From Magnetococcales bacterium (GTDB lineage Bacteria; Pseudomonadota; Magnetococcia; Magnetococcales; JADFYX01), in the NCBI GenBank assembly GCA_015232405.1, contig JADFZS010000008.1, positions 1 through 64,000 on the forward strand: a stretch of 64,000 nt of DNA. Direction: 5' to 3'. Both the position numbers and the translations under genes were made by a program. This document shows, in pieces, positions 1 to 64,000 of this stretch. How positions within the stretch are numbered: position 1 is the stretch's first letter; every line of letters begins with the position of its first letter. The notes beneath the pieces are model-generated. The model saw only the letters and a list, made by a program, of their open reading frames with translations. It was not told the origin of the DNA and did not search any database.

Positions 1-231
1 GATGATTTAAAGGTTGACCATTTTAATGGTCTTTCTGATCAATGGTTGGCAAAGCTCAAAAATGCAGCCCTTGCTGGTAATTTTAATTCCAGTATGGAAT
101 TAGTTGAGCAGCTACCCCAAACACAAAAAAAACTAGTCCCGATACTGCGATATTTAATAGATAATTTTCAATTTGAGGCGATTATCGAAAAGATAGAAAA
201 ATATCAAGATATCCGTAAGGACAATAGCTAA
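1..231 (+). CDS. C-terminal end of a hybrid histidine kinase (partial)
   Basis: An open frame runs in from the left edge of the window and stops at TAA 229-231, so only about the last 76 residues are visible. They form the helical tail that closes the other hybrid kinases here: a first part with GNF and SMELVEQL and a second with the signature [13 protein letters not shown], to be compared with FQFESALEKLQQL, YEFEKAAEIIHEL and [13 protein letters not shown] at the ends of the kinases at 19.0, 23.1 and 47.0 kb. In those proteins this tail follows an HPt domain. The stop lies one base before the ATG of the next kinase, so the two genes are very likely co-transcribed. A TTG at 46 is only an internal codon of this frame. 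The identification as a kinase tail is inferred from similarity to the neighbours; the catalytic part lies outside the window. Confidence 0.75.
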
Positions 232-232
232 G

Positions 233-3200
233 ATGGGGAACTCAATGGAATGTATTTTGGTGGTTGATGATAATCTTGATAATCTGAAACTTTTGAAAAA
301 TGTTCTTATGGAACATGATTATCAGGTCAATTTTGCCAAAAATGGTACAAGTGCACTATTGGCCATAGAGGCAGAGCCACCAGACTTGATTTTATTAGAT
401 GTAAGAATGCCAGACATGGATGGTTATGAGGTATGTAAACGCCTAAAATCCATTCCTGAACTTTGCGATATCCCAATAATTTTTATTAGTGGTCAACATG
501 AGCTGAGTGAAAAAATAAAGGCATTTTCCATTGGTGGGGTGGACTATCTGACCAAACCTTTTGAACTTGAAGAGGTACTGGCTCGGGTAAAAACCCACTT
601 AACCATCAACTCTTTAAAAAAACAGCTACTAAAAGCAAATGAGGAGCTAGAAGAGAAGATACTTATCCGCACAAAAGAGCTGCAAGTCAGCGAGGAGTTG
701 TTTCGCTCCATAAGTGAATCGGCTTCTGATGGTATTATAGTATGCGACAACAGTGGCTTAATCACCATGTGGAATGGTGGGGCCAAGCAGATGTTTGGCT
801 ATAATGAAGAGGAGGTAATAGGACAAAACATAACCACTCTAATGCCTGAAAGATACAAAGAGGCCCATAAAAAAGGCATGGAGAGAATGCAAAAAAACAA
901 AAGCCTTAACTGGGCTTCAGATAGAATTTTAAAGGTGTTTGGACTGTGTAAGGACGGTACTGAATTCCCCTTGGAACTATCTCTAGCTACCTGGACCCAA
1001 GATCAAGAGGTTTTTTTCTCTGCCATCGCCAGAGACATCACTGAACGCATTCACAATGAAAAGTCTTTGATAGAGTCTGAAGAACGAAACCGACAGATAT
1101 TAAACTCAGTAGGAGATGGTATATTTGGTCTGGATATGGATGGCAGAACTACATTTATAAATTCAGCTGGGTGTAACATGCTCGGTTGGCAAGCCTACGA
1201 ACTTATTGGCAAACGTCAACACAATATTATGCACCACACCCGTGCAAACGGTGAGAGATATCCTGCTAAAGAGTGTCACATTTATTCAGTTTTAAAAGAT
1301 GGACAGATACACAACGCTGAAGATGAACTTTTTTGGCGTAAAGATGGCAGCAGTTTTCCCGTTGAATATCTTAGCAACCCTATAATAAAGGATAACAAGA
1401 TTACCGGTGCTGTTGTGGTGTTCCGGGATATTACTGAGCGCAAAAGAACCCAACAGCAGACACAACGTTTGCTAAACTCAAGGGCAGTAATAAGCAACCT
1501 TTTGCAGTTGGGCTTAAAATCCATGGATCGCAACAAAATGATGGATGAGGCACTGGGACTTTTATTAACTGTCCCCTGGCTATCTACCAGAGGCACAGGA
1601 GCTATTTTTCTTATCGATCAAGATACCAATGAACTTCGCATTGCTGCATATCGGGGGCTACCTGACGTTCTTTTGCAAAAGTGTAATGTTGTTCCTATCG
1701 GTCACTGTTTATGTGGTTTGGCAGCGGAAAAAAAGAAGATTATTTTTTCTGACCATATCGACAACCGCCATTCAACCATATATCCAAACATGATACCCCA
1801 TGGCCATTATGTAGTCCCAATTCTAGCTGAAGATCGTTTATTGGGGGTGGTCAATATCTATTTAAATGATGGTCATATTAGAAAGAGTGAAGATGAGAGT
1901 TTTCTCTTTACCTTTGCTGCTACTTTAGCAGGTATTATCGAGAGAAGATCTGCAGAAAGAGAGAGGGTAAAAAACAAACTGGCCTCCCAGGCCAAAAGTG
2001 AATTTCTTGCCAATATGAGCCATGAAATTCGTACCCCCATGAACGCCGTTATCGGTTTTGCAAACCTTGCTCTAGAGAGCGAGTTAACACCAAAAACCAG
2101 AGACTATCTGACAAAAATTTCTGAAGCATCATACTCTTTGTTGCGGATTATCAATGACATTCTAGATTTTTCTAAAATTGAAGCCGGCAAGCTTGATTTA
2201 GAGGAGAACAATTTTCTGGTAAGGACTGTCTTTGATCATATTTCAAGTATATTTAGAATAAGTACCCAAGAGAAGAATGTTGAACTTATTTTAAGCTACT
2301 CATCCCAGTGTATGCACGTACTTGTTGGTGACTCCCTGCGCTTGGAACAGGTTTTAAGAAACCTTGTTGGTAACGCCGTTAAATTTACTGATAGTGGCGA
2401 AATAGAGCTTCGAGTCGAGACAATTGAGGCGACAGAGCAAAAAGTAGAGGTGGAGTTTTCCGTCCGTGATACTGGTATTGGCATGAGTAAAGAACAGGCA
2501 TCACGGTTATTCGTTCCATTTTCCCAAGCTGACAGTTCAACAACCAGAAGATATGGTGGAACAGGGTTGGGGCTGGCAATTTCTCGCCGTATTGTAGAGT
2601 TGATGGGTGGTAAAATTTGGCTAGAGAGTGAACCTAAAAAAGGCAGTACTTTTTATTTTACAAGTGTATTTGGCAGATCTCCTGAAGAGGAGAGCAGTGA
2701 AGATCTAGTACCACCTGCTGAGTTGTGTTATTTAAAAGCGTTGGTGATTGATGATAACCATGCCACAAGAAATGCACTCAAGGAGATGCTTAATCTCTTC
2801 ACTTATACAGCTGTTTTGGCAGAATCTTTACAAGAGGCAGAATTTGAAGTGATAAAGGCAATTGAGACCGGAGAGCCTTTCCATGTTCTGCTGGTTGATT
2901 TACAAATGCAAGAAAATGATGGCATTGAAATCACCAATAAAATTCTAAAACTCACATCACAATATAAGGATATTACGCCGCCAAAAACAGTTCTGCTGAC
3001 TATGAAGGATGAGTTTTTAAAATCCCAACTACAATATGAAAATGTTGCTGTTGATAGCTATCTGACAAAACCCATAAATTGCTCCCTTCTTTTTGATACA
3101 ATTATGGAGCTGTTTGATTCCAATGTAGTTAGGCCCGGCAAAAAACAAACTACCTATGATACAATATTAGCAAGAAACAAAATTGGTGGTGCTAGAGTCT

Positions 3201-4279
3201 TACTAGTAGAAGACATTGCAATCAATTTGCAGGTAGCAGGAGAGATATTGGATGGTGCTGGTGTGGTTGTGGTAGTTGCAAGAAATGGCCTTGAAGCTAT
3301 TGAGATGGTGCAACAATCACAATTTGATGCTGTGTTGATGGATATCCAAATGCCAAGAATGGATGGTTATATGGCAACCAAAGAGATAAGAAAACTGTTT
3401 ACCAAAGATAAACTACCAATTATTGCTATGACAGCCCATGCCATGATGGGAGACAGGGAAAAATGTTTAACGGTAGGTATGAACGACCATATATCCAAAC
3501 CAATTGATCAAAACAAACTTTTATCAGCTTTGATGCACTGGATAACCCCAAAAAAAGGAGAGAAAACTACAACAAAAAAAGCTACTGACACACAGAATGG
3601 TGAAAAGCAAGTTGCCGAGTCGGAAAAATTGCCGGATAAACTAGAAGGCATTGATATTGGTTCTGCCTTAAAACGGGTAAACAACAGCCATAAAATATTC
3701 AAGTCCATCCTATTGAGTTTCCATAGAGATTTTTCTTTAGCTGCCGATGATATTTTAGCTGCCATCAATGCTCAAAATATCGATAGCGCCAGAAGCATTG
3801 CCCACTCTGTAAAAGGCGGTGCTGGCAACTTGTCAGCTAATGGATTATACAATACTACTTTCGCCCTTGAAAAAGCTCTGAGAGAAGAAAAAATGGGGGA
3901 GATTACAACACTTCACAAAGAGTTTGAAAAAAAATTAATTGAGGTGTTACAATCAATAGAACCTATAATAATTGCAGAGAAACAAAAAAGTAGCTCGTTA
4001 ATTAAAGAGGCCGCTAAAAAAGGTTCTGCTTCGTTGGATATGTCTGAGATACTACCTTTAATGCAGGAGTTGGCAAAACTACTTAAAACCACAAATATTA
4101 AATCCCAAAACACCTTTGAAGCATTAAAGCCTCTATTATTTCAATCAAACAGACCGGAGATTATCACGCAGGTGCAAAATATTGGGGAACATCTAGATGT
4201 TTATGCCTTTAAAAAAGCATTTGTTTCACTAGATAAATTGGCAGCAACATTGAATGTTTCACTAAAAAAGGATGAGTGA
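233..4279 (+). CDS. Hybrid sensor histidine kinase REC-PAS-PAS-GAF-HisKA-HATPase-REC-REC-HPt
   Basis: A cytosolic phosphorelay kinase of 1348 residues with no membrane segment. Domains in order: receiver (about 6-122, phospho-acceptor D56 in LLDVRMP), short coiled coil, two PAS domains (about 160-415), GAF (about 430-580), HisKA with H597 in SHEIRTP, HATPase with DTGIGM and GGTGLGL, a receiver with D889, a receiver with D1037 in MDIQMP, HPt with H1191 in [10 protein letters not shown], and the helical tail shared by kinases of this window. The expected flow is H597 to D1037 to H1191 and on to a separate receiver, most simply the REC-HD-GYP protein that starts in its stop codon. A GTAAGGA stretch at about 214-220 can serve ATG 233; a second ATG at 245 with GGGGAA upstream is an alternative start and costs only four residues. 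The signal sensed by the PAS and GAF domains cannot be read from the sequence. Confidence 0.93.
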
Positions 4280-5373
4280 TGGCAACATACAGTGAAAGAC
4301 AGAATATTCTGATAGTTGACGATATTTCAGGCAATATCAAGATACTGCAAGCCATTCTTTCGGAACAATATGAGCTGTTTGTTGCGACAAACGGTCAAGA
4401 CGCCATGGAGATAGCTCTAGCAGAACCGATAGATATCATATTGCTTGATATAATTATGCCAGAATTGGACGGTTTTGAGGTTTGCCGACGACTAAAAAGT
4501 GACAACAAAACCAAACATATACCTGTTATATTTCTAACTGGTGAAGACCGGGTACAAGATGAGGTAAAAGGTTTAAAACTAGGAGCCGCAGATTTTATTC
4601 TTAAACCCATCGAACCCCTTATTGTTAGAGCGCGTATTCAGACCCAGATAACATTGATTCAGGCAAGAAAAACCCTGATAGAGCAAAATGCACATCTAGA
4701 ACATGTTGTTGAGGATAGAACAAATCAGTTACTCACCTTGCAAGATGCGGCAATGGTGGCTATGGGAGCCTTGGCAGAGACCCGTGATCCTGAAACAGGA
4801 AACCATATCCGCAGAACACAATTTTATGTTAAAGCTCTGGCAATACAGTTGCGGGACCATGACCGTTTTCGTGATTTTTTATCAACAGAGGCAATTGAAC
4901 TACTCCACAAATCTGCCCCTCTTCATGATATAGGCAAGGTTGGAGTACCAGACCGGATTTTGCTCAAACCGGGAAAACTAACTGCAGAAGAGTTTGAAGA
5001 GATAAAAAAACATCCCATAATCGGTTATGAAGCCATTTTACAGGCTGAAAAAATGTTAAACTCAACCCAGTCTCACTTTCTCAAGTTTGGCCGTGATATC
5101 ATACTCCACCATCATGAAAAGTGGGATGGTACGGGATATCCTCACCAGCTTAGTGGTGATGATATTCCCATACCAGCCAGGCTTATGACCTTGGCGGATG
5201 TCTATGATGCTCTAATTAGCAAACGAGTTTATAAATCATCTCTGACCCACGATGAAACCACAGCCATTATTGTTAAAGATAAAAATGTGATGTTTGACCC
5301 TGATATTGTCGAGGCTTTTTTACAAGTTGAAGGACAATTCAGGGAAATTGCAGAAAAATTTGCTGATCATTAA
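4279..5373 (+). CDS. Response regulator with HD-GYP domain (cyclic-di-GMP phosphodiesterase)
   Basis: 364 residues: an N-terminal receiver (ILIVDD, LLDIIMP phospho-acceptor, K in ILKPIEP), a linker helix and an HD-GYP domain. The HD-GYP domain keeps HDIGK and the HHEKWDGTGYP block plus DVYDAL, so it should hydrolyse c-di-GMP to pGpG or GMP in the cytosol, as RpfG-type proteins do. Start: a GTG at 4276 is possible, but ATG 4279 overlaps the kinase stop as TGATG, the usual mark of translational coupling, and is preferred. The kinase directly upstream is the likely phosphodonor, through its HPt domain. The pair has the same design as the 47.0-kb kinase with the REC-HD-GYP protein at 53.6 kb. Confidence 0.93.
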   Translation: MATYSERQNILIVDDISGNIKILQAILSEQYELFVATNGQDAMEIALAEPIDIILLDIIMPELDGFEVCRRLKSDNKTKHIPVIFLTGEDRVQDEVKGLKLGAADFILKPIEPLIVRARIQTQITLIQARKTLIEQNAHLEHVVEDRTNQLLTLQDAAMVAMGALAETRDPETGNHIRRTQFYVKALAIQLRDHDRFRDFLSTEAIELLHKSAPLHDIGKVGVPDRILLKPGKLTAEEFEEIKKHPIIGYEAILQAEKMLNSTQSHFLKFGRDIILHHHEKWDGTGYPHQLSGDDIPIPARLMTLADVYDALISKRVYKSSLTHDETTAIIVKDKNVMFDPDIVEAFLQVEGQFREIAEKFADH

Positions 5374-5422
5374 ACAGTTAACTATGATAGTCTTGTAGTT
5401 AGGGCGGTGACATATGGTTTTT

Positions 5423-5451
5423 TTGTTACACTACAAAATAAACCTTATAAA
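5423..5451 (+). promoter_or_regulatory. Predicted sigma-70 promoter of the 5541 kinase
   Basis: TTGTTA at 5423-5428 and TATAAA at 5446-5451 are separated by 17 bases, close to the TTGACA/TATAAT consensus. The pair lies about 90 bases before the ATG, and a good AAAGGA ribosome site follows just ahead of the start. Prediction by inspection only. Confidence 0.45.
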
Positions 5452-5540
5452 TACACATGCTTTATCACCATGAACCAACCATCCTAACAAGCAGAACATA
5501 GGGCTACAACCGGAAATTTCACTAAAGGAAAACCGGTACA

Positions 5541-8500
5541 ATGGATAATGAGCTTAACAAAACTTTTAAGAGTTATATTGCTCGCCGCCTGCTAATTGCG
5601 GTGGTTCTAATGAGTTCAGCAATTACAGTGGTTACCACTGGTTGGCAGTTGTATGGTGACTATAAAATCGGCATCAGTGAAATTGAGAAAAATTTTTCAA
5701 TTATCAAAAAAAACCATATCAAACCTCTGGCAAATAGTCTTAAAGGTACAGATTCAACACAAATAAGCTCACAATTAGAACTTATCCTCACCCTTCGGGA
5801 TATGGAACATTTAACAGTTATAACCCCTGATAAAAACCCATGGTCAGTTGGGGTAAACAGCTCTGGCAACACATTAAAAAAATCTTTTTCCATTAGCTAT
5901 TTAGATCATGAAAACAATCAAAAAACAGGCCAACTACATGCAATAGCCACTCTTGATAATCTCTATAACCGTTTAAAAGACAAGGTATTTACAATATTAA
6001 TCAGCAACGGTGTCAAAACATTTATCGTCTCTGGCTTTATTCTGTTTCTGTTTAACCTGATGGTTACCAGGCATCTAAAAAAACTAGCTCAACATGTAAC
6101 CAGCATTGACTTGAAAAAGACTATGCCCCCCCTTAGTTGGGACAAAAAAGATAAAAGCAAACAGCATCATGATGAGTTGGACCATGTCGCTTATGCCATC
6201 AACAGGATGCAGGATAACCTTAAACAATCTGTGGTCAAACTCCGTGATAGCGAAAAATACAACAGAACACTTTTTGAACAATCTCCCATCGGTCTGGCCC
6301 TCTGCACCATGGATGGAAAATTAATATATAACAACCAAGCATATGCCGATATCATAGGTCGCACTGTTGAGGAGACAAACCAACTGACTTACTGGGAGAT
6401 AACCCCTAAAAAATATTATAAAGATGAAGAAAAACAGCTAGAAAGCCTTAAAAAAACACTGAGCTATGGCCCTTACGAAAAAGAGTATATCCATAAAAAA
6501 GGCCATCTTGTTCCGGTACGTCTTTCGGGAACAATATTACGACAAAATGAGGAAGATTATATCTGGTCATCAGTTGAAGATATTTCCAAGATAAAAGAGG
6601 ATGAAGACAAGTTACAAATGTTGGTTAATAGGCATCAAGCCATTATTTCAACTACACAAGATGGTTTCTGGGTCACTGATATCGATGGTAAAATTGTAGA
6701 GGTAAATGACACCTATTGTCGCATGATAGGCTATAGCAGAGAAGAGCTTCTGACTATGGCAGTATCTGATCTGGATGCTATGGACTCCAAAGAGGAATTT
6801 ATAAAACATGTAAAACGTATTTTCAGCCAAGGTTCAGACCTATTTGAAACCAACCATAGATGTAAAGATGGAGAGCTGATCAATATCGAGGTTAGCGTAT
6901 CATTGACCGAACTTAGCAACGGCTCTTTTTTGTGTGCATTTCTCCGTGATATTTCTGAAAGACATAATCTTGAAAATCAGCTGAGACAGTCACAAAAAAT
7001 GGAAGCCATCGGTACTCTTACCGGTGGTATAGCCCACGATTTCAACAATATTCTTGCAATTATACTTGGCAATATAGAGCTTACTAAAATTGGTATCGGT
7101 GATGAAAATACCAGGCTGGACAACATACAGGAGGCAACTGTTCGAGGAAAAAATCTGGTCAATCAGCTTATGACGTTCAGCCGTCATACTGCCTCCCCAA
7201 AAACGGCAATCAATCCGTTACCAATATTCAAAGAGGTTAGCAAATTTATCCGTTCTACTATTCCATCATCCATAGAGATAAAAGAGAACCTAGACCATAA
7301 AAATGCGAGGATCATGGCAGACAGTACACAGCTACGTCATATTATGATAAATCTCTGCTCCAACGCTGCGCAAGCAATGGGTGAAAAAGGTGGCTTATTA
7401 GAAATCAGCCTCCATAACATAGCCAGAGAGCAAATTAAAAACGAACAACTTGGCAGAGACTCTGACAACTATTTGCAGTTGGTAATCAAAGACAACGGCC
7501 TTGGCATGAGCCAAGAGATACAAGAGAGAATTTTTGAACCATTTTTTACCACACAAAGTAAAGAAAAAGGGGCAGGCCTGGGACTTTCAGTTGTGCATGG
7601 TGCTGTACAAGAGTGCAATGGCGCAATAGAGTTGGAAAGCAAACCGGAGGTTGGAACCACATTTAAACTCTATTTTCCAATTGTTGATTATGAAGCAGAG
7701 CAAGATGAAGATATCAAACAGGTGAACCCTAAAGAAAAAGGTGGTGGTTATATACTTTTTGTGGATGATGAAGTTGGTCTTGTTGATGTCGGCAAGCAGA
7801 TGCTGACAGCTCTTGGTTATAAAACAGATCCCTATACAGATTCACAAAAAGCTTTGCAAATGTTTAAAAACAACCCTGAAAAATATGATGTGGTAATAAC
7901 AGATCAAGTGATGCCCAACATGACAGGTACTATACTTGCCAAGGAGATTCATAAATCAAGACCGGATATACCAATATTTCTGTGTACCGGATATAGCGAG
8001 ATGATTACAGAGACTAATGCAGCTAAAAGTGGCTTTACCAAATATTTCCAAAAACCGGTTTCTCTAAATGATTTTGCCACGGCTCTAAAGGATTATATCA
8101 TCCCTCAGAATGCGCAAAATACAAAACCCCAATCTGCCAAGGCACAAATAGAAGACAACCCAAAAAGTGAAGATGCTAAACCCATTGAGGAGAATATTAA
8201 AAACAGTACTGATGCTATACATGTACTGTTGATTGATGATGATAAATTTTTAACCATAATTTATGAAAAAGCCCTTAAAAAGTATGATAATGTAGTGGTT
8301 GATATTGCCCTTGACAGCCAGGAGGCACTAGAAATTTATAAAAACAACCATGAAAAATATGACCTGCTGATAGTTGACTATATGCTGCCCAATACTACAG
8401 GTATTGATTTGGCTGGGATGGTTAAGAAAATAGACAGTGAGCAAAATATAATTATCTGGTCCGGTCACTGTGATGATGAATTGATGCAAAAAGCAAAAGA

Positions 8501-8996
8501 TGCGGGTATTAACCAATGTCTGGAAAAACCATTTGGTTATGAAGATGGGGTTAACATTATCAAAAAAATATTGGCCCCATTCATGGAGCAAAAAAGCGGC
8601 AACATTATAAAGTCTAAAAAAGATCTGCGCATTTTATATGTTGATGACGAAGAGGCTCTGTTGCAAACAGTGGAGTTAAGGCTGCAGGTTAAAGGCTACA
8701 GAGGTTTTTTCTGTACAGTTGACCCTGAGGTAGCTCTTAATCGCTTTATAGAAGCTCCTGATGCATTTGATGTGGTTATTACAGATATGAACATGCCCAT
8801 AATGAATGGTCATGAGCTAGCGAAACAGATATTGAATATTCGCCCGGAAATTCCAATTTTTCTCTGTTCTGCAAGTTTTGAATATGATGATAGCATGGAG
8901 GTAAAGAGCGCCAAACTTCTTGAGATCATTCCCAAGCCTTCATCCTTTGAGGAGATAGAGGCTATTTTAGAAGGCGCTATCCCTAAAAGCTCTTAA
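5541..8996 (+). CDS. Membrane hybrid sensor kinase with HAMP, two PAS and three C-terminal receivers
   Basis: 1151 residues. Membrane segments at about 14-34 and 159-175 enclose a periplasmic sensor of about 120 residues; a HAMP domain follows (about 176-235), then two PAS domains (about 240-355 and 365-480). The HisKA domain carries H499 in the GIAHDFNNIL type of box, and the HATPase has NGLGM and AGLGLS motifs. Three receivers end the protein, with phospho-acceptors D788 (ITDQVMP), D946 (VDYMLP) and D1082 (ITDMNMP). Unlike the other hybrid kinases in the window it has no HPt domain and no helical tail, and its H-box belongs to another subfamily, so its output must leave through one of the receivers or an outside HPt protein. 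It stands alone: own promoter region upstream, hairpin downstream. Start is supported by AAAGGA about 12 bases before ATG. Confidence 0.92.
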   Translation: MDNELNKTFKSYIARRLLIAVVLMSSAITVVTTGWQLYGDYKIGISEIEKNFSIIKKNHIKPLANSLKGTDSTQISSQLELILTLRDMEHLTVITPDKNPWSVGVNSSGNTLKKSFSISYLDHENNQKTGQLHAIATLDNLYNRLKDKVFTILISNGVKTFIVSGFILFLFNLMVTRHLKKLAQHVTSIDLKKTMPPLSWDKKDKSKQHHDELDHVAYAINRMQDNLKQSVVKLRDSEKYNRTLFEQSPIGLALCTMDGKLIYNNQAYADIIGRTVEETNQLTYWEITPKKYYKDEEKQLESLKKTLSYGPYEKEYIHKKGHLVPVRLSGTILRQNEEDYIWSSVEDISKIKEDEDKLQMLVNRHQAIISTTQDGFWVTDIDGKIVEVNDTYCRMIGYSREELLTMAVSDLDAMDSKEEFIKHVKRIFSQGSDLFETNHRCKDGELINIEVSVSLTELSNGSFLCAFLRDISERHNLENQLRQSQKMEAIGTLTGGIAHDFNNILAIILGNIELTKIGIGDENTRLDNIQEATVRGKNLVNQLMTFSRHTASPKTAINPLPIFKEVSKFIRSTIPSSIEIKENLDHKNARIMADSTQLRHIMINLCSNAAQAMGEKGGLLEISLHNIAREQIKNEQLGRDSDNYLQLVIKDNGLGMSQEIQERIFEPFFTTQSKEKGAGLGLSVVHGAVQECNGAIELESKPEVGTTFKLYFPIVDYEAEQDEDIKQVNPKEKGGGYILFVDDEVGLVDVGKQMLTALGYKTDPYTDSQKALQMFKNNPEKYDVVITDQVMPNMTGTILAKEIHKSRPDIPIFLCTGYSEMITETNAAKSGFTKYFQKPVSLNDFATALKDYIIPQNAQNTKPQSAKAQIEDNPKSEDAKPIEENIKNSTDAIHVLLIDDDKFLTIIYEKALKKYDNVVVDIALDSQEALEIYKNNHEKYDLLIVDYMLPNTTGIDLAGMVKKIDSEQNIIIWSGHCDDELMQKAKDAGINQCLEKPFGYEDGVNIIKKILAPFMEQKSGNIIKSKKDLRILYVDDEEALLQTVELRLQVKGYRGFFCTVDPEVALNRFIEAPDAFDVVITDMNMPIMNGHELAKQILNIRPEIPIFLCSASFEYDDSMEVKSAKLLEIIPKPSSFEEIEAILEGAIPKSS

Positions 8997-9013
8997 AATT
9001 TGCACTTTTTTTT

Positions 9014-9057
9014 ATATACGAGCAGGTGTTCCAATACGCACCTGCTCGTATATTTTC
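9014..9057 (+). terminator. Hairpin terminator after the 5541 kinase
   Basis: A perfect 15-bp inverted repeat (9014-9028 with 9039-9053, core CGAGCAGGTG) with a 10-base loop, followed by TTT. It separates two convergent genes. The T run before the left arm is on the wrong side for the minus strand, so the hairpin best terminates plus-strand transcription, though it may also slow transcripts from the convergent gene. Confidence 0.7.
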
Positions 9058-9063
9058 ATACTG

Positions 9064-9441
9064 TTATGCCGCAATAGCATTGGGGGCATCAACAAATTTC
9101 GTACTCTCTTTTGTTTTGGCTTTTTGCTTGGCTTTGTCTTTTAAACCTAACTCAAGACGTTCATCAAGCCTGGTTAATGCCCAACCTGGATCGATATTTA
9201 CTAAAGAGCATATCCAATGGAACGCACCGGTTTCCATATTGGAGGAGTAGAACCATTTTTTAAGGGAGCGGTAGTCATTGCGAAAAATAGGATCTTCTAG
9301 AATTTGCGGGTCATCCTGACGAAATCGCTCCAGAGCAACTAGATCACGAATAGCCCTTTCCATAACAGCAATCCACAACTGTGTATCATTGTTATCATAC
9401 TCTTGCTGCCCAACCAATATCGAACTCCTGCTTGTCTCCAT
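9064..9441 (-). CDS. Small conserved-looking protein of unknown function
   Basis: 125 residues, no signal peptide or membrane segment. The pattern LWIAVMERAIRDL, then SLKKWFYSS, then FHWICSLVNIDPGWALTRL, followed by a lysine-rich tail, resembles small helical proteins (about 90-130 residues) found near phage or regulatory genes in alphaproteobacteria and relatives, which end in a block of the type FxxVCxLAGxDPxxVRxRL. I recognise only the pattern, not a named family, and no function is claimed. A clear AGAGGAAAA ribosome site precedes the ATG. The gene is convergent with the kinase on its left, and an 80-base gap separates it from the CheB-like gene on its right. Confidence 0.65.
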   Translation of the reverse strand: METSRSSILVGQQEYDNNDTQLWIAVMERAIRDLVALERFRQDDPQILEDPIFRNDYRSLKKWFYSSNMETGAFHWICSLVNIDPGWALTRLDERLELGLKDKAKQKAKTKESTKFVDAPNAIAA

Positions 9442-9523
9442 CGTTTTCCTCTTAAAAAAGATTTAGATGTTTAACCTAGATTTACCAGCAACTCTTTTAA
9501 TCTACTAAACCACATTTTTTATA

Positions 9524-10570
9524 CTATCTACTGCTGCCCAAATATGCCGCTATCTGCGCTACAGATAGATTTTGGGCCTCTGCATTGGCCTTTACAACAG
9601 CACTGGTCATTTCGTTAACCAAGCAACTCTCAGGGTCTTGCACCAATACAGTAAACCCCTCCTCGGTAAAAGCCAAGCTACCTTTTATACCATCGTCTCC
9701 ATGCCCTGAAAGAAGTACTCCAACTGGATTTTCTGCCTGTGAAGCCGCAGAAACAAAAAGTTGGTTGATGGATGGGTGTACTGTTATTCCCGGTTGAAAT
9801 ATGGTGTTGAAAACAAGTTGATTGGAACAGTTTTTTTTCAATACTCCATCGACGCTAGCTGGAATAAAAGTGATTGAATCATCCTTGATAACCTGACCAG
9901 TCACTCCTACCTTGATATTTTTACCTGTCTCCTCACTCAACTGCTCAATCAGGGGTGTGCTTACGCTATCATCCATCTGCAGGGCGACAACTATGGGAGC
10001 GTGAACATCCCCAATACTCTTCAAAAGGCTGGATAATACCCCTACTCCACCAGTTGAAACCCCTATCACAATTAGATCATAGGGTTTATGATCTGTTTTT
10101 ATACTCTCTAAACCGCTGTTATTAAGTTTTGCTACATCTAACAAATTGTTGCTTTGCTTGTAGTATGCTGGCAAACCACGACTACCCCAGTAGTGTATCT
10201 TTTCCAGAAACATCTCATGGGATTTTCCAATTTTGATTGTGTTTTGAAAAGTGGGCCAACCAAAATAATCTACGGCACCATACTCCAAAGACTTTAAAAA
10301 TCGGCTCTGTTTGTCTACATCCGATTCGCTGTGCAAAATAATAGGTAGAGGGGAGTAATCCATAACCCTCTTGATAATATCTGCAACCCCCCTATTGGCC
10401 TCCTCAATAGCGATTGTAATTAAATCGGGTTGTAGTTGTTCTATTGTCTCTATTGAAAATGAGTCGTAGCCCAAACTTGGTAGCAGTTTTATATCCGAAT
10501 CACCCACTAGGATCATACGAATAACTGCTTGTAGAAACCCCGGCTCATCTATAGGTAAAATTTTTATCAC
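9524..10570 (-). CDS. CheB-like protein with degenerate receiver and degenerate methylesterase domain
   Basis: 348 residues with the overall plan of chemotaxis methylesterase CheB: receiver-like part (1-120), linker, esterase-like part (about 163-345). True CheB removes methyl groups from chemoreceptors with a Ser-His-Asp triad and is switched on by receiver phosphorylation. Here the serine is present (S172 in GVSTGG) and the aspartate is present (D293 in GHGDDG), but the position of the catalytic histidine, QHM in CheB, reads LQM with Q198. In the receiver the phospho-acceptor of the TLDVEMP motif is A54 (TIAIEEA), and the acidic pair is IDE. The protein is therefore probably not a normal phospho-activated esterase and may bind or regulate instead. 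No che or mcp gene is in the window. Start is GTG 10570, with AAAGGTAGAG upstream. The loss of residues is read directly; loss of activity is inferred. Confidence 0.85.
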   Translation of the reverse strand: MIKILPIDEPGFLQAVIRMILVGDSDIKLLPSLGYDSFSIETIEQLQPDLITIAIEEANRGVADIIKRVMDYSPLPIILHSESDVDKQSRFLKSLEYGAVDYFGWPTFQNTIKIGKSHEMFLEKIHYWGSRGLPAYYKQSNNLLDVAKLNNSGLESIKTDHKPYDLIVIGVSTGGVGVLSSLLKSIGDVHAPIVVALQMDDSVSTPLIEQLSEETGKNIKVGVTGQVIKDDSITFIPASVDGVLKKNCSNQLVFNTIFQPGITVHPSINQLFVSAASQAENPVGVLLSGHGDDGIKGSLAFTEEGFTVLVQDPESCLVNEMTSAVVKANAEAQNLSVAQIAAYLGSSR

Positions 10571-10904
10571 TCTCTACCTTTAGCTATGAGACTCTATTTT
10601 CATGTTTGGGACTAAGCAGTATATCATCATTAAACTATCTGCAACAGCGTAAGACGCTCTATTGTTACCTCCACTCTCTGTTTTACCACTCCTCCCTTGC
10701 TCCCTATCACAGCACAATAACTGGCTATGGATAACGGGATTCATTATTTTTTGTTCCTTGGGATCATGGTTTATTAAATTTCTAAAAACTCTTCAATTAT
10801 TATAAATCGAACCAACCTGGATATTAACAACCAAAAAAAGACAATAAAGTGTATATATTGTCTGGTCTGTGTCTATGACACCAATGCAGATGTCCTATAT
10901 TCCT
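10571..10904. other. Gene-free leader region upstream of the CheB-like gene
   Basis: No gene with convincing composition. On the minus strand it is the upstream region of the CheB-like gene. It holds a 54-codon minus-strand frame (10744 to 10580) that stops just before the CheB-like ribosome site, but its composition is unlike a protein. There is also a small palindrome, GTGTC..GACAC, near 10870-10882. Confidence 0.4.
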
Positions 10905-10911
10905 GATTAGG

Positions 10912-10987
10912 CCAGAGGCTTGGCAGTCAAGTGGGGGGGGGAGTTGCCACCAAGCCTCTGGTTCGAGACACTTTAGCATTGCGTCTC
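10912..10987 (-). ncRNA. Candidate structured RNA, unit 2 of a tandem pair (poly-C loop hairpin)
   Basis: Read on the minus strand, a short stem (10987-10981 with 10971-10965, GAGACGC/GTGTCTC with one G.U) is followed by a long hairpin whose 12-bp stem is 10961-10950 with 10923-10912. The loop holds CTCCCCCCCCCA, nine C in a row. The unit repeats the organisation of the copy 98 bases to the right. The stem deviation is a G.U wobble on this strand and an A.C mismatch on the plus strand, which argues for a minus-strand RNA. C-rich hairpin loops are typical of small RNAs that bind G-rich ribosome sites, for example the tandem CcsR (cuckoo) RNAs of Rhodobacter; that parallel is an inference. A processed leader of the CheB-like mRNA is equally possible. 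Confidence 0.5.
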
Positions 10988-11009
10988 ATCACTAATAAAA
11001 ATTAATAGA

Positions 11010-11086
11010 CCAGAAACCCGGTAGCCAAGAGGGGGGGGGAGAGGCCACCGGGTTCCTGGTGCGAGACACTTAAAAAAACGTGCCTC
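11010..11086 (-). ncRNA. Candidate structured RNA, unit 1 of a tandem pair (poly-C loop hairpin)
   Basis: On the minus strand: a short stem (11086-11080 with 11069-11063, one G.U), then a long hairpin with a 17-bp stem (11059-11043 with 11026-11010, two G.U and no other mismatch) and a loop containing CTCCCCCCCCCT. The loop neighbourhood CTCC..CTTG.CT and the flanking GTGTCTCG.ACCAG are shared with the copy 98 bases further on, while the stem sequences differ (CCCGG here, GGCTTGG there). Structure and loop are kept while the stem has changed, as expected of RNA under selection. No promoter or terminator was identified with certainty. Confidence 0.5.
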
Positions 11087-11099
11087 ATTTACAACTTTT

Positions 11100-11450
11100 T
11101 CTACTACGATACTGCTTTTAAATCATTAACTTCTTCTTAAACTTAACAACTCATACTTCTGATACTATTCTACTGCAATTTACATCTTCATCCGACTACT
11201 GTACTGCTTAATTCATCTACTTCTAATACTACCTACTGCATGCACTTCTTGTTGCTTCAACTACGATACTGCTTAATTCATCTACTTCTAAGTCATACGT
11301 TTCGGTTATACCTAATGCACTTCTTGTTACTTCAACTACGATACTGCTTAATTCACCTACTTACTAAGTCATACTTCAAATACTACCTACTTACTGCATG
11401 CACTTCTTGTTACTTCAACTACGATACTGCTTAATTCATCTTGTTCAAAC
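11100..11450. repeat. Degenerate direct-repeat array, strongly G-poor on the plus strand
   Basis: The core TACTGCTTAATTCATCTACTT recurs with starts at about 11110, 11202, 11267, 11342 and 11425 (spacings 92, 65, 75, 83). The three last copies share a longer unit beginning ATGCACTTCTTGTT at 11240, 11315 and 11398. The plus strand has almost no G outside ACGAT and CTGC, so the minus strand is nearly C-free. The irregular spacing, lack of unique spacers and lack of cas genes exclude a CRISPR array. Short leucine-rich frames over it are a by-product of the repeat. From 11451 to 11734 I see nothing further. Confidence 0.7.
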
Positions 11451-11734
11451 CGATCCTAAAACAATCACACCTACAACTGCATACTTACAAATTACTGCTT
11501 GTTTTCGCTGCTTGTTGCTAATATACGTATCAGGAATCGTACCAACTTTTATGGTTATTATTTTCTTTAACAATATTAACAGATTGTAAAGATTAAGTGA
11601 TTTTTTGTGACTTTTTAAGGGGTGGAAAAAAAATTTCCGAAATAATAGGACAGGCAGACTTAATCGTCTCTTTTAATGTTTATTTTTAAATAGTTACGAG
11701 TATGCGTAAAAATTTTTTCCTATAGTGCTAAATT

Positions 11735-13156
11735 TTACCCCTGTTTGCTAGCCGATCTTTTGCGCAAACGGTTGTTTAAAGTCTGGCGGGTTATACCAAG
11801 GAGACTGGCGGCAAGTGTCTTGTTACCGTCAGAGCGCTGAATTGCAGCTTCAATCAATATATGTTCAGCCTCTTCAAAGGTTGGCAGACGTCCAGAAAAA
11901 GCCAAAAATGGGTTTTCATCTGTTATGGGAATAGCTGTATCCAAGGAGTTTTTTGCCAATACAATATCTTGAAAACTCTTAAGGCTCAAACTACCAGACT
12001 CATGCATTGCCACCCCATCAAATATCATTGCTCGCAACTCTCTGATGTTACCGGGAAAGTCATAAGCATTTAACAGTTGAAAAAGCTCTGGAGGTAGGTT
12101 GGGAGCACTCTTGCCCATAGATTTAGCGGCATCATTGATAAAACGGTTGGCAAGTAAAATTATATCTTCCCTCCTCTCTCTGAGTGGTGGGATGATTATT
12201 TGATGGGCCGAAAGACGAAAATAGAGATCAGCCCTAAATTTATTGGCTAACATCAACTCTTTTAGGTTTTTATTTGTTGCACATATTATTCTGGCATCGG
12301 TACCAATAGCACCATCTGCACCAAGGGGGTAGTATCGTCTCTCCTGTAGCAAGCGTAACAGTTTTATCTGGGATGACTCTTTTAAATCGCCAATTTCATC
12401 GAGAAAAAGTGTACCCTTTGCCGCTTTGGAAATTAACCCTTCACGGTTTAATTCGGCACCGGAAAAAGCCCCTTTGCGATGGCCAAAAAGGGTATCAGAA
12501 AACATGGTGTCGTCAAGTCCAGCGACATTTAGCGGCACCAAATCCCCTTTGCGATTACTCACCTTATGTAGAGCCTCAACCAGAAGCTCCTTACCAACCC
12601 CGGTCTCCCCTATAACCAGGACAGGTTCGTTGGAGTTGGCTATAGCCTCACCATAACGAAATATTGTCTGCATTTTTCTGCTACGGGTGATAATACGATC
12701 AAAAGCCGAGACATTTTGTGCAGTTTCGGAAAAAAGAACCTCTTTTAACAGCCCAACTTCACTGCGTAGACTTCTTAGCTCCAAAGCCCGTTTGACACAG
12801 GAGATAAAACGACTGTTCTCCACAGGTTTCAACATATAGTCAAAAGCACCTGCCTTCATACACTCAACAGCCCTGTTGAGATCATGGGTAGCCGTCATGA
12901 CAACCACGGGTATTTCAGGAAAACGTTGGGTTAGCTGGGGCAGAAGCTCGATTCCTGTGATATTGGGCATCATTAGATCAAGAATGATCATTGCCCCACT
13001 GAACTCTTCTAAAAATGGTATCAGTTTTCTGCCATCCTGCATGGTCTCAACCGGACCAAAGCCAGCAAAACTCAGCTGGGTTCGGGAACTAAAAAGTATC
13101 TCCTCCTCATCATCAACAAGGATAATAGGAAGGTTTTTTTTGTTAGTTGAATCCAT
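11735..13156 (-). CDS. Sigma-54-dependent response regulator (NtrC family)
   Basis: 473 residues: receiver (D60 in ILDLMMP), AAA+ ATPase with Walker A GETGVGKE at 183-190 and the sigma-54 contact loop GAFSGA at 229-234, and a C-terminal Fis-type helix-turn-helix (GITRQTLNNRL). Proteins of this kind bind enhancer sites and use ATP to open sigma-54 promoters when phosphorylated. The loop has serine instead of the usual threonine of GAFTGA, a mild change. The gene follows, on the same strand, a soluble kinase (15093 to 13513) of the type that commonly partners NtrC-like regulators; the 356-base gap between them carries a long hairpin element. Start ATG 13156 has only a modest GGGA upstream. Confidence 0.93.
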   Translation of the reverse strand: MDSTNKKNLPIILVDDEEEILFSSRTQLSFAGFGPVETMQDGRKLIPFLEEFSGAMIILDLMMPNITGIELLPQLTQRFPEIPVVVMTATHDLNRAVECMKAGAFDYMLKPVENSRFISCVKRALELRSLRSEVGLLKEVLFSETAQNVSAFDRIITRSRKMQTIFRYGEAIANSNEPVLVIGETGVGKELLVEALHKVSNRKGDLVPLNVAGLDDTMFSDTLFGHRKGAFSGAELNREGLISKAAKGTLFLDEIGDLKESSQIKLLRLLQERRYYPLGADGAIGTDARIICATNKNLKELMLANKFRADLYFRLSAHQIIIPPLRERREDIILLANRFINDAAKSMGKSAPNLPPELFQLLNAYDFPGNIRELRAMIFDGVAMHESGSLSLKSFQDIVLAKNSLDTAIPITDENPFLAFSGRLPTFEEAEHILIEAAIQRSDGNKTLAASLLGITRQTLNNRLRKRSASKQG

Positions 13157-13259
13157 TGTTGAATCCCATAGTTCATATCTAGAGAGTTAAGCAACCACAC
13201 GACAAAAAAGAGCTGCATTACCCAGCATAACTACTGTAAATCCATAACCAAAAACGATA

Positions 13260-13426
13260 ATCCTAGAAACAGCAGTTGTCAGCACGCACCTGACGCAACC
13301 TATTGATTCATCTGGCATAACAGATCAAAGTCTCATCACCAACAAGGTGACTTCGATTTGCTCTGTTACACCAGCTAAACCAATATGTTACGCCATGTAC
13401 GCACCGCCAACCGCCGTTTCTAGGAT
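13260..13426 (-). ncRNA. Candidate structured RNA element bounded by 30-base inverted repeats
   Basis: Arms 13260-13289 and 13397-13426 can pair over 30 positions. On the minus strand this is 23 Watson-Crick pairs, 6 G.U and 1 mismatch; on the plus strand the six wobbles become A.C mismatches. Inside, 13313-13322 pairs with 13386-13395 (10 bp with one G.U on the minus strand), and a hairpin TCACC/GGTGA sits at about 13330-13348. The segment TCTGTTAT near 13317-13325 can pair instead with a second partner near 13365-13372, so mutually exclusive folds exist. It lies between the kinase stop (13513) and the regulator start (13156), in the probable transcript of both. It could be a leader RNA controlling the regulator gene, an RNA-stabilising element, or a decayed miniature transposon. 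The rest of the 13157-13512 gap shows nothing else. Confidence 0.5.
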
Positions 13427-13512
13427 AATGACAGGAATAGACGGTATTAAACCATATATATCAACAAATTTCACTATACAGTTATCTATGGCCTATAAAT
13501 TTTATTTAATCG

Positions 13513-15093
13513 TCAGCTTTTATTTATTGGTAGTTGCACAGTTACCGTAGTCCCTTTATCAAGCTCTGATTCAAATGTGATGTGGCCACCATGGTTGTTT
13601 ATAATGGTATTGGAGATAGATAGTCCTAGCCCTGTTCCCCCAACATCGGTTCTGGTAGTAAAAAAAGGATCGGTCAATAGTTTCAAATCCTTTTCACATA
13701 TTCCCTTACCATCATCTGTGACACTAACCAAAACAGCATTGGTATTGCTGTCTTGTGATATTGATACTGTGACATTGCCATCTCGACTACCCAAAGCCTG
13801 TAGGGCATTGAGAATCAAATTTATAAAAACCTGCTCTAACTGTTGGGTATTTCCCAACACCATCGGTAGAGATTCAGCCGCTTCACTGGAAAAATTATTG
13901 CAATATTTTTTTATCTGGCTTTGCAGAATAGAGATTGAGTCATTTATGATGGTGGTCAGGTTTACCTCCTGATCCAACACCCCCTTATCTTGACGACTTA
14001 AATGTTTTAGATTTTGGATGATATTTTGAATCCGTAACGAGCTTTTTTTAATGCCGTCAAACAGGCGTGGCATGGTATCCAACACATCAGATATGGGGAC
14101 ACCAGCAAGGAGAAAATCCCCCTCTTCACGCCTTGCTCTCTCTAAAAATGGCACCGCATCCCCCCAAACATCGTGCAACATGGCGGTGTTGAATTGAATC
14201 GAATTATTGGGGTTGTTCACCTCATGGGCAACACCTGCTGCCAACACACCAATGGTAGCCAACTGTCCAAAACGGATACTCTGCTGCTGCAATATGACCC
14301 TCTCTTCATCAACTTGACGACGTTGGGTAATATCACGAACAATAGCTGAAAAACGTGGAGTTCCTTTTACACTCCATGTGGATAGAGATAACTCTACAGG
14401 AAAAATCACCCCTCCCTTTTTTAGCCCATGCAGCTCTTTAACACAGCTTTTTGTAACCTGGTTATCAATCTCCATACAGTGGCGCAACTCAATTTTCAAT
14501 GCCTCCCACTCTTGTTCTGGTACTAAATTTTTAACAGGCTGCCCGATGATCTCCTCTTTGGTGTAGCCAAATGTCTTATGCGCGCTATTGTTCCATACTG
14601 TAACCAAACCATTTTCATCTGTGGCTATAATGGCATCTGAAGCTGATTCACTAATGGATCGAAACTGCTCTTCACTATTCCGTAAAGCCTCCTCTGCCAC
14701 TTTACGTTTTTTATACTCCTCTGCCTCCATAAAACATCGCTCTATGGTTGGCAATAAACTGCTGAGATTATCTTTATGGACAAAATCTTTCGCTCCAGAT
14801 TTTAGGAGTGATACCGCCTCCTCTTCACCTATAGCACCGGAGACCAAAATAAATGGACTTTCCAAATCATGCTCATTGTAAATTTTTAACGCTGCCTGGG
14901 CAGAGAAAAGTGGCATTCGACAGTCAGAGATAAACAGGTCCCATCTTGTCTGGCTCAACGCTTGGACCATCTCAGGTTCAGACTCAATTCGCTGGCACTT
15001 CACATCAACATAACCTTTACGAAGTATGTGATGCAGCAATTGAAAATCTTTTTTGGAATCATCAATAATGAGAATATGGAGCTTTTTTCTCAT
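13513..15093 (-). CDS. Soluble sensor kinase REC-PAS-HisKA-HATPase
   Basis: 526 residues, no membrane segment. An N-terminal receiver (D57 in ISDCRMP), a linker helix, one PAS domain (about 150-275), a HisKA domain with the box GVAHEVNNP and an HATPase with DDGKGI and GGTGLGLS. Kinases with this H-box often drive NtrC-type regulators, and one is encoded next on the same strand. An N-terminal receiver on a kinase usually means that the kinase is itself controlled by another phosphodonor. Ribosome site GAGGAATAG precedes ATG 15093. The pairing with the downstream regulator is inferred from position and subfamily. Confidence 0.92.
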   Translation of the reverse strand: MRKKLHILIIDDSKKDFQLLHHILRKGYVDVKCQRIESEPEMVQALSQTRWDLFISDCRMPLFSAQAALKIYNEHDLESPFILVSGAIGEEEAVSLLKSGAKDFVHKDNLSSLLPTIERCFMEAEEYKKRKVAEEALRNSEEQFRSISESASDAIIATDENGLVTVWNNSAHKTFGYTKEEIIGQPVKNLVPEQEWEALKIELRHCMEIDNQVTKSCVKELHGLKKGGVIFPVELSLSTWSVKGTPRFSAIVRDITQRRQVDEERVILQQQSIRFGQLATIGVLAAGVAHEVNNPNNSIQFNTAMLHDVWGDAVPFLERARREEGDFLLAGVPISDVLDTMPRLFDGIKKSSLRIQNIIQNLKHLSRQDKGVLDQEVNLTTIINDSISILQSQIKKYCNNFSSEAAESLPMVLGNTQQLEQVFINLILNALQALGSRDGNVTVSISQDSNTNAVLVSVTDDGKGICEKDLKLLTDPFFTTRTDVGGTGLGLSISNTIINNHGGHITFESELDKGTTVTVQLPINKS

Positions 15094-15325
15094 ATCTATT
15101 CCTCAACTTAAGTATAGCATAAACGGTGCTTTAAAATAGAATTTTGTAGGTTAAAGCAAAAGATACAGTTTTATAACATACAATTGAACTCATAGGTTAC
15201 TGTTTATGTGGATATTGCTATTATCTTCAATTTTTTTTAAAAAAAATTTACCCAAACCATGATTTAATGAGTGACAAACATGCTAATAATTTTATTTATA
15301 TTCTACTAAATGCCAACTCCATTTT

Positions 15326-15350
15326 ATGGAAACAATTTTCCATGTATAAT
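15326..15350 (+). promoter_or_regulatory. Predicted promoter with overlapping palindromic operator for the SMR gene
   Basis: A consensus TATAAT at 15345-15350 is preceded directly by the palindrome ATGGAAA-CAAT-TTTCCAT (15326-15343), which would cover the spacer and -35 area. No good -35 hexamer is seen, which fits a promoter needing or blocked by a regulator. A second palindrome, CTGCCATGGCAG (15398-15409), lies in the presumed leader. Guanidine riboswitch features, common before SMR genes, were looked for and not seen. The rest of 15094-15444 is AT-rich without other signals. Confidence 0.4.
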
Positions 15351-15444
15351 GGTCACTCATAATAACCGTCCCACTTAACTGCAAAGATATCTCCAATCTG
15401 CCATGGCAGTTTATGATGGGAAATTTTTTTTAAAGCATACTTAA

Positions 15445-15783
15445 ATGAAAAATATTGGCCTGTTATATCTGGCTATTGCCATTGTCTCTGAAGTCATTGG
15501 CACTACCGCTTTAAAATTATCTGAAGGATTTACCAAACCTCTGTTCTCAACGGTTGTTGTTGTGGGCTATGGGCTTGCCTTTTATCTACTTTCACTAAGT
15601 TTAAAAACCCTTGGCGTTGGCTTCTCTTATGCCGTTTGGGCTGGTGCTGGAATTATCCTAATTGCAGTTATTGGTGTGCTTTTTTTTGGAGAAAAAATTG
15701 ATACCCCAGGAGTTGTTGGAATGGCGTTGATAGTTGTAGGTGTGGTGATTTTAAACTTCTATTCAGCAATGGGAAAAGGGTGA
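15445..15783 (+). CDS. Small multidrug resistance (SMR) family transporter, EmrE-like
   Basis: 112 residues with four membrane helices, the normal SMR length. E16 in the AIVSEVIGTT motif matches the essential Glu14 of EmrE, and the helix-3 motif FSYAVWAGAGI contains the conserved tryptophan region. Family members work as antiparallel dimers in the inner membrane and exchange protons for cationic drugs, or guanidinium in the Gdx subgroup. The sequence matches EmrE more than SugE around SEGFTKP and YAVWAGAGI, but the substrate cannot be decided by reading. It is a single gene with its own promoter signals; no paired SMR gene is adjacent. Confidence 0.92.
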   Translation: MKNIGLLYLAIAIVSEVIGTTALKLSEGFTKPLFSTVVVVGYGLAFYLLSLSLKTLGVGFSYAVWAGAGIILIAVIGVLFFGEKIDTPGVVGMALIVVGVVILNFYSAMGKG

Positions 15784-15826
15784 ATCGGAGCACTTTTCAT
15801 AAAACAGTCAACACTCCGATTATTCA
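15783..15826 (+). terminator. Possible terminator after the SMR gene
   Basis: AATCGGAG (15783-15790) pairs with CTCCGATT (15814-15821) across a 23-base loop and is followed by an AT-rich stretch. The long loop makes it a weak candidate. Confidence 0.35.
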
Positions 15827-16155
15827 TTAGCCAAAGCATCTGCTTTATGATTTTCAATAAACAAAATTAATCTAAACAAGGGCTTGGCAGGCTTAACAGT
15901 TCAATTTTATTTGCTACTACAAGGTAGCTATAAACTCAATTCAGAATATACACCAATATTTTCACTAAGATAGCAGCATTTAAACAGTATAATTTTATCA
16001 TAAAATCCCCCCCATTTTCTCGACTTTATTACCAGTCGTTTATACTTTTTTATTATCAGGCATAGATGTTGCTAAACAGCCATTACCTGATATTGTGCAA
16101 GAAAAAATGAAGAGTATATGTTCAGGGGTACACAGGTTAGATTATCGGAGATACC
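15827..16155. other. AT-rich gap upstream of the 16156 gene
   Basis: No gene or strong structure. A TATAAT occurs at 15988-15993 but lacks a -35 at proper distance. GGAG at 16147-16150 is the ribosome site of the gene that follows. Confidence 0.4.
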
Positions 16156-16875
16156 ATGCAAGACCAAATTCAAATATTTGCTGATAAAAACAAGATTTCT
16201 CGAACTGAGCTTAAAAGCCAAATCTGGAAAAAATTCCAGCAGATGCTCACCGACAATGATACCAGTAACATGGATGTCTTGTTGTCACTCGGGCTTATTG
16301 ATGCAGAGACATTTGGTGAAAAACTTGTGGAGATGTTTGCCAACCTCTGCTCAATACCAAACTGTCCCAAAAAAAATGTACCGGAAGAGTCACGGGTTCA
16401 TGTTCCTATTATGGAGGAGTCGAGAAACCCCTCCCAGGCTTTTCATATAGGTCAGGCAGTTTTGCTGGTTAAATATATGAATAGACGCAACATTGCCCTG
16501 TCTTATAAACACACAAATTATATTAAAAAACGGCAACGAGTGTTTTTAAATCATGGCTGTTTGGACTTTTTCAAGCACTCTTTAACAATGGTCACACCGA
16601 GCAACGATGATATACAAAAGGTTTATAAATCTTATTTTAGAAAAAATTGGGATGATGGTATCCGGCTGGTACATAGCATGACAGGTATTGAGCCAGACGA
16701 AGTTGCCATAGAGGATTTAAGCAGTGCTGATGATGAGATGAATAGCAGCTCTCTATCTCTAAAAATAAAAAACAGATTGCAAGATACATTTCGCAATTCA
16801 ACCAATACAGTAATAAACCCTGAACAACAGATGAATGTTGTCTGCACAGAGGTTGTTAAATTTCTCTACGCCTGA
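16156..16875 (+). CDS. Hypothetical protein, unrecognised
   Basis: 239 residues, mostly polar and helical in appearance, with no signal peptide or membrane segment. I do not recognise a family. Visible features are four cysteines in two loose pairs (NLCSIPNCP around 69-74, NHGC and VVCTEVV later), a basic middle (YIKKRQRVF) and an acidic stretch (SSADDEMNSS). The start at ATG 16156 is well supported by a GGAG at 7-bp spacing. A competing frame (16118-16450) in another phase has no ribosome site and odd composition, so it is treated as a shadow. The gene stands between the SMR pump and the convergent sigma-54 regulator; no operon partner suggests a role. Confidence 0.7.
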   Translation: MQDQIQIFADKNKISRTELKSQIWKKFQQMLTDNDTSNMDVLLSLGLIDAETFGEKLVEMFANLCSIPNCPKKNVPEESRVHVPIMEESRNPSQAFHIGQAVLLVKYMNRRNIALSYKHTNYIKKRQRVFLNHGCLDFFKHSLTMVTPSNDDIQKVYKSYFRKNWDDGIRLVHSMTGIEPDEVAIEDLSSADDEMNSSSLSLKIKNRLQDTFRNSTNTVINPEQQMNVVCTEVVKFLYA

Positions 16876-17006
16876 TCACCACCATCCTCATCATGCCAAA
16901 GCAAAAAAACAGTGCTGAACATTAGCAATTAAACCAACAGTTAATATATGCTTAACTTATAAATTAAAGCTGTAACTTTGTTCAGTTTGCCACACCCATT
17001 TGATGG

Positions 17007-18497
17007 TCATTTTTTATTGGCAATAAGATGGCGTAAACGGCGGTTGAGTCTGCGGTTTAAAGCGGGTCTGGATATCCCCAAAAGAGTGGCTGCTATACCC
17101 TGGTTGCCACCAGAACGACGCATGGCCTCTGCAACCAAAACACTCTCTGCTTCTTCTAAGGTTGGTAGCTGGCCATGGGCTTGAAAAAGCGGCACTATCT
17201 CACCATCACCATCTACTAAAGAATCTGTTTTATATGCGGTTGATCTCCGCTCTTCAATGGTTTTCTGGATGCTCTTCATGGATAACACAGAACCACTTTG
17301 ATGTTGGGCTACAGCATCAAAAATCAATGCACGCAGTTCTCTTACATTACCGGGAAAAGAGTATAGCTCCAGCAGTTTGATCAACTCTACTGGCGGAGTG
17401 AGGATAGGCCGGTCCATGGCTATAGCTGCCTCTTTGAGAAAATGCTCTGTCAACAGCCCGATATCCTCCTGGCGTTCCCGTAAAGGAGGTAGCTTTATGT
17501 TATGGGCAGAGAGGCGGAAAAACAGATCCTGACGAAAATCACCACGAGCCATCATATCGTTTAAGTCGCGGTTTGTTGCTGCCACTATGTTTACATCCAT
17601 GGTTTTGGGTGTGTCAGATCCCAGTGGATAGTAGATACCCTCCTGTAAAAGACGTAGAAGCTTGATCTGTGATGCCGGGGCTAAATCCCCTATTTCATCA
17701 AGAAAAAGAGTGCCCCGTTCCGCTTGACTTATAAACCCTTTTCTATCTTGGTTGGCCCCGATAAAAGCACCTTTTTTATGACCAAACAGGGTATCGGAAA
17801 AGGCAACATCATCCAACCCTGCTAAATTGACTGAGACCAGTTTTCCGGTTCGACCACTTGAACGGTGCAGACCCTTGGCTATCAACTCTTTGCCTACCCC
17901 AGTCTCTCCTGTAACCAAAACCGGCTCCCCAGTACCAGAGACAGCCTCCATGTAATGAAATACTGCCTGCATTCTAGAGGAGTTTGATACTATATCCGAA
18001 AATGCTTCCGGCTGGTTAAGTACGGAACTGGTCAAGGAGCGTTGTAGAGCACCAACCTTTTTTTCAAGGGCAACGGCCTGCATCTGGGCCATAAGAGTCT
18101 CTTTGATACTCTGTTGCAAAGTTAGTTGATTTTTTATACGGGCATGAACAATAGCTGAAGAAAATGGTTTGGTGATATAGTCAACAGCCCCTGTTTCAAA
18201 CCCTCTGGCTTCATCTTCAATGGCATCCATTGCGGTTAAAAAAATCACTGGAATACCACGACTACGAGGATCTTTACGGAGCTTTTGCAGAACTGCAAAA
18301 CCATCCATATCCGGCATTTTTATATCCAGCAAAATCAGATCCGGCTGGGGTTCTGACAATGCCCTCTCTAGAGCTTGGACACCGTTTATACCAACCTTGA
18401 TCTGATATTTATCTTTCAACATGCTGTTTAGCATATTTAGATGCAGACGTTCATCGTCAACAATTAGAACTCTGGGTTTGTCACTATCCACCGCCAT
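17007..18497 (-). CDS. Sigma-54-type response regulator with an altered GAFTGA loop (GAFIGA)
   Basis: About 496 residues: receiver (D58 in LLDIKMP), a coiled-coil linker, AAA+ domain with Walker A GETGVGKE and arginine finger region PLRERQEDI, and a Fis-type HTH (GISRPALNRRL). The sigma-54 contact loop reads GAFIGA, with isoleucine at about residue 246 where threonine is nearly invariant; in PspF that threonine is needed for productive contact with sigma-54. The protein may activate poorly, use a special contact, or act as a repressor or DNA-binding factor. Start: GTG 18521 is possible, but ATG 18497 has GGGAG five bases upstream and is preferred. It is divergent from the kinase operon at 18.8-21.7 kb, and its receiver is closely related to that of the 21051 protein (SDPQPDMILLDI versus SEPQPDLILLDI). 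Confidence 0.9.
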   Translation of the reverse strand: MAVDSDKPRVLIVDDERLHLNMLNSMLKDKYQIKVGINGVQALERALSEPQPDLILLDIKMPDMDGFAVLQKLRKDPRSRGIPVIFLTAMDAIEDEARGFETGAVDYITKPFSSAIVHARIKNQLTLQQSIKETLMAQMQAVALEKKVGALQRSLTSSVLNQPEAFSDIVSNSSRMQAVFHYMEAVSGTGEPVLVTGETGVGKELIAKGLHRSSGRTGKLVSVNLAGLDDVAFSDTLFGHKKGAFIGANQDRKGFISQAERGTLFLDEIGDLAPASQIKLLRLLQEGIYYPLGSDTPKTMDVNIVAATNRDLNDMMARGDFRQDLFFRLSAHNIKLPPLRERQEDIGLLTEHFLKEAAIAMDRPILTPPVELIKLLELYSFPGNVRELRALIFDAVAQHQSGSVLSMKSIQKTIEERRSTAYKTDSLVDGDGEIVPLFQAHGQLPTLEEAESVLVAEAMRRSGGNQGIAATLLGISRPALNRRLNRRLRHLIANKK

Positions 18498-18552
18498 AAA
18501 ACTCCCATCAAATAATCCCACCCCTACAATATCAACACTCTAAAACATACAG

Positions 18553-18569
18553 TGGCAAATGAAAAGCAA
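18553..18569 (+). promoter_or_regulatory. Possible sigma-54 promoter
   Basis: TGGCAAATGAAAAGCA has GG and GC exactly ten bases apart and a good -24 half; the -12 half is AAGCA instead of TTGCA. It points toward the kinase operon and lies next to a divergent sigma-54-type regulator gene. A match of this quality can occur by chance. Confidence 0.3.
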
Positions 18570-18762
18570 CCTTCTTGTTAGGGGTGCACCACTGTGAACA
18601 TGGTTACACTATAGACATTGTTTTGCAACAGGCCATATTTTATTTAAAACACTAATGTTTATATAATTACAGCCATAGATCTCATTAACAATTAGTGCAA
18701 AATGGTTCAACCCCAAGAACATAACAACAGCCGCTATAATTAAATATTAATATCTGATTTTA

Positions 18763-18817
18763 TTGATGTATTTCTCAATCTAACAGTATGGTCCAAAAAT
18801 TGAGAATATATTATCAA
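18763..18817. repeat. Inverted repeat in the kinase operon leader
   Basis: TTGATG.TATT.CTCAAT (18763-18779) faces ATTGAGAATATATTATCAA (18799-18817) with a two-base bulge and a loop of about 19 bases. There is no T-run after it, so it is more likely an operator or leader hairpin than a terminator. The rest of 18522-18866 is AT-rich without further signals. Confidence 0.5.
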
Positions 18818-18866
18818 GGCAACTAATCTGTAACAGGAAGTTTTTTTAAACAATTAGTTAATAATC

Positions 18867-19037
18867 ATGAAACAAAACAGTATCTACATGACCTTCTGCA
18901 TGCTGATGATAGTGACGATTATCTATTTTGCATCCAAACCTGTTGTTAGTGTGCACAAACCAGATGAAACCGTACCGATAATCGGTTATGCCCTAAAAAG
19001 CAGTTTAATTTGCGAGCAGGATGTCGGTAACAGATAA
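18867..19037 (+). CDS. Possible small membrane or exported protein upstream of a hybrid kinase
   Basis: A 56-codon frame from ATG 18867 to TAA 19035-19037. The N-terminal half is a hydrophobic helix (TFCMLMIVTIIYFAS) like a signal anchor, followed by about 35 polar residues (KPVVSVHKPDETVP). It ends two bases before the AGGAG that serves the downstream kinase, which suggests coupling. No good ribosome site is seen at its own ATG, since the nearest purine run AGGAAG lies about 25 bases upstream. It could also be the displaced N-terminus of the kinase after a frameshift. Confidence 0.35.
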   Translation: MKQNSIYMTFCMLMIVTIIYFASKPVVSVHKPDETVPIIGYALKSSLICEQDVGNR

Positions 19038-21045
19038 TAGGAGTAACAAATTGTTATTTATAGATTGGATTATACAACTTAGTGAAAAGTCATACCTCCA
19101 CTTAAGCCTGGGCCAAACAGTTACCATGTTTCTGTTATTCATCATGTCATCTCTCTATTTTTTCAAAAAAAACCATCAGTTGAATAAATCACTTAATATT
19201 GCTGATAGAGAGCTTAAAATCGCAAAAAAAACCACACAAAAAGCACTGGAAGATTGCCAAAAAGCCAACCAAGCAAAAAGTGACTTTCTTGCCAATATGA
19301 GCCATGAAATAAGAACCCCATTAAACCCCATTATTGGCCTTACCCATCTTGCAATGCAGGACAACCTTACGGTACAGACCAGAGGCTACCTGAATAAAAT
19401 TGAGTCCTCTTCAAAAACTCTTTTAAAAGTTATTGATGACATACTCGATTTTTCTAAAATTGAAGATGATAAAATAGTGCTGGAAAAATTCCCATTTTCA
19501 CTTGACGGCTCTCTTAAAAACATCAAAAAAATATATGGAGCAAAAGCCAAGGAGAAGGGGTTGAAACTGCAAATATGGACCGCCCCTGAAATACCAAAAC
19601 AACTCAATGGCGACCCAGTTGTATTGGAACAGGTTTTTAGTTGTCTGATTAGTAACGCAATAAAATTTACCAAAAAGGGGCATATAGATGTTGTCACACA
19701 ACTAGCCCATATGGCTGACAAAAAAGTACACCTGAAATTTACCATTCAAGATAGCGGTATCGGTATGACAAAACAGCAGTGCGAGAATCTTTTTACCGCT
19801 TTTACCCAAGCAGATAGTTCCACAACCAGACTCTATGGAGGAACAGGACTTGGGCTATCGATATGCAGTGAACTCATAAGTTTGATGGGTGGTAAAATTG
19901 CTGTGGATAGTCTACCGGGAAAAGGTAGCATTTTCTCTTTTAATCTTGAATTTGAACTGGTTTCAACACCAGAAATTTACCAGCCACTCGATAAATTTGG
20001 GTTGCTACCTGTCTATAATGGTGAAAAAGTTTTACTGGCAGAAGACAACAAAACCAACCAACTAGTTGCCAAGGAGCTGTTGGAAGGTGTCGGTCTTTGT
20101 GTGAGTGTAGCAAACAATGGTGAACAAGCTGTTAGTATGAGCAAAAATGGGGCATACGACCTTATTTTAATGGACATACAAATGCCAGTAATGGATGGTT
20201 ACAAAGCCTCACAAGCAATTAAAAAAGAGATGAATAGCAGAGATATACCCATAATTGCCATGACCGCTCATACCATGGCTAGCGACCGTGAGAAATGTAT
20301 AGCCTGGGGTATGGTGGATCACATAAAAAAACCCATAGACCCAGATCTTTTCTACCAAACATTAATACACTGGTTGCCATCATCTAGCAAAAAAAGAAAA
20401 ACCAAACAAACCCATAAGCAATTTATTGCAACAGATGAAATTACATTACCAAAAAAACTAGCAGGCATAGATATGGATTCCGGTCTTTACAAAGTACGTA
20501 ACAACAAAGAGCTGTTTGGCAAACTTTTATTTGAGTTTCACCAAGACCATAAAGATGATGATAAAATGCTATCTCAGGCTATTATGAATGCAAATATTAT
20601 AGAGGCCCAAAGGATTGCCCACACACTTAAAGGTGCTGCTGGCAATCTAGGAGCCAAAGATCTTTCTAAACGATCAGGACAGCTGGAGTATGCCTTGAAT
20701 TTTGATAGTTCACCTGAAACTGAAATGCAATCTTTTCACGATTCTTTGAGAACAGTTATGGATGGATTGGCAAAATTGAAGATGGGCAAAAAAGAAACTT
20801 TGCAAACTCAAATGACATCGGTAGCAGACAGTGATACTCTTAAGGGATTAATAAATAACCTGACACAGCTGTTAAAAGAGGCATCTCCACAGGCCATGGA
20901 TATTATTCCCCATTTAAATGTGGCCTTGGGTTGGCAACAACAGAACCTTATGAATGATCTTGCAAGCAATGTAGGATCATTTCAATTTGAAAGCGCACTT
21001 GAAAAACTACAACAACTCAACAGGGAAATTGAAACAACAGGATAG
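19021..21045 (+). CDS. Hybrid histidine kinase HisKA-HATPase-REC-HPt with one membrane helix
   Basis: 674 residues from ATG 19021. One hydrophobic segment (about 32-50), coiled coil (55-85), HisKA with H95 in SHEIRTP, HATPase with DSGIGM and GGTGLGLS, receiver with D385 in MDIQMP, HPt with H534 in AHTLKGAAGN and the shared helical tail (about 600-672). There is no sensory domain, so input must come through the membrane segment, the small upstream protein or an outside partner. Start: the AGG before ATG 19021 touches the codon, whereas TTG 19051 has AGGAG at 19039-19043 with seven bases spacing; TTG 19051 may be the real start and removes ten residues. The stop overlaps the next gene region, a REC protein starting five bases on, its likely target. 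Confidence 0.9.
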   Translation: MSVTDNRSNKLLFIDWIIQLSEKSYLHLSLGQTVTMFLLFIMSSLYFFKKNHQLNKSLNIADRELKIAKKTTQKALEDCQKANQAKSDFLANMSHEIRTPLNPIIGLTHLAMQDNLTVQTRGYLNKIESSSKTLLKVIDDILDFSKIEDDKIVLEKFPFSLDGSLKNIKKIYGAKAKEKGLKLQIWTAPEIPKQLNGDPVVLEQVFSCLISNAIKFTKKGHIDVVTQLAHMADKKVHLKFTIQDSGIGMTKQQCENLFTAFTQADSSTTRLYGGTGLGLSICSELISLMGGKIAVDSLPGKGSIFSFNLEFELVSTPEIYQPLDKFGLLPVYNGEKVLLAEDNKTNQLVAKELLEGVGLCVSVANNGEQAVSMSKNGAYDLILMDIQMPVMDGYKASQAIKKEMNSRDIPIIAMTAHTMASDREKCIAWGMVDHIKKPIDPDLFYQTLIHWLPSSSKKRKTKQTHKQFIATDEITLPKKLAGIDMDSGLYKVRNNKELFGKLLFEFHQDHKDDDKMLSQAIMNANIIEAQRIAHTLKGAAGNLGAKDLSKRSGQLEYALNFDSSPETEMQSFHDSLRTVMDGLAKLKMGKKETLQTQMTSVADSDTLKGLINNLTQLLKEASPQAMDIIPHLNVALGWQQQNLMNDLASNVGSFQFESALEKLQQLNREIETTG

Positions 21046-21050
21046 TGACC

Positions 21051-21731
21051 ATGGATGAAAACAGGTCCAAAATATTGATTGTTGATGATGAACGGCTCAA
21101 TATTAATGTTCTCAATAATATTCTTAAGGATGATTACCAGATTAAAGTAGCCGTTAATGGCAAGCAAGCTATAGAGCGAGCTTTGTCTGACCCACAACCT
21201 GACATGATTTTACTTGATATCATCATGCCGGGTTTTAACGGTTTTGAGGTATGCAAACAGTTAAAACAGAACCCAGACACAGCCAACATACCTGTGATTT
21301 TCATCACTGCTAAAGATTCTGAAAAAGATGAAATTCAAGGTTTGGAAGTTGGTGCAATTAATTTTTTAACCAAGCCAGTGCGCCCAGCTATCGTAAAGGC
21401 CAGGGTAAAAAATCATCTTACAATTTTACAACAGCGGCGGGATCTGGAAAAATTAAATAAGCAGATTTTAGCCCTTTCCCAAACCGATGGTTTAACAAAT
21501 ATCCCCAACCGTAGACGTTTTGATGAGTTTTTATCCCAAGAGTGGGTACGTTGCCAACGTTCCCAACGAGCAGTAAGCCTTCTTATGATGGATATCGACC
21601 ATTTTAAACTATACAACGACCATTACGGTCATGCTGGTGGTGACTCCTGTTTAAAACAGGTAGCCGAAATGCTTAGCAATACCATGCGTAGACCTCCAGA
21701 TACTATTCCACACAACGCAGCGATGAGCTGA
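21051..21731 (+). pseudogene. Response regulator with truncated GGDEF domain, joined to foreign sequence
   Basis: 226 residues from ATG 21051 (GTG 21045 is an alternative). The receiver is intact (LIVDD, LLDIIMP, K in LTKPV). A GGDEF domain begins well (LTNIPNRRRFDEFL, MMDIDHFKLYND, GHAGGDSCLKQVA) but breaks off after RRPPDT, just before the GGEEF active-site motif, and ends with eight unrelated residues. A diguanylate cyclase cannot work without that motif. From 21698 the sequence belongs to another gene in another frame (see next entry), so the truncation looks like a deletion joint. The receiver may still act as a phosphate sink or single-domain regulator for the upstream kinase. Confidence 0.85.
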
Positions 21732-21892
21732 CAAGCCTGTATCTATCTTCTCTCTTCATCCTTGATGATGGCTGGAGTATCTCACCAAGTGTTAGCTACA
21801 GCAACAACAGCTCTAATTTGGCACTGTATGAGTATGAACGTTATACCGCTGGTGTGACTTTAAAACGAGAGTTTAAATATGAGTCTGAATAA
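21698..21892 (+). pseudogene. 3-prime remnant of an outer-membrane beta-barrel gene
   Basis: In the frame of 21698 an open stretch of 64 codons ends at TAA 21890-21892 and has no start. Its translation has alternating polar and aromatic strands (YYSTQRSDEL, WSISPSVSYSNNSSN, YEYERYTAGVTLKREF) and ends like the last strands of a TPR/DUF560-type outer-membrane barrel. The stop overlaps the start of the FecR gene, as in an intact operon. The 5-prime part is missing and replaced by the GGDEF gene, so a deletion between the two genes is the simplest explanation. The family name is from pattern recognition; the barrel character is clear. Confidence 0.65.
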
Positions 21893-23051
21893 CAGATTTT
21901 TCCAACTACTTGTTGTTTTATCTCTCTCATTTTCAACCATGAGTCTGCCAACAACACTATTGGCGGCACAAAAAGAGGCAGCTGTGGTTTTGGCTGCACG
22001 TGGTGAGGTAAGTGCCGTTATAAAAGGTGAGCAACCACGCAATTTAAAACGCCACTCCCTGCTCTATAGTGGCGAAACAATAGTCACTAAAAACGGTGAA
22101 GCCCAGGTGCAATTTACCGATGGTTGTCTGCTGACAATTTATCGTGATACCAGATTTGTTATTGATGACTATCAATTTGCCAATAAAAAACAAAAAAACA
22201 GGGCTAACTTTAGCCTGTTAAATGGCTTGATTCACACCATGACCGGAACCATTGGCAAAGATGATCCAGACAACTACAAATTAGAAACAACAATGGCGAT
22301 GCTCGGTATTAGAGGGACCGACTTTAGAATGTTGAAAAGTGATGACCTGCTGGTTAGTATGTTGGATGGCAAGGTTGTTTTGAGTAATGATGGTGGCTCT
22401 TTAGAGGTTTCTGTTGGACAAAATGCCGTGGTAACAGGATCTGACGTTATGCCACGTTTAACCAGCAGAACGGTTAACCCAGCACTTTACAACAGACAAG
22501 CAAGAAAAAAAACCGAGGAATCCAAGGATAGCTCTAAGAAGAGCAGAACTAGAGATAAACAGCAAAAAACCAATACCACCAATAGGGGTGATGACAGCTC
22601 ATCCCAACAAGCAAAAGATGGCGAACAATCCAAAGAGGGTGACTCTAAAGAGGGGGAACAAAAAGATAGCACAACAAAAAAAGATGGCAAGTTGCAACAG
22701 CCTTCACAACAAGTTGGTGATGGTGAAACCAAGCAATCTTCACAGCTAAGCGGTAAAGACGAAACCCAACAGCCACCACCTACACACCATGAAGATTTTT
22801 CAAGGTCAATGGATGGTTTTGAAACACAGGAATACCATATGGATTCAGAACCAATGGAGCTGCAACCTTCCGGTTTTGAGCCTTCTGCTGATTTGCCATC
22901 TTTGACATCACCCCCACCACCAATTGGACCACCACCAACGATGAGAGATGTTGAACAGGATTTACAAGAGCCGGGAACATCCGATTCAACAACTGACTCT
23001 CCGACATCATCAGGATCAACCGACTCGTCACCACCACCTCCTCCACCTTGA
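21879..23051 (+). CDS. Exported FecR-domain protein with low-complexity tail
   Basis: 390 residues. Signal peptide (LLVVLSLSFSTM, cleavage near TTLLAA), then a FecR-type domain (about 30-205) with VLAARGEVSAV, LYSGETIVTKNGEAQVQF and the IRGTDFRM block. After about residue 210 follows a long hydrophilic tail rich in K, E, S, Q and D, closing with six prolines. FecR domains in such proteins, outside iron signalling, are common next to CHASE2 kinases or cyclases and are thought to sit in the periplasm; here a CHASE2 kinase follows 40 bases on. The start overlaps the end of the barrel remnant, suggesting that barrel, FecR protein and CHASE2 kinase once formed one envelope-sensing operon. The tail may span or bind cell wall; this is inference. 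Confidence 0.85.
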   Translation: MSLNNRFFQLLVVLSLSFSTMSLPTTLLAAQKEAAVVLAARGEVSAVIKGEQPRNLKRHSLLYSGETIVTKNGEAQVQFTDGCLLTIYRDTRFVIDDYQFANKKQKNRANFSLLNGLIHTMTGTIGKDDPDNYKLETTMAMLGIRGTDFRMLKSDDLLVSMLDGKVVLSNDGGSLEVSVGQNAVVTGSDVMPRLTSRTVNPALYNRQARKKTEESKDSSKKSRTRDKQQKTNTTNRGDDSSSQQAKDGEQSKEGDSKEGEQKDSTTKKDGKLQQPSQQVGDGETKQSSQLSGKDETQQPPPTHHEDFSRSMDGFETQEYHMDSEPMELQPSGFEPSADLPSLTSPPPPIGPPPTMRDVEQDLQEPGTSDSTTDSPTSSGSTDSSPPPPPP

Positions 23052-23091
23052 TAGCTATGATATACGGTGTTGATAATGGAGGTGTTAAACT

Positions 23092-26000
23092 ATGATCAAG
23101 GGAAAACAGATAAAACGTAAAGTTCCCCTACTGTTTTCGTTTCTGTTGCTTGTGGCACTACTCATTTTACATATCCAAAACCCAGTTATGCGACAGCAGA
23201 TGCGTCATCTATCTTTTGACCAACTGCAACGCATCAACCAACGCAGCTATCCTGCGCAAATGCCCTTGAGAGTTGTGGCTATTGATGAAAAAAGTCTCAA
23301 AGATATCGGCCAATGGCCATGGTCCAGAGATAAACTTGCAGCGATAATTGGACGTTTGCAACAATTAGGAGCAAGAGTAATTACACTGGACATACTGTTG
23401 GCAGAGCCGGACAGAACCTCACCAACATTACTCGCCAAAAGATTTCAAGATAATAATGAACTTTATACAAAACTAAGCCAACTGCCTGACCCAGACAAAA
23501 CCCTGGCTGACGCAGTGGAGAATAGTAATGTGGTGACGGGTTTTTTACTCCATCACCAAAAAAAGCAGCAAGATATTCCAGAGCAACGGGCGCGTTTTCC
23601 CACTTATGGTGGTGATGCTCGCCCCTTTTTGCACAGTTTTGATAGTTCCACAACCACACTACCAATCATTCAACAAAAATCCCAAGGCAACGGGGTACTA
23701 TCCCAATATTCCGCAGACCGTGACGGTATAATACGCCGTATGATGATGCTGTTTCGTAAGGGTGACACCATCTATCCTGCACTTGGTTTGGAGTCTATAA
23801 GGTTATTTGCCAAAAAAGATAATATTTCACTTTTTGTCAATAACAGCCGAGATAACACAGAGCAAAATATCGGTCTTCAGCAGCTACAAGTAGGACCCAT
23901 AACCCTACCTCTCTCCCCCAATGGTGAGGTGTGGCTCCACTATCGCCCCCTTAACAAAACCAGCTATATATCGGCAAGCCAACTACTGCAGGGTGATATT
24001 GACCCATCCCTAATTGCCAACCATATGGTCTTTGTTGGTATAACTGCCAAAGGTTTAATAGACAATGAATATAAGCAGACCCCCTTGGGTGAGTATGTAC
24101 CCGGTGTAGAGATTCATCTACAGTTGGTAGAACAGATAATCACAGGTCAAACCCTGCTGCTACCAGAGTGGGAAAATGAGCTGATTATTTTTATTACATT
24201 GTTGGCCTGGTTCTTACTTGTCTGGCTATTGGAGCGGGTCAATCCATGGTGGTCGATACTATCGGTTCCCATGTTAATATGTTCAACTTTTTCACTATCC
24301 TGGATACTGTTTGTTGAAGGGAAACTTCTTTTTGATCCACTCTACCCTACTATCTCGATTCTGCTTATTTATTTATCTTTGATTGTGCCAAAATATGTTC
24401 GAGCCTCTTACGAACAACGAATGGTACAAGCCAAGTGTGAATTTATGGCAAATATGAGCCATGAAATTCGCACTCCCATGAACGGTGTAATTGGGTTGAG
24501 CCTGTTGGCAATTCGCAGCAACTCCCACAGCCAGATCAACAACTATCTAAACCAGATCAACTTTTCTGCCCATAACCTGATGCGTATCATCAACGATATT
24601 TTAGACTTCTCCAAAATGGATGCAGGTCGTCTACACATAGAAAAAATCAATTTTTCTCTTGATGAGGTGCTTACAAACCTAACCAGCATTGTCTCTATGG
24701 ATGCCGCAAAAAAAGGTGTGGGTTTTATTATAAAAAAAGATGATAAAATCCCCCCCTACTATATCGGTGATCCTCTACGTCTGGGACAGATATTAATAAA
24801 CCTTGTTAGCAACGCCATTAAATTCACAGACAAAGGAGAGGTGTGCCTGTTGATCAAACAAAAAAAGGCTGGTGACAAAGAAGATGTAACAATTGAGTTT
24901 TCAGTTATCGACAGCGGTATCGGCATTGCAAAAGCCCAGTTGAAAAACCTGTTCAAACCATTTACCCAGGCTGACAATACTATATCCCGGCGTTTTGGTG
25001 GAACAGGGTTGGGTTTGATAATTTGCCAAAAGCTGGTGCGCCTGATGGGGGGAGAGATAACAGTTACCAGCAAACCGGATATAGGAAGCACATTTAGTTT
25101 TTATCTACCTTTGGGAGTTGGACAAAAACAGGCCACCACAAAACAGCTGGCAACACAGATAACCCAACCAAAACAGAAAAGGCTTTTACCCAAAGATATT
25201 CTCCTTGCAGAAGATAACCATATAAATCAGATTATAGCAAAAAAACTTTTAGAAGATTTTGGTCTGCAAGTGACAATTGCCAACAACGGTTCGCAGGCTA
25301 TTGAAAAGTTAGCCAACTCTACATTTGACCTGATTTTGCTGGATTTGCAAATGCCTATTATCGATGGTTATGAAGCGGCAAGACAGATATCTAAAGATAA
25401 TAAATTCAAAGATATCCCCATAGTAGCTATGACAGCCCACTCAGTAGATAGTATAGAGGATAAAACCAAACAAGTTGGTATTGTTGATCATGTGACCAAA
25501 CCCATTGATCCCAACGTACTGTATCAAACCATAATACGCTGGTTGCCTGATATTCAACTAGCAACAGATGAGGCGACACAACTAGAAGAGCCCATAGATT
25601 CCATACTGCCAAAACAGCTACCAGGAATCGATATTCAAGCTGCATTGTCAAGGGTAGGCAATAACGAAAACCTACTCTACAAACTGCTAACCGAGTTTTA
25701 TAACGACCACCATGATGCAGCAGAATTGTTGGAGAGCTATTTACAAAATGGAGATATAAAAACCGCCCAACAGATGGCCCACACCATCAAGGGTACAACC
25801 AGTAACCTGGGCGCTGTTAATCTGGCAAAAGCAGCGAAAATAATTGAGGAAGAGTGTAACATAGGAACTCCACCCAGTTATCATTTAGAAGATTTTAAAA
25901 CAGAGTGGAACACCGTTGCCAAAGGTCTGTCTGGCTTACAAACCATAGAGATAGAAGAAGAGATAGAAGTAATAACCAAAATTGATCATCAAACCCTTAC

Positions 26001-26202
26001 TTTGCTGATGGCAGATTTAGCAGAATTTTTACGTATCTCTTCACCAGATGCCATAGATTTAATTCCCGAAATCAAAAAGGCTCTAGGGGGGCATCACCAG
26101 CAGATTATGGCATCTCTTACTGCGCAAGTAGAGTCTTATGAGTTTGAAAAAGCAGCAGAAATTATCCATGAGCTAAACAGTGCAATACAGCAATCAGAAT
26201 AA
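23092..26202 (+). CDS. CHASE2-domain hybrid histidine kinase
   Basis: 1036 residues. N-terminal membrane helix (about 12-28), extracytoplasmic CHASE2 domain (about 35-330, with VVAIDEKSL, IGQWPWSR and GITAKGL blocks), three membrane helices (about 355-425), HisKA with H457 in SHEIRTP, HATPase with DSGIGI and GGTGLGL, receiver with D751 in LDLQMP, HPt with H897 in AHTIKGTTSN and the shared helical tail ending YEFEKAAEIIHEL. GGAGG nine bases before ATG 23092 fixes the start. CHASE2 is a periplasmic sensor of unknown ligands; its usual company of a FecR protein and a barrel is present here, the barrel only as a remnant. No output receiver follows directly, so the phosphate may go to receivers encoded in the neighbouring cassettes. 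Confidence 0.93.
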   Translation: MIKGKQIKRKVPLLFSFLLLVALLILHIQNPVMRQQMRHLSFDQLQRINQRSYPAQMPLRVVAIDEKSLKDIGQWPWSRDKLAAIIGRLQQLGARVITLDILLAEPDRTSPTLLAKRFQDNNELYTKLSQLPDPDKTLADAVENSNVVTGFLLHHQKKQQDIPEQRARFPTYGGDARPFLHSFDSSTTTLPIIQQKSQGNGVLSQYSADRDGIIRRMMMLFRKGDTIYPALGLESIRLFAKKDNISLFVNNSRDNTEQNIGLQQLQVGPITLPLSPNGEVWLHYRPLNKTSYISASQLLQGDIDPSLIANHMVFVGITAKGLIDNEYKQTPLGEYVPGVEIHLQLVEQIITGQTLLLPEWENELIIFITLLAWFLLVWLLERVNPWWSILSVPMLICSTFSLSWILFVEGKLLFDPLYPTISILLIYLSLIVPKYVRASYEQRMVQAKCEFMANMSHEIRTPMNGVIGLSLLAIRSNSHSQINNYLNQINFSAHNLMRIINDILDFSKMDAGRLHIEKINFSLDEVLTNLTSIVSMDAAKKGVGFIIKKDDKIPPYYIGDPLRLGQILINLVSNAIKFTDKGEVCLLIKQKKAGDKEDVTIEFSVIDSGIGIAKAQLKNLFKPFTQADNTISRRFGGTGLGLIICQKLVRLMGGEITVTSKPDIGSTFSFYLPLGVGQKQATTKQLATQITQPKQKRLLPKDILLAEDNHINQIIAKKLLEDFGLQVTIANNGSQAIEKLANSTFDLILLDLQMPIIDGYEAARQISKDNKFKDIPIVAMTAHSVDSIEDKTKQVGIVDHVTKPIDPNVLYQTIIRWLPDIQLATDEATQLEEPIDSILPKQLPGIDIQAALSRVGNNENLLYKLLTEFYNDHHDAAELLESYLQNGDIKTAQQMAHTIKGTTSNLGAVNLAKAAKIIEEECNIGTPPSYHLEDFKTEWNTVAKGLSGLQTIEIEEEIEVITKIDHQTLTLLMADLAEFLRISSPDAIDLIPEIKKALGGHHQQIMASLTAQVESYEFEKAAEIIHELNSAIQQSE

Positions 26203-26238
26203 AACCATAAATTAACACTTATTAAATAGTCAGTTTAG

Positions 26239-26267
26239 TTGACTGCATTGAATCTTCATCATAGTAT
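26239..26267 (+). promoter_or_regulatory. Predicted sigma-70 promoter of the double kinase operon
   Basis: TTGACT at 26239-26244 and TAGTAT at 26262-26267 with a 17-base spacer. The leader of about 80 bases contains TAATCCTAGAAA (26285-26296), also present at 13258 and 36965, and an AAAGGA ribosome site. Confidence 0.5.
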
Positions 26268-26355
26268 GTCCCAAATGTGGTAGATAATCCTAGAAAAGGC
26301 ATTGATACTATTTTATTTAGTCATCAATCTCCTTTTTTTGCTCAAAGGATGAAAA

Positions 26356-29300
26356 ATGGACTATATCCTTCTTATTGAAGGCTCAAACAGCTTTTCCTCT
26401 CTGTTTCGGGATAGAGTTAACAACACTCTTAAGGTTGAAGTTATTATTGCAAAAAGCTTTACCGCTGCCAAAGAGTTGATAAACGACAATAACAACCATT
26501 TTTCCATGGCAGTACTCAGCGACTCCCTGCCTGATATTGCCAACGATGAAGCTGTTGATTTTCTTCTACAAACACAAATTCCCTGTATAACCCTGACAGC
26601 TGACTATAACAAAGATCTGCAACAGTCTTTGTTAAACAAAGGCGTGCTCGACTATTTTGTTAAAGATGGTCCCGGGATAATTGACTCTATCATCCATGCT
26701 ATCGACCACTATATACACAATAAAAATATCTGTATTTTAGTTGCCGATGACTCCAAAAGTATCCGTGTTCATCTAAACAATCTTCTATCTCGTTATGGCT
26801 ATAAAGTAATATTAGCAGAAGATGGCAGGATTGCTCTGCGTATGATTGCAGAACAACGGGTAGATCTGATTATCTCAGATTATCAAATGCCCAATATGGA
26901 TGGTTTGAAAATGGTCAAAAAGCTGCGGACTCGTTATTCACGGGATGAAGTTGCAGTTATTGGTCTCTCTTCTGCCGATGACCATGACCTTGCAGTAAGG
27001 TTTATCAAATCTGGTGCCAACGACTATCTTGCTAAACCCTATCGCCCAGAAGAGTTGATGTGCCGGGTGTTTCAAAATATCGATATAATTGAGCGTCGCA
27101 AAGAGTTAAGCTCGCTTATTGAACGCCATCAATCAATTTTAACCCACGCCCTTGATGCCATTATCACCACAGATGACACTGGTAAAGTTATTGATTATAA
27201 CCCAGCTGCAGAGTCACTTTTTGGTTATAAAAAATCGACCATACTTGGTAAAAATATTGATGATTTCATCATCCCTTCTGAACTTGTCAAGGCTCATAAA
27301 GATGCCATGGCAAAACACACTTTGGAGGGGGAGCGTTCCCACCCTTTACAACGGCGTATGGAGTATCCCGGTGTACGTTCGGATGGCAAGATGGTGGAGT
27401 TGGAGTTGGCTCTGACATCAAACATATTAAATGATAGAGTTAATTTTACCGCTTTCATCCAAGATATTACCGATAAAAAAGGTCTATTAAAATCTTTAAA
27501 AGAGACCCTGGATGAGGCCGAAGCAGCCAACCAAGCCAAAAGTGAGTTTTTGGCAAATATGAGCCATGAAATCAGAACTCCCATGAATGCTGTTCTCGGT
27601 TTTACAGACCTGGCTTTAAAAGCAGAAATTTCAGACAAAGTTAGAGATTATTTACAAAAAACAGAGAATGCTTCTCGCTCTTTGATGGGAATTATCAATG
27701 ATATTCTTGATTTTTCCAAGGTGGAAGCAGGACGGTTGCAGTTGGACCCGGTCAAGTTTGACCTTCACCAACTTTTTGAACATCTGGCAGATCTTTTTAG
27801 CAAGCAGGTTGCCGATAAAAATATTGAGCTGATATTCCTAGCACCTATATCCTACGATAAAGTTCTTTTTGGCGATGTAATGCGCCTTGAGCAGATATTA
27901 ATCAACCTAATCAGAAACGCCATCAAGTTTACCATTGCAGGCTCCATTACCGTTATCTGTAACCCGGAACAAATTGCTGACAAACAGTACAGATTGAACT
28001 TTTCCGTTAATGATACCGGAATCGGGGTAGAAGCCGATGTTCTTCCCAACCTTTTTGCTGCCTTTGTCCAGGCCGATAGCTCAACGACAAGAAAGTATGG
28101 CGGTACTGGCCTGGGACTCTCAATATGCAAACAGCTTGTTATGCTCATGGGTGGGGAAATAAGTGTCACCAGTAACATTGGTGAAGGAAGTGAATTTACC
28201 TTTGATGTCTTGGTGGATCTTCACTCCAAAAGTCAACGTAAGCTACCTACCATCCCTGAATCATTATGGGGTAAAAAAGCTTTGATTGTTGAAGATAACA
28301 GCAAAGTACAGGAGCAGATCGGCAACCTTTTAAAATCTATTCATCTACACCCTAATGCAGTTAACTCAGGGACAAACGCGGTTGAGTGTCTTCTGGATTC
28401 AATAAAAAAAGGCTCTTTTTACGAGTTTGTTTTTATTGATTGGGATATGCCTACCAGTGATGGCCTGACTGCAGCAACACAAATTATTGCCACTTTAAAA
28501 GCTGAGGCTCCCAAGCAACCACTCCCAAGAATATTCCTCCTTATACCCTTTGGCTCTGAGGCCATTCAAAAAGAGGGGGAGAAGTTGGGTATAAACGGAT
28601 TTTTAGACAAACCGGTTACCCGTACCCGTCTTATAAAAACCATCACACAAGATTTTGATAGTTTATCACCTAGATCTGACCGTCGTAGTAGAAAACCTCT
28701 CTGTCATGAGGAGCAGTCTGCCAAAACAATATGTGGTGCAAGAGTTCTATTAGCAGAAGACAACGATATCAACCAACAGATAGCATTGGAGCTTCTGCAA
28801 CGGGTGGGGATTATCGTTGATATAGCAAATAATGGCAAAGATGCCCTCACCATGGTAATGAAGTATCCATATGATGCAGTTATCATGGATATTCATATGC
28901 CAATTATGGATGGCTTGACGACAACCAAAGAGATACGCAAAACTGAAAAACTAAAAAAACTGCCGATTATTGCAATCACCACAAACTCCCAACCAGAAGA
29001 GATAAAAAAATGTTTGGATGCCGGCATGAACTCCCACCTGGACAAACCCATACGTCCTGAACGGCTATACGGCATTCTATCTAAATGGATTGTTATAAAA
29101 GAACCACCTGCTATTCCCAATCTCTTTGCAATTATGGACAACCCAGAGGAGCTACCTGATATTGTTGGTATAGATGTAAAAGATGGTATGCAGAGGGTTG
29201 CTGATAATCAAAATTCATATATGCGGCTTCTCTCAATTTTTCTCAATGATCACGCAAATACAACGCAAAAAGCCAAGGAGGCTTTAAAAGAGGATAGACT

Positions 29301-31845
29301 AGAAACCATTTTGGGAGATCTACACACTATAAAAGGTATGACATCCTGTATTGGGGCGATATCATTGCATGATGCAACTGTAAGGTTGCATCATGCCATT
29401 AACGAAGGATCGCAAGAGGAAAAAAACACTGCACTGGCAACTTTTGCCAACCATCTAGATGTTATTATCAACGGTTTGGGTGGGGTAAAACCAAGTCATA
29501 CGGTAACAGTTGAAAATCTGCCATTTCTTGGTGAACTAAATGTTCAGATAGATCGTGAACTTGTTGAACCAATAGTTATTGAGCTTGCTACCCATCTGAC
29601 TAATAACAGCCTTAATTATTCAAAGGTTCTCAGTAAATTCAAACAGATTATTGAACCCACACCAGCCATGATATTATTTGGTGAACTAGAAAAGCAGTTA
29701 AGTGATTATCACTTTGTAGAGGCGTTTGAAGTATTACAAAAAATTGCCCAACCTCTTGAGATAGATCTATCTGGTGATCTTGTTCTTGAAGCCAGCAATT
29801 CCCAAGCAACTATCTTGATTGTTGATGACCAACGCAGCAACATTGACCTACTAAAAGATATTTTATTTGACTTCAACCTTCTTGCTGCCCTTAACGGTAG
29901 AAGAGCCTTGGAGGTGGTCAATTCCCAAAATCAGCCCGACATTATCTTGTTGGATGTAATGATGCCAGAGATGAACGGTTATGAGGTTTGTCGCCGTTTG
30001 AAAAACTCTGATTCAACCTGCGATATCCCGGTAATTTTTGTTACAGCAAGAAATGAAGTTGCTGATGAATCGGAAGGGTTTGCTGTGGGTGGTGTAGACT
30101 ATATCACAAAACCCTTTCATGCAGAGATTATCAGACATCGTGTTAAAAGCAGTTTAAGTCTAAAGCAGCATCATGACCAACTGGAGAGCTTGGTTGCAGC
30201 CCGAACCATGGAGCTGGAGAAAGCCCGACAAGAGGCAGAAATGGGGAGAAATGCAGCCGAGGCGGGAAACAGGGCCAAAAGTGATTTTCTTGCCCACATG
30301 AGCCATGAACTTCGCACACCAATGAACGCAATATTGGGAATGAGCGAGATATTAGAAGAGACAACACTTACAGATACACAAGAGTGGTGCGTTAGCAATC
30401 TCAACCACTCTGGAGAGACACTGCTCACCCTTATAAATGATATTCTAGATCTTTCAAAAATTGAGGCAAGCCAGCTGGTTTTAGAAGCCACCAATTTTGA
30501 TCTTCGTCTTGCCTTTCAAAAAACCTTGGAGCTGTTTAAGTTTACCTTTATGGATAAAAGCATAAAGCTGCAACGTAAAATTGCAGATGACGTGCCCCAA
30601 TGGGTAAATGGTGATCCCACAAGGCTGCAACAGATACTGTTAAACCTAATTAGCAACGCCCTGAAATTTACCCAAAAAGGTTTTGTGGAGGTATCTATAA
30701 GTGTAAATGCAGATAGTGATATTTTGTTCTCGGTTTTAGATACCGGAACGGGAATTCCCAAAGAGAAACAGCAGGAAATTTTTCAACCTTTTACCCAGGC
30801 CGATACATCGATAACCCGTCACCATGGGGGTACTGGTTTGGGGTTGACCATATGTAGCAGATTGGTGGATTTGATGGGTGGTAAAATATGGTTTGAAAGT
30901 GAAATAGATAAGGGAAGTACATTTAACTTTACTATTCCATTTCCCAGGGTAGACGAGAGAGAAATAGATGCTGCTACAACTAAACAGACAAATATCTATA
31001 GCAATGAAACAGACGACCAAGAACATCTAAATTTAAAAATTCTATTGGTGGAAGATACCGAAGAGAACCAATATGTCATACAGGGATTTTTACAAAAGAG
31101 CAATTGCCAGATAGATGTTGCCCAAAACGGAGCAATTGGCGTAGAAAAATTTATAAATAGTGATTTTGATGTTGTGCTAATGGATATACAAATGCCTGTG
31201 ATGGATGGTTACACAGCAACCAGAAAAATCCGTCAATGGGAGATGGAGCATGACCTTAAAGCGACACCAGTTATTGCTTTAACAGCTCACGCCTTAAATA
31301 AAGAGGCCGATCTCATCATGGCTGCTGGATGTGATTTACATTTAACAAAGCCGATCCGTAAAGGTAGGCTTATTGCTACCTTGAGAAATTATCAAAAAAA
31401 TGATAGCAACATTGATATTTCATCACAAAACCAGATTATTTTTCATGATGATGTTGCAGCTAAAAATAGTGACAGTTTGGAGTCTGGATCAAACGAATAC
31501 AGATCCATAAATATTGAGACCTTAAACACACTGCGTCATGATATTGGTGGTGATATTGAGCCAACCCTGGCAAAGTTTTTAGAAAAACTTCCAGAACGTT
31601 TAGATAATTTAAAAAACTCCATAGCTAGAAACGACCCGGAACAGGCAGCAAAAGATGCCCATAAAATAAAAGGCTCTTCTTCTACATTAGGTGCGCTTAA
31701 ACTTGCTACTTTATGCCAACAATTTGAAAATCTATGCCATTCAGAACAGTACCCTGGAGATGGTAAAATTAGTGCTGAAGTATTTACTGAGGGAGAACAG
31801 GTATTGGTGGAACTTAAAGATATATTGCAGGGATTTTCTTCATGA
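26356..31845 (+). CDS. Double hybrid histidine kinase with two complete kinase cores, six receiver-like and two HPt domains
   Basis: 1829 residues, soluble. Order: degenerate receiver (1-115, lacking the acidic pair), receiver with SDYQMP (125-245), PAS (255-375), HisKA with H404, HATPase (NDTGIG, GGTGLGLS), receiver with IDWDMP, receiver with MDIHMP, HPt with H990 (LHTIKGM), the helical tail (about 1060-1140), then a second chain: receiver (LLDVMMP), coiled coil, HisKA with H1317 in SHELRTP, HATPase ([14 protein letters not shown]), receiver with MDIQMP and HPt with H1769 (AHKIKGSSS). The presence of a complete tail in the middle suggests that a kinase gene and its downstream receiver-kinase gene have fused by loss of a stop codon. 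The last ATGA overlaps with the REC-SpoIIE gene, its probable output partner. Confidence 0.93.
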   Translation: MDYILLIEGSNSFSSLFRDRVNNTLKVEVIIAKSFTAAKELINDNNNHFSMAVLSDSLPDIANDEAVDFLLQTQIPCITLTADYNKDLQQSLLNKGVLDYFVKDGPGIIDSIIHAIDHYIHNKNICILVADDSKSIRVHLNNLLSRYGYKVILAEDGRIALRMIAEQRVDLIISDYQMPNMDGLKMVKKLRTRYSRDEVAVIGLSSADDHDLAVRFIKSGANDYLAKPYRPEELMCRVFQNIDIIERRKELSSLIERHQSILTHALDAIITTDDTGKVIDYNPAAESLFGYKKSTILGKNIDDFIIPSELVKAHKDAMAKHTLEGERSHPLQRRMEYPGVRSDGKMVELELALTSNILNDRVNFTAFIQDITDKKGLLKSLKETLDEAEAANQAKSEFLANMSHEIRTPMNAVLGFTDLALKAEISDKVRDYLQKTENASRSLMGIINDILDFSKVEAGRLQLDPVKFDLHQLFEHLADLFSKQVADKNIELIFLAPISYDKVLFGDVMRLEQILINLIRNAIKFTIAGSITVICNPEQIADKQYRLNFSVNDTGIGVEADVLPNLFAAFVQADSSTTRKYGGTGLGLSICKQLVMLMGGEISVTSNIGEGSEFTFDVLVDLHSKSQRKLPTIPESLWGKKALIVEDNSKVQEQIGNLLKSIHLHPNAVNSGTNAVECLLDSIKKGSFYEFVFIDWDMPTSDGLTAATQIIATLKAEAPKQPLPRIFLLIPFGSEAIQKEGEKLGINGFLDKPVTRTRLIKTITQDFDSLSPRSDRRSRKPLCHEEQSAKTICGARVLLAEDNDINQQIALELLQRVGIIVDIANNGKDALTMVMKYPYDAVIMDIHMPIMDGLTTTKEIRKTEKLKKLPIIAITTNSQPEEIKKCLDAGMNSHLDKPIRPERLYGILSKWIVIKEPPAIPNLFAIMDNPEELPDIVGIDVKDGMQRVADNQNSYMRLLSIFLNDHANTTQKAKEALKEDRLETILGDLHTIKGMTSCIGAISLHDATVRLHHAINEGSQEEKNTALATFANHLDVIINGLGGVKPSHTVTVENLPFLGELNVQIDRELVEPIVIELATHLTNNSLNYSKVLSKFKQIIEPTPAMILFGELEKQLSDYHFVEAFEVLQKIAQPLEIDLSGDLVLEASNSQATILIVDDQRSNIDLLKDILFDFNLLAALNGRRALEVVNSQNQPDIILLDVMMPEMNGYEVCRRLKNSDSTCDIPVIFVTARNEVADESEGFAVGGVDYITKPFHAEIIRHRVKSSLSLKQHHDQLESLVAARTMELEKARQEAEMGRNAAEAGNRAKSDFLAHMSHELRTPMNAILGMSEILEETTLTDTQEWCVSNLNHSGETLLTLINDILDLSKIEASQLVLEATNFDLRLAFQKTLELFKFTFMDKSIKLQRKIADDVPQWVNGDPTRLQQILLNLISNALKFTQKGFVEVSISVNADSDILFSVLDTGTGIPKEKQQEIFQPFTQADTSITRHHGGTGLGLTICSRLVDLMGGKIWFESEIDKGSTFNFTIPFPRVDEREIDAATTKQTNIYSNETDDQEHLNLKILLVEDTEENQYVIQGFLQKSNCQIDVAQNGAIGVEKFINSDFDVVLMDIQMPVMDGYTATRKIRQWEMEHDLKATPVIALTAHALNKEADLIMAAGCDLHLTKPIRKGRLIATLRNYQKNDSNIDISSQNQIIFHDDVAAKNSDSLESGSNEYRSINIETLNTLRHDIGGDIEPTLAKFLEKLPERLDNLKNSIARNDPEQAAKDAHKIKGSSSTLGALKLATLCQQFENLCHSEQYPGDGKISAEVFTEGEQVLVELKDILQGFSS

Positions 31846-32981
31846 ACAAGCTACAAAATAAAACCGATGCCACTATACTCGTTTGTGATGATGATGAGGT
31901 TCTTTTAGGTCTTGTCAGCCAGACATTACAAAAAAAAGACTATAAAGTTATAGAAACAGAGTGCGGAAAAGATGCTATAGAGGCATACAAGGAGCACAGA
32001 CCAGATTTGATTTTAATGGATGCCAGCATGCCGTATATGGATGGTTTTGAGGCAACGGAAAAAATTCAAACTCTGGCTGTAGACAAACCAGTTCCCATAA
32101 TCATGATTACTGCATTAGAAGATAACAAATCGGTAAAAAAAGCCTTTAATGCTGGGGCTGTGGAGTATGTTACAAAACCAATTTTATGGCCTATTTTACT
32201 ACATAGAATTCATCTGCAAATCAAAGCCCATCGAGCCTTTGCAAAAATTCAGAAACAGCATCGGCAGCTTAGTAAAGAGCGGGAATTTATTGAAGATATA
32301 ATCAGCTTTTTGCGTAAATCAAAATCATTTGACCCACAAGGAATAAACTATTTAATAGAGCCAGTTGAAAAAACAGCTGGTGATATTTTACTTTCGGCCC
32401 GTCGCCCTGATGGTGCTCACCATATATTTTTGGGTGATGTAACAGGCCATGGTTTACCTGCCGCAATTATTGGGCCTACAGTTGCAAATATCTTCTATGC
32501 GATGACTGGTAAAGGGTTTTCACCTGGAACTATCCTCAACGAAATCAACAAGGATCTTTATACCAAACTACCAGCAAATTTATTTCTGGCTGGTAGTTGG
32601 ATGGCACTTGATGCAAACAGAACCCACCTTGAGGTTTGGGGTGGTGCAATGTTGGATGTTTTGATTTTTCGTAATGGAGAACTTTTTAAAAAAATACCAC
32701 CGCAAAACATGGCACTGGGAACCAAAAAAGAGTCGGCGTTCAACATGGTTGTAAAAACTTTTGCGGTGGAAAAAGGTGATAGAATTTTTGCCTACTCTGA
32801 TGGCATTATTGAACAAAAAAATAGTAGTAGAAACATGTTTGGGCAAGAGCGTTTTATTGACGCCATAAAAGCAATGATAAAAGAAAATGCCCCACTGGAA
32901 TATCTAAAAAAAGCACAGGATGAATATCGTGGTGAGATGAACCAAGAGGATGATGTTACAGTGGTTGAAATTATATGTTGA
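31842..32981 (+). CDS. Response regulator with SpoIIE/PP2C-type serine phosphatase domain (RsbU-like)
   Basis: 379 residues: receiver (ILVCDDDE, LMDASMP, K in VTKPI) and a PP2C-like phosphatase (about 185-378) with the metal-binding motifs GDVTGHG, YSDGI and DDVTVVE. Such proteins dephosphorylate STAS anti-anti-sigma proteins and so release anti-sigma kinases from sigma factors, or act in related partner switches such as HsbR/HsbA. The ATGA overlap with the double kinase shows coupling and names the likely phosphodonor. A STAS protein is encoded at 55.3 kb, but no anti-sigma kinase of the RsbW type is in the window, so the target is open. Confidence 0.93.
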   Translation: MNKLQNKTDATILVCDDDEVLLGLVSQTLQKKDYKVIETECGKDAIEAYKEHRPDLILMDASMPYMDGFEATEKIQTLAVDKPVPIIMITALEDNKSVKKAFNAGAVEYVTKPILWPILLHRIHLQIKAHRAFAKIQKQHRQLSKEREFIEDIISFLRKSKSFDPQGINYLIEPVEKTAGDILLSARRPDGAHHIFLGDVTGHGLPAAIIGPTVANIFYAMTGKGFSPGTILNEINKDLYTKLPANLFLAGSWMALDANRTHLEVWGGAMLDVLIFRNGELFKKIPPQNMALGTKKESAFNMVVKTFAVEKGDRIFAYSDGIIEQKNSSRNMFGQERFIDAIKAMIKENAPLEYLKKAQDEYRGEMNQEDDVTVVEIIC

Positions 32982-33042
32982 ATATGTGTATTTAAAACAG
33001 CAACTTCAACCTGCCATGCAAGATAAAAATCAAGGATAGAAG

Positions 33043-33732
33043 ATGGGGAGTTCCATACAGGCAGAAGATAATATTTTAACCGCCCAAGAGCTAAAAATAT
33101 TATCAAATAAATATGTGCAATCTATACTTTCAGATTACAGTGATGATGGCAATGACATAGTATTACAACAGCTTAAAAACGGTGCAGGATGGCTACAAGC
33201 CTGGGAGGCTCAACATGGTGATATAGTCAACTATATTTGTGAATCGACAACCCATGAAGAACAAAAAATTGCGCTACGAAAAAAAACCCTGGCTCTTGTA
33301 GAAAAATGTTCAATTACCCAACCTTTTTTAAGAGAGGGTTTAACAGATGAAGAGGTGGATCTATTGCTCAAACATCGACATCCTGATCTATCATTGGAAG
33401 ATGCAAAAATGGTGCAGTTTGAAGTCTATATTTTTTCTGAAACATCCCTACGTTGCTTACGAAAAATTTCAGCTCAATTTGCAGATGCAAATAAAGATGA
33501 CTGGTTTGACCTTAGTGTAAATATCCACCGCCAACATATCAGCCATCTCTATCGTAAAACAGTTGCCCATCTAACTGGTGAAACCTATAATTTTGAATCG
33601 TTGGTTGATGTGTTGCAGAAGATGATTGATGAAGTTGAAAATAAAATATTGGACGGTAAACCATGGGATTTCACCAAAAAACTACGAGATGTACGACAGT
33701 TTGAAGAGCTACAAAAACAAAATTTAGCCTAA
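33043..33732 (+). CDS. Hypothetical protein, unrecognised
   Basis: 229 residues, hydrophilic and helical, without signal peptide or membrane segment. No family recognised. AAGGATAGAAG before ATG 33043 gives a normal ribosome site. Repeated HR/HxxI patterns in the middle (LLLKHRHPDL, NIHRQHISHLYRK) and a conserved-looking C-terminus (KPWDFTKKLRDVRQF) are visible. It lies 61 bases after the REC-SpoIIE gene and 69 bases before a 77-residue gene, all on the same strand ahead of one terminator. It is likely the tail of the double-kinase operon and might be an effector or target of that pathway; this is inferred from position only. Confidence 0.7.
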   Translation: MGSSIQAEDNILTAQELKILSNKYVQSILSDYSDDGNDIVLQQLKNGAGWLQAWEAQHGDIVNYICESTTHEEQKIALRKKTLALVEKCSITQPFLREGLTDEEVDLLLKHRHPDLSLEDAKMVQFEVYIFSETSLRCLRKISAQFADANKDDWFDLSVNIHRQHISHLYRKTVAHLTGETYNFESLVDVLQKMIDEVENKILDGKPWDFTKKLRDVRQFEELQKQNLA

Positions 33733-33801
33733 AGAAGATCTGATACGGGCTATATAATATTACATAAAATTTATAAGCAAAATAAGTAACAGGAGTATTA
33801 A

Positions 33802-34035
33802 ATGGAGATCTCTTTTAACTCTAAAAATGTATTTCAGGCTATATTGGGAGCAGTTTCCCAACCTGAAAGACAAGAACAACTTTTGGCCAAGGTTTCTAGT
33901 GGCTTGATGAACAATAAAGCCCTTGATCCTACTGAACTAAAAAAAGGGGTAAATGATGCTGTGGAGTCTGGCCTGTTAACATCAGAAGATGTCAACAAAC
34001 TATTCCCTGGTGTTTTGGATGATAGCAGCAACTAA
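33802..34035 (+). CDS. Small hypothetical protein, last gene of the double-kinase operon
   Basis: 77 residues with an AGGAG ribosome site eight bases before ATG. The sequence is acidic and helical, with a pattern reminiscent of small regulatory helical bundles (FQAILGAVSQPERQEQLL, GVNDAVESGLLTSEDVNKLF), but no family is recognised. It is followed by a strong terminator at 34137. Size, position after a SpoIIE-type phosphatase and lack of a membrane segment would fit a small partner protein; this is a guess. Confidence 0.65.
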   Translation: MEISFNSKNVFQAILGAVSQPERQEQLLAKVSSGLMNNKALDPTELKKGVNDAVESGLLTSEDVNKLFPGVLDDSSN

Positions 34036-34136
34036 ATAGATTAAAATATTGATGGAGCTGTGAAACTATATCATTGCTGGGTTCGGATCAAAGCCCAATA
34101 TTTTCCTTTGACCGAGCAATTTATAATTTGAATGTA

Positions 34137-34183
34137 CCATAGACCAGCAGGAGCTAGCCCCTACTGGTCTATGGTTTTATTAT
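34137..34183 (+). terminator. Strong intrinsic terminator closing the double-kinase operon
   Basis: A 15-bp stem with one mismatch (34137-34151 with 34160-34174, CCATAGACCAG at the base), a short loop and TTTTATTATTT. The T-run overlaps the stop codon of the convergent vWA gene. Confidence 0.85.
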
Positions 34184-36348
34184 TTCAAAGAATCGGCCAA
34201 CCGAAGCAGACTTACAAATTCGGCCCGATAACCAAATTGATCATCTCCTTTGCTGCTATTAGCCAGTTTGATTATATCTTGGTAAGAGAAATCCCCGGTA
34301 TATCGTCCACCACCCAATAGCTGACCAAAAGCTGCAACCGCAGAACCAAAGCGTATATCACTTGAAAGCTGGTTTAAATCATCCACCTGATCATCTTTTA
34401 CGATAGCTCTTGATATCAGTTTGCTTTTTGTCTCGTTTGGTAGTTTATAACGTATTTTCAAATAGGCCAGCTCTTCACTTTTACTTCTGGGTTTTGTGGT
34501 GCTGCCATAACGTAGTGGTGAAATTAATTGCCCTGTACCACCAACTAGTGAAACCTCATAAATTGCTGTTACTGTATGACCTGATCCAATATCCCCAGCA
34601 TCCACTTTATCATTTTTAAAATCCTCTCGTTTTAAGGCACGGGTTTCATAACCTATCAGACGATATTCAGATATCTGTTCAGGGTTGAACTCCACCTGGA
34701 TTTTAACATCTTTGGCGATGGGAAATAGATTGGCTGTGGCCTCTTGTACCAACACTTTACGGGCTTCATTTAAATTATCAATATAGGCAGCTATTCCGTT
34801 GCCATTTTGTGCTAACTCCTGCATGAGACGATCGTTATAGTTACCCTGGCCAAACCCTAAAACTGAGAGAAAAATACCGCTTTTACGTTTTTGTTCAATC
34901 ATCCCTTTCAAGGCATCTTTATCAGTTATACCAACATTAAAATCTCCATCGGTTGCCAGGATAATTCTGTTTACATCTCCCTTAACAAAACCACTTTGGG
35001 CCAGAGAATAGGCCAGATCAATACCTGCCCCCCCAGCGGTAGAACCACCTGCTTGCAATCTATCAAGGGCAGCGATAATTTTTGCCCGCTGTTTGACTGA
35101 AGTTGGCTCAAGAACGGTTCCTGCAGCTCCAGCATAAACAACAATTGCCACTGTATCGTCAGGTTTTAGGGAGTCCACCAACATCTTTAAACCATTTTTT
35201 AAAAGTGGCAGTTTATCTTGGCTGGACATGGAGCCTGAAACATCGATCAAAAACACCAAATTGCTTTTTTTGCTGATAGGTGTATGACTGTAACCTTTTA
35301 TGCCGATATGAAGCAGTTGGGTTTTATTATTCCACGGTGTGGGGTAGAGAGCTATTGTTGGTTTAAATGGCCTGTTGGCAACTGTTGGTGTGGGGTAGTC
35401 ATAAGAGAAATAGTTGATCATCTCCTCAATACGCACCGCTTTTGGCTGGGGTAGCCGTCCTGCATTTATCTGACGCCGTACAAAACTGTATGAGGCGGTA
35501 TCAACATCTACCGAAAATGTTGATACCGGATGTTTGTTAGTAAGACGAACCGGGTTTTCTTGGGGTTTGGCAAAACGGTCCCTGTTCTCAGCAAACTGAT
35601 CATGTTCTATATGGTCAGCCACCCTATTTAAGGGCTGGGCTATTTCAGCCATCTGCTGGGCACCAAGCAATCTGGATCTATTGTAGCTTTTGGCTTCAAG
35701 CTTGGCTATACGAGCCATTTTTGTTGGCATTCTGGCTATTGTAGGAGCATTAACTTCATGTTGCACCCCCACTCCACCACCACCTGCTGCAACATCATAA
35801 TCAGCTTGGGGCATGGCACTTAAATTTGCCATACTTTCGGGAGTTGGCGCATATTGGTAAGAAGCAACAGGTGGAAGCATTTTTCTCTGGACAGCTGCTG
35901 CTTGGGGTTGGGGTTTTTTAGCCGACTGGATATCTGCCCTTTTTTGTAAAACCGCCACCTCCTCTTCAGCGGCTATCTCCTCTGTTTTTTGTCGCAACTG
36001 TGAAGAGCTTTTCACGCTGTACTGTTGCTCTTTAATTGCCGGAATCTGCTCTTGCATCTGTGGCATCAAGGCAACCACCAATACCGCTATTGCCAATCCA
36101 CTTATGGTAGCCATCTGTGAGTAACTGATATTCATAATCCAATCTCCTATTTTTTTAAATATGTTTGCTGTTATTAAGATTGGACGTTGGATGAGAGAGG
36201 ATCCTTGGAATTTTTTTTCAGTTTGTTCGTCAAATTGTTGTAAAGCAGCCTCTATAGCCTGCTGTTTAGCGGTTTTTTCATAGGCAGGTATCTGGTCACT
36301 GTTTAGAGCATTTTGGATATCAGAATCTTTTAGATCTGTTTTTTTCAT
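34180..36348 (-). CDS. von Willebrand factor A domain membrane protein (YfbK-like), paired with an ECF sigma factor
   Basis: 722 residues. N-terminal cytoplasmic stretch, one membrane helix (about 79-97), a variable linker rich in Q, A and P, then the conserved block of YfbK-type proteins: TFSVDVDTASYSFVRRQ, a vWA domain with the metal site DVSGSM (D369, S371, S373) and a C-terminal DUF3520-like part (about 560-720, FNPEQISEYRLIGYE). The vWA domain would be outside the inner membrane and bind a partner through a metal ion. Its start overlaps the stop of the sigma factor gene as ATGA. In such pairs the membrane protein is a candidate for controlling the sigma factor through its cytoplasmic N-terminus (residues 1-78), an inference not a known fact here. 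Confidence 0.9.
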   Translation of the reverse strand: MKKTDLKDSDIQNALNSDQIPAYEKTAKQQAIEAALQQFDEQTEKKFQGSSLIQRPILITANIFKKIGDWIMNISYSQMATISGLAIAVLVVALMPQMQEQIPAIKEQQYSVKSSSQLRQKTEEIAAEEEVAVLQKRADIQSAKKPQPQAAAVQRKMLPPVASYQYAPTPESMANLSAMPQADYDVAAGGGGVGVQHEVNAPTIARMPTKMARIAKLEAKSYNRSRLLGAQQMAEIAQPLNRVADHIEHDQFAENRDRFAKPQENPVRLTNKHPVSTFSVDVDTASYSFVRRQINAGRLPQPKAVRIEEMINYFSYDYPTPTVANRPFKPTIALYPTPWNNKTQLLHIGIKGYSHTPISKKSNLVFLIDVSGSMSSQDKLPLLKNGLKMLVDSLKPDDTVAIVVYAGAAGTVLEPTSVKQRAKIIAALDRLQAGGSTAGGAGIDLAYSLAQSGFVKGDVNRIILATDGDFNVGITDKDALKGMIEQKRKSGIFLSVLGFGQGNYNDRLMQELAQNGNGIAAYIDNLNEARKVLVQEATANLFPIAKDVKIQVEFNPEQISEYRLIGYETRALKREDFKNDKVDAGDIGSGHTVTAIYEVSLVGGTGQLISPLRYGSTTKPRSKSEELAYLKIRYKLPNETKSKLISRAIVKDDQVDDLNQLSSDIRFGSAVAAFGQLLGGGRYTGDFSYQDIIKLANSSKGDDQFGYRAEFVSLLRLADSLK

Positions 36349-36890
36349 GAGATATCTCCTCTATCTAAACAGGTGTGGAGATTTTTTCGCGCTTGGGATA
36401 GTCGCCATGATATTGTCCCCTCGGCACAATCTTGGGCTTGAGCAGCCTGGAGATGATTTAACCCCTCACCATGCACCAAGATAACCGCCATACGCAAATT
36501 GTCCGGCAGAAGGGCAATACAGCGTCTTATAAGGCTGGAAATAAGGGAGTTTTCCGGGTTGCCAACAGTGGTCTGGAATTGATCGAGATCTAATGCGGTA
36601 TCTTCCCGTTTATCATGACGGACTTTTTTACGGTGAAAATCTCGGGCAGCATTAAGGGTGATGCCGTATAGCCAGCTAGAAAAAGCCGCTTGACCACGAT
36701 ACCCAGCTATTGCCCCCACAAGTTTGACACACACCTCTTGGGCAACATCCTGGGCATCGTCCTGCCTACCACACCAACGATAGGCCAGTTTATAGATATT
36801 TTGATAGTGACGTTGCAGTAGATCAGAGAAGGCCTGTCGATCACCTTTTTGCGCCCTTTCGACAAGATCACTATCAGATAATTGTTCCAT
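36345..36890 (-). CDS. ECF-type RNA polymerase sigma factor
   Basis: 181 residues, normal for an ECF sigma factor. Region 2 (about 20-90, with LAYRWCGRQDDAQDVAQEV for -10 binding and melting) and region 4 (about 120-175, with LRMAVILVHGEGLNHLQ and GTISWRLSQARK for -35 binding) are both complete. AGGACGAATTA gives a good ribosome site for ATG 36890. It is coupled to the vWA membrane protein and follows pilY1 on the same strand with a gap of 90 bases, so it may be read from the pilus operon or from its own promoter in that gap. No confident autoregulatory promoter could be read. Confidence 0.93.
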   Translation of the reverse strand: MEQLSDSDLVERAQKGDRQAFSDLLQRHYQNIYKLAYRWCGRQDDAQDVAQEVCVKLVGAIAGYRGQAAFSSWLYGITLNAARDFHRKKVRHDKREDTALDLDQFQTTVGNPENSLISSLIRRCIALLPDNLRMAVILVHGEGLNHLQAAQAQDCAEGTISWRLSQARKNLHTCLDRGDIS

Positions 36891-36980
36891 TAATTCGTCC
36901 TAAACATCGTTGATAAAAGCTCTTCCTATCAATATTAGACGAAATGAAGATAACTATCCTTGGTTAATCCTAGAAATAGC

Positions 36981-39900
36981 CTACTCAATCTCCTTATACC
37001 AGAACCTTCTTACTCTTGCTCCCAAGTTGACACCAGGGGGAGTATCCACCTTGATACCGGAGACAACACCGATTACGGTCTTGCCGTCTATTTCAACTAT
37101 TACAGGTGTTGGTGGCGGCAGATAACCGCCTCCTGAGTGGACCTGGGAACGATCATCTTTATCCCGGTCGCCATCAATATTTTTATCAGCTACCGATGTA
37201 GCATCTTGATACGATACCTGATAAGAACGGGCCACACCCAGATCACTAACACAACTGACATCAGAGGCGACGGATTGGGGTTGATGGGTATTAAAAAACA
37301 CGACGCTATTCAAGGTGATTGCATTGCCAACCACCTTTTCACCCTGGGCTAATTTAAAATACCAACCTTTCAGGTTATTAAGCAGTGTTACTGCGGTCTC
37401 TGTGTCACCCTCAGCATCGGTACATGAAGCTTCATGTTCTATACAGTCAGTAGTTGCATCATAAAGGTTGCTCTCAACCAGAGGCCAGGTGAGAGCATCA
37501 CCAACAGAGTTAACTGCTGGGGTTGTGCCAGTAGCATAATCTTTAAACATATACATACGGTTTTCAACTGTTGTGTCCAGAGCATGTTCCCGATCACCAC
37601 TACCAATCAGAACTGCATCATAACCATCACCATAAACCACATCTGGTGGATAGAGAAATTTACGTAGCCCCCCTGAAATATCACTGGTATCAGCAATAGA
37701 TGCCAGCTTGGTAACTGTCCAGTCACCAACATCACTGGAGCCCATATCGATACGCCATACGTTACCCCCGGTATCACCAAAATAGCCCCGGTTGGTATGG
37801 CTGCCTCCACTGTTTTTAAGAACAGTTATCCCTCCAGGCACACTGTAATCCATACCAGTGACACTGAGATAGTTGTCGTGGGTTCCAGGGTCGGAACCAG
37901 GAGGGCCAGCCTGCCATAGAATATTTCCGGTTTGTGCGTCTAAAACAAACACCCCACGACCCATCAACCTGTCATATGTGATACCACCAGCAGTAACGGT
38001 GGATGAGGTTACAGCGGTTATTGTATCTGGGGATAGATCCTCAACCAGAGGATCATATCCAGCACCTATTATCAGTATCGGTTTGCCATCATTGATGGTT
38101 AGATCCGTTATAATTGTCGGATCTGACCATGTGTAACCCAACTCAGCAAAACCACTATCTGTGTTTTTATGTTTCCATAAAAATTTAGGGTCGTTGGGGG
38201 TGGTTACATCCAAAGCATAAATAAGGCGACCACCCCTGCGCATTGTGATGAATAGATAGACCACATCGCCATCAACACTTGTGGGTTTTATGATGCCATC
38301 TGAATTTTTGTCATAGACATAGGTGTTGACTGTACCATCGGCAAAATAGGGTTTTTTGTTGTAGCTGCTTATGATGGGTTCATTGTTGCGCAACCGTTTT
38401 AACTGACCAAAAAACTCGGATGGAATGAACCCCCACACTTCAGAGCCGGGTGTCGGCTCATCAGTGGCACTCTGAAAGCCACCTTTTACAGCTCTAAAAA
38501 TACCATCATTGGCCCCATAATAGACCATGATATCGTGATCATCGGCAAAGCGATTGTAGTTTACAATGGCAGGTTTGGAGTGCAACACATCGCTATGTAT
38601 CGATGCCCGAATATCAGTAGTGCTACTATTCAGGTTTTCATCAGCAAAATTATCTCTACCACGCACCCAGTTGATGAGATCATCTCTAGCACTTACAGAC
38701 AAACCAGCCCCCACCTCTTCAGCGGTGATATTGCCAGTAGCATCTCCTTGTGCTGACGCTAATGTGTAATAAAAACTATCATTACCTGTAACGGTAATAG
38801 TAAAAGTGCCATTAAATGCTGTAGGTGAAGCCCCTGAAACAACCACATCATTACCTGTGGTAAAGCCGTGGGCAATAGCGGTGGCTTTGGCTGTTGTAGA
38901 GGCAATCCCGGCAGTTATAGTACCTGTAGCAATCTCCTGGGGTGAGCTTATCAAGCTATAGCTAAAATTATCATCATCTATCTTGGTGATGGTATACAGA
39001 CCGTTATAGTCTGTTGGAGTGGCTCCACTAATTGTGATGCTGTCATTCGTTGCATAACCGTGACCGGGTAAATTAACAAATGCGGTAGAGGCAGTTAAAC
39101 GGGCGGTTATTGTACCAGTTGCCGAAACAGGAGTGGTGGAAAGGGTATAGGTAAAAGTATCTCCATCAATTACTGTTATCTCAAATGAGCCGTTATAATC
39201 AGCAGGTGTTGCACCGCTGATGGTCACAAAATCACCTGTAGCAAAATCGTGGTTGGCAACAACTACTGATGCAGTTGTTGAAACACCACTAGATGCGGTA
39301 ACTCCACTGCCACTAAACACACTTATTACAGTGGGTGTTGCATAGGTAAAGGTGGTGGCTGAAGTTACAGTGATATCATAAGTACCATTAAAACCGATGG
39401 GAGTAGCACCAGATATGGTGACAGAATCTCCAGTGCTGTATCCATGATTTGTCGCTGTTGTAGTGGTTACAGTTTTATTACCTTGAGTGGCAGTCATGGT
39501 TCCACTGGCATCGGCTAGATCATCTTCTACCGTATAGGTAAATGTGTATGAGCTATCCACAGCGGTAATGGTAACTTCACCGTTATAACCTGTAGGTGTG
39601 GCCCCGGCAATTGTTACTTTTTCGCCTATGGAATAACCATGGATTGCTGAGGTGGTGGCTAAAGCTGTGGTACTTAAACCGGTAACATAACCATAATTAC
39701 CACCACCATCGGCTGTGGGTGCTGAAAAAGATGAGTTTGTTGTAAACCTGAAAGTGTTTGCATCAACAACGGTGATAATCCATGTACCGTTAAAGTCAGA
39801 TGGAGTTACCCCAGAAATTGTAACCTGCTGCCCACTGGCAAAACCGTGAGAAGCAACAGTCGCAGTAACAATGGAACTGGTTGTAGTTGCAGTTCCCGAA

Positions 39901-41840
39901 CCACAGTTACCTTTGTTGCCACCATCAATTGTATAGCGAAAAGTGTCATCTTCCTTAGATAAAACAGGAAATGTTCCTATATAATCGGCATGGCAACCAG
40001 CATCAGAAGAGGTGATGGTAACCTGCTGATTTATTGAATAACCGTGATTGGGCAATGCAACTTCAGCAACCTTGTTTGTTGGGTTGGTGATACCTGAAAA
40101 AGTTTTAGGTGTTGCTTGGTTACTTAAACCGCTCATCACCTTACTTACCGAAGTAGAGATGGAAGTTACCGAGTTGGTAACCGCCCCATTGTCCAATGAG
40201 GATACAGCTATAGGAGTACCTGCGGTTGATAGAGAGGTGACAGATTTTACGTCTGTAAGGGTAGTTACAGGTTGGGTAACTAATCCTGTAAGGGTTGACA
40301 CCTCTTGCACATCAAGGTACAGATCATCGGCAGTTATATTGCTGTTTTCGGATTTAAATGGATAACTTGACAGTGAATCTCCTGTTGCACAATCTCCGTT
40401 GCAGGTATATAAATTTCTTCCTGATTGGTCGGTGGCAAACAGGGTTCTGAGTTGTTGTGCCACTCCGCCCTTTTCAACCAGGTCACCATCAGGCATATCT
40501 GAGGAGCCACCACTGCCGTTATCCTCTGCTGGTCTATAGCTCCAGAAACTTGAATCCTCTGTCCAAAAGCTTTTGGCATCATTGGTGACAAAACCTGTTG
40601 TGCTATTTTGGGCTTTTATGTTGTTGGCATCAGTTAGATATAGCTCACCAGTATTGGCATCCAAACCCAACTGATAACATTTCAGGTTGCCATACCAACG
40701 GGGTTTTTTCTGGGAGTTGGGACGAAACATCCCTACATAAACCTGATTTAGGTTGGTTCCACGTACATTAACACTAACGGGTAGCGTGGTGGCAGCATAG
40801 ACACTGTTGACATCCTGGATCTCTTGGAAAACCTGATTAAGAGCATTAATAATTGCGTTGCCGTTATTCTCACTTGAAACAGCAAAATATCTCCCCTGCC
40901 CTTTATTTGCCATGCTCTTTAACAAAGCTGTCATATCCGGCCCATGACCAGTGGTTCCAGGGTCCACCTCAATGGTATAGGTGTAGACATACTGTGATTG
41001 GGCAATGGGTCCATTTACATCGGAATTAGCCATGAAGTTGGCCCACTCATCCGCCCAATTTCCCTGTTGGGCATCTGGGGTAATTGCTATGGTGTTTGGT
41101 GGGTTACTACCTGTTAAATCAGCCAGTATATTCTCCGATACAGATAGTAAATTTGAGTTCTCTTCAGCGGGTCCGTTGCTTATGTAAATGATAAAGTTTT
41201 TCTGACAGCCATTGGCAATTGGTGAGTTAAATGTAGTAGTGGCAGTTGGTGATGTACCTAGAGGATAGTTACCCAACACATTGGCAGGGTTAACTGTATT
41301 GCCCTCATAATCGGTTTTTACCTTGCCAAAACTACCATAAGAGGCAAGACCAGCGTAATACAGATAGGCCTCATACATTGCCAGAGATGTGGAGGCGTTG
41401 TTACCTTTGTCGGCAAGTTTACCCAGACCATTTACCACATCAGCAAGGACCGTTTTGTTGGCGTTTGTCATCTGCCTTATGCCATAACGAACATATCCAC
41501 CATCGTTACCGATATTACCTCCACCTGTTTCTGGAAACAGCATTAAACCAACATTAAATATATCGTTAAGACTCGATACCACCGACACCAAAGCACTTTT
41601 TTCATTGTCAAAAGCCAGGTTCCAGTTTGCCGTATTATCGAGGATAATCAGAACATTGGGTCTATCTGATGTGATATTGGGGTTGGTTAAAAACAGATCT
41701 GTATCATCATTAACAGGATCAAAATCTCCTTTTACCACCCCTGGAGTTAGCAAAAATAGAAATAGCAAAAATAGAGTATAAAAAGAGTTCCACCTGTTTT
41801 TTTTAATAGTTAAAGGTAACATTTTTCGTCTCCCAATCAT
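36981..41840 (-). CDS. pilY1: PilY1-like type IV pilus adhesin/assembly protein with seven internal repeats
   Basis: 1619 residues, longer than the usual 1000-1200. Signal peptide (FYTLFLLFLFLLTPGVV), N-terminal vWA-like part (about 60-340; the metal motif is altered to LDNTANW), a linker, seven tandem repeats of about 60 residues (about 585-1045) and the C-terminal beta-propeller typical of PilY1 (HSDVLHSKPAIV, MVYYGANDGIFRAV, LDAQTGNILW). Calcium-loop-like motifs DKNSDGII and DKNIDGDRDKDD are visible. PilY1 sits at the pilus tip with the minor pilins and works in adhesion, twitching and surface sensing. It is the last gene of the minor pilin operon and overlaps pilX. The repeats (HGYxxGxxVTIxGAxPxxYNG) are not part of ordinary PilY1 and look like an added stalk or ligand-binding array. 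Confidence 0.92.
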   Translation of the reverse strand: MIGRRKMLPLTIKKNRWNSFYTLFLLFLFLLTPGVVKGDFDPVNDDTDLFLTNPNITSDRPNVLIILDNTANWNLAFDNEKSALVSVVSSLNDIFNVGLMLFPETGGGNIGNDGGYVRYGIRQMTNANKTVLADVVNGLGKLADKGNNASTSLAMYEAYLYYAGLASYGSFGKVKTDYEGNTVNPANVLGNYPLGTSPTATTTFNSPIANGCQKNFIIYISNGPAEENSNLLSVSENILADLTGSNPPNTIAITPDAQQGNWADEWANFMANSDVNGPIAQSQYVYTYTIEVDPGTTGHGPDMTALLKSMANKGQGRYFAVSSENNGNAIINALNQVFQEIQDVNSVYAATTLPVSVNVRGTNLNQVYVGMFRPNSQKKPRWYGNLKCYQLGLDANTGELYLTDANNIKAQNSTTGFVTNDAKSFWTEDSSFWSYRPAEDNGSGGSSDMPDGDLVEKGGVAQQLRTLFATDQSGRNLYTCNGDCATGDSLSSYPFKSENSNITADDLYLDVQEVSTLTGLVTQPVTTLTDVKSVTSLSTAGTPIAVSSLDNGAVTNSVTSISTSVSKVMSGLSNQATPKTFSGITNPTNKVAEVALPNHGYSINQQVTITSSDAGCHADYIGTFPVLSKEDDTFRYTIDGGNKGNCGSGTATTTSSIVTATVASHGFASGQQVTISGVTPSDFNGTWIITVVDANTFRFTTNSSFSAPTADGGGNYGYVTGLSTTALATTSAIHGYSIGEKVTIAGATPTGYNGEVTITAVDSSYTFTYTVEDDLADASGTMTATQGNKTVTTTTATNHGYSTGDSVTISGATPIGFNGTYDITVTSATTFTYATPTVISVFSGSGVTASSGVSTTASVVVANHDFATGDFVTISGATPADYNGSFEITVIDGDTFTYTLSTTPVSATGTITARLTASTAFVNLPGHGYATNDSITISGATPTDYNGLYTITKIDDDNFSYSLISSPQEIATGTITAGIASTTAKATAIAHGFTTGNDVVVSGASPTAFNGTFTITVTGNDSFYYTLASAQGDATGNITAEEVGAGLSVSARDDLINWVRGRDNFADENLNSSTTDIRASIHSDVLHSKPAIVNYNRFADDHDIMVYYGANDGIFRAVKGGFQSATDEPTPGSEVWGFIPSEFFGQLKRLRNNEPIISSYNKKPYFADGTVNTYVYDKNSDGIIKPTSVDGDVVYLFITMRRGGRLIYALDVTTPNDPKFLWKHKNTDSGFAELGYTWSDPTIITDLTINDGKPILIIGAGYDPLVEDLSPDTITAVTSSTVTAGGITYDRLMGRGVFVLDAQTGNILWQAGPPGSDPGTHDNYLSVTGMDYSVPGGITVLKNSGGSHTNRGYFGDTGGNVWRIDMGSSDVGDWTVTKLASIADTSDISGGLRKFLYPPDVVYGDGYDAVLIGSGDREHALDTTVENRMYMFKDYATGTTPAVNSVGDALTWPLVESNLYDATTDCIEHEASCTDAEGDTETAVTLLNNLKGWYFKLAQGEKVVGNAITLNSVVFFNTHQPQSVASDVSCVSDLGVARSYQVSYQDATSVADKNIDGDRDKDDRSQVHSGGGYLPPPTPVIVEIDGKTVIGVVSGIKVDTPPGVNLGARVRRFWYKEIE
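38710..40095 (-). repeat. Seven-fold internal repeat of about 190 bp inside pilY1
   Basis: Each unit codes for about 60-66 residues around the pattern HG(Y/F)xxGxxVTIxGAxPxxYNGxxxIT and a TFTYT strand. The units have diverged in both DNA and protein, so the expansion is not recent. They lie between the vWA-like part and the propeller. Confidence 0.85.
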
Positions 41841-42268
41841 GGAATACAGCTATCAGCCAACTGCTGAATTTTTACCCCTTGGTGTACTGTTATACTAGCC
41901 CCAGTTAGTGGATCAGAAACCTCTGAAGCAACCTCCCAAACATTCTCCTCGGGGGACATTCCCCACACCGCGCTAAAACCACTCATCACCTCGGTTCCAA
42001 TACACTTTGATGCAACAACGTTGGCGGTATAATCACCAACTGTGATGGTACGATCAGCAGCAGTTGTATTGGAAAAACTGCTGGTCTGACTTATCGCATC
42101 TTCCAGACCCTGCTGGGCTGCCGCCTCAACCAAATTTTGTGCCTGCATATTGCCTGCAATACGAAAGTTGATGGTGTTGATATTAATGGATGAGATCACC
42201 AACATCGTCATGATCAACAATATTATCAAACTAACCAGTAAAGTTACTGCTCCAGTTTCATTTTTCAC
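41837..42268 (-). CDS. pilX: Minor pilin assembly protein PilX
   Basis: 143 residues. A PilX-type N-terminus: short positively/polar start (MKNETGAVTLLVSLIILLIM) with a hydrophobic helix and the QAQNLVEAAAQQGLEDAI stretch typical of PilX, without the usual GFTLIE prepilin site. It functions with PilV, PilW, FimT/FimU and PilE in the tip complex that starts pilus assembly. Four-base overlap with pilY1 and one-base contact with pilW show one operon. Confidence 0.88.
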   Translation of the reverse strand: MKNETGAVTLLVSLIILLIMTMLVISSININTINFRIAGNMQAQNLVEAAAQQGLEDAISQTSSFSNTTAADRTITVGDYTANVVASKCIGTEVMSGFSAVWGMSPEENVWEVASEVSDPLTGASITVHQGVKIQQLADSCIP

Positions 42269-43395
42269 TACGGTATCTCCCTTGGTCCAGCCATATTTGT
42301 TAGTTTAACTTCGGTACTAAAAACATGGCGTTTAAAACCATCGGAAAATGGTCCTAAATTCACAGTAGTTGTCCCTGTTCTTAATGTGTAGGTTTTACTG
42401 TCTACATGGCTGCTACTGGTCTGTGGAGTCTTCACCAACAACTCAACTCTGACAGATACCACATAAGGCCACTGGGCAATTGTTGGGGTGGCTGTGTAAA
42501 TATCTGGTACACCATCACCAATCAAACCAGTTGTGGTATCAGCTGTTGTGGGTGAGTTATCTATGCCGTAGGTTAATTTCATATATTCAACCCCCTCAGC
42601 CAAGGGAGTTATGGTCATTGTGGCAGCAGCACCTCCACTTAACTCCAACACTTTTAACGTAGGGATGGCATCATCACCTGCTTGACAAACTCCCCCAGCA
42701 ACTGAGGTATTAGACCCGGAGCTACAAGGGGCAATAAAATAGATGCGTACTGCATACTCTCTTATCTGCGCCGGGGTGGTTCCATTTACTGCAAACAGGG
42801 CAACGGCATTATCATCTGCGGTTTCGCCGGGTATTACTGCATCGGTATCACCAAACTGTATGTCACCTTTAAATACATTGGATTGCAGATATACAGTGTT
42901 GACAAGTGGCGTGCCTGTAACAACTGAGGTAAGTGCTCTACGCACCACCAAAACATCAGAACCAACAGACAAATTGCTATTGGTTAGAAAAACCCCACCA
43001 CATGTACTACCAGTCAAAGCAGGAAGCGCTGTTATGGCTGCATTATAACCCTGAACCGGCATTGCCATGGCACTATAAAGGGCAGCGGCATCTGTTGTAA
43101 TACATGGGTCCGGCAGGGTAGTAAGGGCGGTTAAATCACCATAAAAAAGATGACCGTAAAAACCTGCAAGGCGCAGGTCGGTACGTAGTTGTTGAATTGA
43201 AAAACGGCCATTCTCAATCAGCTGACTGGATTTATTAAGCTCCATATGGGAACGTGAGGCATCAGACAACATGGTTATAACAGCCAAAATAATAATCATG
43301 CTGATGCCAAGAGAGATCAGCAACTCAACCAAGGAGACACCAGCCTCTCTTATTGCTTTTGATCTTTGAGTGTGATTCAACATTTTATAAAACAC
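42268..43395 (-). CDS. pilW: Minor pilin PilW
   Basis: 375 residues. Prepilin site AGVSLVELLIS with cleavage after the glycine and E at mature position 5, followed by the hydrophobic helix and the PilW block QLIENGRFSIQQLRTDLRLAGFYGH. The large C-terminal domain contains a few cysteines that could form disulfides in the periplasm. Inner-membrane prepilin, processed by PilD. It is in the middle of the minor pilin operon, directly after pilV. Confidence 0.9.
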   Translation of the reverse strand: MFYKMLNHTQRSKAIREAGVSLVELLISLGISMIIILAVITMLSDASRSHMELNKSSQLIENGRFSIQQLRTDLRLAGFYGHLFYGDLTALTTLPDPCITTDAAALYSAMAMPVQGYNAAITALPALTGSTCGGVFLTNSNLSVGSDVLVVRRALTSVVTGTPLVNTVYLQSNVFKGDIQFGDTDAVIPGETADDNAVALFAVNGTTPAQIREYAVRIYFIAPCSSGSNTSVAGGVCQAGDDAIPTLKVLELSGGAAATMTITPLAEGVEYMKLTYGIDNSPTTADTTTGLIGDGVPDIYTATPTIAQWPYVVSVRVELLVKTPQTSSSHVDSKTYTLRTGTTTVNLGPFSDGFKRHVFSTEVKLTNMAGPREIP

Positions 43396-43399
43396 CTCA

Positions 43400-44062
43400 T
43401 TAATCCAATTTAGCTAAACGTATGGTGGTTGAGACAACTCTACGTTTACTCTCAGTTCCATAGAGATCATTTGCACAATCAACTGTAGGGGAAAAAGTCT
43501 CTGACAACCCCTGCCAGGCTACCGCAACGGTATATTCACCAGTACCTGATATGGCAACTCCCAAACCATCAAGTAGTTCGCTACTGCTATCATAACTTAT
43601 GCAACCTCGTGCTCCTATCATTGCCCCTGCTCTATTACCCCCCTTGGTCTCTGCTGCACCTTTTAGCAGATTGTCCAAAGCGGTAATTGTGGTTATTGCC
43701 TGGGTGTTATAAGCACTAACACTGGCAGTACAAGAAGTTGGTAAAGCCAGTGAGTTGGGACCGGTTTCACCGATGTAAGGGGTTCCAGTTGGTGGTATGG
43801 TGAAAGCGAAACAGGAGACCGCCTCACTGTTGATTTTTATCCTATCAACAATATCATTTAATATAATCAATGCTTGAACCCGTTGATAGGATTCCATCTC
43901 TGCAAGTTGAGCACGAACTAAAAGACGGGAGACACCCAACAGGCCAATGGAGACTATCAACATGGTGATCAACACCTCCATCATGGAGAAACCACCCTGC
44001 TTAACAGCACTGTTTAAAAGCTGTTTTGGCTTTTTGTTGCCTGATTTAGAAAAAAATTTCAT
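43400..44062 (-). CDS. pilV: Minor pilin PilV
   Basis: 220 residues. Prepilin signal KQGGFSMMEVLI with the typical helix LIVSIGLLGVSRLLVRAQ and the PilV-like residues IILNDIVDRIKIN after it. Starts at the stop codon of the fimT/gspH gene (one-base overlap) and ends four bases before pilW. Part of the tip initiation complex of type IV pili. Confidence 0.9.
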   Translation of the reverse strand: MKFFSKSGNKKPKQLLNSAVKQGGFSMMEVLITMLIVSIGLLGVSRLLVRAQLAEMESYQRVQALIILNDIVDRIKINSEAVSCFAFTIPPTGTPYIGETGPNSLALPTSCTASVSAYNTQAITTITALDNLLKGAAETKGGNRAGAMIGARGCISYDSSSELLDGLGVAISGTGEYTVAVAWQGLSETFSPTVDCANDLYGTESKRRVVSTTIRLAKLD

Positions 44063-44589
44063 CAGTTACACCCATTACTCTCATCCCCATCACCATCCAC
44101 CAACACAGATGGTAGTCCACTTGGAGAAATTGTAATACAGCGCATGGTGACAGAGCTATTTCCTGCCACACTAATTTCAAAGTTTACCGCCCCACCAGTT
44201 AAACGACCATCTCTGCCATAAGAGACATCACCCCCTGTTACAGTCAAACCACTGTGGGCATCCAGGGTTCTTAGGGTAATTGTGCCAAACTTAACATCCC
44301 AGCCCCCGTTATATACTCCTGTTGTTGTGGGGGTAAGTGTAATAGTGCCGTTTCTCTTCACCGCCTCGCTCCTGGCATATAACATGTTCAAATGGAGATC
44401 AACAGCAGCTGCTTTAACCTCTTGGGTCAACATAAAATTACGAAAATTTGGCAGGGCAATGCTGGCTGAAATTGCAATTATGGCAAGCACAATCATCAGT
44501 TCCATCAAGGTAAAGCCAGCAGCCCTGTTATGCACAAGGGCAAACTTTTTTTCCGGCCTGAAAAATCCATTGTCAAATAACATATCCAT
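44062..44589 (-). CDS. fimT: FimT/GspH-type minor pilin
   Basis: 175 residues. Prepilin site [17 protein letters not shown], then NFRNFMLTQEVKAAAVDLHLNMLYARSEAVKRN, which is the GspH/FimT signature region, and a C-terminal beta domain with CITISPSGLPSV and a final cysteine. It could equally be called FimU. A strong GGGGAG lies 10 bases before ATG 44589, inside the end of pilE. The 32 residues before the cleavage site make a long leader. Confidence 0.85.
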   Translation of the reverse strand: MDMLFDNGFFRPEKKFALVHNRAAGFTLMELMIVLAIIAISASIALPNFRNFMLTQEVKAAAVDLHLNMLYARSEAVKRNGTITLTPTTTGVYNGGWDVKFGTITLRTLDAHSGLTVTGGDVSYGRDGRLTGGAVNFEISVAGNSSVTMRCITISPSGLPSVLVDGDGDESNGCN

Positions 44590-44595
44590 CTTGAC

Positions 44596-45027
44596 TCAAC
44601 TCCCCGTATGAGTTGATACACCAAGACTGTCATAGGTTAATGTTCCGTCTGACACCTGGCTTGCTAAAGGGGTAGCTGTAATTGTATAAGCAGGGGGAAC
44701 TCCAGCAGAAGCGGCAACAACAGCAATTGTAACATTGTAATAGCCGTTACTACATTGGGTTACCACTGTTGTACAGTCCCAATCAGAATTGGTAAATTGT
44801 AGGGTTGTAAATGAATTTGTGTATGCCCTGGCATCCAGAAGATACATCTCCTGGCGGTTGGCAATTTCCAATAAAAGCTGTTGTGCTTGTGATCTTCTTG
44901 CCCTTGCTACATAGTCATCATAAGCTGGCAGGGCCACAGCAGATAAAATACCGATAATTGCCAGAACAATCATCAGTTCAATCAATGTAAACCCTTGGTT
45001 AGCTACTTTTCTGTTTATCCGCTTCAT
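44596..45027 (-). CDS. pilE: Type IV pilin PilE-like
   Basis: 143 residues. Prepilin site [19 protein letters not shown] and the PilE pattern [37 protein letters not shown], with two cysteines (DCTTVV, QCSNGYY) forming the usual C-terminal loop and a closing [10 protein letters not shown]. In gammaproteobacteria this small pilin belongs to the minor pilin operon and interacts with the tip complex; here it is the first rather than the last gene of the operon. The major pilin gene is not in the window. Confidence 0.9.
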
Positions 45028-45715
45028 TGTTATTCTACCTCAAACTGTTTAAAAGCCATATTAAAGGGCTTCTTGTTTATAGAATTGCAATTTTCAAACT
45101 AAAATTATTTGTAATGGTAAAAAAAAGCAGTATAGACGATGATTCCTTCACGGCAAAGACATCTATATATCTGAAATTTTTAGCTTTTGCATCTATTTTT
45201 TATTATTGATTTTATGGCTGAAAAAACCTTTACAAAAATCAGTTTATAGTAAATATATATCTACATAATGTATATTTTTTTTACTTTTATTGGTTTTTTT
45301 TACACAACTCTCTCTTTTCACCATTCAACACTATTTTTCCCATCAAGCATGAACAAATCAACTCCATCATGATCAATATAATAGGCAAATTATCAATTAA
45401 TAGATATCCTTCTGATATATTTTTTAAAATGCACAAAGTTCAGTTTAACACCCTTAACTGTATTTTTTTGCAAATATGAAGTAGTGTTGACATCAAGGGT
45501 AAAAAACTGTGGAGATGGTTGGGACAATTGAAGATAATGGTCTGATTTGCGTTAAGATCATATTTTGTTGAATTGCTGCTACCGCCCCCACAATCATCAT
45601 AACCTAATTAAATTGCATTTTGTACTTTTGAGGGTTGCTAAAAACTCCAGACCTCAAAAAAAACAGTGTAAATAAAAGAACAGATGGGGTTAACAGCTAA
45701 ATTGGGGAAATTCAC
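45028..45715. other. AT-rich gap between the divergent pilE operon and the flavoprotein gene
   Basis: No convincing gene. A plus-strand frame at 45027-45209 has no ribosome site and an AT-driven composition. The minus-strand leader of pilE has a small stem (AAGCC with GGCTT near 45051-45071). TTGACA occurs at 45487-45492 on the plus strand but without a good -10. No sigma-54 site was found for the pilus operon. Confidence 0.5.
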
Positions 45716-46891
45716 ATGGCAAACAATGAGTACGACTGCATAGTTATCGGTGGTGGAATCGGAGGAGCAGCAGCAACTCTCAGGGCGGCCCAATACCATC
45801 TAAAAACCCTATGGGTAAAAGGGACACGCAAAACCGCCAAGGCTAGTCGTGGTAAATATGTTTTAAACATAGATAACATGATCGGTGTTCATCCGGGGAT
45901 CATGCTAAACCAAGTAAAAAAAACCCTCGCAGCCGACCAATTTCAAGAGGCTGTTGCGCAATTGAATCAGGAAACATTTCATATCGGCACCCAAGAGATT
46001 ATCGACAATGTAATTGAACGCATTGAGAAGCAATTTGCTGAGTGGGTCACATTTGCCGATCAAAAAGCTGTGGAGATTAAAAAAGCCGGGGATATTTTCA
46101 CCATCTTGCTACAAGAAAAACCGGACTCCCAACAACTGCAAGAGGTAACCACCGATAGTGTCATTCTCTCTACTGGTGTGATGGACCGTCTGCCAGAGGT
46201 AAAAAAAACCATAAAAAGTGGTCGTGAAGTGGATGACATAAAGTGGGTTTTTCCTTTCTCCAACTTAGAACGTCTGCTCTACTGCATCCGTTGTGAAGGC
46301 CATTTGGTGAGCAGAGGTGCTGCTGTTATTATCGGCTATTCGGAGGTGGCGTGTCAGGTGGGTTTGATGTTGAAGGAGCGTTATAACGTTCCCATCACCA
46401 TGGTGACCAACGGTGAGCTGCTACAAGCTGCCCAAACCACCCGTAAATTAATGGACCACCACGGTATTGCTGTAGAGACATCTCGTATAGTCGGTTTTGA
46501 TGATCAACAGGAGGGAGAAGAGCCTGTAAAGAAAAAAGCTGGCAGCGATCTCCATGCAATTCTCCTTGAGGACAACACCCGTGTAACCGCCCGTTATGGG
46601 TTGGTATCTTTGGGTCTGCACAGAGTATATAATGAGCTGGCAATACAGTTGGGAGCCCAGCTTGAAAAAAGTGATGATCCCGATAATGTAAAACGAGTTT
46701 TGGTGGATGATTATTCTGCTGAGACCAACATACCGGGGCTTTTTTGTGTCGGTGATATGGCAACAAGAAAAGATGGCGGCCCCTCCATGATGCAGATATA
46801 TACCGCACAGGAGTACGCTGTTAGAGCGATAGATACCGTTGATCGTCGCCTTCGAAAAGTACAAAGAGCAGCAATTTTAGGAAAAAATTAG
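45716..46891 (+). CDS. Thioredoxin-reductase-like FAD/NAD(P) oxidoreductase
   Basis: 391 residues. FAD-binding GGGIGGAAA at the N-terminus, a redox pair CIRCEGH (C190 and C193) at the place of the CATCDG motif of thioredoxin reductase, a second nucleotide-binding part (AAVIIGYSEVACQVG, with an altered GxGxxA) and the closing FCVGDMATR block that contacts FAD. The two-cysteine site suggests that it reduces a disulfide partner with NAD(P)H, but the altered GYSE in the NAD(P) loop and the length (about 70 residues more than TrxB) speak for a separate subgroup. Partner unknown; no thioredoxin gene is near. Single gene, with 122 bases to the next kinase. Confidence 0.85.
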   Translation: MANNEYDCIVIGGGIGGAAATLRAAQYHLKTLWVKGTRKTAKASRGKYVLNIDNMIGVHPGIMLNQVKKTLAADQFQEAVAQLNQETFHIGTQEIIDNVIERIEKQFAEWVTFADQKAVEIKKAGDIFTILLQEKPDSQQLQEVTTDSVILSTGVMDRLPEVKKTIKSGREVDDIKWVFPFSNLERLLYCIRCEGHLVSRGAAVIIGYSEVACQVGLMLKERYNVPITMVTNGELLQAAQTTRKLMDHHGIAVETSRIVGFDDQQEGEEPVKKKAGSDLHAILLEDNTRVTARYGLVSLGLHRVYNELAIQLGAQLEKSDDPDNVKRVLVDDYSAETNIPGLFCVGDMATRKDGGPSMMQIYTAQEYAVRAIDTVDRRLRKVQRAAILGKN

Positions 46892-47013
46892 CACAACTAT
46901 TATTGAATATATCATTAAAACGGTCGATGTGGTAATACTCGCTACCTAGGAGAAAAACAAAAGCATGTCACCCACTACTGCTAATTTAAGTATATAGCCT
47001 TGGAGATTGATCC

Positions 47014-50000
47014 ATGGGTTTGTTACAACTCAGACTACTAACCTTCTTCGGCTATCTACTGCTGTTTATGGGTTCGGCCTTAGGTAGTGAAAAAGTTTTA
47101 ACTGCAGATATACGCCACCGTCCACCAGAGATGATAGTTGATGGTAACTATCAAGGCGGCCCATTAAAGGTAATTTTGGAAGAGGCTGCTTCCAAGATCG
47201 GCTATTCTGTCTTATGGCGAGACCAGCCATTTTCCACCAGTATCGAAGATATAAAAAAAGGTGTCATAGACATCATTCCAAGAACAATCCGCAAGCCAAA
47301 CCGTGAAGAGTTCATCCAGTTTCTAGGCCCCATAGGCAGTCAACGCAAAGATATACTTTTTTTGGTACGCAAGGGTCACGAAAATATTATCCGTGACTTT
47401 AATGATCTAAAAAAGCTCACCATTGGGGTTAAAGCAAAAACCGCATATTACAGCAAATTTGATAAAGACGCTGAAATCCATAAAGTGTTCTCCACAGGGG
47501 GTGATTATGGGCTGGCAAAACAGTTGATTCAAAGTAAAGTTGATGCGGTTGCAGTATTGGATCGTGGGGCTATGGATAGCGCTCTGGCAGGATTGGGCTA
47601 TCGCAACTATGGCTATGCCAACTATCGCCATGTACAAACCATAGACAACTACTATGGTATGGCAAAAAACTCTGCCAATGCTGGGGTGTATGATAAACTA
47701 AATGCGGTACTAAAAAAAATGACGGCAACTGGACGGGTTTCCGCACTTTATCAGACCCACCAAGCCCAACCAGAACCCCAAACTGCACATGAATTAAAAC
47801 TGACGGTAGCTGAAAAAAAATGGCTTGCTGCTAACCCCGGTCCCTTTTTGGTCCATAACGAGGTTGACTACCCCCCGTTTAATTATAGTGAATATGGCAA
47901 GCCCAAGGGGTTTTCCATAGACTATATGGATCTGTTGGCAAGCAAGTTAGGCATTGCCATTAAATATGTTACCGGACCTTCGTGGAATGAATTTTTGTTG
48001 CAGATGAAATCCCGCCGTCTGGATATCATGCTCAACATTGTCAAAACACCAGAGCGTTCAAGCTATCTGACTTTTACCAGTCCATATGTGGAAAACCCTC
48101 CGGTTTTTGTCAGTCGCAATGATCATAAACGGGTACGTAGTTTTGCCAATTTAACTGATAAAAAAATTGCGATACCCAGTGGTTTTTTCTACCAGGAAAT
48201 ATTACAGAGCAAATATCCTGATATACCCCTACATCTTACAAGTGGGCTGTTGGAGTCTTTGCAATCTGTCGCTGGTGGTGAAGCAGATGTGGCACTGGGA
48301 GGGCTAGCTATTGAAAACTGGCTTATTCAAAAACATGGCCTGACCAATTTACGTGTTGATAGCGTAATAAGCGACCCTGCATTTTCCAACAAACTGCGCA
48401 TTGCAGTGCATATCGATAGACCGATATTTCGCGATCTGCTGCAAAAAGCCGCCGGAGAGGTCAGCCAGGAGGAGTTTGCCAAACTACAACGCAAATGGTT
48501 TGGTGGAGCCATTAAAGCTACAGAGGCCAAATTAACTCCAGAGGAGATAACCTGGATAGCAACCCTACCCCAACCTCTTAAAGTGGGTGCAGAGACAGAT
48601 TGGCCACCTTTTGACTTTGTTCATGATGGTGTTGCCACTGGCTATTCCAATGATCTACTGCGCTTAGTGGCAAGAAAAACCGGGCTTCCCATTGTGTTTA
48701 AACATGGTATACCGTGGTCTGAGATACTTGAACAATTTAAAGCCGATGAGTTGGATATACTACCTGCGGTTTATCAGACAGGTGATCGCCACAAGATTAT
48801 GGCTTTTACAGACCCATACTCTACAAATGCCACGGTGCTGGTGGTTGGTAAAGGGTTTGACAAACATGCCACCCTAAATGATCTAAATGGTCGACATGTA
48901 GCGATAGTTGAGGGGTTTGCCACAGCCCAGGTAATGGCCCAAAGATACCCAAAAATTGTACAATACCCGGTTTCCAGTGTTCTTGCTGGTTTAAAGGCGG
49001 TCTCCCTGGGTAAGGTGGATGCGTTTATTGGTAGCCACGGTGTAATCAACCATCTATCCAAAGAACATGTAATTCCTGATGTTATGGTCACCAACGAGGT
49101 GTGGCTGAAAAAACCGGAGGAGACCCGCCTCCATATGGGAGTGAAAAAAGAGCGGCTTATTTTACGTAACATTTTACAAAAAGGGTATGATGCAATCCGC
49201 CCTGAAGAGTTGACAGAGCTACGTCGTAGCTGGCTGCCACAAAGTACAGTTGGTCAAAAACAAAAGAGTCAGGTACAGTTCAGCCCCAAAGAGAAGGCTT
49301 GGTTGAACGACCATAAAAAAGTTCGGGTAATGGTTGGTACATGGCCCCCTTTCCACTTTATGGATGGCAAAAAACCCCAGGGGCTATCCATAGATTATGT
49401 GCAAGCTCTACTTGGCAACCTTGGTATTGAGCTGGAGTTTGTTCCACTAAATTGGGCAGATGCCATAAAGAGTATTACCAAGGGTGATAAAGTCGATTTA
49501 CTGCCAACTATTTCCCGTAGTCCAGAAAGAGAAAAGCTGGTCAACATCACTAGTGATTATTTATCTTTTCCCTATGTGATATTTACCCGTAAGGACTACG
49601 GTTTTGTCGGCTCTCTACGTGATTTTCATGGCAAGACTATTGCTGTTGAAAAGGGTTTTATCGCTCACAGCCGTTTAAAAAATGACCATCAAAAAATCAA
49701 GCTCCACCTTGTAGATACCTCAGAAGAGGGACTTAAAGCTGTCTCCTTTGGTCAGGCCGATGGCTATTTAAGCAACCTTGCTGTTGGTAGTTATCTTATA
49801 GAAAAAACAGGTCTGCAAAATATCAAGGTTGCAGCCCCTTCAGAATATAAAAATGACAAACAGGCAATGGCAATCCGCAAGGATTGGCCCCAACTTGCAT
49901 CGATCATCGACAAAACCCTTAACGCCATGACTTTAGAGGAGCACTCTGCTCTCAGACAAAAAACCTTCTCTGTACGCTATGAACATGGCGCAGATATGGC

Positions 50001-53000
50001 AGAAATACGTACCATTGCAATACAAATTGGTATTGTTGTCTTGCTGGTGATCGGCATAATACTATTTTGGAACCGTCGCCTTGGTCGAGAGGTAGATCAA
50101 AGACGTAAAGCTGAAGAGGAGCTTTTAAAACTATCTTTAGCAGTAGAAAACAGCCCCTCAGTTGTGGTGATAACTGACCCAGGAGGATATTTTGAATATG
50201 TCAATCCCCGTTTTATTGAGGTGACTGGTTATTCCCTGGATGATCTTGAAGGTAAAACCCCTAGTATTTTAAATTCTGGTGCTACTCCCAATGAGCTATA
50301 CAGGGATATGTGGCAGACAATTTCCCAAGGTAGTATTTGGCGAGGTGAGGTTTTAAACCGTAAAAAAAATGGTGAGACCTACTGGGCTGCAATATCCATA
50401 AGCCCGGTATTACAAGATGGCAAGGTGCTCCACTACATAGCGCTGCAAGAGGATATAACAGCAAAAAAACAGGATAGCAAAGATTTAATAGACTCAAGAA
50501 AACGTCTTGATCTAGCTTTGACCAGCATGTCAGATGGCCTTTATATGTTGGATGGCGATTTAAACTATCTACTCTATAATGCTCGCTATATGGAGATGCT
50601 GGAGCTACCATCAGAACTGGTTGCACCAGGGCTACCAGTTGAAGCGGTAATTCGATATTTGATCAATCGTGGTGATTATGGCCCGGTAGATGAGGAGAGC
50701 CTGATTGTTGAGGCGTTGGAAGGTTTAAGAAAAAGAGAACACAAACGCATTGAGTTTATACTACCCAAAGGCAATGTTCTAGATATTCGCCAAGCTCCCA
50801 TAAGTGAAGGAGGAGCTGTTGTTACCCTTACAGATATAACCGAGCAGAAACAGGCTGAGGCAGAGATTTACGAACGGGAAGAGAGGTTGGAACTTGCCCT
50901 TGAAGGTGGCGACCTGGGTTTTTGGGATGTTGATTTGCAAAGTGAATCCATGGTGGTAAATGAACGATGGGCGCAGATGTTGGGTTATAACCTTTCGCAA
51001 ATAGACCCCATAGTTAGAAAAATTTGGATTGAAACCATACATAAAGATGATTTAGAGCGGGTATTGGAGATAGGACGCGAATATAGAAATGGTGATCGCA
51101 ATAAATATGAGGTTGAATATCGGGCAATAGCAAAGAATGGTGAAATACGTTGGCTATCTTCCCAAGGGGCTATAGTTGCCCGTGATAGAAAGGGCGCTCC
51201 GACACGTATGGTGGGAACAGTGGTAGATTTTACCGAGAGAAAACAGGCAGAAGAGGCCATGCAGGAGAGCGAACGCAAGCTTGCCGATCAGTTGACCTTT
51301 ACCCAGGCCATGGTGGACACCATGCCATACCCGGTTTTTTATAAAGATGCCAACAATCTATTTATGGGTTGTAACCGTGCTTATGAAGAAACATTCAATG
51401 TTAAACGTGAAAACTTTATTGGTAAGAGCGTCCTGGAGCTAGATTATCTACCTGAAGAGGATCGCTTACGTTATCAAAAGGAGGATGAGGAGACCATAGA
51501 AACAATCGGCAAGGTGCACAAAGAGATGGTTATTCCATTCTCCGACGGTGAAGATCATCACACCTTATATTGGGTTCAAGGTTTTGCCAAAGAGGATGGA
51601 ACTCCGGGTGGGTTGGTTGGCACTTTTGTTGATATCGAGGTGCAAAAAAGAGCAGAAAAGGCCATGGCAGAAGCCAAGGAGCTTGCCGATTCAGCCAATC
51701 AGGCTAAATCTGACTTTTTAGCCAACATGAGCCATGAAATCCGCACCCCCATGAACGCTATTATTGGCATGTCCTATCTGGCCCTTGAGACCGAATTGAC
51801 CAACCGCCAACGTAACTACATAAAAAAGGTCCATCGTTCCGCTGAGTCCCTCCTTGGTATCATCAACGATATTCTGGATTTCTCCAAAATTGAGGCTGGC
51901 AAACTTGATATGGAGTCCATTGATTTTCACTTAGAGGATGTTTTTGACAATCTAGAAAATCTGGTTGGATTAAAAGCCGATGAAAAAGGGGTTGGTCTGC
52001 GTTTTGAATCGGACCCCAAAATGCCAACAGCTCTCATAGGAGACCCACTACGTCTTGGGCAGATTCTTATCAACCTTGGCAACAACGCCGTTAAATTTAC
52101 CGATAAAGGTGAAGTTGTAATCAGAGTGATAATGAAAGAGCTAACGGGAGACGATATCAAGTTGCACTTTTTGGTGGAAGACTCCGGCATCGGCATGACC
52201 CCAGAGCAGCAAGCAAAACTGTTTAAATCATTCTCTCAGGCTGATAGCTCCACCACCAGAAAATATGGTGGCACAGGTTTGGGACTTACCATATCAAAAC
52301 GTTTAACAGCTTTGATGGGCGGTGAAATATGGGTGGACAGCGTTGCTGGCAAAGGAAGTACTTTTCAATTTACGGCAAACCTGAAAGTACAAAAAAATCC
52401 AATCTCTCGTACCGCTTCAGTTCGCGACAGCTCAGAGGCCATCAGTAAAGCTGGTACAACTCTAAAGGGTGCTCATGTATTACTGGTTGAGGATAATGAT
52501 ATAAACCAAGAGCTAGCCTTAGAGCTTCTATCCAATGGCGGCATAACAGCTGACGTGGCAAACAATGGGCAAGAAGCTATAGATATGTTGATGGTCAGCC
52601 CCAACCCTTATGATGGGGTATTGATGGATATGCAGATGCCGGTAATGGACGGCTATACTGCATCCAGAGAGATCCGCAAAAAAGCTGAGTTCAAGGATTT
52701 TCCCATTATCGCCATGACCGCCAATGCCATGGCTGGAGATCGTGAAAAGGTCTTGGAAGCTGGCATGAATGATCATATCGCCAAGCCCATCAATGTTCGA
52801 GATATGTTTACCACCATGGCAAAGTGGATTACTCCGGCAAATCCTTTATACCAAGATAGTGAAGATGCAGCTGTAACTGAGCCTTCCCAACCACAACAGG
52901 AGGAACTAATTATACCTGACATCCATGGTATAAACACAGAGGCAGGGTTGGATACGACCCAGGGTAATAAAAAACTCTATCTCAAACTGTTAAAAAAATT

Positions 53001-53532
53001 CACCAAAGGCCAAGGAGGTTTTAAAACTGAATTTAACAACGCCATTGACCAAAATGATCATGCAACAGCAACCCGTATAGCCCACACCCTAAAAGGAGTT
53101 GCAGGTAACTTGGGAGCCAGCCTGTTGCAAGAGATGGCAAAAAATCTGGAGTCAACCTGCGACCAAAAAGCCGATAAAGAGGTGATTGAAGAGGCTTTTT
53201 CATCGGTGATGTTGGAGTTAACCCCCATATTGGCAGCTCTGGACTCCTATTTTGCCTCAGAAGAGCAGAAAAGTGGTGCTAATGGGGATACTTCAAGCCA
53301 GAATAGTCCACTTAATATGGAGCAGATTGAACCACTACTGGAAAATCTCCACGTTTTATTGCAAGATGACGATAGTGAAGCAATTGAGCTTGTGGAAACA
53401 TTAGAGCCGTTGTTGCAAGGCTCTCCCCATGCGCAGGTGGCCCAAAAAATAAGCTCCTCTATTGGCAGCTATGATTTTGAAGAGGCATTACAGATAGTCG
53501 ATGAGTTGAGAGAAAAATTAGCTGGAAGTTAG
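47014..53532 (+). CDS. Giant hybrid histidine kinase with four periplasmic solute-binding domains and four PAS domains
   Basis: 2172 residues. Signal peptide (about 1-24), four tandem SBP_bac_3 domains (about 25-250, 265-497, 505-745, 755-990), one membrane helix (about 1005-1027), four PAS domains (about 1040-1520), HisKA with H1574 in SHEIRTP, HATPase ([14 protein letters not shown]), receiver with D1872 in MDMQMP, HPt with H2024 in [10 protein letters not shown] and the shared helical tail. The solute-binding modules resemble those of BvgS/EvgS, which have two; four is unusual. They probably sense small periplasmic molecules or conditions. GGAG eight bases before ATG 47014 supports the start; a ten-codon frame ending 46996 just upstream is too short to judge. 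The REC-HD-GYP protein 44 bases on is the likely output. Confidence 0.94.
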
Positions 53533-53576
53533 CAAAAACCCAATAATTGGCAATCGATCAAAGGAACAGTTATACA

Positions 53577-54641
53577 ATGGCACCATCAATAGACAAACCG
53601 ACAATTCTAATCGTTGATGATACCCCGGAAAATCTTGATATTCTTGGGGGTATTCTGCGCAAAGAGTATAAGGTCAAGGCCGCATTAAATGGGGAAAAAG
53701 CTTTAAGGATAGCCACAGGAAGCCCACGTCCAGATATGATTCTATTGGATATCATGATGCCAGAAATGGACGGCTATGAGGTGTGCCAAAGGTTAAAAGA
53801 GAACCCGGCAACCAACAAAATCCCCATTATATTTATAACAGCCAAGGCTGAAGTTGCAGACGAGCGCAAAGGTTTGGAACTAGGAGCTGTTGACTATATT
53901 ACCAAACCCATAAGTCCACCCATTGTTGATATTAGGGTGCGTACCCAGTTGGCTCTTTATAATCAACAACGCGAGTTGGAACGATTGGTAAAAGAGAGAA
54001 CCAGCGAACTTCTTGAAACACGCCTGGAGATCATCCGTCGTTTGGGTCGAGCAGCGGAGTTTAAAGATAATGAGACCGGGCTACATGTTATACGAATGAG
54101 CCACTATACTCGCTTGATGGTAGAGTCTATGGACATATCAGAAGAGTGGGCGGACCTGGTTTTTCACGCAGCTCCTATGCACGATATCGGTAAAATAGGT
54201 ATACCGGATGCGGTTCTTTTAAAACCCGGCAAGTTAAATGATGAGGAGTGGAACATCATGCGCCGACATCCAGAGTATGGTGCAGCAATTATCGGCGACC
54301 ACAGCTCTCCCCTCCTTGCCATGTCCCAGGAGATATCCCTTTCACACCATGAAAAATGGGATGGCACAGGCTACCCCAAAGGTTTAAAAGGTGAGGATAT
54401 CCCAATTTCAGGCAGAGTGGTGGCAATTGCCGATGTATTTGATGCCCTGACATCGGAACGACCATACAAAAAAGCTTGGAGTGTTGAAAAAGCGGTGGAT
54501 GTCATTAAAAAGGATGCAGGAACCCACTTTGACCCAAATTTGGTTCCGATTTTCGTTAAAATACTACCAGAAGCACTCAAAATAAAAGAAAAATATGCTG
54601 ATGATCCCCATTTTAACCTGGATGAAAGTTCGGGGATATAG
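53577..54641 (+). CDS. Response regulator with HD-GYP domain (cyclic-di-GMP phosphodiesterase)
   Basis: 354 residues from ATG 53577, which has AAAGGA 11 bases upstream; an in-frame TTG at 53547 lacks a site. Receiver (ILIVDDTPEN, LLDIMMP, K in ITKPI), linker helix, and HD-GYP with HDIGK, HHEKWDGTGYP and DVFDAL. It should degrade c-di-GMP. It follows the four-SBP kinase by 44 bases and is the second kinase plus REC-HD-GYP pair in the window. Compared with the 4279 protein it lacks the TRDPETGNH variant and reads KDNETGLHV at the start of the HD-GYP part. Confidence 0.93.
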   Translation: MAPSIDKPTILIVDDTPENLDILGGILRKEYKVKAALNGEKALRIATGSPRPDMILLDIMMPEMDGYEVCQRLKENPATNKIPIIFITAKAEVADERKGLELGAVDYITKPISPPIVDIRVRTQLALYNQQRELERLVKERTSELLETRLEIIRRLGRAAEFKDNETGLHVIRMSHYTRLMVESMDISEEWADLVFHAAPMHDIGKIGIPDAVLLKPGKLNDEEWNIMRRHPEYGAAIIGDHSSPLLAMSQEISLSHHEKWDGTGYPKGLKGEDIPISGRVVAIADVFDALTSERPYKKAWSVEKAVDVIKKDAGTHFDPNLVPIFVKILPEALKIKEKYADDPHFNLDESSGI

Positions 54642-54648
54642 ATTTTAA

Positions 54649-54701
54649 TATTTGTTACAAATAGTGGGAAAATGTTAACAGAAAAAATTAAATTGTTAAC
54701 A
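54649..54701. promoter_or_regulatory. Three phased palindromes, possible operator array
   Basis: TATTTGTTACAAATA (54649-54663), TGTTAACA (54673-54680) and TGTTAACA (54694-54701) share the core TGTTA(A)CA. Their centres are about 21 bases apart, two helical turns, placing all sites on one face of the DNA. They lie upstream of a TATACT box (54738-54743) in front of the receiver-STAS gene pair. Confidence 0.5.
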
Positions 54702-54829
54702 TGACTACAAATTATCCAACTCTATTGCTTTTTGGTGTATACTCAGGGTCAACTATAGTTCCTTTCTTATTATTAATAGGAGATGATCTTTGGGGCCTTT
54801 TGATTTAGCTCCATGAACATAGAACTTAT

Positions 54830-55285
54830 ATGACCAAGTTTAACAACAACCAAAAAACAGCTCTGCTGGTTGAGGACAACCCAAAAGATGAACAACTCAC
54901 CCTCAGAGCGCTAAATAAAAACGGTTTGGGAGACAGGGTTGACGTAGTACGGGATGGAGCCGAAGCACTGGACTTTCTTTTTTGCGAGGGTGAATATAAA
55001 GATCGCGACAATATGTTGCCATCTGTTGTACTTCTAGATCTAAAACTCCCTAAAATCAGTGGTCTGGAAGTATTAAAAAAAATACGCTCAGACAATAGAA
55101 CAAAAAATCTGCCTGTGGTTGTTCTCTCCTCCTCTGACGAAAAAAAGGATATATCAGCAAGTTACGATTTAAACGTAAATAGCTTTGTCTGCAAGCCTGT
55201 TAATTACACCACTTTTAGCGAAGTTGTGGCAAAGCTTGGTGTTTACTGGCTACAGGTCAACCAAATACCTTCAATGGAGTTATAA
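54830..55285 (+). CDS. Single-domain response regulator (Rcp1/CheY-like)
   Basis: 151 residues, only a receiver. LLVEDNPKDEQL, the insertion DFLFCEGEYKDRDN and LLDLKLPKISG are typical of the Rcp1 group, whose members accept phosphate from hybrid or phytochrome-type kinases without an output domain. Phospho-acceptor is the D in LLDLKLP, and the lysine is in FVCKPVN. No strong ribosome site is seen; a six-codon frame (54812-54832) overlaps its start as ATGA. A STAS protein follows eight bases on, so the pair may be a small signalling unit. Confidence 0.88.
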   Translation: MTKFNNNQKTALLVEDNPKDEQLTLRALNKNGLGDRVDVVRDGAEALDFLFCEGEYKDRDNMLPSVVLLDLKLPKISGLEVLKKIRSDNRTKNLPVVVLSSSDEKKDISASYDLNVNSFVCKPVNYTTFSEVVAKLGVYWLQVNQIPSMEL

Positions 55286-55292
55286 TATAATA

Positions 55293-55661
55293 ATGGCCCA
55301 TGGAGATGGTCACGATCAGACCAGCCAAATAGATAAAAAACAACCCTCAAACCCATCTGCAAAATTTATAGCAACACAAAATGCCGATGGAAGCATCTTT
55401 ATTTCTGTTAATACCCATATTTTCAACATTGATTGTCAAAAAGATCTACGAAAAACATATCTTACCCTTCCCATTGATAGAAGATATATTCTCGACTTTG
55501 ACAAGGTTAAATTTATCGATAGCGCAGGTATGGGCCTGTTGTTGATGTTAAAAGAGCACCAGAGTAAATTGGACGCCCCCATTGAGATCATCAACTGCAA
55601 CAAAAAAGTGCTGGAGCTTCTACAGCATGCAAAATTCAACCTGATGTTTATTATCTCGTAA
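55293..55661 (+). CDS. STAS-domain protein (anti-anti-sigma factor type)
   Basis: 122 residues from ATG 55293. After a polar N-terminus of about 28 residues comes a STAS domain with LDFDKVKFIDSAGMGLLLML, where the serine of DSAG is the usual phosphorylation site, and closing VLELLQHAKF. Such proteins are dephosphorylated by PP2C phosphatases and bind anti-sigma kinases. The REC-SpoIIE phosphatase at 31.8 kb would be a logical partner. No RsbW-type kinase gene is near. A longer frame beginning 55185 overlaps the receiver gene and is rejected. Confidence 0.88.
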   Translation: MAHGDGHDQTSQIDKKQPSNPSAKFIATQNADGSIFISVNTHIFNIDCQKDLRKTYLTLPIDRRYILDFDKVKFIDSAGMGLLLMLKEHQSKLDAPIEIINCNKKVLELLQHAKFNLMFIIS

Positions 55662-55754
55662 GCTATAGTAAATTCAAGCCAAATCTGGACGAAAAAAAAT
55701 GTTTTTATTATTAGGGGTCAAGGGGGATTATCTCCCTTGTGGGTTTGGGTGAAG
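55662..55754. other. Hairpin-rich gap before the tandem repeat
   Basis: Two hairpins follow the STAS gene: AAGGGGGATTATCTCCCTT at about 55719-55737 and TTGGG-TGAAG-CCCAA at about 55745-55759. Neither has a clean T-run, so termination is only possible. Confidence 0.45.
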
Positions 55755-55984
55755 CCCAAGGTTTTGCCTTTATTTTCAAGCCTTTAAATTAAAAAGCGTA
55801 GGGGTTTAAGGACCTGCAAGGCCGCCCAAGGTTTTGCCTTTATTTTCAAGCCTTTAAATTAAAAAGCGTAGGGGTTTAAGGACCTGCAAGGCATCCCAAG
55901 GTTTTGCCTTTGTTTTCAAGCCTTTAAATTAAAAAGCGTGGGGGTTTGGGGGTCTGCAAGACCTCCCAAGGTTTTGCTTTTGAC
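55755..55984. repeat. 70-bp tandem repeat, three copies plus a partial fourth
   Basis: Units begin with CCCAAGGTTTTGCCTTT at 55755, 55825, 55895 and 55965, an exact 70-base period; the fourth breaks off after about 20 bases. The copies differ at only a few bases, with the third drifting most (GTGGGGGTTTGGGGGTC). There are no unique spacers and no open frame. It lies between the convergent STAS and bcp genes. Confidence 0.9.
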
Positions 55985-56048
55985 TGTATATTTTTGATTT
56001 AAAATCACTATAATAACCCACGTATAAATTTTTTTAATTTTTGTATCT

Positions 56049-56510
56049 CTATCCGGCCTCTTGCAAAACCGCTTCGGCATGGCCTTTGGTTTTTACTTTG
56101 GTCCAGGTTTTAACCACTTTTCCCTTGGCATCTACCAAAAATGTGGAACGGACAATTCCCATATAGACTTTGCCATAGTTTTTTTTCTCCTGCCATACCC
56201 CAAACCCTTCACATGCAGCCCCCTCTCCATCACTTAACAGGGTAAATGTAAGATTATGTTTTGTGGAAAATTTAGTGTGGGAAGCGACTGAATCTTTTGA
56301 GATGCCAACTACATTTATACCCAACGCGGCAAAATCATCACTCAACCGTTGAAAATCATTTGCCTCAAGGGTGCAACCAGGGGTGTTATCCTTGGGATAA
56401 AAATAGATAACAGCACCGTTTTTTCCCAGCAAACTCTCAAGAGCAACCTCATTTCCGTTCTGATCTGGTATAGTAAGTGAAGGGATGGTGTCTCCGGTAT
56501 TCAATAGCAT
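56049..56510 (-). CDS. bcp: Peroxiredoxin of the Bcp/PrxQ family
   Basis: 153 residues, normal for Bcp. The peroxidatic cysteine is C46 in KDNTPGCTLEA; the second cysteine found five residues on in many Bcp proteins is absent (EANDF), so resolution must use another cysteine (one lies near AACEGF) or an outside thiol. The end VKTKGHAEAVL is family-typical. It reduces hydrogen peroxide and organic peroxides in the cytosol. AGGAA precedes the ATG. It is divergent from the ykgJ gene. Confidence 0.93.
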   Translation of the reverse strand: MLLNTGDTIPSLTIPDQNGNEVALESLLGKNGAVIYFYPKDNTPGCTLEANDFQRLSDDFAALGINVVGISKDSVASHTKFSTKHNLTFTLLSDGEGAACEGFGVWQEKKNYGKVYMGIVRSTFLVDAKGKVVKTWTKVKTKGHAEAVLQEAG

Positions 56511-56612
56511 TGCATATTCCTCGTTAAACAGATTTTACAAAGATAAATATATTAGGTAAGATTTAAAAAAAACAATTACATAACATACAATTATTCTACT
56601 CAAAAAAGCAAT

Positions 56613-57323
56613 ATGGAAAAGAGTGCTCTACAAGAGATTATCAACTTTCAGCAACAATCTGTCACAGATATTTTTGCCACAGCTGGTTCGCATAGAGAGG
56701 CGGTAATATTGTCTGTTGCAGACGCCCACCAATGGTTTGATAAATTGCGCAAAAAACTTTCAAGCTTTAAACATATTGCCTGTAATCGTGGCTGTGGCTG
56801 GTGCTGTCGGCAAAAGGTATCCTTAACCTACGCTGAAACATTTATAATTGGCTGGTATGTTGAAGAAAAAATCACTCCTGGTCTTGTAAAAGATAATATT
56901 AAATTAAATGTTGCTCAAAGATGGCAAAACGAAGACCGCCTAGACTCCCCTGCACGCTTTGCAACTGGTATACCCTGCCCTTTTTTAGATACTGGCGAAA
57001 ACCTCTGTCTAATACATTTAGTACGTCCATTTAGTTGTCGTTGGTACGAATCTTTAGATGAGCTGGCCTGTAAACAACCTGCGCTACAAAATAGCCCCAA
57101 GGTGAATATACCCCATGATCCTCGCACTCAACAGCTGGCTGATGCTGTAGAAAAAGGTATGTTGCTTGGCTTTAAAGAACAAGGATTATCAAACAGCAAT
57201 TTAATTATGACTGGTGCTTTAACAACTTTTTGGAACGACAAAAACTGCTTTTTAAAATGGAGAGCAAACCAGGAGCTATTTAAAGATTGTCAAATAGCAA
57301 CAAACACAGATCATAGAGGTTAA
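56613..57323 (+). CDS. YkgJ-family cysteine cluster protein
   Basis: 236 residues. The family motif CNRGCGWCCRQKV (about 50-62) together with PCPFLDTGENLCLIH and RPFSCRWYES forms the metal-binding cysteine set of YkgJ/UPF0153 proteins, believed to bind zinc or an iron-sulfur centre. Role unknown. No clear ribosome site at ATG 56613. Followed by a strong bidirectional terminator. Confidence 0.85.
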   Translation: MEKSALQEIINFQQQSVTDIFATAGSHREAVILSVADAHQWFDKLRKKLSSFKHIACNRGCGWCCRQKVSLTYAETFIIGWYVEEKITPGLVKDNIKLNVAQRWQNEDRLDSPARFATGIPCPFLDTGENLCLIHLVRPFSCRWYESLDELACKQPALQNSPKVNIPHDPRTQQLADAVEKGMLLGFKEQGLSNSNLIMTGALTTFWNDKNCFLKWRANQELFKDCQIATNTDHRG

Positions 57324-57383
57324 ACCTCTTTTAAAATGGCGGTATAACCAAAAGAGTTGTTGATATTTTTCAAGACAAAAAAA

Positions 57384-57428
57384 ACCCCAAAGGAGTGTCT
57401 TACCGATCTCCTTTGGGGTCTTTTTTTT
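57384..57428. terminator. Bidirectional intrinsic terminator
   Basis: A perfect 12-bp stem (57384-57395 with 57408-57419, ACCCCAAAGGAG), an A-run on the left and eight T on the right. It ends ykgJ on the plus strand and the nap operon on the minus strand. Confidence 0.92.
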
Positions 57429-57458
57429 AACCAGTATTTTATGTAGCAACAGTTTTTT

Positions 57459-58028
57459 CTACAGCACTCCAGTATCTTTCATACCTTTGGGTAGGGAGTG
57501 GGCGATACCTTTATGACAGTCGATACAGGTTTTATTCTCGGCAAAACCACGTTGATGGTTGTCAAAGGCTCTTCTACCCTGCTTGGTAAAGTCCATGGAC
57601 TCCCTGTCGTGACAGTTCCGGCACTCTCTGGAATCTGTGCGTTTCATGGTTTTCCAGACATTACTAGCTAGCTGTAGACGCTTGGCTTCGAATTTCTCCG
57701 GCGTGTCGATACTACCGAGAATTTTATGCAATATCTCGTTACTGGCCTGAATTTTACGCATGATCTTATGATGCCACTCTTTGGGAACATGGCAGTCTGG
57801 ACAGGTCGCACGTACACCAGAACCGTTGGTAAAATGGACAGTCTGTTGCAGCTCCTGGTAGACAGTAGTTTCCATCTCATGGCAGGAGATGCAGAACTCT
57901 TCTGTATTGGTTATCTCCAATGCCCAGTTAAAGCCACCCCAAAAAACGATGCCCAAGACGAAAAATGTCGCCATGACCGATAGTTTTGTTGTTTTAAAAA
58001 TACCCATACCTTGATTGGATTCACTCAT
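57459..58028 (-). CDS. napC: NapC, tetraheme c-type quinol dehydrogenase
   Basis: 189 residues. N-terminal membrane anchor (about 17-36) and four CxxCH heme sites (CISCH, CPDCH, CRNCH, CIDCH). It oxidises quinol in the inner membrane and passes electrons to NapB/NapA in the periplasm. Last gene of the operon, 62 bases after napB, with the bidirectional terminator behind it. NirT/TorC paralogues share the fold, but the operon decides the name. Confidence 0.94.
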
Positions 58029-58090
58029 CTGATCGTTCCCATGTGCTGTTTGAATAGCCAGTCTTCTTAACTTTATTGGTTAAGGAGCGA

Positions 58091-58558
58091 TTAATTATAT
58101 TTCATGGCCTCAACAGGCTTGAAGGTGTTATCCACCAAAGGCCGAGCATCACGCTGTGGAGCGTGGCACTGTGTGCAGAAATAACGCAGTGGCGATACAT
58201 CAGCCAGCTCTGTACCAAAACGGCTGCGGAAATGGGTAAGGCTGATTTTGGTAGCACCGGAATCTTTGTAACGACGCCAGCTATGACAACTCAAACATTT
58301 ATTCTGACGAAGATTGATGCGATACCCCTCAATGGAGTGAGGAACAAGGGGGGGCTGCTGTAGGTAGCTACGTTGGATGGGACGCTGATCCTGCTGCCAA
58401 CGTTTAAAAGTCGGAACCTTGGAATCATCAGATAAATTCTGGCCTCCTCTCATAGAGTCAAGTCCTCCAGTTCCTCCCAACCCTTGTGCCAGGGATTGTG
58501 TACTCCCCAAAATTAGAGTTGCGACAAACAGAACCACCAACATCGTGACCTTTTTCAT
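58091..58558 (-). CDS. napB: NapB, diheme cytochrome subunit of periplasmic nitrate reductase
   Basis: 155 residues. Signal peptide (MLVVLFVATLILG, cleavage near SLAQ) and two heme sites CLSCH and CTQCH, with the family block CHAPQRDARPLV. It donates electrons to NapA. Its ATG overlaps the napH stop. Confidence 0.94.
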   Translation of the reverse strand: MKKVTMLVVLFVATLILGSTQSLAQGLGGTGGLDSMRGGQNLSDDSKVPTFKRWQQDQRPIQRSYLQQPPLVPHSIEGYRINLRQNKCLSCHSWRRYKDSGATKISLTHFRSRFGTELADVSPLRYFCTQCHAPQRDARPLVDNTFKPVEAMKYN

Positions 58559-59442
58559 AACTTAATCCTCGAGTTGTCTGAAAAATTGATTGCAAATTCA
58601 AAAACATTGGGGGCGCATACATCTATACAACGCCCACAATTAGTACAGTTTATATTTAATATATTCGGCCCCAACCCCAACTCTTCACCCTTCAAGGCGG
58701 GGTTTATAACATGTGGTTCCGGGCAGACTTTAAAACAGTCCAAACAGTCGTTACATTGCTGCCGTTTTACCGCACTGACCCTCAACCTTGAAGCTGGAGT
58801 CAAAAGACTATACATGGCCCCCATTGGACAGATCCGACCACACCAACCATCAGAACTAACCAGCAGATCAAACAGAAAAACCATGACCACAACAACCCAA
58901 GAGAGACCAAAGCCAAATATCAGCCCTCTATGTACTATGGAAACAGGATTTATCAACTCCCAATAGAGCTGACCTCCTATGGCTGGCAATACAAACACTG
59001 CTGCCAATATCCAATAGCGGGTGTTTCTGCTCAATCCAACACCCTTGGGTAGACCTAAAAATCTTCTAAGCCAAGCAGCCCCATCGGTAACGATGTTTAT
59101 GGGACATACCCAAGAGCAAAATACCCTTCCTCCAACAAGAAGATAAAATCCCAATACAATCCCTAAACCAATTACAGCTTGGGACTCCATCTCCCTTCCT
59201 GACATCCAGACTTGCAGAGCTAAAAAAGGGTCGGTTAGAGGAACCTTGTCCAGTATCAGGCTGGCATTTAAATTTCCCTCGATAAACCAGACACCTGCTA
59301 ATGGACCCAAAAGAAACAAGCCGATGGTCAAAACCTGACTGAAACGTCTAAGCAATAACCATTTATGGGCTAAATACCACCCTTTTGTCTCCCTTGCTGC
59401 CTTACCAACACCACTACCTTTGGCTAAAGTTCCCATTTTCAT
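58555..59442 (-). CDS. napH: NapH, membrane iron-sulfur quinol dehydrogenase subunit
   Basis: About 295 residues. Four to five membrane helices, the cysteine motifs CSWVCP and CGRICPMG facing the cytoplasm after helices, and two [4Fe-4S] clusters (CNDCLDCFKVCP, CTNCGRCIDVC). With NapG it forms a second quinol-oxidising route to NapA. Start: GTG 59457 lies inside napG; ATG 59442 overlaps the napG stop as ATGA and is preferred. Confidence 0.93.
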   Translation of the reverse strand: MKMGTLAKGSGVGKAARETKGWYLAHKWLLLRRFSQVLTIGLFLLGPLAGVWFIEGNLNASLILDKVPLTDPFLALQVWMSGREMESQAVIGLGIVLGFYLLVGGRVFCSWVCPINIVTDGAAWLRRFLGLPKGVGLSRNTRYWILAAVFVLPAIGGQLYWELINPVSIVHRGLIFGFGLSWVVVVMVFLFDLLVSSDGWCGRICPMGAMYSLLTPASRLRVSAVKRQQCNDCLDCFKVCPEPHVINPALKGEELGLGPNILNINCTNCGRCIDVCAPNVFEFAINFSDNSRIKL

Positions 59443-60215
59443 GGGTCTTTGCCCCACTGTCCCAACGGTTTATTCAATATACTTGGGACCAACGGTGCTC
59501 CTTTTTTCTCTTTTTCAACCCAGCCCAACTTATAATGCTTACCCATTTCACCCTTTACCAGTGAGATAGGTAGAATATTTATTGCTGCCTCTGTCAACAC
59601 ACAAGACTGTTCACACTTTCCACACCCAGTACAGTGTTCCGAATGGACTGTAGGGATAAACATAGCGTGGCTTCCAGTCCGTCTGTTTTGGGACCGCTCC
59701 AGGGTGATGGCTTTATCTATTACCGGGCAGACCCGATAACAGACTTCGCAACGCAACCCTAAATAGTTAAGGCATGTCTCGTGGTCAGATAAAACCGCCA
59801 GACCCATCTTGGCCTTCTCTATGTCGGTCAACTCCTTATCCAGTGCACCTGTAGGACAGGCTTTTACACACGGGATATCCTCACACATCTCACAGGGTAT
59901 TTCCCGGGCCTTGAAAAATGGTGTTCCCACCACTCCCGGCTCCTCAACCCTGCTCAATCGTAAAGTATCGTAAGGGCACGAACGTACACACAAACCACAG
60001 CGTATACAGCGACCCAAAAAGTCATCTTCTGGCAAGGCTCCAGGAGGCCTTATCTCCCTTAAAGGTATGGGGTGGGCGGTTTCGGCCTTACTCCATAAAC
60101 CAGTTCCTACCAACAGTGCTACACCTGCTCCCCGGGCCGAATCCGTGATAAAAACCCTCCTGGAGACCCCTTTTTGTTCTTCTGGGTTTACAGGTTTTCT
60201 TTTTGCTTCATCCAC
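59439..60215 (-). CDS. napG: NapG, periplasmic ferredoxin-type subunit
   Basis: 258 residues. Twin-arginine signal SRRVFITDSARGAG and four [4Fe-4S] sites (CIRCGLCVRSCP, CEMCEDIPCVKACP, CLNYLGLRCEVCYRVCP, CTGCGKCEQSC). It accepts electrons from NapH in the periplasm. The start is GTG 60215, 18 bases after napA. Confidence 0.94.
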   Translation of the reverse strand: MDEAKRKPVNPEEQKGVSRRVFITDSARGAGVALLVGTGLWSKAETAHPIPLREIRPPGALPEDDFLGRCIRCGLCVRSCPYDTLRLSRVEEPGVVGTPFFKAREIPCEMCEDIPCVKACPTGALDKELTDIEKAKMGLAVLSDHETCLNYLGLRCEVCYRVCPVIDKAITLERSQNRRTGSHAMFIPTVHSEHCTGCGKCEQSCVLTEAAINILPISLVKGEMGKHYKLGWVEKEKKGAPLVPSILNKPLGQWGKDP

Positions 60216-60233
60216 TATAAAAAATTCGATCCA

Positions 60234-62726
60234 TTAAGCCTTGGAAATTTTAACTGCACACTTTTTAAAGTCCGTCTCTTTGGAGATGGGGCAAGTGGCA
60301 TCCAAAGTCAGTTTATTAATTAATCTGCCAGCATCAAACCAAGGTACAAATACCAAACCACGTGGTGGTCTATTACGGCCTTTGGTCTCAATACGGGTGG
60401 TGATCATACCACGGCGACTCTCAATTTTGGCAGCCATGCCACGACGTAAACCACGCTGTTTTGCATCTTCTGGATGCATGAATATAACCGCATCAGGGAA
60501 GGCACGGTGGAGTTCTGGAACCCTTTGGGTCATAGAGCCAGAGTGCCAGTGCTCTAGTACCCTGCCGGTACATAGCCAGAGATCATATTGGTCATCTGGC
60601 TCTTCAGCTGCTGGTTGATATGGCAGGGCAAAAATCCAGGCTCTGTTGTCAGGTTTGCCATAAAATTGGTAGCCTGTACCCTCTTTTACATAAGGGTCTG
60701 AACCCTCTTTAAAACGCCACAGGGTCTCTTTACCATCAACCACAGGCCAACGCATACCTCTGGTTTTGTGGTAGGTGTCAAAGTCTCCTAAATCATGCTT
60801 ATGACCACGACCGAACCCGGCATACTCCTCAAAAAGACCTTTTTGAATGTAGTAGCCAAAGTACATGGCCTCTTCATTCTCGAAACCTTCTTGGGTCTCG
60901 CTCAGTGGGAATTTATCTACCTCACCGTTGGCATAGAGGATATCGTAGAGAGTTTTACCACGATATTCCGGCTTTTTGTCCAATAGGCTGTCTGGCCAAA
61001 CCTCCTCAACTTTAAAGCGTTTGGAAAATTCAACAAGTTGCCAGAGGTCAGATCTTGCCTCACCTGGAGCATTAATCTGCTGTCTCCAGAACTGGGTCCG
61101 TCGCTCGGCATTACCGTAGGCTCCCTCTTTTTCCACCCACATTGCAGTTGGTAGAACCAGATCAGCAGCCTGAGCTGTAACAGTTGGGTAAGGGTCAGAT
61201 ACAACGATGAAGTTCTCTGGGTTACGGTATCCAGGTAGGGTCTCTTCATTCATATTGGGTGCTGCTTGAACATTGTTGTTACACATAACCCAATAAGCGT
61301 TTAGAGCACCATCTTTTAGTTTACGGTTTTGTAAAACTGCGTGGAAACCGGGCTTACCGGGAATGGTTCCCTCGGGTAGCTGCCAACGCTGCTCGGCAAT
61401 ATCCCGGTGGGGCTTCTTCATAACTACCAGGTCAGCTGGTAGACGATGAGCAAAAGTACCAACCTCTCTGGCAGTACCACAAGCTGATGGCTGACCTGTC
61501 AGTGAGAAAGGTCCGTTGCCGGGTTCGGAAATTTTACCAGTTAGAAGATGGATATTATAGACAAGGTTATTGATCCATGTGCCACGTGTGTGCTGGTTCA
61601 TGCCCATGGTCCAGAGTGACATGACAGTACGTTTGGGATCAGCATAATATTTAGCCAACTGCTCTAGGTTACGCTCTGGTACACCAGAAATCTCGCTGGC
61701 TTTTTCCAGGGTATACTCAGAGACGAACTCTTTATACTCATCAAAAGATATCGGCTTGGATGCTTTGGCTTTTTTGGCATCGCTTGCACCTTTTTCCAGA
61801 GTATGGTCTGGACGCAGTCCATAACCGATATCTGTCACACCTTTTCTGAAATTTGTATGTTTTGCGACAAACTCCTCATTAACGGCATTATTCTGGATGA
61901 TATAGTTGGCTATATAGTTGGCGATAGCCAAATCTGTTTGGGGCTTGAAAATAATTTCTGTATCGGCAAGGTCACAACTACGGTGGGAGTATGTAGAGAG
62001 AACAACCACCTTAACATTTTTGGCAGAGAGACGACGGTTGGTCAGACGTGACCAGAGAATGGGATGCATCTCCGCCATATTGGACCCCCAAAGTACGAAG
62101 GTGTCAGATTGGTCCAAATCGTCATAACAGCCCATTGGCTCATCGATACCAAAGGTACGGATAAAACCAGCAACCGCTGAAGCCATACAGTGGCGAGCGT
62201 TGGGGTCGATGTTGTTTGAGCGGAAACCAGCTTTGTATAGTTTGGCAGCAGCATAGCCTTCCCAAACTGTCCATTGCCCGGAACCAAACATACCAACGGA
62301 GGTTGGCCCTTTTTTCTTGAGGGCCTCTTTCCATTTAAGGGCCATGATGTCAAAGGCTTCATCCCAGGAAACCGGGGTAAATTCACCCTCTTTATCATAC
62401 ACACCATTGGATTTACGTAGCAGGGGCTGGGTGAGACGATCCCGACCATAAGGAATTTTTGAAAGAAAATATCCTTTGATACAGTTCAACCCTTTATTGA
62501 CCGGGGCATCAGGGTCTCCCTGGGTTGCCACAATGCGTCCATCTTGTGTACCAACCAGAATGCTGCAGCCGGTTCCACAAAACCTGCAAGGAGCTTTGTC
62601 CCAGCGAATGTTGCCATTTTCATATGGACCTGCCAGAGCTTTTGTGGCAGGTAGGGAAACTCCAGCCGCAGCAGCCGCAGCGGCAATGGCATTGCTTTTG
62701 ATATATTCGCGCCTTGTCAACTTCAC
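60234..62726 (-). CDS. napA: NapA, catalytic subunit of periplasmic nitrate reductase
   Basis: 830 residues, normal length. Twin-arginine leader [18 protein letters not shown], [4Fe-4S] ligands C47, C50, C54 and C82 (Cx2Cx3Cx27C), and the molybdenum cysteine near 180 in NARHCMAS. It binds Mo-bis-MGD and reduces nitrate to nitrite in the periplasm. Start GTG 62726 has GGAGGAG eight bases upstream. The spacing and cysteine pattern separate it from Nar and from formate dehydrogenases. Confidence 0.97.
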
Positions 62727-62759
62727 GTTACCATCTCCTCCAAATTTGGGAAAGATCCT

Positions 62760-63038
62760 TTAGTGGGCTTTATCACCATCACTAACTTTATCACCATCAC
62801 TGTATTGGTAAACCAACTCTGAAGAGAGTACCCCTTCAATGTCTTTTATCGATAACAGCAGATCCGCAACATCGCGGTATTTCGGACTCTCAACTGTAAT
62901 TATAATACGGCCATCATTACTTTCATTATGAACTTCAATACCCTCCATACTAGCAAGACGACCTTTGACACTCTCAACCTTATCTACGTGGGAGAGAACA
63001 ATAGCACTCGCTAGATGTATAGGTTCGTTATCTTTCAT
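62760..63038 (-). CDS. napD: NapD, Tat-proofreading chaperone for NapA
   Basis: 92 residues with the ferredoxin-like pattern of NapD (HLASAIVLSHVDKVESVKGRL start, GRIIITVES middle). It binds the NapA signal peptide until the cofactor is in place. The C-terminus carries a small duplication, SDGDKVSDGDKAH, from an 18-base direct repeat at 62768-62803. Confidence 0.92.
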   Translation of the reverse strand: MKDNEPIHLASAIVLSHVDKVESVKGRLASMEGIEVHNESNDGRIIITVESPKYRDVADLLLSIKDIEGVLSSELVYQYSDGDKVSDGDKAH

Positions 63039-63114
63039 ATTTGACTCTTAATAAAACCAGTTTATCTAGATTTAATAAAGACTTAAAAAATTTTATGGAA
63101 GCTTTTACTAACAT

Positions 63115-63570
63115 TTAATCGGATATAACTTTTATAGCTTTTGCCGGACACGGTGCAATACATGCTCCACAACCGTTACACGAATCACTCTCCAAAATTG
63201 GTGGACTCAAGCCCCCAACAACCGGAGTAAAACTGATTGCTCTAGGTTCACACTGATCCCGGCATACCATACAGACAACGCCTTTGAAGACAATACAGTC
63301 AGATTCAATTTTTATTTTATGGCTAAAAGGGGCGCTCCCCTTAACAGCAACAAATGCCCCATCCGGACAAACTTCAACGCACTTTTCGCAGAAGGTACAC
63401 TCACCCTGCGAAAAATCAATTGCAGGGAAACCTCCATCAGCTCGAACTAGAATTCTCTCTTCACATGCCTCAATACACTTGTCACACCTTGAGCATAACT
63501 CAACAAACTGTGACTCCTCTTTGGCCCATGGAGGTCGAATTGTGGAGGGCTTTCCAGCACGCCCCAGCAT
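63115..63570 (-). CDS. napF: NapF, cytoplasmic iron-sulfur protein of nitrate reductase maturation
   Basis: 151 residues from ATG 63570. Three [4Fe-4S] groups (CSRCDKCIEACEE, CTFCEKCVEVCP, CNGCGACIAPCP) and an extra cysteine set (CMVCRDQCEPRAIS), the NapF pattern. It is thought to help load the iron-sulfur cluster of NapA in the cytoplasm. The frame continues upstream for ten more codons reading DISTTRRAFM, like the normal NapF N-terminus, but without ATG, GTG or TTG; an ATA at 63594 has AGGTG at proper distance. First gene of napFDAGHBC. Confidence 0.93.
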   Translation of the reverse strand: MLGRAGKPSTIRPPWAKEESQFVELCSRCDKCIEACEERILVRADGGFPAIDFSQGECTFCEKCVEVCPDGAFVAVKGSAPFSHKIKIESDCIVFKGVVCMVCRDQCEPRAISFTPVVGGLSPPILESDSCNGCGACIAPCPAKAIKVISD

Positions 63571-63603
63571 AAAGGCTCTTCTTGTTGTGCTTATGTCTAC
63601 TCA

Positions 63604-64000
63604 CCTAATTTTTTCTATGCAGTTCAATGAAAATTAATTCTATGCAACCATCGAAATGTTTTCAAGGTTTAATTCTTGATATTGAGAAAATTTTTATCCT
63701 TGTAATTTATATAAAATGATATATAGGCATATTAATTATTGATTTTACAAGATATTTTTAAAACACCAACAATACCTGTTTATACATTTGCGTTAATTAA
63801 CATATTTCTACAACAAATTGTCACGCATCACAAAATTGGTTAAACTAAGTTACAAACCAACCCTTTTTTAACCTTGTTTTTTGTAAAATTCCATGAAAAG
63901 AAAAAAAACGATATATCCAGATTAAACATGTTTAAAATTATAATCTAGTTATATTAAGAATATGAGATAAAATATATTAATTTAAACAGGCAATGATTTA
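63604..64000. other. Upstream region of the nap operon, no gene seen
   Basis: Very AT-rich. TTGAT half-sites occur at 63676 and near 63739, but a complete FNR box TTGAT-N4-ATCAA is not present. No open frame of interest up to the window edge. Confidence 0.5.

Follow-up and report, generated by a model that had tools for sequence, protein, structure and literature searches.

The window analysed here, 64,000 nucleotides of a Magnetococcales genome (G000; 5.86 Mb in 335 contigs), carries two tandem hairpin units whose minus-strand RNA structure is conserved in the order and co-occurs with a gene for an NtrC-type response regulator. We propose, with a probability of about 0.68, that the units are part of a minus-strand small RNA (sRNA) switched on by this regulator through a sigma-54-type promoter, the C-rich loops of which would pair in trans with G-rich ribosome sites. 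The features concerned, all on the minus strand and given in its direction, are:

13513-15093, minus strand: histidine kinase with REC-PAS-HisKA-HATPase architecture (Pfam), the presumed partner of the regulator, conserved in the related locus L016 (415-2016)
11735-13156, minus strand: NtrC-type response regulator with REC, Sigma54_activat and Fis HTH domains (Pfam), the gene most constantly linked with the RNA
11623-11639, minus strand: palindrome CGGAAATTTTTTTTCCA, TGGAAAA-N3-TTTTCCA-like, a candidate upstream activator site for the regulator
11527-11545, minus strand: predicted -24/-12 (sigma-54-like) promoter TTGGTACGATTCCTGATAC, an element type found upstream of the RNA in 19 of 20 arrays
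11164-11449, minus strand: imperfect tandem repeats with 65-83 nt spacing (GATGAATTAAGCAGTATCGTAGTTGAAG...)
11008-11086, minus strand: 5' unit, with short hairpin 11063-11086, long hairpin 11009-11060 and C9 loop 11031-11039 (sequence, fold, alignments)
10910-10987, minus strand: 3' unit, with short hairpin 10965-10987, long hairpin 10912-10961 and C9 loop 10933-10941 (sequence, fold, alignments)
10833-10866, minus strand: weak terminator-like hairpin AGACAATA...TATTGTCT followed by T7 (sequence and fold)
9524-10570, minus strand: CheB-like gene, the downstream neighbour, with a degenerate receiver half and a CheB methylesterase domain (Pfam)

As an earlier, sequence-only reading of this DNA had described, the two units lie 98 bases apart, and each consists of a short stem (7 bp) and a long stem (15-18 bp) with a loop of exactly nine C on the minus strand. 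One reads GAGGCACGTTTTTTTAAGTGTCTCGC-ACCAGGAACCCGGTGGCC-TCT-C9-TCTT-GGCTACCGGGTTTCTGGT and the other GAGACGCAATGCTAAAGTGTCTCGA-ACCAGAGGCTTGGTGGC-AACT-C9-ACTTGA-CTGCCAAGCCTCTGG, and in the unit at 10910-10987 a single A bulges from the long stem. That reading had counted one G.U per short stem and two in the long stem of one unit: the former count stands, but both long stems have two G.U pairs. Its argument that such deviations point to the minus strand extends to the family, with 58 G.U against 13 A.C cells on that strand in 47 related units. Folding 201 nt of the minus strand gives -87.2 kcal/mol (z = -7.0), which none of 200 shuffles equals, while the plus strand of the same 201 nt reaches only z = -1.6. 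The C-run is found on the second hairpin only, the loops of the first, short hairpins being variable and not C-runs. G000 carries only these two units.

The observation that the stems differ between the copies while the loop stays constant also holds across the 47 units, in which the stems vary with pairing kept and the C-run is conserved. In their alignment 96.7% of the cells are paired, two-sided compensatory changes are found in 22 of the 23 stem pairs, and the covariation score is 0.58 (shuffles, 0.24; slid partners, no more than 0.14); the larger alignments, this one included, were fitted to a covariance model, which favours high pairing. A six-unit alignment agrees, with two-sided changes in 19 of the 23 pairs. 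The main conserved primary sequence is the C-run itself, which is 7-10 residues long in 35 of the 47 units and 5 in another seven. Many of the hairpins are followed by U-runs on the same strand as the units. A coding role is unlikely, because C-run length and unit spacing vary regardless of frame.

We then consider the spread of these units. A blastn search over relatives returned one clear homologue, in G001, at 82% identity; the nearest named record to the window is the Magnetococcales MAG contig JADGBW010000047 (L016). There both units are again flanked by the NtrC-type regulator and the CheB-like gene, the rest of the spacer aligning poorly, and the units of G000 and G001 differ by changes on both sides of stem pairs with the loops staying C9 or C10. 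The same spacer in G003 and G015, where the CheB-like protein is 44% and 34% identical, contains a single long hairpin whose loop is C8 or C9. The expectation that the loop would be conserved in relatives is thus borne out at the orthologous place in G001/L016, G003 and G015.

A covariance search of related genomes, which the sequence-only reading had suggested as a check, recovered a whole family of arrays. Model R1, of three units taken from four units of two genomes, retrieves the units at the corresponding position in G003 and G015, with E-values of 0.01 and 2e-4 in 137 kb. Model R2, of six units, was run on 48 genomes of the order and finds arrays of up to six units in genomes outside its training, with per-genome E-values of 1e-7 to 6e-4. 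Using model R3, of 47 units, RNA arrays were found in 20 of the 48 Magnetococcales genomes, as against one weak match in about 300 other genomes of the phylum; R3 was trained on most of the units that it finds, so its E-values are not independent, while those of R2 for non-training genomes are. Most of the genomes are fragmented MAGs, the E-values are rough and loci within a genus are not independent. The number of units per array varies from one to six.

In seven f7/g7 genomes (G038, G024, G030, G020, G043, G010 and G039) the gene immediately upstream of the arrays is a regulator sharing 62-64% identity with that of the window; in G045 the distance to the regulator orthologue is about 4 kb. 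As the model knows nothing of genes, the placement next to the regulator is an independent confirmation of the R2 matches. In the four g13 genomes inspected in detail (G016, G026, G031 and G037) the array stands alone between unrelated genes (NMT1-like, glycosyltransferase and oxaloacetate decarboxylase beta) with the regulator orthologue elsewhere; no C-loop array is present downstream of the regulator orthologue in G016, G022, G026, G029, G031 and G037. G003 has extra C-loop hairpins away from the regulator, at L087 6116-6296 (G003:C81), L086 6730-6805 and L089 10282-10532; one such pair has a promoter-like element of its own and lies before a homologue (59% identical) of the window's 125-aa gene (9064-9441).

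Across the 48 genomes the RNA and the regulator are found together almost without exception. Regulator orthologues of at least 59% identity (range 59-93%, the genome of the window included) occur in 20 genomes; the RNA is likewise present in 20, and 19 have both (Fisher p ~3e-11, without phylogeny correction). The single orthologue without the RNA, in G035, begins 52 bases from a contig end, and its downstream region is missing. The regulator adjoins the RNA in 11 genomes. The simplest reading, a supported inference by analogy with CbrB and CrcZ (PMC8871633), would be that the NtrC-type regulator controls the RNA; in g13, where the two genes are far apart, such control rests on co-occurrence and the promoter motif.

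A promoter of the corresponding type is strongly suggested by the sequence upstream of the arrays. The sigma-54-like element precedes 19 of the 20, most commonly in the form TTGGYRCG-N4-YTGATATAT, at about 30 to 460 nt from the first unit (combined p ~2e-16, from simple consensus scores and first-order shuffles, the loci not being independent). Its GG and TG are spaced as in sigma-54 -24/-12 elements and too close for sigma-70. At -12 it has mostly TGA rather than the usual TGC, which we take as a local variant because the same form is found downstream of a paralogous NtrC-type regulator before an ORF. Allowing at most one mismatch, the pattern occurs once in the 5.86 Mb of G000, at 11545-11527, with none for the reversed control, and once in G001, at the RNA; genome-wide it is absent from G014 and G040, which lack the RNA. 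The L089 array of G003 has no promoter-like element. About half of the 20 arrays also have a TGGAAAA-N3-TTTTCCA-like site further upstream than the promoter (combined p ~3e-6, from the same kind of scores and shuffles, with loci again not independent).

At the other end, the last long C-loop hairpin of the g13 arrays is followed by T8-T11, and therefore resembles a terminator, at which a discrete RNA of roughly 170-250 nt would end. In the window genome a possible 3' end is the hairpin at 10866-10833, which is A+T-rich and was not listed by a pattern scan. Between promoter and hairpins, in the presumed 5' part of the transcript, sit the tandem repeats at 11164-11449, which are not seen at the L016 locus.

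These observations favour the first of two proposals of the sequence-only reading, namely a small RNA: its minus-strand product would probably act through the C-rich loops. Under the mechanism that we envisage, the histidine kinase would phosphorylate the regulator and thereby switch on the RNA, transcription most likely starting at the sigma-54-type promoter just downstream of the regulator gene. The units would be the body of the sRNA gene, with one to six of them in tandem across the family, each composed of a short hairpin and then a long one whose loop mostly has 5-10 C. The strong stems would keep the C-run single-stranded, so that it might pair in trans with target mRNAs at their G-rich ribosome-binding regions, blocking or destabilising these mRNAs, and several units would offer several docking sites or a higher dose. 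We infer this pairing by analogy: C-rich apical loops on stable stems reach G-rich ribosome sites in 6C RNA (PMC9569102 and references there) and RNAIII (PMC2837412), C-rich loops of sX13 pair with G-rich RBS regions (PMC3771888), and in B11 the terminator hairpin itself carries the C-rich loop that binds G tracks beside ribosome sites (PMC12395582). Throughout the 48 Magnetococcales genomes GGGGGG located 3-11 nt before an ATG outnumbers the reversed pattern by a factor of 1.2 to 7. The median ratio is 3.6 in genomes with the RNA against 2.7 in those without (p = 0.04, uncorrected for relatedness); G-tracts being only slightly commoner in carriers, these counts do not establish the pairing idea.

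Repeated loops might also act on a protein. The array would then bind and sequester an RNA-binding protein, much as CrcZ titrates Hfq/Crc and CsrB titrates CsrA, and the number of units would set its capacity; we regard this as possible but rather unlikely. A unit number of one to six with a constant loop fits such a sponge, as does the layout of a two-component NtrC regulator followed by a sigma-54 sRNA, known from cbrAB-crcZ (PMC8871633). Each of the 11 genomes tested has a CsrA gene, and hairpins in the 5' parts of the f7 and G015 arrays, GAGACAAGGAUGUCUC for example, match the SELEX consensus for CsrA, RUACARGGAUGU (PMC7652899). However, this GGA hairpin is single and is not seen in the window, G001 or G003. 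RNAs of the CsrB/RsmZ type have multiple GGA hairpin loops; here, by eye, one conserved GGA hairpin is present in f7 and G015 only, and the repeated loops are C-runs, which CsrA does not recognise. We know of no bacterial protein specific for C-runs. The consensus-matching hairpin, of a form like GAGACARGGAUGUCUC, lies shortly after the promoter at L074-L080, L082 and L038, in f7 genomes and G015. A broader and equally tentative idea is that sigma-54-activated arrays of equivalent poly-C loops on their own covarying stems, with unit number tuning dosage, serve as a sink for G-rich ribosome sites or for a C-run-binding protein and in some genera add a 5' CsrA-type site, which would make them a new riboregulator class; if true, one two-component signal would feed both C-loop regulation and the Csr system.

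The second proposal of the sequence-only reading was a leader element of the CheB gene, with the hairpins controlling translation from its 5' UTR. The order of regulator, hairpins and CheB is common to G000, G001, G003 and G015. In G001 about 70 nt separate the end of the last unit from the start of CheB, and another hairpin, TATGAGGC...GCCTCATA, is located at the ribosome site. The coupling to CheB goes no further than these four genomes, however, with no such gene after the array in most carriers. In one genus, g13, the array is free-standing, with a promoter-like element of its own and a T-run after the C-loop hairpin at its end; in the window itself, the units are separated from the gene by a 340-nt gap with the terminator-like hairpin in between. 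We therefore consider a leader role very improbable. The CheB-like gene does look degenerate, as that reading had called it: Pfam gives no match to its receiver half, and by eye the region of the catalytic His is VALQM. The protein is 68% conserved in L016, and is therefore probably maintained, if probably non-catalytic. That the units are a DNA-level element (a REP/BIME palindrome, transposon end or protein-binding site) is least likely of all, for, despite the tandem inverted repeats and the copies at several places in G003, the stems differ between copies with pairing kept through compensatory changes and G.U (strand bias 58 to 13), the units of G000 occur only at the window locus, and the promoter-like element and U-runs lie on the same strand. 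REP/BIME palindromes in particular would be expected in many near-identical dispersed copies, and G000 has only two units, with differing stems.

Returning to the sRNA reading, we compared the family with known RNAs. At the gathering level Rfam reports only a tRNA in the window and 11 related loci, and direct blastn of phages gave chance matches only. The nearest Rfam model is the actinobacterial 6C RNA (RF01066), scoring 23.7 bits in L075 and 18.3 bits in L084, about half of the required 47 bits; at E up to 10 it gives no match in the window. An end-to-end alignment of the model to one unit (L075 6151-6223) is obtained, and both RNAs have two consecutive hairpins with a C-run loop. In 6C, however, both hairpins have C-rich loops, as against the second only here, and a sigma-A promoter takes the place of the tandem arrays, sigma-54-like promoter and NtrC-type linkage of the present family. 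6C is described as specific to Actinobacteria (PMC9569102), while the C-loop family is found in Magnetococcales, the R3 search having covered the order and about 300 other genomes of the phylum. By analogy, the C-loop RNA probably works like a 6C-type RNA without being a member. The terminator-like structure of some C-loop hairpins recalls the terminator hairpin of B11 (PMC12395582).

Other parallels concern the regulatory layout. CrcZ titrates Hfq/Crc through A-rich motifs and is without C-loop hairpins, and the array has no Rfam match to it. As with CrcZ/CrcY, the proposed sRNA gene lies just downstream of a kinase/NtrC-type regulator pair, has a predicted sigma-54-type promoter and occurs in extra copies: in Pseudomonadaceae these RNAs are next to cbrAB, are transcribed from a sigma-54 promoter directly activated by the regulator and have further copies elsewhere (PMC8871633). 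Two features of CrcZ/Qrr-type sRNAs recur here, namely the NtrC-family linkage (adjacent in 11 and co-occurring in 19 of 20 genomes) and the -24/-12 promoter (19 of 20 arrays, the -12 C mostly replaced by A). Qrr RNAs fold differently, as single Hfq-type sRNAs that have no C-run loops, and again the array has no Rfam match. The likeness is one of an NtrC-family regulator and a sigma-54-type promoter serving a multi-copy sRNA, several copies in Vibrio being driven by the NtrC-family LuxO with sigma-54 (PMC10162802, PMC8043402).

The remaining parallels concern the loops. CcsR RNAs have C-rich loops and, like the present units, come in tandem. The comparison with them drawn by the sequence-only reading holds for a functional analogue at most: CcsR1-4 (cuckoo RNAs) of Rhodobacter are cut by RNase E from one transcript shared with a DUF1127 gene under an RpoHI/RpoHII promoter (PMC10253847), while the promoter here is of another type and no DUF1127 was found among the Pfam-scanned flanking genes. 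sX13 of Xanthomonas, which is Hfq-independent, and RNAIII of Staphylococcus likewise present C-rich apical loops on stable stems, pairing with G-rich motifs near translation starts (PMC3771888, PMC2837412). They differ in lacking tandem two-hairpin units, in their promoters and, for sX13, in having 4-5 C as against 7-10 here; no sequence relation was found.

The C-loop array hence appears to be an sRNA family without an Rfam entry, found so far only in Magnetococcales, an order for which we found no described sRNA in the literature, and its covariation is very clear. It joins two separate themes, the C-rich-loop sRNAs that silence G-rich ribosome sites and the sRNAs switched on by a neighbouring NtrC-type regulator, and its natural series of one to six equivalent loops makes dosage and multi-site pairing directly testable.

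The promoter motif is also seen at paralogous loci. In L166 and L168 (G039:C150:16268-16286 and G020:C80:12301-12319) it is found between a paralogous NtrC-type regulator, about 200 bp upstream of it, and an ORF starting MNT.NLSLFGKTK. As this ORF stands in place of hairpins, we rejected a second regulator-sRNA pair in G020 and G039; the position of the motif suggests that paralogues of the regulator may commonly drive their downstream neighbour. In L124 of G012, the promoter-like TTGGCACAATTGTTGATAG lies about 300 nt downstream of a 56%-identical regulator and is followed by G+C-rich inverted repeats, which do not match the C-loop family and are possibly another regulator-linked RNA.

Follow-up and report, generated by a model that had tools for sequence, protein, structure and literature searches.

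Does the long palindrome that separates a kinase gene from a sigma-54 regulator gene in this Magnetococcales bacterium serve the regulator as a leader RNA, or does it have a life of its own? The window is the whole 64,000-nt stretch of contig JADFZS010000008.1 that was analysed, and its first-pass annotation described a 167-base element at 13260-13426 as a possible regulatory RNA in the leader of the regulator. On the minus strand, the arms of that element (13260-13289 and 13397-13426) do pair, at 29 of 30 positions; six of these pairs are G.U and become A.C mismatches on the plus strand. The hairpin is real. Its limits are narrower than the annotation placed them: the element covers 13262-13424 (163 bp), and the two outermost bases on either side are part of a target duplication of 5 bp, ATAAT, which matches perfectly on both sides. 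The features of the locus are as follows.

13262-13424, minus strand (the folding strand): palindromic non-autonomous element (MITE), 163 bp, its ends placed where about 100 aligned copies and their target duplications put them; covariance-model score 178.7 bits on the minus strand and 93.8 bits on the plus strand
13257-13261, no strand: left 5-bp target-site duplication, ATAAT, read from the sequence
13425-13429, no strand: right 5-bp target-site duplication, ATAAT, read from the sequence
13262-13278, no strand: left terminal inverted repeat of 17 bp, CCTAGAAACAGCAGTTG, which is conserved between lineages and covaries among them
13408-13424, no strand: right terminal inverted repeat of 17 bp, CAACCGCCGTTTCTAGG, which is conserved between lineages and covaries among them
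13279/13407, 13290/13396, 13300/13386 and the less constant 13311/13375, within 13279-13407, minus strand: conserved single mismatches, mostly G.A on this strand, spaced by 11, 10 and 11
13330-13356, minus strand: internal loop and conserved apical stem-loop (CACC-UUGUU-GGUG on this strand), near-invariant in alignment columns 75-90
11735-13156, minus strand: flanking host gene outside the element, receiver-sigma54-activator-Fis regulator
13513-15093, minus strand: flanking host gene outside the element, receiver-PAS-histidine kinase

By its mode of spread, the feature is a recently mobile, non-autonomous MITE. It is 163 bp long without transposase coding capacity, has 17-bp terminal repeats inside an end-to-end palindrome, and occurs as many dispersed copies with target duplications on their flanks. 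In particular, the aligned copies end sharply at CCTAGAAAC...GTTTCTAGG, with CCTAGAAAC as the inverted repeats, and these repeats covary between lineages (AAAC/GTTT, ATTC/GAAT and ATCC/GGAT). A BLAST search of the window's genome found about 40 copies with 86-99% identity, and a covariance model made for the element found at least 60, a lower bound since 60 was also the number of candidates scored. Identical 5-mers flank 64 of 104 copies on both sides, rising to 83 of 104 with at most one mismatch; TTAAA, TTTAA, ATAAT, ATAAA and ATTAT are the commonest duplicated 5-mers among these 104. The amplification is recent, as the 32 closest copies differ from their own consensus by only 1 to 7 bases.

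Further, four congeners contain 26 to 60 copies each according to the covariance model, and those detectable by BLAST mostly have 69-86% identity. The element is also present in members of several further Magnetococcales families, some of which have single weak matches. Outside the Magnetococcales, 16 genomes of one family (f18, genomes of 1.2-2.9 Mb) are the sole other carriers among 398 genomes drawn from the phylum. Among the copies fetched, the length is 160-164 bp everywhere, with f18 members mostly at 162 bp. Plasmid and phage collections gave no match to the element, and pattern matches in viral contigs contained no element when scored by the covariance model.

These copies decide the question of the leader RNA. 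The first-pass annotation had named dispersed copies with target duplications, the signature of a MITE, as the finding that would overturn its proposal, and the search of the genome found exactly these: about 60 copies with 5-bp duplications, unrelated neighbours and no orientation preference. A leader RNA would be tied to one gene family; here, copies lie beside unrelated genes in both orientations. Across 75 placed copies, both neighbours are on the minus strand in 28 cases and both on the plus strand in 26, with 13 convergent, 6 divergent and 2 inside genes. The element does not serve the sigma-54 regulator as a dedicated leader. It is true that the minus strand is the sense strand for both genes flanking the window copy, and that other MITEs (Correia, ERIC) alter mRNA stability once transcribed (PMC10969869). 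An incidental effect on the regulator's mRNA is possible; as an account of the hairpin itself, a host regulatory RNA is very improbable. No internal promoter signal beyond chance was present in the element, and no Rfam family scored above threshold. The best Rfam matches were microRNA precursor models, which reward any long imperfect hairpin (MIR6140 scored 39.9 bits on the minus strand of 13262-13424, with a threshold of 140).

The structural part of the annotation fared better. Folding the minus strand yields one hairpin across the whole 163-167 nt, far beyond chance: the RNA folding energy is -103.8 kcal/mol on the minus strand (z = -15.0) vs -55.7 kcal/mol on the plus strand (z = -6.9), and DNA parameters give -50 and -25.5, respectively. 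When free to choose its structure, RNAalifold finds a consensus of 54 pairs at -61.9 kcal/mol on the minus strand and of 27 pairs at -10.1 kcal/mol on the plus strand. In a given structure, 87.8% of pairs across 42 sequences are standard on the minus strand, compared to 74.2% on the plus strand. The same 42 sequences have 35 pairs with changes on both sides, and none of 500 shuffles reached the observed covariation. Structure thus resides in the minus strand, whose pairing is conserved with compensatory changes throughout. The conserved mismatches fall at element pairs 18/146, 29/135, 39/125 and 50/114, of which the first three are purine-purine (G.A) on the minus strand and 10-11 bases apart.

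The annotation had also argued that six of six wobble pairs favouring one strand is a roughly 1 in 32 outcome of random decay. For a single sequence this argument is weak; the asymmetry itself was found in every multi-copy subfamily examined. Among 81 copies without gaps, G.U pairs of the minus strand outnumber G.U pairs of the plus strand by about 12 to 2, in every genome. Near-independent subfamily contrasts contain 68 single changes from Watson-Crick pairs to G.U on the minus strand and 16 to G.U on the plus strand (p = 8.5e-9), while 32 of their 66 double changes lead from one Watson-Crick pair to another. Lineage contrasts over 158 copies in 58 clusters, f18 included, gave 151 vs 53. The main copy set was oriented by similarity to the window copy, independently of folding, and this orientation agrees with the letters of the apical loop in 150 of the 158 copies (f18 included); the exceptions all come from one genome (G003) with a different loop. 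The strand asymmetry is therefore real, and it is conserved over the Magnetococcales and one further family.

Selection on a peptide could in principle produce such a bias, if the plus strand were an in-frame insert whose mRNA hairpin is weakened by A.C mismatches, as in the Rickettsia palindromic elements. Plus frame 2 is open in 65 of 81 copies, the element and its duplication (163+5 = 168 bp) add exactly 56 codons, and the two intragenic copies, in GluQRS and in a NirA-like gene, are both in plus frame 2. Set against this, only 2 of the 75 placed copies are inside genes, and the excess of silent changes is not significant (z = 1.1). The 162-bp members of f18 have a broken reading frame and the same G.U asymmetry, so coding is not its cause; we give this explanation hardly any credence.

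The bias could also have a mutational origin. A strand that folded while being replicated or transcribed could accumulate G.T pairs without any function, either by correction templated on its hairpin or by deamination that favours one strand. The private changes of young copies from Watson-Crick pairs lean in the same direction (G.U-minus 30 vs G.U-plus 15, p = 0.036), leaving some mutational bias possible, and deletion derivatives of 48-55 bp suggest that DNA hairpins do form. A purely mutational asymmetry, however, should show in fresh mutations too, and their lean is far weaker than that of the amplified lineages: in clusters of at least 5 copies, the consensuses of amplified subfamilies have 66 G.U-minus vs 1 G.U-plus pairs (Fisher p = 2.5e-6 against 30:15), where shared ancestry of the consensuses makes 66:1 an overstatement of the number of independent events. 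The youngest 32 copies have no strand bias of transitions (13 G>A and T>C vs 12 A>G and C>T), and orientation with respect to genes and GC skew is random. We consider a mutational origin quite unlikely, and the best reading of the comparison is that the lineages that amplified kept their minus strand foldable.

Neither duplex DNA nor a cruciform distinguishes the two strands, and the difference must therefore be felt by a single strand, whether as RNA or as ssDNA. If the role lay in neighbouring host genes, an orientation bias would be expected; none was found, which places the role probably in the element's own propagation or in an inheritance from a parent. The GC skew in the element's orientation, a weak proxy for replication direction, averages near zero without bias (p = 0.08). 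Overall, selection seems to act on a folded single strand during the element's own spread. As the folded form, RNA is slightly favoured over ssDNA, because abundant G.U pairs, G.A mismatches, and a conserved internal loop with an apical stem-loop are typical of RNA.

The explanation that we lean toward, with slightly better than even confidence, is a recently mobile MITE whose minus strand must fold at a single-stranded stage of its own propagation, with no dedicated role in a sigma-54 leader. A transposase acting in trans would recognise the CCTAG... inverted repeats and would make 5-bp staggered cuts, giving rise to the duplications observed. At some single-stranded stage of propagation, the minus strand would then fold into a nearly unbroken hairpin, a requirement suggested by the multiplied lineages, which keep G.U but not A.C in the minus strand. 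Several considerations count against this explanation. Terminal repeats together with duplications of a constant 5 bp point to a DDE mechanism that works on double-stranded DNA and has no single-stranded stage, and template switching can also be a source of paired changes in DNA palindromes. The lean of the young copies, the shared ancestry of the consensuses and the lack of a GC-skew bias weigh on the same side. A bolder version, in which the element spreads via a folded single strand of fixed polarity (a minus RNA or an ssDNA hairpin) that an enzyme recognises, despite its DDE-type 5-bp duplications, is unlikely; to our knowledge, no such transposition route has been described for MITEs with terminal inverted repeats.

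Alternatively, the hairpin may be the legacy of an unseen autonomous parent, for example the leader of its transposase mRNA, with the MITE repeatedly re-derived from or converted by that parent. End hairpins are known to protect IS10 and IS50 from read-through. A constraint on one strand would be natural for an mRNA leader, and MITEs usually derive from IS elements (PMC10969869). The search for a parent argues otherwise. The assemblies searched, among them a 98% complete genome with many copies, yielded no autonomous element with these ends, and the two candidates that did turn up were unrelated IS elements that had inserted into copies of the MITE. Among the matches listed, no other terminal-repeat pairs 1-3 kb apart held up, a result that does not extend to one 2.75-kb pair (G202:C79:9336-12086). 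Absence of the parent is not proof, since genome binning often loses the contigs of multi-copy IS elements; the length of 160-164 bp everywhere also speaks against repeated fresh deletions. A parental legacy is rather unlikely.

IS elements nested in palindrome copies can masquerade as the parent of a MITE. A 1626-bp unit (L319/L320; G161:C3:49941-51566) has both terminal repeats and a DDE_5 transposase and was first taken for the parent; other copies of this IS701/DDE_5-like IS start at CAATACCTTCGCC, its ends, in unrelated flanks. Similarly, a DDE_Tnp_1 IS in G002 (L038/L156) has a 3' flank matching half of the element, and its relatives end at GGAAACTTCAG, which identifies it as an insertion in a MITE copy; at L156:1-727 (G002:C460), the nested IS has the ends CTGAAGTTTCC. 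The IS1380 family, whose ISEcp1 has ends CCTAGATTCTACGT and 5-bp duplications, resembles the element in the first bases of its ends and in its AT-rich 5-bp duplication. The IS1380 element in the window's genome, however, has the ends CCCGGATATTTCATGAA and not those of the MITE; no IS1380 copies carrying the MITE's ends were found in the assemblies searched. This locus (L031; G000:C205:1094-2359) contains a gene for an IS1380-type transposase (PF13701) that is almost complete and has a single in-frame TGA; the apparent ends of the element are CCCGGATATTTCATGAA.

Palindromic MITEs are commonly regarded as duplex DNA, with the hairpin as a by-product. The bacterial MITEs ERIC, Correia/NEMIS and the Coxiella QMITE are short, non-autonomous and mostly intergenic, with inverted repeats, target duplications and a long RNA stem-loop (PMC10969869). 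The present element likewise is a short, non-autonomous, whole-length palindrome with target duplications and a foldable RNA; it differs from them in its sequence, in its near-exact length across families, and in the conservation of pairing on one strand through a G.U/A.C asymmetry, for which no report on these three was found in the literature searched. Rickettsia palindromic elements are palindromes of about 150 bp with an open frame in one direction and in-frame insertions in housekeeping genes (PMC10969869). Size, one-directional frame and in-frame insertions are shared with our element; frequent insertion in genes is not (2 of 75 placed copies), f18 has no frame, and the transposition signature is clear. 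REPINs with RAYT, and IS200/IS605-type elements, have hairpins with compensatory changes, and they are believed to move as single strands (PMC3116915). The compensatory hairpin and the idea that a folded single strand matters are common to both; unlike REPINs, which are REP doublets linked to RAYT, a Y1 transposase, and lack target duplications, our element has a 5-bp duplication and DDE-like terminal repeats.

A survey of bacterial stem-loop families found that both strands usually share foldability except where G.U pairing is essential (PMC2267715), and the present element is such an exception. Strand-specific conservation combined with 5-bp target duplications sets it apart, and this conservation is the part of the observation worth following: a difference visible only to a single strand has been kept over an order and a further family, and it is much stronger in multiplied lineages than in fresh mutations. 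The element thus offers a clean way to test whether folding as RNA or ssDNA plays a part in how bacterial MITEs live, and the ratio of G.U to A.C is simple enough to be computed for any other MITE family.

Several individual copies are of separate interest. The in-frame copy in the NirA/sulfite-reductase-like gene of the window's genome (L009:1505-1667; G000:C111:28390-28552) adds 56 codons at about amino acid 502 of the open frame, before the C-terminal region, and the one in the tRNA glutamyl-Q(34) synthetase gene GluQRS (L056:301-463; G002:C411:5838-6000) adds the same number after about residue 131 of the open frame. Miniature versions of 48-55 bp that retain both ends and have target duplications occur at L170:722-769, L339:806-860, G000:C5:8656-8703 and similar places; the 48-bp version resembles the product of a deletion across the hairpin, between direct repeats of ACGCACC. 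Finally, a 57-bp shortened copy (L029:1442-1498) directly adjoins a full copy at 1505-1667, and this arrangement suggests repeated insertion at the same site.
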